Assembly (NCBI GenBank): GCA_010119095.1
Contig: SAAG01000006.1
Location: 1-35,044 of the forward strand
Direction: 5' to 3'
Source: Candidatus Altimarinota bacterium
GTDB lineage: Bacteria > Patescibacteriota > Gracilibacteria > BD1-5 > UBA6164
DNA: 35,044 bases
In this document: positions 1 to 35,044 of the stretch, piece by piece
Numbering within the stretch: position 1 is the stretch's first letter
Layout: every line of letters starts with the position of its first letter
Translations under genes and position numbers: made by a program
Notes under the pieces: generated by a model
Told to the model about the DNA's origin: nothing
The model's input: the letters and a program-made list of their open reading frames with translations, nothing else
The model's database searches: none

Positions 1-36
1 ATCTACAAAAGTAGAAATTTGTTGGGGGTTTTAGTC
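1..36 (-). CRISPR. Leader-proximal type V-A direct repeat, array continues off the left edge
   Basis: Read on the minus strand, the first 36 bases form a Cas12a-type direct repeat. It starts GACTAAAACC and ends with the processed crRNA handle AAATTTCTACTTTTGTAGAT, whose TCTAC/GTAGA arms form the short stem with a TTTT loop that Cas12a recognises. The 36-nt length, the 5' GnCTAAA start and the handle all match type V-A repeats. Only one copy lies in the window, so spacers cannot be read. Because cas2, cas1 and cas4 lie to the right and no second repeat follows on that side, this should be the leader-end repeat, with the array extending leftwards. Confidence 0.9.
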
Positions 37-258
37 TCCGATTTTGCTTAGAATAAGCCTAAAAGATACAAATAATTTATCTTTCAAAATTATGACTTTT
101 GGCTTATTCATAGGCTTGTATAAATATTAAGACTTAGGTTTACATTTTTTTCTAAAACACACAATATAACTTCCACTTTAAAAAAGTTTTTATTTTTTTA
201 AAAGTAAGTAGATTTTAATGAACAAAGTAATTATATACAAACAATTTATAAATCAAAA
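37..258 (-). promoter_or_regulatory. CRISPR leader region with an inverted repeat
   Basis: This non-coding AT-rich stretch lies between the first repeat and the end of the small toxin gene, where a CRISPR leader (array promoter and integration signals) is expected. It contains an almost perfect inverted repeat, GAATAAGCCTAAAAG at 51-65 against CTTTTGGCTTATTC at 96-109, with a single bulged base. The repeat begins 14 bases from the first CRISPR repeat. No gene is visible. The leader role is inferred from position; the inverted repeat is seen directly. Confidence 0.6.
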
Positions 259-492
259 TTATTTATAAATCTGTCATCTATAATTTATATCTATGAGTTT
301 TATCTCATTTTCTTTTTTATAAAAAATTATTCTTATACTTCCCTTTCTGACTCTGAATAAGTTTTCTTCTCATATAAGCTTTTTAATATCTAGTCAGTTG
401 AAGTTTCATGATAATAATTTATCAATGAGAAGTAGTATTATATCTTTTTCTTTTAATGAAAGCTTCAATAGAAATTTTGTAATTTTATCCAT
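259..492 (-). CDS. RelE/ParE-family toxin
   Basis: A 77-residue protein read with UGA as glycine. It has the RelE/ParE layout: helical N-terminus (MDKITKFLLKL), then LIGEENLFRVRKGSIRIIFYK and a C-terminal strand ending LIDINYRGQIYK. The 'fRvRkGsiRiiy' core and the final 'R' strand are typical of these mRNA-interferase or gyrase-poison folds. Its ATG overlaps the end of the upstream antitoxin gene by 8 bases, the usual coupling in a toxin-antitoxin pair. It is the last gene before the CRISPR leader. Which RelE/ParE subfamily, and whether it is active, cannot be read from the sequence. Confidence 0.75.
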
Positions 493-724
493 TTTGAAGC
501 TTTTTAATCTTGTAAATAATATCTAATGGATCAATACCAGATTCACTATATATTCAAAATCATTCTTTGTTTTCATAATAAACTACATCATCATCCATTA
601 TTGGTTTTATAAGAAGTCATTTATCTGTTTCTTCAGCCAAAAATGATTTAGTATTGTATTTTGTTCTCCATGATTTTGGGAGAGTTATTTGTCATGTGTT
701 AAATAATTTTAGAGTATGATTCAT
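485..724 (-). CDS. AbrB/MazE-type antitoxin
   Basis: A 79-residue protein whose N-terminus contains the swapped-hairpin AbrB signature FNTGQITLPKSWR, followed by a stretch (SFLAEETDKGLLIKP) that completes that fold. The C-terminal half (YENKEGFGIYSESGIDPL) would be the toxin-wrapping tail. It lies directly upstream of, and overlaps, the RelE-like gene, so the two form a hybrid MazE-like/RelE-like module. Such antitoxins normally autorepress their operon. The ATG at 724 is chosen because it starts right at the domain boundary. Confidence 0.75.
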
Positions 725-787
725 ATTTATATATTTTATTAATAAATTTAACTAATTATATTAATTTAATTAAATTAATCAAATTAA

Positions 788-1066
788 TTACAAGAATAAT
801 ATTTCTTCTTCTTCCATTGCAGGTTGTCAGTATCTTATGACTTTGTGAAAGTCCGCAGGACTTATAGGTATTATCAAAATACTATCTGCTCAAGTAAATT
901 GTACAGCAAATTTTTCATCTATTTCTCTTTTTATTATATTTAAGATTCTTTGACTATTTTTTAGTTCAAATACACTGTATTGAATTCTTCTTCAATATTT
1001 TTTTAATAGTTTTCAAAACTTTGTTCTAACTTTATCATTGTGTATATCATAGCTGACTATAAGCAT
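788..1066 (-). CDS. cas2: CRISPR-associated endonuclease Cas2
   Basis: A 92-residue ferredoxin-fold protein that starts MLIVSYDIHNDKVRTK, with the conserved first-strand aspartate (YDI). It continues with RRIQYSVFEL, the typical second strand of Cas2, and ends with PISPADFHKVIRYGQPAM. Length and motifs match Cas2. Together with Cas1 it forms the integrase complex that inserts new spacers next to the leader. It follows cas1 by 23 bases in the same direction, so cas4, cas1 and cas2 form one transcription unit. Several glycines are UGA codons, for example in KLLKKYGRR. Confidence 0.93.
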
Positions 1067-1089
1067 AATAGTGTATTAAATAGTAAAAA

Positions 1090-2052
1090 TTATTTTATCT
1101 CATATTCTGGGAAATGCTCTCTTCCCTTCATGAAGAATTTGTAATAGTCTTTGATAAAATAAAACATCTCATCTTTATTTCACATAATCTCTTTTAAAAA
1201 TATACTTGTGTATTTTTTACTTAGTTTCCAATCAAGCACATATTGTCAATTTTCTAAATGAAAATCATTCTCATTTACTTGTTTTAGGTTATATGCCTTT
1301 AGTAATGCTCTATCAATTATTACTCTAAAAGGTTCCATCAAGTCTAAAGCTAGTGATTTTCTCTGGTACCAAGTTCTATGGTAAACTCAATAATAGTTAT
1401 CAAAACCGTAAAGTCTAAGAAGTGCTTCTATAAAGTGAAATAGATAGGTATATCATATATCAAGTAGTAGATTTTTTACATCACACTTTGTTCTTGGAGC
1501 TCTTCTGTACCAGCCAATTTCTCTGAAATAACTTGAAAAATATATTTTTGACACATTTCATTCATAACCCAATAGACTTTCATAATTGGTAGTTCTAGGT
1601 ATTTTTGCTATTATTTCTTTTGTTTTTTCAATTTCTTTTTTTAATACTTCACTTTTATCTCGTATATTTTTAAGTAAATTTAACTGATTTCTAGTTTTTA
1701 ATAATACTATTTCTTTAGCTATTTCAAGCATTTCTTCTTCTGTTTTTTCATATTGTTTCTTTCTAAGTATGAAGTTTCATTCTGTTTCATTTCATATAAC
1801 TAGATATGGTAATAGATTTTTTTTCATCAAAACTACAGTGATTCAGAAATCCATAAATTTCCTTATAAGTACACTTGTGATAGTTGTTTCTCAAATAAGA
1901 AAAATAGCAAAAATTTTGTGAAGTGATACTTTTGTTTTTATCACATTTTGTTCTTTGATAACCAGATTATCATTTTCAAAATTGATATTTTTTGTATCAA
2001 ATGTTTCTATAAACAAAATTTGTTTTTCATCAAAATCTGGGAATTGAAGCAT
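1090..2052 (-). CDS. cas1: CRISPR-associated endonuclease Cas1
   Basis: A 320-residue Cas1 of the type V-A branch. The N-terminal beta-domain reads MLQFPDFDEKQILFIE and ends in IGETTITSVLIRKFMDFGITVVL, the usual 'lL.hgI.vvf' region. The helical catalytic domain has the metal ligands in LLGYEGNVSKIYF (Glu), GVYHRTGYQRK (His) and LALDLMEPFR (Asp/Glu). The ATG at 2052 starts 13 bases after the cas4 stop. An in-frame TTG at 2073 would add seven residues (MNNLYTF) and overlap cas4 by 8 bases, so the start is open. It is part of the cas4-cas1-cas2 operon; no catalytic residue appears to be missing. Confidence 0.9.
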
Positions 2053-2065
2053 AAAAGTGTAAAGA

Positions 2066-2650
2066 TTATTCAAATAAACTTAATTGTGGATAAACTTCTC
2101 AGATATAACAGTCACAGAGCTCTTTATAAATGCATTTAAGGCACTTTTGATTGTTTTGTGACCAGTTTGGTTGTAATAAATCAAATTTCTTGTATCTTGA
2201 GATTATTTCTTTAAATTTTTCTATTTCTTCAAATTTAGGTTTATTTATACGATATGTTTTATTGTCTTGCATACTGTAAAAAGCTAGTTCTTCTACTTTA
2301 TATCACATTTCTTGTAGACAAATCATTTGTCACCAAAGTTGATATTTATATCCTTGATAAATCTTGTCTATCTTATTTTTTCTCTCAACAAGTTTTCATT
2401 CACTTATATAAAATAAGTCAATCTTGCCTGCTATACCCCACTCTTCACTATATACACTAAGTCATTGCAGTACACTTTTTCTAGTTGAATAAGTTTTTTG
2501 ATCGATAGATTCATGTGCTATAGTTCATGCAATTTGAACCTCTTCTTGATACATACTTTTATCATAGCTATCATACAGATTATGATAGTAAATTGACTTT
2601 GGGCAGAAGATAAAGTCGTTTAATGTTGAAAGTTTGATATATGATTCCAT
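2066..2650 (-). CDS. cas4: CRISPR-associated exonuclease Cas4
   Basis: A 194-residue RecB-family nuclease with the full Cas4 signature. The first iron-sulfur cysteine is in NDFIFCPKSIYYH, the catalytic histidine in GTIAHESID, aspartate in GKIDLFY and the E-x-K pair in KLVERKNK. A QxxxY-like segment follows, and three more cysteines lie in KCLKCIYKELC. Cas4 trims prespacers and fixes PAM-side orientation for Cas1-Cas2. The last residues, PQLSLFE, match the canonical beta-sliding-clamp binding pentapeptide QL[SD]LF. The codon before EVYPQ is UGA and is read as glycine; in the standard code this tail would be lost. It is preceded by a terminator at 2663-2702, so it likely has its own promoter. 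Confidence 0.9.
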
Positions 2651-2662
2651 AGTTTTTTACAT

Positions 2663-2702
2663 AAAAAAATATGTTACTGAAGTAATTGTAACATATTTTT
2701 TT
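2663..2702 (-). terminator. Intrinsic terminator between the relE-type toxin and cas4
   Basis: A perfect 15-bp inverted repeat (AAAAAAATATGTTAC and its complement) encloses a 10-base loop and has A and T runs at its ends, so it could work in both directions. On the minus strand it follows the toxin gene ending at 2723 and precedes cas4 at 2650. It should separate the toxin-antitoxin transcript from the adaptation operon. Confidence 0.8.
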
Positions 2703-2722
2703 GAAAAAGTATAAAAAATTAT

Positions 2723-2980
2723 TTACTTATAAATATCTCATCTGTATCATATATCTAAGATATGAAAAGTTTTTTCATCTATTTTTTGTAAAATAATTCT
2801 AATATTTCAAATTCTTATTCTATGAGTTGCTGGATAAAAATCAATTAAAGACTTTAAATTATTCCCTAAGTTTCAGTTATTTTTGTATGTTTTTAATTTT
2901 TTTAATATTCGTTCCTGGTCTTGGTTTCATAGCTTTAAAAACTCTTTTTCTCAAATTTTTGTAAAAATAAAACTATACAT
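2723..2980 (-). CDS. RelE/ParE-family toxin
   Basis: An 85-residue RelE-superfamily toxin. It starts MYSFIFTKIGEKEFLKLG, the usual 'f.k...Kdl.kL' helix, then KSLIDFYPATHRIRIGNIRIIL and ends HILDIGYRGDIYK, the typical terminal strand with the 'gyRgdiY' motif. Glycines in IGNIR, IGYRG and KIGEK are UGA. It begins 8 bases after the Phd-like antitoxin gene and forms a second module with it, distinct in antitoxin type from the one at 259-724. Position between cas12a and cas4 is unusual. Toxin activity is inferred from the family. Confidence 0.8.
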
Positions 2981-2988
2981 GATTAATA

Positions 2989-3255
2989 TTAAATTGCTAA
3001 ATTTGATAATCCACTATCTACTGATTGTTTGTACTTATTTTTAAGTTTTATTGCATTTCTTTGCATTTCAAAATCTTCTAATAAGTCAATTATATTTTCA
3101 TACTCTGATGCAGACATAATAACAGCATCTAATTTATTGTTTTTCAAAACTCATATTTTATCTATTTCATTATTTGAAATTTTAGATAAATATCTACCAA
3201 AATTTTTTGAAATAACTGAACTTGAAACAAGTTCTTCTGTTGTATAAGTTACCAT
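2989..3255 (-). CDS. Phd/YefM-family antitoxin
   Basis: An 88-residue protein with the Phd/YefM layout: ELVSSSVISKNFGRYLSKI (DNA-binding dimer part), then KIGVLKNNKLDAVIMSASEYENI, which matches the 'v.knn.p.avlis..eYe.l' core, and a helical tail that would cover the toxin. It is directly upstream of the RelE-like gene. Antitoxins of this family bind their own promoter and neutralise the toxin. It lies 82 bases downstream of the cas12a stop on the same strand, with no obvious terminator between, so read-through from cas12a is possible. Confidence 0.8.
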
Positions 3256-3337
3256 ATACTTATAATTAAGAGTAAAATATTGTGTAAAATTATATGTAAT
3301 ATATTACTCTATTTATATCGTTTTGTCAAAAGAAAAT

Positions 3338-6300
3338 TTATTGAGTTTTTTGAGTGAAGTTGTCCCAATCGATATCACTTACATATAAATCGGGTTTTTC
3401 AAAAATATTTTTTATTCTTTCAATCATAATAATTCATTTTCTTGCAATATTATAAGCTCAATTTGCATCAGCATTATAATCTAAACCTTGAAATCAATCT
3501 TTACTATGATAATTACAAGCTGGACAAATTATATAATCTAAAGCATTTTTTGTATCTGAATTTCTAAGTTGTAAAAGCAAGTTGAATTTTTTAGTTAGTT
3601 CTGAAAAAGAAAATCATTTTAAAACTTTAATTTGTTCATTTATATTTCATTTTAAATCTATATTCTCAAATATTCTTTTCAATTCCTCAGTTATATTTAT
3701 ATTATCAATCTCTTTTGTTAAAGTATTATATTTAAATCTTGAAAAATTACTATTTACTATAAAACTTGTTTTATTTGATTTTTGTTTAGTTTTTTTATCT
3801 TGTTCCATTTCATAAGAAAAAATAAACTTTTTTCCATCGAATTTTATATTTATTTTTTCAAAAGCCTTTATTTGTTTTTCTTTTGTGTCAGAATTTGAAA
3901 TATATATATTTTTTCTAAATCCACAACAAGGACAAGTTGTAGAAGTGTAATTTGCTCTTGTATAAAACATAATTCAAGATTGTTTATAGTTTGCTATATC
4001 TTGATAATCATTCACTTTTGGAACAAGTTGTAAAGCTTTTAAGTTTCATAAAACTTCATCATCTCACTTGTCTTTTTGTGTTAAATAATTCAGTTTTTTA
4101 GCAAGTGCTAGTTCTAATTTTTGATAAATTTGTTTTTCTATTTTTTGTCTTCATCTTTTAAAACCTTGATTTAAATCCTCAAAAACAATAACTGCATTAT
4201 GTTTTGTAATAAGTTCTGCTAATTTATTTATAACTTGAGAAATATAACCATTTTTTAATTCTTTGATATTTTCTATTTCTCACCAACTCACTCTTGCATC
4301 TTTTCTTGATAATTCTATTTTTTCAAGTTTTACAAGATAATTCACTCAATTTATCTCATTTAAACTTCAAATATCATAAATCTTTCAAGTTTTGTCAATA
4401 ACTGAATAATAAGCCAAATGTTTTTCTCATCTGTCAATTCAAATAATTTTTATATCTTCATTTTTGTTTAAATATTCATTTATCATTTTATTAAATCAAT
4501 AACTATCTCAAGTATTTGCATTTAAAGTTATTGATAAATGAAGCATTGTTTTATCTTGTCAATATCTTCTATGGTCTAAAACTTCTTTTCAAGATTTATC
4601 TAATTTAGTTTTTAATTTTTCAGTTTTTTCTCTAAAAAATATTTCTGCTCATCAGCTTAATTTTATCACAAGATTTTCAAGATTTTTTTTATCAAAAAGT
4701 AATTTGAAATATTTTGTATGAATATTTTCTTTACTTCAAGCTTTTTTAAACTCTGAAAAGTCTTTATTATAAATTTGAAATAAATATAAATCAGAAGATT
4801 TTACTTTTTCTTCAATAAAATCGGAATTTATTTTTGAGAATTGTAATTTATAAGTTTTCTTTTCTATATCATCATAAAAAGTAGGTAAATCAGTATAATC
4901 TGTATTTTTAATTTTCTCTAAATCAAATTCATTTTCATAAGTTGCTATAAATCATCTTTTATAACACTCTATAATTTTTTTTAATTTTTCAGGATCAAAT
5001 TTTTCTCACTTTTCTTTACTTTTTTGAAAAATATCAAATTCTTCTTTAATCTTTTTTAATTCAGGAGTGATTCAATATACTTCTTTTTTAGAGTTTGAAA
5101 AAGCAAATCTTGGTAATTGTCTATAAACATTATTTAATTGTTTATAATTCATCTTTTCATAAAAATCTCAGCTTTCATATTTATAATTATCAAGAATTTT
5201 ATTATTTTTAAAAACTCATAAATAAAATTTATCTTCTTTTTTCAAAATAATTCATAATCTCTCTTTTTCTTTGTCTTTATCCCAACCAGTTAAAAATTGA
5301 GAATTATTGAAATTTAGTTTAAATTTATCAGTTTGAATTTGTTTTTTTGTAACAAAATTTCTTACTAAATTATAATTTTTCCATATTTCAAAGTCTTCGT
5401 AATAAGCAAAAAAATCATTATAAAAATTGTTATCAGTTTCTAAATCCACTTTACTTTTTCCTTTTTCTAAAGCAAAATATTTAGTCATTTTATAAAGTGA
5501 TAAAACACTATCAAAATAATTTTTTATAGTTTCAACTTGAATTTCAGTTTTTTCAAATTTTTCTCAAAGTAATTTTTCAATTTTAGAAGTGTATAAATTT
5601 ATATCACTAATATTTTTTTGAAATTCATTAAAAAATATATGCAAGAAATTTTTATATAAACTTTCTCACTCTAAAACAATATTTTCTGAAATATAATTAG
5701 CTTTAAAAATATCTTCTAATTTTTCATATTTTATTTTCTCAAAAGCATTTTTTAACTCTTCAAAACTCACAAAATCTTTTATTTCTCATTTTTCAAAACC
5801 TTCTTTCAAGATATAATCCCAACTTGCAAAAAACTTATTTGAAATAGTATTTATTGAAACTTTTGATAAATAGATTTTATCAAGTTCAAAACTAGGATTA
5901 TTTTTTATAAAATTATTTATTATTTTTTCTGCTTCAATAATTTTAAATTTATTTTTTTCTAAACTATTTTTTACAAAATCAAGTAATTTTTCATCACTTT
6001 CTATCTCATCTATAAAAGCTATTTTTTCTTTGTCTGAAAGAATTTGTTTATAAAGTAGTTTAAATCTAGGAAATTTTATATCTTTTGAATTTGATTTATT
6101 TTGATTTTGTTTAAATAAATTTATTTTTTCATTTATTCATTGAATTTTATTTCAATTTTCAAGAGAATATCATCATAAAATTTTGTTATAATTATCAATT
6201 CAATCTTGAAGCAAACAAGAATTATAAAAATCTAATTCAAAAGCTTGTTTTTCTTCTTGTGAAAAATTTTGTGATATAAAATCAGAAAAATTATTTTGAA

Positions 6301-6934
6301 ACCTTTTAAAATCTTCTAAATTTTTTATAAAAGTTATAAGATTTTCATCAATTGCTCTTGTTGCAACTGCTCAAGCTCTTCAATCTTCAGAATAAAAGTT
6401 TTTTCTTGATTCTTTGAAATTTGAAAAATAAGTAAAAAATCTATCGAATTTTTTGAATAATTCTTTTTGTTCAGGATAAAATTCTCACATCAAATCTAAA
6501 ACTTCTTTTTCATTTAAAACATCAATTCATCATTTTTTAAAAAAACTATATTTTTGTTTCCATTCATTTCATTTTGATTCAAAAAAACTTACTAATTCTT
6601 TTTTTAGAATTTTAGAAGCTTTTTCAAAATCTTTTTGTAAAGTTTTATTTTTTTTATTTTCTGGAGTTTTATTTAGTTCAATATAGGAATTATAAAAATT
6701 ATCTATTTCATTTAAATATCATTTTTCTAAAGATTGTTTTACAAATTCTCTATGTAAAGAATCAAAGAAAACTTTAATTTTATTATAATTTTCTTCAACT
6801 TCTTTATCTTTTTGTATAACTCAATCTTTTTCAAGACTATTTAGAGTTTCTCAAACAGGCTTCAACTCAAACCTTAAAGTTTTACTTAATTCATAAAGAT
6901 TTGTAAAATCTTCAAAACTATTTTTTGATGTCAT
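3338..6934 (-). CDS. cas12a: CRISPR effector nuclease Cas12a (Cpf1), UGA-recoded
   Basis: A 1198-residue Cas12a, a little shorter than well-studied members (about 1230-1310). It opens with the family start [19 protein letters not shown] (WED-I). The RuvC domain is intact: D834 in IGIDRGEKHLAYY, E919 in [12 protein letters not shown] and D1156 in NADANGAYNIARKG. The Nuc-domain arginine is present in QLRNSDT. Four cysteines (TCPCCGF and CPACNYH) would bind zinc between the RuvC parts. It is guided by crRNA and cuts double-stranded DNA, and it should also process its own array. Many essential glycines, including DRGEK and DANGAYN, are UGA codons, so the gene is adapted to table 25 and would be shredded in a standard-code host. 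The ATG at 6934 lies at the family start. Confidence 0.96.
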
Positions 6935-6963
6935 AGAATATTTGTTAGTAAATAAATACTTAT

Positions 6964-6990
6964 ATTATATACACTTTAAGTATATATCAA
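6964..6990 (-). promoter_or_regulatory. Candidate cas12a promoter
   Basis: On the minus strand TTGATA (6990-6985) and a perfect TATAAT (6969-6964) are separated by 15 bases and lie 30 bases upstream of the cas12a ATG. The spacer holds a partial palindrome, TATACTTAAAGTGTATA, that could be an operator. The 134-base interval also serves the divergent gene at 7069. Confidence 0.55.
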
Positions 6991-7068
6991 ATTTAAAATA
7001 ATAATAATCAAAATTGCATTTTTAACATAAATCTTTAAAATTTATACTAGTATTAATAAATTGGATTT

Positions 7069-7671
7069 ATGATTTTTACAAATATTGATTATTTTATTAT
7101 AGTTTTATCATTGTTGTCATGACTTGTATTTATATTTTTATGACTTGAAAAATTACATAAATTTTATTTTTGAGTGATTATAGGTTTTTTGTTTTTTATT
7201 GTAGCAAATTTGTACATCAAGGCATTACAATCGCCAGAATGTTTTAAAATGTCAGTACCACCTGATTCATCATTTTTGCTTTTAAATAAGTCATTTATAT
7301 TATGATTTTTATCTTTATTTATACCAATTTTTTGAATATCCTTAACAGTTAGTGAATTTATAAGTTTTAAAGTGTATGATAATAAAATATGATCATTTGT
7401 ATTTTGATCACTTGTTCCATATTTTTTACTTTCCATTTTTTCATATATAAATACAAATGCAATTGTTTTGATATCTTATGTAAGTGATATATTTGATATA
7501 CTTTCAAACATATCAAACATATCATTTTATCTTGAAAAAAATAGTTATCTAAGCTTATATATACTTGTTTTTTTAGTATCTTTTAGAATTACTTTCTGGT
7601 TGTTTATAAGTTTTACTATATATATAATAAACGAAGTAAAAAAGTGAACAAAAAAAGATAAGTGAAATTAA
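7069..7671 (+). CDS. Multi-pass membrane protein of unknown function
   Basis: A 200-residue protein, very hydrophobic, with about five likely membrane segments. The first is FIIVLSLLSGLVFIFLG; others lie around GVIIGFLFFIVANLYI, GFLSLFIPIFGISL, SFVFGSLVPYFLLSIF and LYILVFLVSFRITFWLF. The end is charged (NEVKKGTKKDKGN). I do not recognise the family. It is transcribed divergently from cas12a and converges on mscS, with its stop 20 bases from the mscS stop. Six or more UGA codons are read as glycine, several in membrane segments where glycine is common. No link to CRISPR can be shown beyond position. Confidence 0.7.
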
Positions 7672-7690
7672 TATGAGAATAATTATTGTA

Positions 7691-8824
7691 TTATTTTTTA
7701 ATAATAATTTCTTGAGTTGGGAAGGCTATAATAATATTATGTTTTTCAAATAATTCTTTTATTTGAAAATTAATTTTTTCTTTTTGTTTATAGTATAGAG
7801 TTATATGGTCATTTTCAAGTGAAAAATATGTGATATGTATATCTAATGAATAGCTTCAAAAATTATCAAAATAAACTCTATAAGATTCAACTCAAAGACT
7901 TTCTATGTAAGTTTCAAGTAAATCTTCAACAAGTTTAACTGCTTTTTTTAACTTATCTAAGCTTGTTTCATAAACTACTCATATAATTATATCAGTTTTT
8001 CTATTTTCTCTTTGTGTTAAATTTTCTATTGATGAAGAAATAAGAGTTTCATTTGGAATAAGTATCTTATTTCCTGTTAAATCAGTAAGTTCAAGATATG
8101 TAATTCATATCTTTTTTACATCTCATGTAAAATCATTAATTCTAATAGTTTCTCATATCTTAAATGGTTTATTTAGTATAATAGATATTGCTCAGAACAC
8201 ATTTGCTATTGATTTTTGAGCAGCTAATGCTATCGCTATACCTCAAACTCATGCTCATGCAACTAGTGCTGATACATCATATCAGAGATTTCATAGTATT
8301 GTAAGTATTCATACTATCCATACAAAAACAGTTATAAATCATCATAATATTGGGAAGACTTGTTTTGATAAATCATCTCAATCTTTTTTTGATGTCATTG
8401 ATTTGAAAATAATTTTTATTAATCAATTAGATAAAAATAAAAATACAATTATAAATGATACTTTAAAAGCTTGATTTATATATAGTGTAATATTATCAGG
8501 AATGTTTATAAATTTTATTCATAAATAAACAGCTATCAAGTACTTAACTATATTTATAAATTTAATCAAGAATTCATTAAAAACTATTGCTAATTTACTT
8601 TTGTTTGAATTTTTCTTTTTGATAAGAATTAATTCAAGATATGTATCAACAAGTCAAATAATTCAAATTATAGTAAAAATTGCAATAAAGGCATTTAGAT
8701 ATGGTAATACTATATTTAAATATTTTGTTTGGTTTAAGTAAGAATTTAAATATATATGATTTTTTGAAACAAAGAAAAAAAGAAAATATGTGATTCAAAG
8801 TAATGTGTATAAATAGTTTTGCAT
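7691..8824 (-). CDS. mscS: Small-conductance mechanosensitive channel, MscS family
   Basis: A 377-residue channel protein with several N-terminal membrane helices and the diagnostic pore helix rich in Gly/Ala, VSALVAGAGVGGIAIALAA, followed by QKSIANVFGAISIILNKPF and the beta-domain segment KIGETIRINDFTGDVKKIG. The C-terminal soluble domain ends TQEIIIKK. MscS channels open under membrane tension and release solutes during osmotic down-shock. The pore-helix glycines are mostly UGA codons, which makes this gene good evidence for the code. It follows the U32-family gene on the same strand after 56 bases. Confidence 0.93.
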
Positions 8825-8880
8825 ATAAATAAAATTAAAATTTATTAGTTTTTTATAATGAGAATTATTATTATATTAAT

Positions 8881-10251
8881 TTAAATGCTTATGTTTTTTC
8901 TAATCAAAGCAAATTCTCAAGGATTTTTCTTGCAGTTTAGCCAGACTTCATATCATCATCAATGAGCACTAGATTCTTCAGTTACATATTTCATATTGAA
9001 AGAGCTCCCTATCTCTAGATTTTTTCATGTGCTGTGATTTATAGTATCAATTTTATATATTTTTTCTACTTTTTCTAACCAGATTTCTTTTGGATTAAAA
9101 AACTCGATTTCATCTCATAAATTAAATATATTTTTCACTTCTATTCTAGCTAAGTGTTCTTTTTCATCGTATCATCTCACTATTCAGCAAAATGATTTAG
9201 TTCAAAAACTTCAATTTCTCTCATAAAATTGAGCATTACTATTTGGATTTCAAGCTAAGAATCCTGGTATGTATCACCTATTTGCAATTGAAAATAGTTC
9301 TTCTGCTAACTCTTTAGAGTCATATTTTTCTCACTTAGATACTGCATCTAAAGCTTTTCTATAAGCTAATCATGTAGAAGCTATATAATTGATAGTTTTG
9401 TTTCTTCATTCTATTTTAAAGCTTATTACTCATGCATCTTTTAGTTCTTGTATGTAGTCTATAGCCATTAGATCACGAGAATTCATAAGGTAAGTTCAGT
9501 ATTCATCCTCATCGATATCCATAAGTTCTTCTGGTCTTCCCTTTTCTTCAAGGTAATAATTTCAAGTTAATTCTTTATAATCTTTTGGTCTACCTGTTGC
9601 TATTTCTAATTCTTCTTCAGTTTTATCGTCTTTAAAAACTTTGTATTCCCAACGACAAGAGTGGCTACAAGTTCATTGATTGGAGTCTCTGTTTGATAGA
9701 TAATTTGATATAAGACATCTACCACTATATGCCATACAAATAGCTCAATGTACAAAAGTTTCGAGTTCTATATCTGGTACTTTTTCGTGTATTTCTTTGA
9801 TTTCTTTTAAACTTATTTCTCTACTCAAGATTATTCTCTTTATTCAAAGACTATGCCAAAATTGTACTTGTGCCCAGTTTGTGTTGTTTGCTTGGACTGA
9901 TAAATGTATCACTACATCAGGAAACTCCTGTCTAACTAGATGAATTAATCATGGATCAGCCATAATAAATGCATCTGGTTTTAGTTCTTGCATCTTTTTA
10001 AATTGTGCTAAAAATGGTTTAATTTTTAGATTATGAGCATATATGTTAGCTGTAAAGTAGATTTTTTTATCTCATGGAAGATTTCTTGTATACTCAACTG
10101 CTTCTTTAAGTCATTCTAGTGTAAATTCGTTTGTTCTTGCACGAAGTGAAAACATAGGGACTCACACATAAACTGCATCAGCTCAGTAAGCAAATGCGAA
10201 TTTAAGTTTTTCCATACTTCAAGCAGGCATCAAAAGTTCAAGTTTTTTCAT
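8881..10251 (-). CDS. U32 family peptidase-like protein (TrhP/YegQ-type tRNA or RNA hydroxylation factor)
   Basis: A 456-residue U32-family protein. It begins MKKLELLMPAGSMEKLKFAF, the standard 'lEll.paGs.e.l..A' TIM-barrel start, then GADAVYVG. It has the family signature ELETFVHGAICMAYSGRC followed by LISNYLSNRDSNQGTCSHSC, which supplies cysteines. Characterised members (TrhP, RlhA) act with iron-sulfur clusters in hydroxylating uridine or cytidine in RNA; 'peptidase' is mostly a historical name. The C-terminal domain (FFNPKEIGLEKVEKIYKI) is the beta-barrel found in the longer members. The ATG comes directly after a hairpin and T-run (10258-10288), leaving almost no leader. Confidence 0.88.
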
Positions 10252-10257
10252 AAAAAA

Positions 10258-10288
10258 TAGTATATTTTAAAGTTATTAAAATATACTA
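10258..10288 (-). terminator. Perfect hairpin and T-run abutting the U32-family start codon
   Basis: A perfect 13-bp inverted repeat, TAGTATATTTTAA with its complement around a 5-base loop. On the minus strand it is followed by TTTTTT and then immediately by the ATG at 10251. It is well placed to terminate the upstream 544-residue gene. Its position also means any U32 transcript that starts upstream must read through it. Confidence 0.65.
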
Positions 10289-10314
10289 ATAAATTGTAAT
10301 TTTTCAAAACAGAA

Positions 10315-11949
10315 TTAAATTTTTATTTTTATGTATCTATTATATATTTCATCATAATCATCTTTATTTATATCTATATAATTAGTTGTTATGTCTTTAT
10401 ATAGTTCTTGTAATTTTTCATCATAAATATCTCTGGATAAATAATAATTACAGCTTGAACATGTAGAAAACCTAGTTCTCATCAAAAATGATTTTTTTCA
10501 TTTCTGTGGAGTTGTAAGGTGATGTAAAATTCAACTTTCAGGTAATCATGATTTTAAGGCAAAATGATGAATAATAGTTTTAATTTGATCAAGAGTAATA
10601 TATCAAAATAATCTTGAAATTGCAGATATATATTTTTTTGTATCATATATTTCATGTTTATTATAACCAGATTCATTTTTATTTCATGTATAGACAAATT
10701 GTATTTCTCATGGAGGAATTGTTGATTTATCTCATTTTTCTCTAATAAATGTTCAAATTAAAGCTGCATTAACAAAAGTTTCACTAGTTCATGATTTTTT
10801 ATCTTTTGATACATTAATTCAATGCAATATTTTACATTCTTCTAAAAAATCATTATTTAGTAATCATTTATTTTTTAGTTTTGTATCTGATTCAAATAAA
10901 TTTTTAAACAATAGTATACCATTTTCAGCATCTTCTGGTTTTTCTATTTCTACCCTAAATCATAGTAAATCTTTAAAAAAGTCTAATTTTGAATATTTTC
11001 TATTATATATTAGTTTTAGAAGTATTTTTATATCATCTTTAGTTCTATATGTAACCTTTCATCTTGTATAACTATTTTCTCATCACAAAGGGTTATTATA
11101 TGAAAATTCTATTTCTCAATCTTTTTCATTTATGATATGAAATCATGGAACTTTTTTGATTTTTTTAATAATTTTTTCAAGTTTTTGATTTAAATCAAAT
11201 AACAAAGGGTTATCAATAATTGCATTACAAACACTCATAGTTTTTATTATAGCACAATCAATAAGAGTCTTGTATCAAGTTTTTTTTGTCTCAGAAGTAG
11301 AAAATGCATAATTAATAAAATCATCCAAACTATACCATTCTATATCTTTATAATTTTTTGGAATTTTAAGTTTAAAATTATTTCACATTACATTAATTGC
11401 TTCTTTAAAAAGTGTATTAATTTTTTTAACTGCTTTTTGTTCTGCTTTGTCATCAATCCCTGGATTAATTTGTAATTCGTTGTATATTATTTCTTTTAAT
11501 TCATTATTTTTTATTCACTTAACTGACATTAAATCAAGTCTTGTAAGAAAGTTTGATTTGTTATATAAAGTAATAAACAACTTAATAAGTCTATTATCTA
11601 TATTTTGATTAATTTCTAATTCATCAAAACTTATTTGGAGAACTTCCTTCATAACTTCTTCAAAGGGTTTGTTTTTATTTTTATAATCATAATTTACAAC
11701 TTTCTTAAAAATATAATATATAGTTTCTTTAAGTTTTGAATGGACTCAAGATAGATCTTTTTGTAATCATAATTTATTATATAAAATATTTATAATTTTT
11801 TCAGGAGTTTTATTTTCAAATTCTATTTTTTCAAAATTTAGATTAAACAAAAAACCTTCTTTTAATAAAGTAAGGTAATCACTAAATTCTTTGATTTGTC
11901 ATTTATTTAATCATGTAAAGTTGTGGTTTGATAAAAGCTTTTCTGGCAT
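10315..11949 (-). CDS. Uncharacterised protein, weak RelA/SpoT-like resemblance
   Basis: A 544-residue protein that I do not recognise with confidence. The middle part reads RTKDDIKILLKLIYN, then KDLLGFRVEIEKPEDAENG and later PPGEIQFVYTGN. The order 'D-L-G-x-R-V' then 'E-I-Q' recalls the synthetase domain of RelA/SpoT nucleotidyltransferases, but the usual substrate motifs are not obvious. The C-terminus has a CxxC (FSTCSSCNYYLS). The N-terminal 200 residues are charged and helical. It has no signal peptide or membrane segment. It begins 9 bases after the LemA gene and is probably cotranscribed with it. The ATG at 11949 is the first after an upstream in-frame stop. Confidence 0.75.
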
Positions 11950-11958
11950 AACAAGAGT

Positions 11959-12492
11959 TTAAAATATATTTTTTATTAGATCAGATTCAATTCTTTTTCA
12001 CAAAGGAAGAGCAAATCATAAAACAGTATAGTTTTTTATAATGATCAAATTATTTAATAAACTAATAGTTTTTTTATAGTTTTCAATTTCTATTCAGATT
12101 TTCTGATTTTTTTCTATTATCAATTTCTTTATATATTTAAATTTTTTTATTTCGCTTAATTTTTTATTTTTTGTGCAAATGCTAAATATAAAACTAAACT
12201 CATGGTTTATTGCTATTTCATTTTTTATAAATTCAATAAACGAAACACTATATTCATTTAAAGAAAATTGAAGTTTTCTTAACTTTATTGCTTCTTCAAA
12301 AACTTTTGAGTGTTTAATAAGATATTCTTTACTAATCTCATATAGTCATGGAATAGTGTCTGCCCTATTTTGTAATAATTTTTGAATATTTATCTCTATT
12401 TTATTTATCTTTTTATTTAAATTTAATAAATAAAAATAGTAAATAAATAAACTCAATAATAAAATTATAAAAATAATCAAAAAAGTATACAT
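11959..12492 (-). CDS. lemA: LemA family protein
   Basis: A 177-residue protein with one N-terminal membrane helix (FLIIFIILLLSLFIYYFYLL), followed by helical regions with the LemA hallmark NRADTIPGLYEISKEYL, equivalent to the family's 'R.dLIPnLv..vk.y'. It ends in the short hydrophobic-charged tail typical of the family (ESDLIKNIF). LemA proteins are membrane-anchored helical bundles of unclear role, often next to secreted or surface-associated proteins. It is divergent from secE, with 183 bases between the starts, and heads a likely two-gene unit with the 544-residue gene. Confidence 0.8.
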
Positions 12493-12582
12493 TTTTTTAA
12501 GATTATATAATAAAATATAAGATTCTTTCCTTTATTCTACTACATTAAGTTAATCTTGTCAAAAGGATTATTATTTTATTTT

Positions 12583-12609
12583 TTGACTTTTGCTAACTTT
12601 AAATATAAT
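12583..12609 (+). promoter_or_regulatory. Candidate promoter for the secE-nusG unit
   Basis: TTGACT (12583-12588) and a perfect TATAAT (12604-12609) are 15 bases apart, 66 bases upstream of secE. A second TTGACA follows at 12614-12619 but its -10 match is poor. Confidence 0.5.
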
Positions 12610-12675
12610 AGACTTGACAAGTGTTGCAAAAGAATATTTTGTGATACTTTTTTTATTGTTTTATGTAAGATAATT

Positions 12676-12852
12676 ATGAAATTTATAAAAGATTCTTTTA
12701 GAGAATTACAACATGTCGTTTGGCCTACAAGAGCAGAGACTAAAAAATATTTTCTGACTATAATTATTTTTATTGTACTTTTTGGTTTATATCTTTTTGT
12801 TTTTAATAATATTTTCTGAGAAATTATTATTCAACTTAAGAATATATTTTAA
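12676..12852 (+). CDS. secE: Preprotein translocase subunit SecE
   Basis: A 58-residue single-span SecE. The cytosolic start FIKDSFRELQHVVWPTRAET contains the strongly conserved 'E...V.WPtr.e' motif, followed by one membrane helix (YFLTIIIFIVLFGLYLFVF) and a short tail. SecE clamps the SecY channel of the general secretion system. It lies directly upstream of nusG, the usual bacterial order. The ATG at 12676 is chosen over upstream starts because it gives the normal short SecE with the family start. The glycine after NNIF is UGA. Confidence 0.93.
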
Positions 12853-12872
12853 TATTTAATAAAAATAAAAAA

Positions 12873-13406
12873 ATGGAAAATAATGCTAAATGGTATGTAA
12901 TCCAGGTAATTTCTTGAACAGAAGAAAATGTAAAACAATCTCTTTTCCAAAGAAGAGAAAGTTTTGGTTTAGAAGATTATATAATCGATGTTTTTATCCC
13001 TACTCATGATGTAGTATCTGTAAGGGCATGATGAACTAAAGTTAAGAAAAAGAAAAATATATTACCTTGATATATTCTTATTCAAATGGTAGTTACAAAT
13101 GAAAGTTGGTATATAGTTAGAAATACACCAAATGTAACTTGATTTTTATGAGCTTGAAATATTCCAGTTCCAGTTTCAGAACAAGAACTAGAACAACTTA
13201 AATGAAAAGTAGAGCAAAATGCTGAAACTTTTTCTACTAAATACAAAGTTTGAGATATGGCAGTTATAATAAAATGACCATTTGAATGAAATAAATGAGT
13301 TATAACTGAAATAAATGAAAATAAATGATTACTAAAAGTAAATGTAAATTTACTATGAAGGGATACTCCTGTACAATTAAATTTCTCACAAATAAAAATT
13401 AACTAA
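12873..13406 (+). CDS. nusG: Transcription termination/antitermination factor NusG
   Basis: A 177-residue NusG. The NGN domain opens with AKWYVIQVISGTEENVK and contains NILPGYILIQM and NVTGFLGAG, all family motifs. The KOW domain reads KVGDMAVIIKGPFEGNKGVI. NusG binds RNA polymerase and couples it to Rho or to the ribosome. It starts 20 bases after secE. Glycines of the KOW loop (VGD, KGPFEGNKG) are UGA codons, which is strong support for UGA as glycine rather than tryptophan. The usual rplK-rplA genes do not follow. If attenuation operates in this genome, NusG-linked pausing is relevant to it. Confidence 0.95.
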
Positions 13407-13414
13407 ATTAAAAA

Positions 13415-14167
13415 ATGGATTCAAAAATTTCTTTAAAGATAATTTTTGTTATATTCTCAATTTTTGTTTGACATATATGCATTTATTTTTTCGTGCCATC
13501 TTATGCTGAGTACTTTAAAAATATAAAGCATTATTGAAATGAAAATACTGAGGTTTGAGAAAATTCTTTGGATAATAATGGTCAAAACAAAAATAGAAAA
13601 ACGGCATTTTCAAGCTATACTTGAAGTAATTATATTATGCCTGATATAAATGAAGATATCAAGGATAGTAAAGTCGAAAAAAATACTGCTACTGAATATG
13701 AATCTGATTCAAATGAAGATAATAATAGTGAAGAATGAGATAATATTATTGATGATAATGATGCAATAATTCAAGTAATATTTGATTTATTTTCAGATTA
13801 TGACTTACAAGAGAAAGAAGAAACACAAAACAGTAGTCTTTTTGGTTTAACAAATGAATATCCATATGATTATAAAGAGTACTATTCTAGAGAGAAAAAA
13901 ATGACTTTATATGTATTTAAAGAAAAAGATTATACTGAAATTTTAAATATATTTGATGTAATATCGTATAACCTATATTTTAAAATTAAAAAGGTTAATA
14001 ACTTTGGGGATAAAAGTTTTTATATAAATTTGGATTCTGATTTAGATGATAATTATGTAAGATTTGTTTTTTCTTATAAAAATAGTAATTTTGGCTTGAA
14101 AATTAAAAAAGATTGATATAATGAAGTCAAGGATATTTTGAAAACAGTTTCAAAAGAAAAAAAATAA
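13415..14167 (+). CDS. Membrane-anchored protein of unknown function
   Basis: A 250-residue protein with one N-terminal hydrophobic segment (LKIIFVIFSIFVGHICIYFF), then a long low-complexity acidic and asparagine-rich stretch (residues about 45-125, with runs such as EDNNSEEGDNIIDDND) and a compact C-terminal domain of about 95 residues, KMTLYVFKEKDYTEILNIF to KTVSKEKK. The shape is that of an exported, anchored protein with a flexible linker. I do not recognise the C-terminal domain. It lies 8 bases after nusG and 29 bases before greA, so it is probably cotranscribed with transcription factors, though nothing suggests a shared role. Confidence 0.75.
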
Positions 14168-14196
14168 TTTAATATGTATTTCTTAACAAAAATAAT

Positions 14197-14691
14197 ATGG
14201 CAAAGAAGATTGAAAAAAATATAGTTTATGTTACTGTAGAATGATTAAAAAAACTAGAACAAGAATTAAAGTTATTAAAAGAAGAAAGGAGATTAGAAAT
14301 CGCTGAAAAACTTAAAGAAGCTATTAGTTTTTGAGATTTGTCTGAAAATGCAGAATATGAAGAAGCTAGAAATGAACAAGCTCAAGTTGAAGTAAGGATA
14401 GCTGAAATCGAAGATCAACTAAAAAATGTACAAATAATTAAAGAGTGAGATTGAAAACAAGAGAATAGAGTATTAATCTGAAAAGAAGTAAATGTACTTA
14501 ATATAGAGACAAAAGAAGAATGAGTATATAAAATAGTTGGTTCTACTGAAAGTAATATACTAGCTGCAACACCAAAGATATCTAATGATTCCCCTATCTG
14601 AAAAGCTTTGTTATGAAAAAATGTATGAGATACAGTTAAGGTAAAATCAAATGCTTGAGTTGCTGAATATAAAATAATATCTATTAAATAA
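14197..14691 (+). CDS. greA: Transcription elongation factor GreA
   Basis: A 164-residue GreA. The N-terminal coiled coil contains EGLKKLEQELKLLKEERR and the tip motif GDLSENAEYEEAR, whose acidic residues reach the RNA polymerase active site to stimulate cleavage of backtracked RNA. The C-terminal FKBP-like domain contains ISNDSPIGKALLGKNVGD, matching the family's 'is..SPiG.aLlGk.vGd'. The glycines in these motifs are UGA codons. It is complete and of normal length. Confidence 0.96.
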
Positions 14692-14702
14692 CTATTTTTA
14701 TA

Positions 14703-15116
14703 ATGAATTATTTCTATACTAATTTATTATTTGTTCCTGCTTTTACTTTTATACTTGCTATAATTATCAAGTGATTAATTATCAAGTTAAAAACAAAAAA
14801 ATGGGATATAAACGCAGCAATATGAAGTTGATGAATGCCTTCAGTTCATAGTGCAGTGGTTGTATCATTAACTACTGCTGTAGCATTGAAACTATGAATT
14901 AGCAGTGATTTATTTGCAATATGTTTAGCATTTACTGTTATAATTATATATGATGCTATAAATGTAAGATTTGAAGCTTGATTACATGCAGAAGCTATTA
15001 ATAAACTTTTTCCAGAAAAAAAATATAAAGAGTCACTATGACATTTACCAAGTGAAGCATTTGCTTGAAGTGTTCTCTGAATCGTTGTAGCTATAATAAT
15101 GTACTTTGTAATTTAA
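14703..15116 (+). CDS. Divergent PAP2 (acid phosphatase/VPT-related) membrane protein
   Basis: A 137-residue membrane protein of the divergent PAP2 family. It shows GSGGMPSVHSA (the phosphatase-like histidine motif), YDAINVRFEAGLHAEAIN and LGHLPSEAFAGSVLG, in the order found in the family (YuiD and its relatives). Four or so membrane segments fit. The family is related to membrane phosphatases, but its substrate is not established. It is the last gene of the plus-strand unit and runs into a bidirectional terminator. All three motifs depend on UGA as glycine. Confidence 0.88.
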
Positions 15117-15145
15117 AAAAACTTTCATTTTCTGAAAGTTTTTTT
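15115..15145. terminator. Bidirectional intrinsic terminator
   Basis: A perfect stem, AAAAAAACTTTCA with its complement and a 5-base loop, has runs of A and T on either side. It lies between the plus-strand PAP2 gene and the minus-strand pseudogene, which converge here, and can serve both. Confidence 0.85.
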
Positions 15146-15148
15146 ATT

Positions 15149-15669
15149 TTAAAATGGATATCTTTGTAGAGAATCATAAATATAGTTTTGTTCTTTTATT
15201 GTTTTATTGTTTAAAGCATTTTCAAACAACTCACTTCAAAGTTTTTTTCTCAATAATCATATATCATAAATTGGTATTTTTGTTAAATCAGGAATTATTA
15301 AAATTAACTCATATAAAGTTTTTTTATACTCAGGTTCTCAAATCTCATTTTCTAAATTAACTAGTATATTTCTTAATACAGTTCAAAACTGCGATAACCA
15401 ATCAATATCACTCATTCAACTTGTTGTTAGAGCTTCTAAATAATCATAAGGATATTTTCTAGATAATTCTTGATGTAATTCTGAATCAAGATTTTTAAAA
15501 GGAAAGTTTTATTCCAAAGATAATATATCAAGTCTATTCATCTATTTTCAACTATGCTATTAATCTTTTCTGATATTTTTTCTCTAATTGTATCTCAATT
15601 AATTGTTTCTTGTTGTTGTTTTTGTAAGGATAATTCATATAATTGAACTAGGTTTAATCATCTACTCAT
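15149..15669 (-). pseudogene. Broken gene behind the Ile-type attenuator
   Basis: Two overlapping frames look like pieces of one gene. The first starts at ATG 15669 (MSRGLNLVQLYELSLQ, then INGDTIREKISEKINSIVENR) and, with UGA as glycine, drifts into unlikely sequence until TAG at 15436-15438. The second starts at an ATG at 15541 (MNRLDILSLE), meets an in-frame TAA at 15509-15511, then runs on sensibly (NFPFKNLDSELHQEL to DSLQRYPF) to TAA at 15149. The likely reading is a gene of about 170 residues hit by a frameshift near 15541 and a nonsense change at 15510. Two small genes joined by ATGA overlap are the alternative, but UGA is not a stop here. I do not recognise the product. Confidence 0.5.
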
Positions 15670-15691
15670 TTTAAAAATTGTTTTAAGCAAT

Positions 15692-15854
15692 AAAAAAACT
15701 CTCTTAGATTTCCTAAGAGAGTTTGGATTTTTTTGTATTACAAAATAGCTCTTAGGTTTTTATCTAGAAGGATAATAATAATAAAGCTAATTTGTGTTTG
15801 TGTAAACATATACTTTTGTTTAGTTATATTTATGTTCTAGATTATATTTAATTT

Positions 15855-15867
<13 letters not shown>
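15692..15867 (-). promoter_or_regulatory. Ile-type transcription attenuator with its promoter
   Basis: On the minus strand, in order: TTGACA (15867-15862) and TATAAT (15846-15841) with a 15-base spacer; a leader peptide start at 15809; segment 2, CCTAAGAG (15756-15749); and a terminator (stem 15724-15713 with 15707-15696, then a T-run). Segment 2 is exactly complementary to CTCTTAGG, the 5' arm of the terminator and its flank, so the two structures exclude each other. The -35 lies inside the last codons of leuA. This is the layout of enteric amino-acid attenuators. The controlled gene starts at 15669 and is broken. Confidence 0.75.
15738..15809 (-). CDS. Isoleucine-rich leader peptide
   Basis: A 23-residue open frame, MFTQTQISFIIIILLDKNLR, ending AIL and a TAA. 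It has a run ISFIIIILL with four consecutive Ile codons (ATT, ATT, ATT, ATC) placed immediately upstream of the first pairing segment. Ribosome stalling on these codons when charged Ile-tRNA is scarce would free CCTAAGAG to pair with the terminator arm. The role is inferred from layout; the codon run and pairing are seen directly. Confidence 0.75.
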   Translation of the reverse strand: MFTQTQISFIIIILLDKNLRAIL

Positions 15868-17576
<1,709 letters not shown>

Positions 17577-17600
17577 AAATAATTTATATTAAAATTTAAA

Positions 17601-17786
17601 AAACTCTCTTAGTTTCCTAAGAGAGTTTGTATAAAGTAATTGGTTTAAAATTAATTTACATTGAAAAGACTCTTAGGGTTTATTCCTAGAAGAAGAGTCA
17701 GAAGTAGTAAATTAGTTTTATTTATCATAATTATTTTAAAAAATTAAATAATTAAAGTGATTATATGTAAAATTTTAATTTGTCAA
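17601..17786 (-). promoter_or_regulatory. Leu-type transcription attenuator of leuA with its promoter
   Basis: On the minus strand: TTGACA (17786-17781) and TATAAT (17765-17760), 15 bases apart; leader ATG at 17728; segment 1 with CTTCTTCTAGG over the last Leu codons; segment 2, CCTAAGAG (17677-17670); and a perfect 12-bp terminator stem (17628-17617 with 17612-17601) followed by T's. Segment 1 can pair with segment 2 (one mismatch), and segment 2 with CTCTTAGG in the terminator region. leuA starts 25 bases past the stem. This gives a complete 1:2, 2:3, 3:4 switch. Confidence 0.85.
17651..17728 (-). CDS. leuL: Leucine-rich leader peptide of leuA
   Basis: A 25-residue open frame beginning MINKTNLLLLTLLLGINPKS and ending NVN before a TAA. 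It holds seven leucines in eight codons (TTA, CTA, CTT, CTG, ACT, CTT, CTT, CTA), covering four or five different Leu codons. The last ones overlap the first pairing segment, as in enteric leu leaders. A start-to-stop frame this biased, directly in front of a leucine-biosynthesis gene, is unlikely to be chance. Confidence 0.85.
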   Translation of the reverse strand: MINKTNLLLLTLLLGINPKSLFNVN

Positions 17787-17788
17787 AT

Positions 17789-18157
17789 TTATTTTTTATT
17801 AAAATCTAAGATATCTAATACTTTTGGTTTCATTTCTAAAACTATTCATCATACAGTTGGCTTAAATGTGTTATAACTAGTTCAAGTTCTAGTTTTTGAA
17901 AAACAAAAAATATCAAAATCTTCATCATTAAGAATTTTTTTGACTTCGTCAAATTTGCTTAGATCAATTCATTTAATGACATAGATTTTATTGTTTTTTG
18001 TATCGTTAATATAAATGAAATCAGCTCAATATTCTAATTTCTTGTGTTTATTTTCTTGATATTCTTGTATTTGGTCTTTACTACATATTCCATTTAATAT
18101 GGATGATAATTTATCAATTGATAAACTACTTATTGTAAATCAGTTATGTGCATTCAT
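17789..18157 (-). CDS. Unknown protein controlled by the Ile/Leu/Val-type attenuator
   Basis: A 122-residue soluble protein that I do not recognise. It starts MNAHNGFTISSLSIDKLSSIL, has a charged middle (DQIQEYQENKHKKLEYGAD), an FIYINDTKNNKIYVIKGID strand pair, and ends KPTVGGIVLEMKPKVLDIL. There is no signal peptide or membrane segment. It is preceded, 19 bases beyond the stem, by an attenuator whose leader peptide is packed with Leu, Ile and Val codons, so a role in branched-chain amino-acid supply or sensing is a fair inference, but nothing in the sequence itself names it. The leuA promoter -35 touches its stop codon. Confidence 0.7.
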
Positions 18158-18176
18158 AATAAAATAATTAATAAAT

Positions 18177-18373
18177 AAAAAAACTCTCTTTGGATTTCCC
18201 TAAGAGAGTTATAAAATTCGTAAAACTATTTAATTAATTTAATTCACGAAAAGTATCTCTTAGGTATTTTCCTAAAAGCACGACAATCACTAGAATTAAA
18301 TTAAATTTATTAAACATAAATATCTAATAATTAAATAGTAAATTTATATTATTTATAGTTTTAATATTGTCAA
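18177..18373 (-). promoter_or_regulatory. Ile/Leu/Val-type transcription attenuator with its promoter
   Basis: On the minus strand: TTGACA (18373-18368), a TAATAT -10 (18351-18346) with a 16-base spacer, leader ATG at 18317, segment 1 CTTTTAGG directly after the control codons, segment 2 CCTAAGAG (18264-18257), and a terminator stem (AACTCTCTT with AAGAGAGTT) followed by seven T's. Segments 1 and 2 pair along all eight positions, with one G-U. Segment 2 also pairs with CTCTTAGG in the terminator. It has the same switch design as the two attenuators to its left. Confidence 0.82.
18234..18317 (-). CDS. Branched-chain (Leu/Ile/Val) leader peptide
   Basis: A 27-residue frame starting MFNKFNLILVIVVLLGKYLR and ending FRELN before a TAA. 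The block LILVIVVLL holds nine consecutive branched-chain codons (four Leu, two Ile, three Val), resembling the multivalent ilv leaders of enteric bacteria. The block ends exactly where the first pairing segment begins. Confidence 0.8.
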   Translation of the reverse strand: MFNKFNLILVIVVLLGKYLRDTFRELN

Positions 18374-18380
18374 ATATTTT

Positions 18381-19286
18381 TTATTTACATCATTTTATCT
18401 TATCTTTATCAATTTGCTTCATAAGCTCTGAAAAGTAATAATCTCATCAATCAGGAGCAATTATAGCTCATTTTAGTCATTGTTTTCACTCAAGATATCT
18501 TTTTGTTCATGATAAAAATGCTCATGATGATATACCGTTAAAATACCCTTCCCCAATAAAATCATTTACTCATGGGATTGCATCTTCTAGAAATGTTACA
18601 TCTATTACTTCATCTATTAAGTATTTATAGTCTTTGTAAAATTGTCATATGTTTCTTATGATGTTATAATTTTTTATTCCTTCAACTTTATCAAGTGCAT
18701 TAATTGCAATTATTTTTATGTCTGGATATCTTTCTTTTAAGTATTTCGCTGTTCAAAGTAGAGTTCCTGTTGTCCCAAGTCATGCTACAAAAAAATCTAG
18801 TTTTCATAGTTTTTTCTCTATATGTGGTCAAGTAAGATGATAATGAGCTTCCATATTGTCTATATTTCAAAATTGATCAGGTAAATAATATTTATTAGGG
18901 TTTTCTTTGTACAATTTATTTCTATGATCTATTGCATCATCAGTTGCTCCAGGTACTTCTATAAGTTCTGCTCAATATGATCTAATGAGCTTTTTTTTGC
19001 ATGAAGCAGTATTTTCTGGAATTACTAATTGTACTTTTAGGTCAAATAAGTTTGAAAGGTATGCTAGAGATATAGCAGTGTTACCACTTGATGCTTCAAG
19101 AACTATTTTACTTTTATCCAACTCCCCTTTTTCAATTGCTCTTTTAAGTATCCAATATACGGTTTTTACTTTGATACTTCCACACATATTAAACTTTTCT
19201 AAAAGTGCATATACTTCATTGTTTTCTATATGATTGATTCTTGTTATAGGTACTTCCATTAGCAGTTTTTCTATATCTAGTTTCAT
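18381..19286 (-). CDS. Cysteine synthase-family PLP enzyme
   Basis: A 301-residue PLP enzyme of fold type II. The Schiff-base lysine lies in NMCGSIKVKTVYW, the substrate loop in EASSGNTAISLAYL, and family motifs DQFGNIDNMEAHYHLTGPHI and FVAGLGTTGTLLGTAKYL are present. A phosphate-binding glycine loop is seen in GLGTTGT. These match O-acetylserine sulfhydrylase and cystathionine beta-synthase relatives. It starts 4 bases after proB, so both are on one transcript. The usual GSVKDR is GSIKVK here, so substrate choice is uncertain. About a dozen conserved glycines are UGA codons. Confidence 0.88.
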
Positions 19287-19290
19287 ATTT

Positions 19291-20352
19291 TTATATATTA
19301 ATAAAATAATTTGTATGTATTACGATTTTTCTCTCTTCTGAATATTTATCAATTTCATTACTATCAATTTTAGCAATTCAATATCAAATGCAACAGCCTT
19401 CCATATCAAAAACTCAAACTACATCTCATTTTACAAATTCTTTTTCTACTTTTTCAACTCAGATTTCTAGTAGAGATGCTCTTTTACCAGATTTAAGTAA
19501 ATCTGCGATTATAGTACTTACTTGTAACTTCCCTGTAGGTACAGCTCATGCTTTAAGCCATTTTCTTAGAGAATCTACTTTTTTTTCTTCTATAGATTCA
19601 AATACAGTTCATGGATTAGAATTATTATAGATTTTTTCTATTGTATCTTTGTTTTTTCAATTTGCTATGTACATCTTGATTCATAAATCCATCATCATCT
19701 TTGCAGTTTTTAGTTTACTTTCCATTCATCATTTTCACATACTTGATTTATCTACTCACACCATAGATAATATACTTTTATCGATTTTTTCAACTTTTTT
19801 TATAAGATTTCAATTTGGAAAACTATCATATAGTCAATTGATATTGGATAATATGATAAGTTTGTCGGCTCATATCATTGCTGCAAGTAATGCTCAAAGT
19901 TCATCGTTATCTGAAAAATCTAGTTCTTCTACTGAAAGTACATCATTTTCATTGATAATTGGAACTATTCAAAGTTCTAAACTAGTAAACAATACTTTTT
20001 TAATAGAATTGTATCTTTCCCTATCACTAAAGTCTCTACGAGTTAATAATGCTTGAGATATGATTATATCGTATTTATCAAAATATCTTGTATATGTATC
20101 CATTAATCTTGTTTGTCATATACTTGAGAATATTTGTCAGCATTCATCTTTTGTAAGTCATTTGATAGTATTAGTTCACATCTTTTTCTTTCACATAGCA
20201 ACTGCTCATGAACTTACAAGAACTACTTTTATTCAGTTATTTTTTAATTTAGATACTTTTAAAGCAAGATTATTTATAATTTCTTCATCTATTCAATTTT
20301 CTCAAAGCAAGACATTGGATCAAATTTTTATTACATATATTTCTTTATTCAT
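19291..20352 (-). CDS. proB: Glutamate 5-kinase with PUA domain
   Basis: A 353-residue ProB. The kinase domain starts EIYVIKIGSNVLLGENGID, with KVVLVSSGAVAMG, IINENDVLSVEELDFSDND and KLIILSNINGLY, followed by GKGGMKSKLKTAKMM. The C-terminal PUA domain begins near SLRKGLKAGAVPTGKLQVS. ProB phosphorylates glutamate as the first step of proline synthesis and is normally inhibited by proline. No proA or proC is visible nearby. It begins 4 bases before the cysteine-synthase-like gene and is preceded by a short leader frame and terminator (20476-20594). Motif glycines are almost all UGA. Confidence 0.93.
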
Positions 20353-20475
20353 ATTTATTTTAAATTAGTAATATTTAATATATCAATATGTGTTGATATA
20401 ATGATAAGAGAATGCTTTATTAAGTGTTATAAATATATATAAAAGATTTTAATAACTATATATTTATTAATAAAA

Positions 20476-20647
20476 AAATCATTTTCTTTTTGAAAATGAT
20501 TAAATTTTTTAGTAATTTTTAAATACTGTTAAAATACCATTTTCAATAAATAGTTTTTTAACGGACAAGGTAATGCTAAAAATGTATTTTTCATAGATAA
20601 TTTAATTAGTATTGATTTTATTATATTTAAATTCTTTTTGTTTTCAA
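20476..20647 (-). promoter_or_regulatory. Possible Pro-type attenuator upstream of proB
   Basis: On the minus strand: TTGAAA (20647-20642), TATAAT (20625-20620) with a 16-base spacer, a leader frame from 20594 to 20529, and a perfect terminator stem (GAAAATGATT with its complement, 20477-20501) followed by T's, 120 bases before proB. The segment GAAAATGGT near the end of the leader can pair with CATTTTC in the terminator. The layout resembles the three branched-chain attenuators, but control codons are few. No other gene is seen in this 317-base interval, apart from a weak hairpin (20663-20697) at the lysS end. Confidence 0.45.
20529..20594 (-). CDS. Possible leader peptide of proB
   Basis: A 21-residue frame starting MKNTFLALPCPLKNYLLKMV and ending in F and a TAA. 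It contains Pro-Cys-Pro encoded CCT TGT CCG; CCG is rare in such an AT-rich genome. With only two prolines the case for proline-specific control is much weaker than for the branched-chain leaders. Confidence 0.4.
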   Translation of the reverse strand: MKNTFLALPCPLKNYLLKMVF

Positions 20648-20669
20648 ATTATTATTTTAAAGTTTTCCA

Positions 20670-22204
20670 TTAATTAATTTTTTTCATTAATGGAAAAGTC
20701 TGGCAATCTCTAATAGATTTTCATTCAAGGAATGAAAACAGTCTTTCTGAAATTCAAAATCAAACAGTTGGTGGCATTCCGTGTTTTAATGCTTCAACAA
20801 AATCTTTATCTTCCATTTGAGCTTCATTATCTCATGAATCTCTTAATTTTTGTTGTTCTTGAAATCTTTCTTCTTGATCAATAGGATCATTTAATTCGCT
20901 ATATCAATTCCCTACCTCGCTTCATGCAATTATCACATGAAATCTATGAGTAATTTCAGGATTATTTGTATCTGATTTAGCTAATGGACTCATGAATTTT
21001 GGTTCATTTATCAAAAATGCTGGTCATGGAATAGTTTTTCTTATTGATTTCCATAAATAGTCTATCATTCTTTGTCTATTGTAATCATCTACAGATATGT
21101 TGAGTTCTTTTAATTTATTTATAATTTCATCATCAGTTGCTTTGAAAATATCAATTCAAGTTTTTTCTTTGATTATTTGTGTATAATCAATCTCATACCA
21201 GTCCTTGTTAAAGTCAACATTATGTCATCTTATATCAAACTCTCTTTTTTTGTAAACAGTATCTATTATATAGAGATACATTTCTTTAACTAACTCCATC
21301 ATTGCTTTATAGTCTTCATATGCCCAATAAACTTCAACTTGATTATAATCTTGTGCATGTTCTTGAGATATTCACTCATTTCTAAATATTCTTCATAATT
21401 CAAATATCTTTTCAAATCATGCAACCATTAATCTTTTTTGCCATAATTCTCATGCTGATATCCTTAAAAATACATCCATATCAAGGGCATTATGATGTGT
21501 TACAAATGGTGCAGCATCAGCTCAACCTGTGGTGTTTTCTAAAACAGGTGTATCAACTTCCATAAATCATTTATTGTTTAGAAAGTCCCTAATTGCTCTA
21601 AAATACATACTTCTTCTCTCAACAGTTTCTTTTACATCTTTATTAATTAATATATCTAAATATCTTTTTCTAAATTTTTCTCAGCATCAGTAATTCAATG
21701 GAATTTTTCTGGAAGCGAATTAATAGTTTTTGTTAATAGAACAAAATTTTTTACAAGTAGTGTAAGTTCTCATTTTTGTGTATAAAACAAATCTCATTCA
21801 ACTCAAATAATATCTCATACATCAATATATTTTTCTATAAATTTATATATATCCAATTCTTCATCTCAAATAACAATATTATCTAAATTATTACTATCTC
21901 ATATATCTAAAAGTAAATTTGATTTAGAAAAAGCTAGTTGTATTTCTCATGAATAATCTTTTAATTCTGCAAAAGCTATTTTTCAGTGTCCCCTATAACT
22001 CATTAATCTTCATCATAATTTTATTTGACTTGTTGAATTTTTAGCATCAGACATTGTTGTATTTGAGTCAATACTTGGAAGCTCACTGATATTATGAGTT
22101 CTTTCATATTTTTCTGCAAAACAGTTAATTCATGCATTTTGTAAAGTTTTTAGCTTGTTAGTTCTAAAACAATCCTTTTCATTATATTTTTGTGAAGTAT
22201 TCAT
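20670..22204 (-). CDS. lysS: Lysyl-tRNA synthetase, class II, with a frameshift
   Basis: A class II LysRS of about 511 residues if the frame is restored. Motifs include the OB-fold GRLMSYRGHGKIAFAEL, motif 1 near FLNNKGFMEVDTPVLE, motif 2 FRNEGISQEHAQDYNQVE and motif 3 GFGISERLFSFLEGKS. It charges tRNA-Lys. The reading frame breaks near 21663-21672: upstream the protein reads GITDAEKNLE and would stop at TAG 21656-21658, while the conserved continuation KRYLDILINKDVKETVERR is one base out. One A is missing from a run of five (GAAAAAG). The gene is expected to be essential, so an assembly indel, transcriptional slippage or a -1 shift are all possible. The coordinates span both parts. Confidence 0.9.
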
Positions 22205-22214
22205 AAATCTTTAA

Positions 22215-22892
22215 TTAATATCTAAAAAGGTATAATGGATTAGGTGTATACTCTTCAATATGAATTAATTGTTCTTTTGTACAATATCATTTTGAAAAAA
22301 ATCAAAATTCTTTTCATTTTTCACTTATTATTTGAAAATGTAAGTGATGAAAATATCATCAATTTTCATTATAATCTCAGATTAATCACATAATAGTTCA
22401 TGATTTTATAGTAGTTCATTTTTTAACAGAAATATTTTTGTATGATAGATGTCAGTAAAGAGAATAAAAAATTACTCAGTTAATTGTATGTTTTAATATA
22501 ATATATCATCCATAATTTCAATCTCATTCTTCATATCAAAAATCATAAATTTCTCAATTTAAAGGACAATATATAGGAGTTCATTTTTCCACAGATAAAT
22601 CTATACCTAAATGATAATATCTTTCTTCTCTTACCATTTGAGTATGTCATAAAACTCATATAAACCTCAATCTTTTTTCTAAATATCATGAATATATAAT
22701 TGTATTATCATTTTCTGTTGTTATAGAAAAAATTTTTTCATTTAATTTTTTCTGATTTTTAATTTCGTCTTGTTTTAAGTTTTTTATAAATTCAGAATCA
22801 TCACTCATAAATGCATACGAAATCTTATTATATTTATTTCAAAATAATGGATATATTTCTATTTTTTTGTTTAATAATATATATGGATACAT
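22215..22892 (-). CDS. M23-family (LytM-type) peptidase
   Basis: A 225-residue protein with a LytM domain: YHLGIDLSVEKGTPIYCPLN (the H-x3-D zinc motif), GEIYDFGYEEGDGNYGGYI, then YGHLSYKNI and the second zinc motif HHLHFQI. Such domains cut peptide cross-links of peptidoglycan. No clear N-terminal signal peptide is visible (it starts MYPYILLNKKIEIYPLF), so export is uncertain. It sits between the 320-residue gene (5 bases) and lysS (10 bases), making one operon. Zinc-domain glycines are UGA. Confidence 0.85.
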
Positions 22893-22897
22893 AAAAA

Positions 22898-23860
22898 TTA
22901 GTTAGTATTAAATTGTAGATAGGAATCAATGATTTTTCTTGTGTATAGTTTATTATCTAATACTCACTCAGCAAAACTTTGATACTCATTATCAATAGTA
23001 ACATGGTTTGTAAGCATAAACTGCAAATTATCAGGGGTTATAAATCGCATTCAAGTTTTAACTGATGGAGAAATTGATCTATTATATCTTGCTTGTACAT
23101 AAATTTTACATTTATCACTTCATTCAATATCTATAATATTTGAGTTAGAAAAAATAAGTAAAGGTTCAATTAATCATTGTCTTTGAAATTCTTTTTTTGT
23201 AGCCCATTCAGTACTTTCTCAGTCAGTAATCAATACTAATGCTATAAGCTCTCATTTAGTATTTCTTAATCAATATAAATTGTCTATATTTGAAGATAAT
23301 AAATTTTGTATTTCTGTTTTATTCCATCAAAAACCACTATTCCATAAATTATATACTTCATCTATTGTAAAATTATTTTTTTCAAAAGTATATCAAAGAT
23401 TTTTAATATAATTTAGTTGCTTTAATGCATAATTTTCAAATCAGTCTTGCTTTTTTAATAAATCTAGATTAATTTGAATTTTTCATTTAACAAATTCTTG
23501 TAATTGTTTTATATCTTTTTGTAATACTTCTCTTTCTTTTCAGTTTTTTCATATAATTAGTTGAGCTATATCTCATCAATTAAATTTTTTAATGCTTGTG
23601 TCTATATTTCAAAATAATCAAGTTAAATTTTCTAGCTGTTTTAAATTATTAGGTGTATCATATATGTTTACTCGTATATCAATTCTACTACTATTATTAT
23701 TAAGTGATGTTTGTTGTTTAATTCATTCGTTTACTAATTCAACTATTTGTTGATATGAATAAATTAAATTGTTATCAAAATATTGAATTCTGTCATATGT
23801 TCAATTTAAATTCCATCACTCTTTAAGTTTTCAAGAATAAGAAGTATTTATTTCTTCCAT
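22898..23860 (-). CDS. Unknown protein with weak acetyltransferase-like C-terminus
   Basis: A 320-residue soluble protein. The N-terminal half is helical and charged (EFVKGKIQINLDLLKKQ). The C-terminal 170 residues contain NLYGLRNTKGELIALVLIT, then ESTEWATKKEFQRQG and the terminal IYVQARYNRSISPSVKTGMRF. That order faintly recalls GNAT-like acetyltransferases, but I cannot place it. It is first in the operon with the M23 peptidase and lysS, whose ATG is 5 bases past its stop. The ATG at 23860 is the only good start. Confidence 0.7.
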
Positions 23861-23925
23861 AAAATTAATTTATAGTATAAAATATATATTCTTTCTTATA
23901 TATACTTTATAGAAGAAATAAACTG

Positions 23926-23954
23926 AAAAAAAGAAGAAATTTTCTTCTTTTTTT
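23926..23954 (-). terminator. Intrinsic terminator after the GHMP-kinase-like gene
   Basis: A near-perfect palindrome, AAAAAAAGAAGAAA with its complement, ends in seven T's and overlaps the stop codon region of the gene ending at 23953. It separates that gene from the 320-residue gene on the same strand. Confidence 0.75.
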
Positions 23955-25650
23955 ACATCTTTTTAATTATTCATATCTTTGTATTTACATTTCATAGTTT
24001 AATATAAAAATCATTTAAACTTCACTTACAAATTAACGGAATTTTTTCTTTTGTTTTTTCTTCCATAAATTTAATTAATGGAAGAATTACTTTTCAAAGC
24101 ATCTCATTTTTATTTTTAGAATAGCTAGATAAAGTTAATTCTTTGTTAGAAATATCTTTATCAATATTGTTAAGTAATATAATTAAAATTTCAATTGTAG
24201 CATTTTGAGTTGGTATATCCTTTGATGTAAGTTTTTCTCAGTTATAATAAATTTTATTTCAAATTGTATCTAGCACAAGCCCTTCATTTTCAATTTTTAG
24301 TATTTCATTATATTCTCATAGATATTGTTTTTCTTTGTTATCCTTGTATTGTACTTTATTTTTGTCTAAATAATTTGAATAATTTGAATTTGATAAAAAT
24401 TGTTCAACCATTGTTCATGATCAAGACTGTCAGTCAATATGTGAACTATATTCAATTTCTATTCACGGATATAATGCTTTTAAATCAGATATAGTTTTTT
24501 CAATAGTATCTCTAGATAATCAATGTTTTGTTACAACAATATATCATCATCCTAATTTTCAAGTGTAATTTGGACATATTCAGACTATTTCATTGGGTTT
24601 TGATTTATTTTTACGAAAATAGAATCTAAAATCTTCAGCAAAACTACTCTGTTTTTCATATATTCAAATCATATATCTATACTTGTTGATTTGTTGTATA
24701 AAACTATCAACTAAGTTTTCATCTGATGGTTTCTTGTTTAAATTTACTAGGTGTTCGAAGATCTTTATTTTTTCTATATTGATTATATCAAATTTTCAAT
24801 CTTTATCGTATTTATAATTTTTGTTTAAAAAGTTTTTAATAAATTTTGCAATATTATTGTCATGAAATTCTATTTTTTTATAATATTCAACTTGTTTTGT
24901 ATCTGTAGGAATTCATGAAAAAACTAGATAATAATCAAATGGAAAAGTTAAATCATTTGAATTTATAATTTCTCACATTTTATAATTAATTTTTTTGATA
25001 TTATCAAGTGATTTATAGCTAATGTAATCCTTGAATAAAAAATATGAGATTCATTTTACTCAATTAAGTGTAAAAAAAATATTGTGAAGATTTGAATTTC
25101 AGTATCTTGATATGTAATCTAATTTTCAAGCTAAAGAAATGATTTTATTATAATTATTTTTCTTAAATTCTTCTTCGGATTCTTTAACTTTATTATTACA
25201 ATAGTCACCCAATTTATGAAGTCAATATGATATTAAGCAAGAGGATGTTCATGAAAATCAAAAAGAGTGTCAGCTTGAGGTCTCTGTTAAAATATTGATT
25301 TCTAATCATTTTTTTATTCACAATTTCTTTACTTCTCACTTTAATAGATCAATAATTTTGTTTTCTTCTTTGTTTAAATCATTATATTCATGTTTTTCAA
25401 AACATTTTGTTACTATATTATATATAGTTATGTCATTAAATATAATATTATTAGTATCAATGAATTTTAGTCATATATAACATTTCAAAGGTAAAACAGA
25501 TTTAATTTTTAAATTTATATATGATAGATTGTTTGATATTCATTCGTATCACCATGGAAAGTTGAAATTTCAGCTGACAACTAAATCGTTGTTAGAGAAA
25601 AAAGTTTTATATATTTCTATATGATTTTTTTGGAGTAGTTTTGAGTTCAT
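23953..25650 (-). CDS. GHMP-kinase-like protein with a C-terminal extra domain
   Basis: A 565-residue protein. Near the N-terminus LVVSGNFNFPGGYEGISNN matches the first GHMP motif, and SSGHSFGFSGTSSCLISYG (about residues 122-140) matches the glycine/serine-rich ATP loop. KLGGGYIVVTKHGLS near residue 415 fits the third motif. Family members phosphorylate small molecules such as galactose, homoserine or mevalonate; the substrate here is unknown. The last 115 residues (VLDTIGNKIYYNGEKLTSKD onward) look like an added, possibly winged-helix, domain. It is a single-gene unit ending in a strong terminator. Fragments of the ATP loop depend on UGA as glycine. Confidence 0.72.
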
Positions 25651-25780
25651 TTATTTAACTTAGTAAATAAAAGTTTCTTAATAATAAGAATAATTTTTAT
25701 AAAGTAAAGATTTTCTTAAATTTTTCTATTTTTTTCTTTTTTATTGAATATATACTAGTTTATTATTAATAATCATATAT

Positions 25781-26077
25781 ATGGAAACAATATATAATAA
25801 AGAAACAATCTATGATTTACTGAAAAATAATTTTGAACAAGAAGCAGTTTTATTAATAAAACAAATTTCTTATTATTATATTAATTATAAGAAAGATACT
25901 CAATGATTGTATAATTTTTTTAATTCATTATATGATGATTTGTTTTATGATATCACTTTTAATAAAATAATAATTTCTAAAAAAACAATTATTATTCTTG
26001 AAGAATTAGCTACTCCAATATCTAGTGTTAGATTAAAATCTAAAGAAGAATATATAAAGAAATTATTATGAATTTAA
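25781..26077 (+). CDS. Small protein of unknown function
   Basis: A 98-residue protein, METIYNKETIYDLLKNNFEQ onward, acidic and aromatic-rich, with no signal or membrane segment. A UGA glycine in DTQGLYNFF and another before the final Ile are in frame. It is the only plus-strand gene in a long minus-strand region, diverges from the GHMP-like gene and its stop overlaps that of the transglutaminase-like gene by 3 bases. I do not recognise it. The length, codon use and good start support a real gene. Confidence 0.6.
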
Positions 26078-27843
26078 TATACTTCTAATTCATATGCTAA
26101 TCTGTATTCATAGGTTCAATCTCAAAAGTCCCATTTTATGATATATTTATCAGTGTAATTATAATTAAGTGTTCTTAGTATTTCTTCTGTATTTGCATCA
26201 TCTATTTTGTAATACTTAAGCTTTTTTATATATGTTTTTTTTCAATCTAATGTGAAACTCATATCAAGTCAATTTACATCATATTTTACAATTATATTTT
26301 CAAGTAATTTTATAGAAATTTTATCACTATAATTTAATCAATTATCGTATAAAAATAAAGAGTATTTTAAAATATTATATCAATTATTTTTATACTTACT
26401 AACTAGATTATATAGGTTTTTGTTAACAATTTCTGCTAGTTCATTTTTTGATTTTGATTTTAGTTCTTCTGGTAAATTTATTAAGTCATATCTATTTGTA
26501 TAAAATAGGTCTCAAGGAAGTTTGTAATACACATATTCATTATATTGTTTTGTTTGAGTATTTCATATAGGATCATCAAAGGTTGGATCATAGTAATAGC
26601 TTCAAATCTTTAGCCATGCATGTCATACTTTTGGAAAGTCAGGTGCATTTATTACAAATCATCTTATAACTTCTATATCATCTACCCCAGAAAACATTAG
26701 CATATAAGCCATAAGTTTTACATATCATTCACATACTCCATCTCTATTTTTATAAGTATGAATTCAAGAAAAAATTTCTTTTTTTGATAAATCAATAGGA
26801 TTTGTATAATTTATATTTTCAAGAACATAATTATATATAACTTTTATTTTATCTTCTTTACTTAGTCATTGAGTCAGATCTTCTGATATCTTTTTTAATT
26901 CTGTGAAATATTTATTTGTATCATAGGAAAGATTTTTTTTGTCATCATATACATAACTTAAAAATTTACTTTTATCATTTATATATTTTATTATTTCGTA
27001 ATTAATAAGCTTTTCTTCAGTATAATTTTTTATAAATGAATAACTTTCTCAATTTTTATACAATATTAAATCTTTTGGGTCTAGTCATAAAGATAAAAGA
27101 CTTTTTTTATAAAATCAATATTTTTCATTTATGAATATAAATTTATCAAATTTATAATAATAATATATTCAATTTTTTAAATAATAATTAGAATTATCAA
27201 TTGTTCATTTAAAATGTTTATAGCTTTTTGAGTATGGTATTTTTTCTTCTATCTCATAACTATCGACAAATATATAATTTCAGTTATAAAAAAAGACATA
27301 TCATTTTTTATTTTTTAATTGATTAGAATTATTATGATTAATTTTGTAATAACTATTAAAAATAAGTCTATATATTTTTCAATTATATAGGTACTCAAAA
27401 TTTGTATTTTTCTCATCATATATGATATTTAAATATACCCTATTATTTGAATCAATAATTTCTAAAACATAGTCTGGAATTGATGGAATTTTGTATTCTT
27501 TAAATTTTTCAACTTCTTTTCTTTCTAAATCTTTCTGATAATTATCCTCAGTATTGGTAATATTTATTTGATTTTTTATATCAGCAATCTTTCTATTGTT
27601 TATATTATTTAATTCTTTAATTAAAATAATAGATTTTGTGGATATATTTTTTGACTTTAAGATATTATCGATTTTTACCTTTATTTTTTCTAATACAATT
27701 AGTTGATCTTCTAATCTATATTTTGATTCAAGCTTAATTATAAAATTGTTATATGATTTAATAATACTAGTATCATTTGCATATGAATATAGTGTATTAA
27801 AACTAAATACAATTAAAAGTATTATTATACATTTTTTCAACAT
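26074..27843 (-). CDS. Secreted transglutaminase-like protein
   Basis: A 589-residue protein with an N-terminal signal peptide (KKCIIILLIVFSFNTLYSYA). The C-terminal half holds a transglutaminase-like core: YVLENINYTNPIDLS, the catalytic C371 in NRDGVCEGYVKLMAYML, His in KVGHAGLKI and Asp in YYYDPTFDDP. Bacterial members act as peptidases or cross-linking enzymes outside the cell. The middle (residues about 130-320) is tyrosine-rich and repetitive in feel (WKxYY-like strands). It starts 10 bases after the S41 protease gene and is probably cotranscribed with it. Confidence 0.82.
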
Positions 27844-27853
27844 AATAATTAAA

Positions 27854-29428
27854 TTATTTAGATAATTCTATAGCTTTCTGTAATTGATTATCATATCATT
27901 CTTTATATTTTTCTTCATCAAGTATAAGTTCTATATCTGGAATTATTCATATTTGGTCTATTCATGTTTCAGTTTTTCAAGTAAACCATTTTGCAATAGT
28001 ATATTTTAATGCTGATCAATCATTGTAAGGTTTAATAGTTTGTACAGACCCTTTTCAGTATGATTTTTCTCAAATTATTTTTGCTTCTGGGTAATAATCT
28101 TTTATAGTTCAAATCATTATTTCTGATGCTGATGCTGTTCAGCTATTTTGTAATAAAATAATTTTGTATTTTGAAAAATCAATTAAATCATATCATTTTG
28201 ATTTTGCTGTAGTTTTATAATCCTTATATTTTATAACAGCTGTTGCTTCTCATTCTTCTACAAAAAATCAAAGCATCTCTGTAACTTGATCTAAGTAACC
28301 TCATGGGTTATTTCTTAAATCAATTATAACAGTATTAGTATTGGTATTATTTTTTAATTCATTTAGAGCTATTTCAAATTCTTGTTTTACTGTATTTCAA
28401 AAAGTTTTTATTTGTATGTAAAATACCTTGTTATTTATGCTTTTATATTCAACTTCTTTAATTATTATTTTAGCTCTTTTAATTTCTACATCAAATATTT
28501 CTTCTCATCTTTTTACATTTAGTTTTACCTTTGTTCAAGCTGGTCACTTAATCCATGATACAACTTCATTTAAGGAGTTTTCTTTTGTTATTTCTTTTCA
28601 ATTAACTTTTAATACTCTATCTCATCATTTTAATCAAGCTTTTTCGGCAGGAGTTCATGATATAGCAGAAATTATTTTAAATTCTCAAGGAGTTTCCATA
28701 TCTACATAAGCTCAGATTCATTCATATTTTCAGTTAAGATCTTCTTCAAAATCTTTATTTTCAGAAGGTGGAAAATATGTGGTATATTTATCCTCAGTTC
28801 ATTTTGTTAGTCATTCAATAGCTGAATTAATAAGATTTTCTTCAGTAAGTTTATCTTTATCATAATGTGATTCAAGAAGAGTATCATAAACATTTGTAAA
28901 TATTTTTTTCTTATTTGAGATTTCATTTTTTTCTAATTCTTCATCCTCTATATTTTCATTCTGTTGTTTAATAATCTTTGAAACATTGTTTATATCATAG
29001 ATTTTAGTGTTTCTTTTTCTTAAATCATTTTCTGTTTCATTGTCAGGAATAGCATATAAATCAAGTTCTTTATCAAGAAAATTATAAAAAGTATATGCAT
29101 TTAATTGTTTTCAAGGGAATAGCTTAATCTCTTTATTCTCAATAATATCAAGATATACAAGAATTTGAATATATTCTTTTAGCTTTTCATCATTTCAAAT
29201 ATCTTTAAATTTTAAGTTTATATACTTATAAGTTTTTGGTAAATCAGACTTAAAATTATCTGATAGAAATTTAAAAAAATCTTTTCTTGTTATCTCTGTC
29301 TCATTTTTCGATTCTATAATAACATTATTTGCTGGCAGTATTTTGATTTCAATTGCATTAGTTTGATTTAAACTTAAAATTAATCAAATAATTAATACTC
29401 AGTAGGCTCATATATTTCTAATTTTCAT
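27854..29428 (-). CDS. ctpA: C-terminal processing peptidase, S41 family (CtpA-like)
   Basis: A 524-residue exported protease. After a signal or anchor segment (NIGAYGVLIIGLILSLNQTN) there is an unusual 170-residue N-terminal region, then a PDZ domain (KYEGIGAYVDMETPGELKI to KEITKENSLNEVVSGIKGP) and the S41 core. The catalytic serine is S433 in SGTASASEIMIG and the lysine lies in GEKSYGKGSVQ. Such enzymes cut unstructured C-termini in the periplasm or outside the membrane. It is upstream of the transglutaminase-like gene with a 10-base gap. The glycines flanking the active site are UGA codons. Confidence 0.92.
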
Positions 29429-29479
29429 ATTTTATTTATAATGAATAATACTAAAAAAGTTTATGCAAAAATAAATAAA

Positions 29480-29507
29480 AAACCAATTTTTTTATAAAAA
29501 TTGGTTT
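29480..29507 (-). terminator. Intrinsic terminator after htpG
   Basis: A perfect 12-bp stem, AAACCAATTTTT with its complement and a 4-base loop. On the minus strand it is followed by a T-run. It lies 31 bases after the htpG stop and before ctpA. Confidence 0.85.
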
Positions 29508-29537
29508 ACTAAAAGCTTAAATAATGTGAAAGATATT

Positions 29538-31439
29538 TTAATTTTCAATAAATTTATTAACTCTGTTTATAAATCATTTATAATCTTCTAGTTCTCATCA
29601 CTCTAATATAATTGCTTGTTCATATGTATATAGAATCAAATCTTTTAGTTTTTCTGATTTTAAATCGTTATTAAATTCTTCTTGCATTAATTTTACAATC
29701 TTGTGTTCTGGATTTAGATCAAGGATTTTTTTGTTATCTGGTATATGTTGTCACATAGCTTTCATCATTTTTTCCATTTGTGGAGTTAGTCATCATTCTT
29801 TTACTTTTAATGCTCACAGGTTATCTCATAACTTTGTTGATATGTTAACACTTTCTATTTTGTTGGCTCAAATAGTATTTTTAATAAGTTCTAGTAAATC
29901 TTTGAATTCTTTCTTTTTTTCTTCAATTTTTTCCTTTGTTTCATTATCTTCTTCTATTTCGAAGTCTGATTTTGTTATAGAAACTAATTTATTTCATTTG
30001 TACTCAGTTAATACTTGTATTATCCATTCATCAATTGGGTCAGTTAATAGTAAGACATCTATTTCTTTTTTCTTGAAGTTATCAATGTATGGATTTGCTC
30101 TTGCTTCATTTTCTGTTTTTGCAGTTACATAATATATATTTTTAGTTTCTTTTTCATCTTTAGTAGTTGATTTTGCTGATTCTAGATATTGATCAAGTGT
30201 GATATCTGTATTTTTCAATAGAGATTTAAACTTTATAACTTCAGTTATTTTTTCTCTTAATTCCCCATCGTAATAAACTCATTCTTTTAAAAATCTTGAA
30301 TAATTAGTTAAAAATTCATCGTATTCTTTGTTTTCTTTCATTTCATAAGCTAATTTTTCTATAATTTTCTTTGTTAGAGATTTCTTAATCTTATCTAGAG
30401 TAAGGTTTGATTGTAACATCTCTCTTGATATATTTAGTGGCAAATCGTTTGTTGAGATTACTCATGAGATAAACCTAAGCCATACTGGTAATAAGTCTTT
30501 TGCTTGTTCTAGTATAAGTACATTTTGAACAAAAAGTTTTGGTCAGTAATCTTTTGTTGCATCATCGTTATTATTAAACATATTCTTTTTTGTTGGTATA
30601 AAAAGAATTGATTTATAACTTATCGCTCATTCTGTATTTAAGTGAATATGAGTTAGTGGTTTTGTAAAATCATAACTTATACTTGAATAAAACTCATTAT
30701 ATTCCTCTTCTTTTATATCTGACTTTTGTTTATCCCAAATTGGCTTTGTTTGGTTTATTTGTTCATAAACCCTTTTATTTGTTTTAGATTCCGGATCGGA
30801 GTCCGGAATGACAGAAGAAAGCATCATTACAGGGATGCTTATATAGTTTGAATATTTTTTAATTAATTCTCTAATTTTCCATTCTTCTAAAAATTCTTTT
30901 TCTTCATCTTTCACATATATTTTAATAATAGTTCATCTAGTTTCTTTTTTTCCGTCATTTAATTCAAAGCTTCATTTCCCTTCTGAAGTCCAGATAATAG
31001 ATTTTTCTGAGTCATTTGATTTTGTTTCTAGTTCTACTTTTGATGCAATCATAAAAACAGAATAAAATCAAACTCAGAATTGTCCTATTAAATTATTTTG
31101 TTCTTTTGATTCTTTAAGTTTTTCTATAAAATCTTTTGTTCCAGATTTTGCAATAGTTCAGATATTTTGTATTACTTCTTCTTTTGTCATTCAGATACCA
31201 TTATCTTCAATTGTAATAACATTATTTTCTTTATCTATATCTATTTTTATCTCAAATTTATTATTTTCTCATAAATAACTCACATCTGTTATAGATTTTA
31301 TTCTAGCCTTATCAATAGCATCAGAAGAATTTGATACTAATTCTCTCAAAAATATCTCTTTATTTGAGTATATGCTATGAGTTAATAACTCAAGTAATCT
31401 CTCTGTTTCTGCTTCAAAATTGTAAGTTTTCTTTGTCAT
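29538..31439 (-). CDS. htpG: Chaperone protein HtpG (Hsp90)
   Basis: A 633-residue Hsp90. The ATPase domain shows [60 protein letters not shown] and [14 protein letters not shown]. The middle domain has [18 protein letters not shown]. It is an ATP-dependent chaperone dimer. The ATG at 31439 gives the normal start [18 protein letters not shown]; an earlier in-frame ATG at 31469 adds ten hydrophobic residues and overlaps the terminator region, so it is not used. Residues about 207-224 ([16 protein letters not shown]) come from an inserted GC-rich palindrome in a variable loop after the conserved IPV. Confidence 0.95.
30788..30809. repeat. GC-rich palindromic element inserted in htpG
   Basis: ATTCCGGA and TCCGGAAT form a perfect 8-bp stem around TCGGAG, flanked by AG on one side and GACAG on the other. 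It is far richer in GC than anything around it. On the coding strand it reads GTCATTCCGGACTCCGATCC, very like the REP/RPE-type dispersed palindromes known from Rickettsia and other bacteria, which can sit in frame within genes. A second weaker hairpin (AAGCATC and GATGCTT) lies just after it at about 30819-30840. Only one copy occurs in the window. Confidence 0.7.
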
Positions 31440-31463
31440 AATTAATAAATTAATAATAAAAAT

Positions 31464-31489
31464 TAGCACTTATGTTTTATAAGTGCTAT
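31464..31489 (-). terminator. Intrinsic terminator upstream of htpG
   Basis: A perfect 10-bp stem, TAGCACTTAT with its complement around a 6-base loop. On the minus strand it is followed by ATTTTTATT. It ends the three-gene unit at 31523-32473 and lies just before htpG. Confidence 0.75.
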
Positions 31490-31522
31490 ATTATTTAGAT
31501 TTTTTTAAAAGTCAAAAAATTA

Positions 31523-31744
31523 TTATCTAAGTAGTTCTAGTCATCAAAATGGGTAAATTGCTCCTAAGAAAATTAAAAATAATCAGAACAGGATTAGGAC
31601 TAAATATGTTCATCCACTTCAAAGATATTTTTCAGCCCAGTACCAATGCCCAGTCCGGTCATGAACATTTTTTCTGAATTTAATTAAAGCTCATCATAGA
31701 GCTAAAAATAGAATAGAATAAAATATCTTGATAATAAATACCAT
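31523..31744 (-). CDS. Small two-span membrane protein
   Basis: A 73-residue protein with two membrane segments, FIIKIFYSILFLALGGALIKF and TYLVLILFGLFLIFLGAIYPF, joined by a loop KNVHDRTGHWYWAEKYLGSGG. The loop is rich in aromatic and charged residues. I do not recognise the family. It is the last of three closely packed genes (5- and 10-base gaps) and precedes a terminator. Glycines are largely UGA. Confidence 0.7.
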
Positions 31745-31749
31745 AATAA

Positions 31750-32076
31750 TTATTTACAGAATAAAGCCCTAATTTGAGATGCTTTAGCACTATTTATTTT
31801 TAATCCTCAAATCTCTATATCTCCTGCTTGAGATGTTTCATTTGTACTTTGATTAACTTCAGTTTGATTAATTAATGGATTATTAAATACTTTTTCATAA
31901 AAACCTTTTGCAAGTGGCCATAAAATAAAATAAACATACAATATATATCATATAATAAGTAATCTAAATATCCATTTTACAATCAATTTATTTCTCTGTC
32001 TTTTTTCTTCTTTTCTTATATATGCGAATATATAATCAATTTTGTCCGTAGTAGTTAAGATAGATTGTTCTGACAT
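31750..32076 (-). CDS. Small membrane protein of unknown function
   Basis: A 108-residue protein. The N-terminal 30 residues are charged (MSEQSILTTTDKIDYIFAYI, then RKEEKRQRNK), followed by one membrane segment (VKGIFRLLIIGYILYVYFIL) and a polar tail (NQTEVNQSTNETSQAGDIEI). It would have the tail outside the cytoplasm by the positive-inside rule. No family is recognised. It lies between the zinc-binding gene and the two-span membrane gene in one unit. Confidence 0.7.
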
Positions 32077-32086
32077 ATATTAGATG

Positions 32087-32473
32087 TTAGATATTAAATA
32101 AATCTGATGCATTTAGATTTGTATCTTTTAGTTTTTTATTTAAATCTACTATTTCTTTATCTGTAATTTTATCTTTTTGTTCAGTATCTATTGTACTTTT
32201 TTTTGTAATATTTCACTTGATTTGTTCTAAGCTTTTTTTAAGTCATTCTACTCAGTTTTCTTGTAGATTTAGTGATGTAAGATTTATACTATTGATTTCT
32301 GCTTTTATCATAGAATGTTTATTACATTTATGACATTCTATATCTATATTTACTGTATTTCCTGCAGCTCATACTATATCTACATTATTTTCATTGATTT
32401 CAGCATTACACATAGGACATTTATAGACTTTAACTAGTGATTCAAGCATTCATTTTAGGGTTTTGTAATTCAT
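32087..32473 (-). CDS. Small protein with a CxxC-CxxC zinc-binding motif
   Basis: A 128-residue protein starting MNYKTLKGMLESLVKVYKCP. Two CxxC pairs, KCPMCNAEI and ECHKCNKHS, about 30 residues apart would form a zinc ribbon. The C-terminal half is charged and helical (LKKSLEQIKGNITKKS, then DKITDKEIVDLNKKLKD). It could be a regulator or an RNA/protein-binding adaptor; nothing more can be said. It is first of a three-gene unit with two small membrane proteins and diverges from the xer gene with 168 bases between. Confidence 0.72.
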
Positions 32474-32641
32474 TTTATTTTTATTAGAAAAATACAATAC
32501 TATATTAATTATATTATATAGTTTTTTTTTATACAAAACTTTTTCTATTATTTAACTTGACTTTTTTTGTTAATTAAATTTTTTAGTTAAATTTGTATTA
32601 AGGTATTAAATAATTAATATATAGTTTGTTAATTACTAATT

Positions 32642-33595
32642 ATGTTTATTATGAAATTTTTAGAATGATATACAAAATTTCTTAATTGGTTAGAAGTAAT
32701 AAAAAATAAATCACCAAAAACTGTTGAACAGTATGATAGACATTTAAAATATTTTCAAAAATATATTGTAGGTTTAATTGATTTATGAAAATTGAATATA
32801 AAAAACATTGATGATTTTGATATATCTTTGATTGATCTAGATTTTGCTGAAGGGTTTAGAACATACATATATAAGAAATCACAAAAACAAGTTTCTATTA
32901 AAACTGCTAATGCATATATGATTACACTTAGAAGTTTTTTAAAATATCTTGAAAAAACATGAGTTAAGGCTCTTTCCCCTACATCAATTGATTTAATAAA
33001 ACAAGAAACAAGGAGAGTTGAATTTTTATCAGTTGAAGAACTTATTAGGCTTTTTAATGTACCAAATAAAGAGACTATTGTTTGATCCAGAGATTTAGCT
33101 ATAATGGAGTGTATTTATTCAACTTGACTGAGAATTTCTGAACTAACTTCATTAAATAGAAACGATATAAATTTAGATACAAAAGAATTTGCAGTAAGAT
33201 GAAAGTGAAGAAAACTTAGAATTGTATATTTAACTGATCATTCTGCAAAATTGATTAAAGAATATCTAAGTAAAAGAAATGATAATTTTGATCCATTATT
33301 TATAAGACATAATTACAAAAATGAAAATATTAATACTATTGACAATGAGTCATTGAGATTAACTAGGTTTTTTATCACTACCTCTATCAAAAAATATGCA
33401 GTTAAAGCATGTATACTTAAAGATATATCAGCACACACACTTAGACATAGTTTTGCTACTACCCTACTTAATGCATGAGCAGATCTAAGAAGTATACAAG
33501 AGATGCTTGGACATGCTAGTATAAATACTACTCAAGTTTATACTCATGTAACCAATCCTAAACTTAAAGAAATACATAATAAATTCATGAAATAG
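32642..33595 (+). CDS. xer: XerC/XerD-type tyrosine recombinase
   Basis: A 317-residue tyrosine recombinase with all six catalytic residues: R164 in [14 protein letters not shown]188 in GKGRKLRIV, H265 and R268 in [14 protein letters not shown]291 in [11 protein letters not shown] and nucleophile Y300 in [10 protein letters not shown]. The N-terminal SAM-like domain binds the core site ([19 protein letters not shown]). It probably resolves chromosome dimers at dif; no dif-like site is evident nearby and no integrase neighbours suggest a mobile element. A second ATG at 32651 would remove three residues. Glycine in STGLR and GKGRK is UGA. Confidence 0.9.
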
Positions 33596-33682
33596 TATAT
33601 TAATTTTATATTAAATTGTTGTATAGTTAATTATTTATTGGTTAAATTTTTTGAACAATAAAAAATAAAAAATCCTTATTTT

Positions 33683-33705
33683 AAGCCATTTATAAAAATG
33701 GTTTT
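33683..33705 (+). terminator. Intrinsic terminator after xer
   Basis: The stem AAGCCATTT with AAATGGTTTT is followed by T-rich sequence, about 90 bases past the xer stop. The A-rich 5' flank would allow weak use on the other strand. Confidence 0.6.
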
Positions 33706-33734
33706 TATTTTTTAATCCAAAATAATCCATTTTC

Positions 33735-33763
33735 TTGACTTTTAAAATTATATATGGTTTAAT
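33735..33763 (+). promoter_or_regulatory. Candidate ppk2 promoter
   Basis: TTGACT (33735-33740) and TTTAAT (33758-33763) are 17 bases apart and end 63 bases upstream of the ppk2 ATG. The -10 is imperfect. Confidence 0.5.
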
Positions 33764-33826
33764 ATTTAAGTATTGTTAAGTTATGTTAAAACAAAAATAA
33801 AAGGTTTATTTCGTTAATTTTTTTTT

Positions 33827-34984
33827 ATGCCATCTATATTTTACGAATTATTTAATAATCTTAGAAAAATTGATGTAGAATCAATTAGAAATCTTATATC
33901 TGAATTGACTGAATTTATCGATTGATTGAAAAAGAAATGAGAAGTTGATGAATTGAAAGTACTTATAAACAAAAGTTATGAGTTGATTGAGAAAAGTAAG
34001 AAAAAAATAGATAAAAAGGCAAAAAAAGAGTTTAAAAATTTAGAAGAATTACTTGAAGATGCTGAAGATTTTGTAAAACAAAAAAAAGAAGAAGAAGAAA
34101 TAAAGCTTATTGATGTAGTAAAAAGTGTAGAAAAAAAATATAGACATTGTCCAAGTTTAAAAAAAGAAAAAGAAGAAATTTATGCTCAAGTTTGTGTAAA
34201 AAAAGAAAATATAAAGTATGAAAAGAAGATTGTAGAATTACAACTTGAACTTGTAAAATTGCAGAGATATATTAAAGAAAGTTGAGAAAAAGTATTAATT
34301 ATATTTGAATGAAGAGATGCCGCATGAAAATGAGGAACAATTAAAAGATTTACTGAGTATCTAAATCCTAGATGAGCAAGAGTTGTAGCCCTTGAAAAAC
34401 CAAATGAAAAAGAAAAATCACAATGGTATTTTCAAAGATATGTATCAAACCTACCAAGTGCTTGAGAAATGGTTTTCTTTGATAGAAGTTGGTATAATAG
34501 ATGATGAGTAGAACCAGTTATGGGTTTTGTAACAAAAAAAGATTATGAACAATTTTTAGAAGATGTACCAAAATTTGAAAAAATGCTTGTAAACTCAGGA
34601 ATAAAATTGGTTAAATTTTACTTTTCTGTTTCAAAAGAAGAACAAGCTAGAAGATTTGATGAAAGAAGAAGAAATCCACTAAAACAATTTAAACTATCCC
34701 CTATTGATCAAGTTAGTCAAAATCTTTGGGATAAATACACATTGGCTGAATATAAAAATTTTTCTGTTACTCACTCTAAAGATGCTCCTTGGACAATTGT
34801 AAAAAGTGATGATAAGAAAAAAGCTAGAATAAATGCTATAAAATATCTATTAAATCAATTTGATTATACTGATAAAATAGAAAAATCTAAGTTAACTATT
34901 GATAAAAAACTTGTAATTACTTGAGCTGATAAAACAAAACACTTAAAAGAAAAAATCGATATTACAAAAGATTTATTTGAATAA
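33827..34984 (+). CDS. ppk2: Polyphosphate kinase 2 family protein with an N-terminal extension
   Basis: A 385-residue PPK2-type protein. The kinase core starts near residue 155: Walker A GRDAAGKGGTIKRF (162-175), then LNPRGARVVALEKPNEKEKS, the Walker B FFDRSWYNRGGVEPVMGF and KQFKLSPIDQVSQNLWDKY. These enzymes move phosphate between polyphosphate and nucleotides. Ahead of it is a 155-residue charged, helical and probably coiled-coil extension (KKKIDKKAKKEFKNLEELLE and onward), not typical of the roughly 250-300-residue family core. Three glycines of the Walker A loop are UGA, the clearest single proof of the code in the window. Confidence 0.93.
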
Positions 34985-34999
34985 TAAATTAAAAAAGTT

Positions 35000-35033
35000 A
35001 AAATAAGCTAAATTTAAATATTTAGCTTATTTT
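35000..35033 (+). terminator. Intrinsic terminator after ppk2
   Basis: A perfect 14-bp stem, AAAATAAGCTAAAT with its complement around a 6-base loop, followed by a T-run and 15 bases past the stop. Confidence 0.85.
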
Positions 35034-35044
35034 TTTATGAAACT

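Follow-up and report, generated by a model that had tools for sequence, protein, structure and literature searches.

The DNA directly upstream of leuA in Candidatus Altimarinota bacterium (contig SAAG01000006.1) very probably encodes a ribosome-mediated transcription attenuator responsive to charged leucyl-tRNA. The element is a member of a lineage-wide attenuator family in which the RNA scaffold is constant and the control codons are swapped. We analyzed a stretch of 35,044 nucleotides (here called the window), which is part of a 1.53-Mb draft genome in which UGA is read as glycine. The original prediction, that a leucine leader peptide controls leuA by attenuation, is supported at the level of sequence by the leader anatomy, folding, covariation, and the Leu leaders of relatives.

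A leucine leader and competing RNA segments upstream of leuA

The locus combines a short Leu-rich leader open reading frame (ORF), an intrinsic terminator, and an antiterminator that is freed by a modelled ribosome stall. The span originally marked (17601-17786) runs from the −35-like box through the end of the terminator. The parts are as follows.

17760..17786, minus strand: promoter-like boxes TTGACA (17786..17781) and TATAAT (17765..17760) with a 15-nt spacer, read directly
17651..17728, minus strand: Leu leader peptide ORF MINKTNLLLLTLLLGINPKSLFNVN, read directly and kept in genomes G081 and G082
17687..17710, minus strand: control codons 7 to 14 of the leader (TTA CTA CTT CTG ACT CTT CTT CTA), seven of the eight being Leu
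17685..17697, minus strand: segment 1 (CTCTTCTTCTAGG), overlapping the last Leu codons, from the 1:2 fold
17670..17677, minus strand: segment 2 (CCTAAGAG), partner of segment 1 or 3, from folding and from 1:2 and 2:3 covariation
17616..17625, minus strand: segment 3 (CTCTCTTAGG), forming the antiterminator with segment 2 and the terminator with segment 4, from folding
17597..17628, minus strand: intrinsic terminator (segments 3:4 and a T run), with a 12-pair stem by scan
15855..17576, minus strand: leuA, 2-isopropylmalate synthase type 2, 573 aa, with 42 TGA codons read as Gly (profile PRK03739)

Seven Leu codons in a run of eight do lie ahead of leuA, as had been noted. The leader MINKTNLLLLTLLLGINPKSLFNVN is the sole ATG ORF of 10 to 40 aa in the whole window with at least 7 Leu in 8 codons, while windows generated by a first-order Markov model contain such a run with a mean of 0.03 per window. 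The last Leu codons also overlap a competing segment, as originally described: CTTCTTCTAGG pairs with CCTAAGAG at 17677..17670. Between species, the leader as a whole is 83% identical, no more than leuA itself (80 to 85%), and we therefore did not use overall leader conservation as evidence.

The predicted folding energies are −9.6 kcal/mol for the 1:2 pairing, −12.9 kcal/mol for 2:3, and −15.8 kcal/mol for 3:4, where segment 4 is CTAAGAGAG; CCTAAGAG pairs with CTCTTAGG, which lies in the terminator arm. The sequence CCTAAGAG occurs six times in the window (0.43 expected), and the copies are arranged as three sets. A terminator scan found the site at 17628..17601, and the region has four terminator-like sites versus 0.6 in shuffles. 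Identical promoter-like boxes with the identical 15-nt spacing lie upstream of the leader in G081 and G082. A promoter scan that used spacers of 16 to 18 nt did not list TTGACA/TATAAT at 17786..17760, and promoter-like sites are no commoner here than in shuffles, so the promoter call rests on conservation.

In a stall scan, we masked the RNA under the ribosome codon by codon and truncated the transcript after segment 3. With the modelled ribosome placed at any of codons 7 to 13, eight of eight antiterminator pairs formed, compared with seven pairs at codon 14 (the last Leu) and four at codon 15; the Leu run thus ends where a stalled ribosome would cease to free segment 2. When the full-length RNA is folded at equilibrium, the terminator mostly wins over the antiterminator, even with a stalled ribosome included. 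Because equilibrium folding with segment 4 usually reverts to the terminator, the switch must depend on the order of synthesis, with the 2:3 antiterminator forming first, as in other attenuators.

We infer promoter use, ribosome stalling, transcription-translation coupling, and a response of the attenuator to leucine. RNA polymerase would start ∼30 nt upstream of the leader, and a ribosome would translate the 25-codon leader behind it. When leucine is sufficient, the ribosome would clear the Leu run, segment 2 would be covered or closed by segment 1, and the 3:4 terminator would form, leaving leuA untranscribed. When leucine is scarce, the ribosome would stall on codons 7 to 14 and mask segment 1, so that segments 2 and 3 would pair before segment 4 exists; no terminator would form, and leuA would be transcribed.

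Leucine leaders in relatives

A protein search found type 2 leuA in 5 of 353 genomes of the class and, among 380 genomes drawn from the phylum, in one, which is the genome under study (G000). A Leu-rich leader precedes all five of the type 2 leuA genes in the class: MINKTNLLLLTLLLG in G000 and G081, MTNKTNLLLLALLLLG in G082, MNSQQLLLSLLLLPIRRADSMC in G334, and MKIQVLNLLLLKLTDR in G317. The counterexample named with the original prediction, a relative with conserved leuA but no Leu-rich frame, did not occur. G334 and G317 belong to another family, have no in-frame TGA, and carry segments that differ in sequence; the G334 segments nevertheless have the same pairing logic as the leuA attenuator described here. 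Short upstream ORFs with at least 5 Leu in 8 codons are present at 18 of the 53 leuA-like (HMGL-like synthase) loci of the class; as controls, the reverse strand gave 1 such locus and shuffles gave 0.6.

Some loci in other genomes have variant arrangements. G089 has tandem Leu leaders (MRNIFTISLLLLLGNT and MQNMNNTSLLLLLGKS; L077) upstream of an HMGL-like synthase gene. An Ile leader in G307 (MNKTAQNIIIAIIISSPHGE; L086:2908) lies upstream of a gene for a LeuA/citramalate-type synthase, which hints that this enzyme may be a citramalate synthase. In G097 and G094, Leu or Leu/Ile/Val leaders are followed by a small gene and then a gene for an M20/ArgE-DapE family deacylase (L020:1480 and L029:1480).

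An attenuator family with other control codons

A covariance model built from seven genus elements has matches in 21 of 353 genomes. Outside the genus, the leader MRIVNITLAVLLLLLGNSLRGI of G108 precedes a small gene and then one for a LeuA-like synthase. Other control codons are found, likewise outside the genus, in an Ile leader upstream of ilvA (MISQMHNIIMIIIPFRHI; G088), a Thr leader upstream of thrS (MLALLVTTTTTTLY; G091), and a Phe/Tyr leader (MNILNITSPAVNFYFYFFTKT; G110) upstream of the gene for 2-amino-3,7-dideoxy-D-threo-hept-6-ulosonate (ADTH) synthase, an enzyme of the aromatic pathway. The thrS loci served as a prediction test of the attenuator family. Thr leaders (at least 4 Thr in 8 codons) are present at 16 of the 30 thrS loci of the family (L106-L135); the reverse strand has none at any of the 30. 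The typical thrS leader (LAQLVTTTT) is absent or decayed in the genus of the source organism.

Across 24 distinct elements, two-sided changes occur in 16 of 19 pairs of the 1:2 and 3:4 stems (0 of 500 shuffles as high), and for 2:3, 86% of cells are paired and the covariation score lies above all 500 shuffles, although these pooled statistics overstate independence, as many elements are related and were picked by likeness or Leu content. The antiterminator 2:3, which is outside the structure of the model, also exceeds all slid controls in both pairing and covariation score. The start of segment 2 mostly falls 5 to 14 nt past the last control codon in a set of 40 elements. The automatic test did not recover the 2:3 pairing in the G317 type 2 leuA element or in G316 and G110a, and it probably misplaced the pairing in G200 and G204. 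Four weak R1 matches (L030, L031, L032, and L035), with an unconvincing leader or gene, were left uncounted.

Alternative explanations

The hairpins might instead be ordinary terminators of the upstream genes, with the Leu-rich ORF arising by chance in A+T-rich DNA. Every hairpin does sit shortly past a gene end, and Leu codons are common (8.7% of residues across twelve larger genes of the window). However, a Leu run as dense as this one is unique in the window, far above chance expectation, the ORF is placed between the promoter-like boxes and the hairpin, and the Leu codons are kept in five of five class members. The antiterminator covaries, and the type of codon tracks gene function in several genes, all of which makes a chance origin highly improbable.

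We give slightly less weight still to a leader RNA that senses leucine, tRNA, or protein directly, as a T-box, riboswitch, or protein-bound leader, with no ribosome involved. T-boxes govern such genes in Firmicutes, and the LEU element of actinobacterial leuA may bind protein (PMC1262725), but no Rfam family matched here at the gathering score and the matches at E ≤ 10 were at chance level. The scaffold also stays while the control codons vary. The frame of CCTAAGAG differs between Leu and Ile/ILV leaders, and so CCTAAGAG is conserved as RNA and the run as peptide. Similar leader C termini within the attenuator family (LR.VFV and PKS.F) might suggest that the leader acts at translation or that the nascent peptide stalls the ribosome in response to another signal, which we judge to be just as improbable as direct sensing. 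This likeness is explained by the conservation of segment 2 as RNA. Nearly all elements have a terminator and its T run, and the control codons track the amino acid of the gene.

The leuA gene is an orphan

The original prediction called the enzyme LeuA rather than a citramalate synthase. The leuA product scores 651.7 bits against PRK03739 (cut-off, 455), compared with 72 bits against the citramalate synthase profile (below the cut-off of 450). Its best solved relative is Mycobacterium tuberculosis LeuA (1SR9), and the active-site motifs LRDGNQ, HxHND, NGERxGN, and SGSHQDAI are conserved in the alignment with that structure. We take the active-site residues in these motifs to have the roles generally ascribed to them. 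The assignment as LeuA stands on this profile match (652 bits) and these motifs; the accompanying argument, that the amino acid of the leader fits the function of the gene, is less simple, since the remaining leucine pathway was not detected in the genus.

The leuA gene and its neighbors are open under code 25 only, and leuA is visible as one open frame because UGA encodes glycine, a point that the original prediction left out. Close relatives, judged by leuA, are Candidatus Gracilibacteria bacterium STD2_196 (a metagenome-assembled genome) and bacterium LH_M95. Contamination as the source of leuA was rejected, as the gene is UGA recoded, is common to three genus members, and, in G000 and G081 alike, has proB and the same cysK-like gene close by.

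Searches for LeuB, LeuC, IlvD, and the PF01063 branched-chain aminotransferase found none in five genus genomes that are 91 to 99% complete. In control genomes, the same searches recovered the LeuC, LeuB, and IlvD families in 14 of 14 and the aminotransferase in 13 of 14. Recoding does not hide LeuC, since a UGA-recoded aconitase-family gene was detected in G121. The leuA gene is an orphan here, and a response to leucine therefore has no obvious metabolic pay-off; nor do Leu codons together with leuA prove leucine synthesis when LeuB, LeuC, IlvD, and the aminotransferase were not found.

Among the class members, an aconitase-family (LeuC) gene is present beside a leuA-like gene in G316, G317, G319, G141, G143, and G121, while LeuC was not found despite a leuA-like gene in G334, G089, G119, G108, G217, G198, and G200, the last a single contig. 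In these seven genomes, the leuA-like gene comes with a Leu leader, a pattern that could be read as a traded metabolic step. The source bacterium is tiny and probably host dependent; it might make 2-isopropylmalate from a keto acid of a partner or host, whose LeuCD and LeuB would finish leucine, and the attenuator would read the returning leucine. We regard this scenario as unlikely, though less remote than the alternatives to attenuation considered above.

Comparison with known systems

In Escherichia coli and Salmonella, leuL encodes a short leader peptide that contains a run of Leu and is followed by competing hairpins and an intrinsic terminator before leuA. The element described here shares this layout with leuL (RF00512, Leu_leader) but differs in its sequence and leader, in its solitary leuA without leuB and leuC, and in reading UGA as Gly. 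Neither the Rfam model RF00512 nor the T-box covariance model matched at the gathering score or at E ≤ 10. The leucine-rich Staphylococcus ilvD attenuator has a 26-aa leader with Ile and Leu codons, a downstream terminator, and an alternative structure (PMC5794164). It resembles the present element in having control codons in a leader, a terminator after the leader, and an alternative structure, but its sequence is unrelated, and it governs the ilv-leu operon jointly with CodY (PMC5794164). The actinobacterial LEU element likewise places a Leu-codon leader upstream of leuA; it has a candidate pseudoknot in which the Leu run pairs with the leuA Shine-Dalgarno sequence and the other attenuator parts are lacking (PMC1262725), whereas a terminator and an antiterminator are present here.

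The mechanism is classical attenuation, apparently unreported in Gracilibacteria or Patescibacteria as judged from the open-access literature: our search, which covered open-access full text, turned up no account of leader-peptide attenuation in these groups, and we claim no priority. Few Patescibacteria are cultivable, and so the regulation of their genes has been little charted. Because its leader names the amino acid to which a gene answers, a codon-based switch is readable in the sequence itself, and it can therefore help to assign functions to unknown genes in these reduced genomes. The attenuator would also imply that transcription is coupled to translation in lineages where UGA encodes glycine. 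The same switch design appears across relatives with other codons, often upstream of a leuA without partner genes, and a leucine-controlled LeuA without the later enzymes raises the testable question of how these cells use 2-isopropylmalate.

Other attenuators and genes in the window

Three more leaders and one associated gene lie near leuA.

18181..18317, minus strand: paralogous attenuator with the Ile/Leu/Val (ILV) leader MFNKFNLILVIVVLLGKYLRDTFRELN and a terminator (R1 match 18175-18290, 108 bits)
17789..18157, minus strand: 122-aa gene behind the ILV attenuator, function unassigned (no family match)
15696..15809, minus strand: paralogous attenuator with the Ile leader MFTQTQISFIIIILLDKNLRAIL and a terminator (R1 match 15690-15782, 82 bits)
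20474..20594, minus strand: separate attenuator-like leader MKNTFLALPCPLKNYLLKMVF (Pro-Cys-Pro) with an antiterminator/terminator, before proB-cysK

The ILV leader is kept in three genus members (18317 on the minus strand here; L010:4752), and the gene that follows it varies: G000 and G082 have a 122- or 153-aa gene there, and G081 has a gene of the aspartate/glutamate racemase family. The homologue of the 122-aa gene in G082 is 52% identical and lies behind the same leader. An ASCH domain, suggested by a weak match of the homologue (E = 0.014), was not accepted as an assignment, and the predicted structure of the 122-aa gene product (pLDDT, 61.5) was too poor for use. The gene behind the Ile leader (15149-15690, minus strand) is split into two ORFs in different frames and is thus broken or misassembled. 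The two-amino-acid leader MKNTFLALPCPLKNYLLKMVF is fitting for a mixed Pro/Cys operon, and in G081 the same LPCP leader lies upstream of proC-proA-proB-cysK. Elsewhere in the window, 3338-6934 (minus strand) encodes a Cas12a-like protein with REC1, REC2, RuvC, and NUC domains under code 25, and ORFs at 788-2650, near this gene, are by their look candidates for Cas2, Cas1, and Cas4.

Follow-up and report, generated by a model that had tools for sequence, protein, structure and literature searches.

What does a run of nine branched-chain codons in a short reading frame say about the gene behind it, when that gene resembles no described family? This question arises in the window (the whole stretch of 35,044 nucleotides that was analysed), where such a frame precedes a gene for a 122-aa protein. 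The preliminary description had proposed a leader peptide for isoleucine, leucine and valine that controls a protein for the supply, sensing or uptake of these amino acids. Gene regulation in the uncultivated, genome-reduced bacteria of this group is little known. Because a leader peptide reveals which amino acid governs its gene, every such switch is a direct lead on the function of unassigned genes, the 122-aa gene included.

The window's genome (G000; 1.53 Mb, 220 contigs, 92.5% complete) reads TGA as glycine (code 25); reading with table 11 broke up the 122-aa gene and its neighbours. Six glycine codons of the 122-aa gene are TGA, whereas leader A contains none and is unaffected by the code. 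On the minus strand, proB came first, followed by a cysteine-synthase-like gene and then by units A (122-aa gene), B (leuA) and C (a frameshifted gene). Elsewhere in the window (788-6934, minus strand), this TGA = Gly genome carried a Cas12a system that includes Cas4, Cas1 and Cas2 and whose effector (1,198 aa) contained 45 TGA codons read through.

Leader frame and alternative folds of unit A

The features of unit A and the genes upstream of it were as follows (G003 and G004 are genomes of the same genus).

19291..20352, minus strand: proB, glutamate 5-kinase (profile matches)
18381..19286, minus strand: cysteine-synthase-like PLP enzyme, the gene upstream of unit A (profile matches)
18346..18373, minus strand: promoter-like TTGACA-N16-TAATAT of unit A (consensus match only; leaders B and C are preceded by sites of this kind)
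18234..18317, minus strand: leader A ORF, 27 codons, MFNKFNLILVIVVLLGKYLRDTFRELN, stop codon TAA (frame reading; conserved in G003 and G004)
18273..18299, minus strand: nine I/L/V sensor codons, TTA ATT CTA GTG ATT GTC GTG CTT TTA (codon count)
18271..18278, minus strand: strand 1, CTTTTAGG, starting inside the last sensor codons (folding)
18257..18264, minus strand: strand 2, CCTAAGAG, pairing with strand 1 or strand 3, still within leader A (folding)
18199..18210, minus strand: strand 3, AACTCTCTTAGG (folding)
18176..18210, minus strand: terminator 3:4 with U run (terminator scan, covariance model)
17789..18157, minus strand: 122-aa gene under unit A, no family assigned (ORF reading)

Residues 7-15 of leader A read LILVIVVLL. 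Among the window proteins (8,547 residues), the longest I/L/V run was 7 and only two runs reached 6 or more; an equally or more strongly biased 8-residue window occurred in 0.32% of 5,000 random window-protein segments. The sensor favoured codons that this genome seldom uses (GTG and GTC, each 6% of Val codons), and codon sets as rare were drawn at random in 2.2%, 4.4% and 12% of cases for units A, B and C, respectively. The sensor codons (18273-18299) overlapped strand 1 (18271-18278) and thus lay at or before it, as attenuators require. The terminator-like stem-loop ended 24 nt upstream of the 122-aa gene. Promoter-like sites as a class were not above chance (161 seen, 173 expected in the same scan).

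When strand 1 was free, the RNA up to strand 3 folded into 1:2. Masking of strand 1 gave the 2:3 antiterminator, and a ribosome placed at the stop codon of the full RNA gave the 3:4 terminator. The outcomes were the same for unit B; unit C gave the same 2:3 and 3:4 outcomes with a weak 1:2 stem and strand 1. At equilibrium, 3:4 of unit A (−13.2 kcal/mol) was slightly stronger than 2:3 (−12.8 kcal/mol), and the switch must therefore be kinetic. The folding z-score of the unit A RNA was −3.9 against shuffles.

The run of nine I/L/V residues, the alternative helices and the terminator before the 122-aa gene bore out the attenuator build proposed for this leader. Unit A is very probably a ribosome-mediated transcription attenuator that senses charged isoleucine, leucine and valine tRNA. 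The leader, strands, alternative folds, conservation and family-wide match of leader and gene were computed; stalling and termination would proceed as follows. Transcription would start just upstream of leader A, and a ribosome would translate the 27 codons; that the leader is translated is suggested by its conservation. With branched-chain aminoacyl-tRNA scarce, the ribosome would stall at LILVIVVLL and cover strand 1, strands 2 and 3 would pair, and the polymerase would enter the 122-aa gene. With a good supply, the ribosome would reach the stop codon, 2:3 would not form, the 3:4 terminator would, and transcription would end. On this model of starvation-dependent read-through, the 122-aa protein would be made under branched-chain starvation.

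Related units in the window, the genus and the order

Three related units lay in a row: A before the 122-aa gene, B with a Leu leader before leuA, and C with an Ile leader before the frameshifted gene. Their leaders were related in sequence and differed in I/L make-up. A further, probable leader preceded proB.

17651..17728, minus strand: leader B, MINKTNLLLLTLLLGINPKSLFNVN (frame reading, covariance model R3)
17596..17628, minus strand: terminator of unit B (terminator scan, R3)
15855..17576, minus strand: leuA, 2-isopropylmalate synthase, 573 aa (NF002991, 651.7 bits, cut-off 455)
15738..15809, minus strand: leader C, MFTQTQISFIIIILLDKNLRAIL (frame reading, R3, gene-start scan)
15691..15724, minus strand: terminator of unit C (terminator scan, R3)
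15149..15661, minus strand: gene under unit C, split by a frameshift into 15436-15661 and 15149-15415 (ORF reading)
20529..20594, minus strand: probable Pro leader, MKNTFLALPCPLKNYLLKMVF, before proB, with a terminator ending near 20471 (found by eye and gene-start scan)

The LeuA of unit B had catalytic and regulatory domains and reached the subfamily cut-off, while missing the equivalog cut-off of TIGR00970 (568 vs 697.4 bits). The unit C gene matched no family in Pfam or NCBIfam profile searches. Its frameshift sits at an A/T-rich run and may be a mutation or an assembly error. On the window, R3 found the three units at E ≤ 2e-11 with the next match at 0.043, a gap that is not independent proof, as R3 includes these units. 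A scan of 27 window gene starts found an amino-acid-run leader with a terminator before the unit C gene, the 122-aa gene and proB; the terminator of leuA, missed here through the tail rule, was found by the other terminator scan and R3. The Pro leader (LPCP, with a CCG codon), not reported by R3 on the window, had a counterpart in G004 before proC-proA-proB. The pattern CTCTTAGG-N5-CTAAGAG had no match in its own genome because the loop length varies. Elsewhere in G000, MKNILFTTTWWLITKNNSFSYVFVV preceded trpD (TIGR01245, 262.6 bits, cut-off 199), and an FFFYFYSF leader preceded a 133-aa gene without an assigned family.

Leader A was conserved at the nucleotide level in G003 and G004, which match the MAGs JAQUWS010000083.1 (Candidatus Gracilibacteria) and JAGXIW010000006.1, respectively. 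G000 and G003 share the core LILVIVVLL; in G004 the core reads LILVVVVTF, and +1 and −1 shifts that offset each other preserve the frame there. The leader frame was thus conserved. In G003, leader A followed a cysK-like gene and stood before a 153-aa homologue of the 122-aa protein; an additional 116-aa frame, leader B and leuA came next. In G004, proC-proA-proB and a cysK-like gene preceded leader A, and the gene behind it encoded an Asp/Glu racemase (PF01177, E 8.5e-43; TIGR00035 above cut-off); leader B and leuA followed. The switch was therefore kept while the gene behind it changed. Two side observations concern these loci: the 116-aa frame of G003 (L002, 1330-1680), between the homologue and leuA, had no assigned family, and in G004 (L006, 6530-6923) a Trp-repressor-family gene stood behind leuA with a long palindrome directly upstream.

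Between G000 and G003, dS of leader A was 0.10 (from 18 synonymous sites only) and dN 0.13, against a dS of 0.85 and dN of 0.21 for the 122-aa gene and a dS of 0.91 and dN of 0.07 for leuA. The low dS of the leader indicates that it is held at the nucleotide level, and the low dN relative to dS of the 122-aa gene indicates a real protein under purifying selection. If leader A were instead a functional small membrane peptide with an incidental terminator, its hydrophobic sequence would be accounted for, and some leader peptides do act in trans (PMC7298713). Its synonymous sites were, however, as conserved as the non-synonymous ones, which is expected for constraint at the RNA level; moreover, the residue run follows the cognate amino acid, and no such hydrophobic run occurs in the leaders for Thr, Cys and Pro. 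We consider such a peptide hardly credible. Alternatively, unit A might work as an attenuator whose purpose is to let transcription run on to leuA, and not to express the 122-aa gene. The two genes follow one another in G000 and G003, and leader A can have another gene behind it, but leuA comes with a promoter-like site, a leader and a terminator of its own, and the selection on the 122-aa gene also argues against this arrangement, which we regard as unlikely.

An attenuator of this build was not confined to the genus. Covariance model R1, built from seven close units, had matches at E ≤ 1 in 26 of 40 related genomes, and R2, from 19 units, had matches at E ≤ 0.1 in 47 of 60. Weak matches were often plain terminators: in three inspected sets, reading gave a convincing leader in 12/21, 22/39 and 7/21 cases and none in 9/21, 17/39 and 14/21. 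Covariance models and inspection together yielded about 50 units in 25 of 60 related genomes, plus the window Pro leader; this tally comprises inspected leaders, the seven R1 units and the three neighbouring units (one met twice), and leaves out G045:C1 and G051:C3 as doubtful. The leader before G017:C4:27113 (FYF only) is weak, yet was retained in the models. When the training units carried Leu, Ile and aromatic leaders, the resulting model went on to pick up thrS genes with Thr leaders and a cysK/M-like gene with a Cys leader.

The stems of the seven close units were nearly invariant, and no covariation was obtainable from them. Over 44 units, helices 1:2 and 3:4 covaried in an alignment fitted to this structure (184 both-side cells vs 48.3 in shuffles). 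The 2:3 helix, which was not fitted, was paired in 86.3% of cells over 19 units, and both sides had changed in five of eight pairs; the paired percentage was reached by 1 of 500 shuffles and the number of both-side pairs by 9 of 500. In 17 of the 19 units, no more than 8 of 300 shuffles equalled the RNAduplex energy of 2:3.

Single loci showed further arrangements. Two tandem Leu attenuators preceded one LeuA-like gene in G027 (L096, 636-897). In G010 (L069), DAHP synthase and a LysE-type exporter each had a Phe unit in front, the two units lying close together. In G001 and G002 (L075, L107), similar-looking 148-aa proteins without an assigned family stood behind Phe leaders.

No Rfam family reached its gathering score in the window, the Leu, Thr and Trp leader families included. 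The best weak match of unit A was His_leader (RF00514; 17.9 bits vs a cut-off of 49, E = 9). An aptamer riboswitch or a T-box, in which the amino acid is sensed by means other than translation, can have a similar layout of terminator and antiterminator. Given the absence of Rfam families at gathering score and the runs of cognate codons, in frame from start to stop codon, in about 50 units, the chance of such an element is minimal.

A fixed rule gave each leader the class most over-represented in it, while the expected gene classes were set by hand. Scored were 30 annotated units; 15 further units without a telling annotation were listed unscored, and G017:C4:27113, G036:C3, G036:C1, G041:C7, G041:C6 and the window Pro leader went unscored. 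The leader class agreed with the annotated gene in 26 of the 30 rows, which were picked after viewing and are not independent, since related genomes were included (shuffled mean 8.7, maximum 19 in 20,000 shuffles; in six rows the annotated gene was the second one behind the leader). Another class scored higher in the four mismatches, namely one thrS unit, two Tyr leaders (TYYYLL) and a Trp leader (TTTWWLIT). Leaders of leuA read LLLLTLLL or LLLLALLLL (three genomes), those of ilvA IINIIILL and IIMIII, those of thrS TTTTTIT and relatives, and those of DAHP synthase FFYFFFF and FFFFFF. FFFFFYFYF preceded pheS, YYY prephenate dehydrogenase, CCC a cysteine-synthase-like (cysK/M) gene and PCPFSP proC. 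The pairing of Trp with trpD was found by inspection.

These results also bear on the simplest alternative, that the hairpins serve the upstream cysK-like gene as tandem terminators of the ordinary kind, with the short frame being a chance ORF. The hairpins are intergenic, chance I/L/V-rich frames are not rare in an A+T-rich genome, and many weak model matches were plain terminators. Against this stand three consecutive units whose related leaders differ in I/L make-up, conserved synonymous sites in leader A, a leader identity that follows the downstream gene across genomes, and the rarity of run leaders over terminators in the window (3 of 27 gene starts by automatic scan, plus leuA). Such a coincidence is very improbable, and we retain attenuation as the very probable function of unit A.

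The 122-aa protein and its metabolic context

The 122-aa protein matched no recognised family, in agreement with the preliminary description. There was no Pfam family up to E = 1, the best NCBIfam match had an E of 0.03 and gave no family, and the best match to PDB sequences had an E of 0.73. The best PHROGs matches (E 0.0094, and 0.00077 for the G003 homologue) were not taken as family matches; phage and IMG/VR searches gave no relative. The AlphaFold models were of low confidence (pLDDT 61) or poorer (G003 homologue, pLDDT 56), and Foldseek with the former returned insignificant matches only (best E 0.25). Many of these were PII-like; all were insignificant on this model, and nothing was read into them. 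In an all-vs-all phmmer comparison of unassigned proteins behind leaders, notable pairs among the matches listed were the 122-aa protein with its 153-aa homologue (G000_A122-G003_A153) and two prephenate-dehydrogenase-like proteins (G033_272-G009_348); a weak pair among them was G000_F133-G012b_128 (E about 0.002).

The protein occurred in two of 77 genomes of the order, its own included, and the single homologue (G003) also adjoined leuA. LeuC (PF00330) was sought in 12 genomes and IlvD (PF00920) in 15, and each turned up in G012 only. Neither was detected in G000 to G004 (91-99% complete), while both were present in 14 of 14 control genomes. The leuA gene was nevertheless retained under a Leu leader in G000, G003 and G004, and, judged from these genomes, appears to stand without the rest of the leucine pathway. 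Why it stays under leucine control in a genus without detectable LeuC and IlvD is a question that these genomes raise. A published Gracilibacteria genome is described as missing nearly all amino-acid synthesis and as depending on external peptides (PMC6851277).

Since LeuC and IlvD were undetected in the genus, control of de novo branched-chain synthesis by leader A is doubtful, and starvation sensing or salvage fits better. The attenuation part of the original proposal thus stood. A role of the 122-aa protein in branched-chain supply, sensing or uptake was not established: leader A precedes a racemase in G004, the undetected LeuC and IlvD make a part in de novo branched-chain synthesis unlikely, and nothing pointed to uptake. 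Our best, still tentative, suggestion is that it may be a soluble protein of amino-acid salvage or of the starvation response. We further hypothesize, as something possible rather than probable, that a single attenuator architecture, its sensor codons interchangeable among at least eight amino acids, serves Gracilibacteria as the main sensor of amino-acid starvation. After the loss of branched-chain synthesis, the same switches would turn on salvage or host-facing genes of no assigned family, the 122-aa gene being one, and a given switch could stay in place while its gene is exchanged.

Comparison with known attenuators

The ilvGMEDA, ilvBN and leuABCD leaders of enterobacteria combine a run of Ile, Leu and Val codons with 1:2, 2:3 and 3:4 hairpins and a U-run terminator. 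Unit A resembles them in its codon run, three alternative hairpins and U-run terminator before the gene. It differs in belonging to another phylum, in reading TGA as glycine and in lacking an Rfam leader match, and also in having a gene without a family, Leu, Ile and Pro units alongside, and a genus without detectable LeuC and IlvD.

In Staphylococcus aureus, the ilv-leu operon, which starts with ilvD, has a leucine-rich attenuator; this shares with unit A an Ile/Leu-rich leader and a terminator with an alternative fold, but controls a branched-chain biosynthesis operon, whereas unit A precedes a lone gene of no family (PMC5794164). Candidate leader peptides and attenuators were described in Actinobacteria before ilvB, trp, trpS, leuS and cys genes, together with a LEU element. 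In that study, actinobacterial leuA, from a different phylum, carries this pseudoknot element instead of a Leu leader, unlike here (PMC1262725). The His leader peptides before hisS and hisZ of bacilli are like the thrS and pheS units in preceding an aminoacyl-tRNA synthetase gene, and differ in sensing His only and in phylum (PMC2965389). The same 2010 survey stated that, until it added Firmicutes, Proteobacteria and Actinobacteria were the only groups in which leader-peptide systems had been shown (PMC2965389). A literature search, which covered little of the subscription journals and preprints, found no work on leader peptides or attenuation in Gracilibacteria, Patescibacteria or the Candidate Phyla Radiation. 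The mechanism is thus classical; new, as far as these searches go, are its occurrence in this lineage, its extension to at least eight amino acids within one architecture, and its use before genes of no assigned family.
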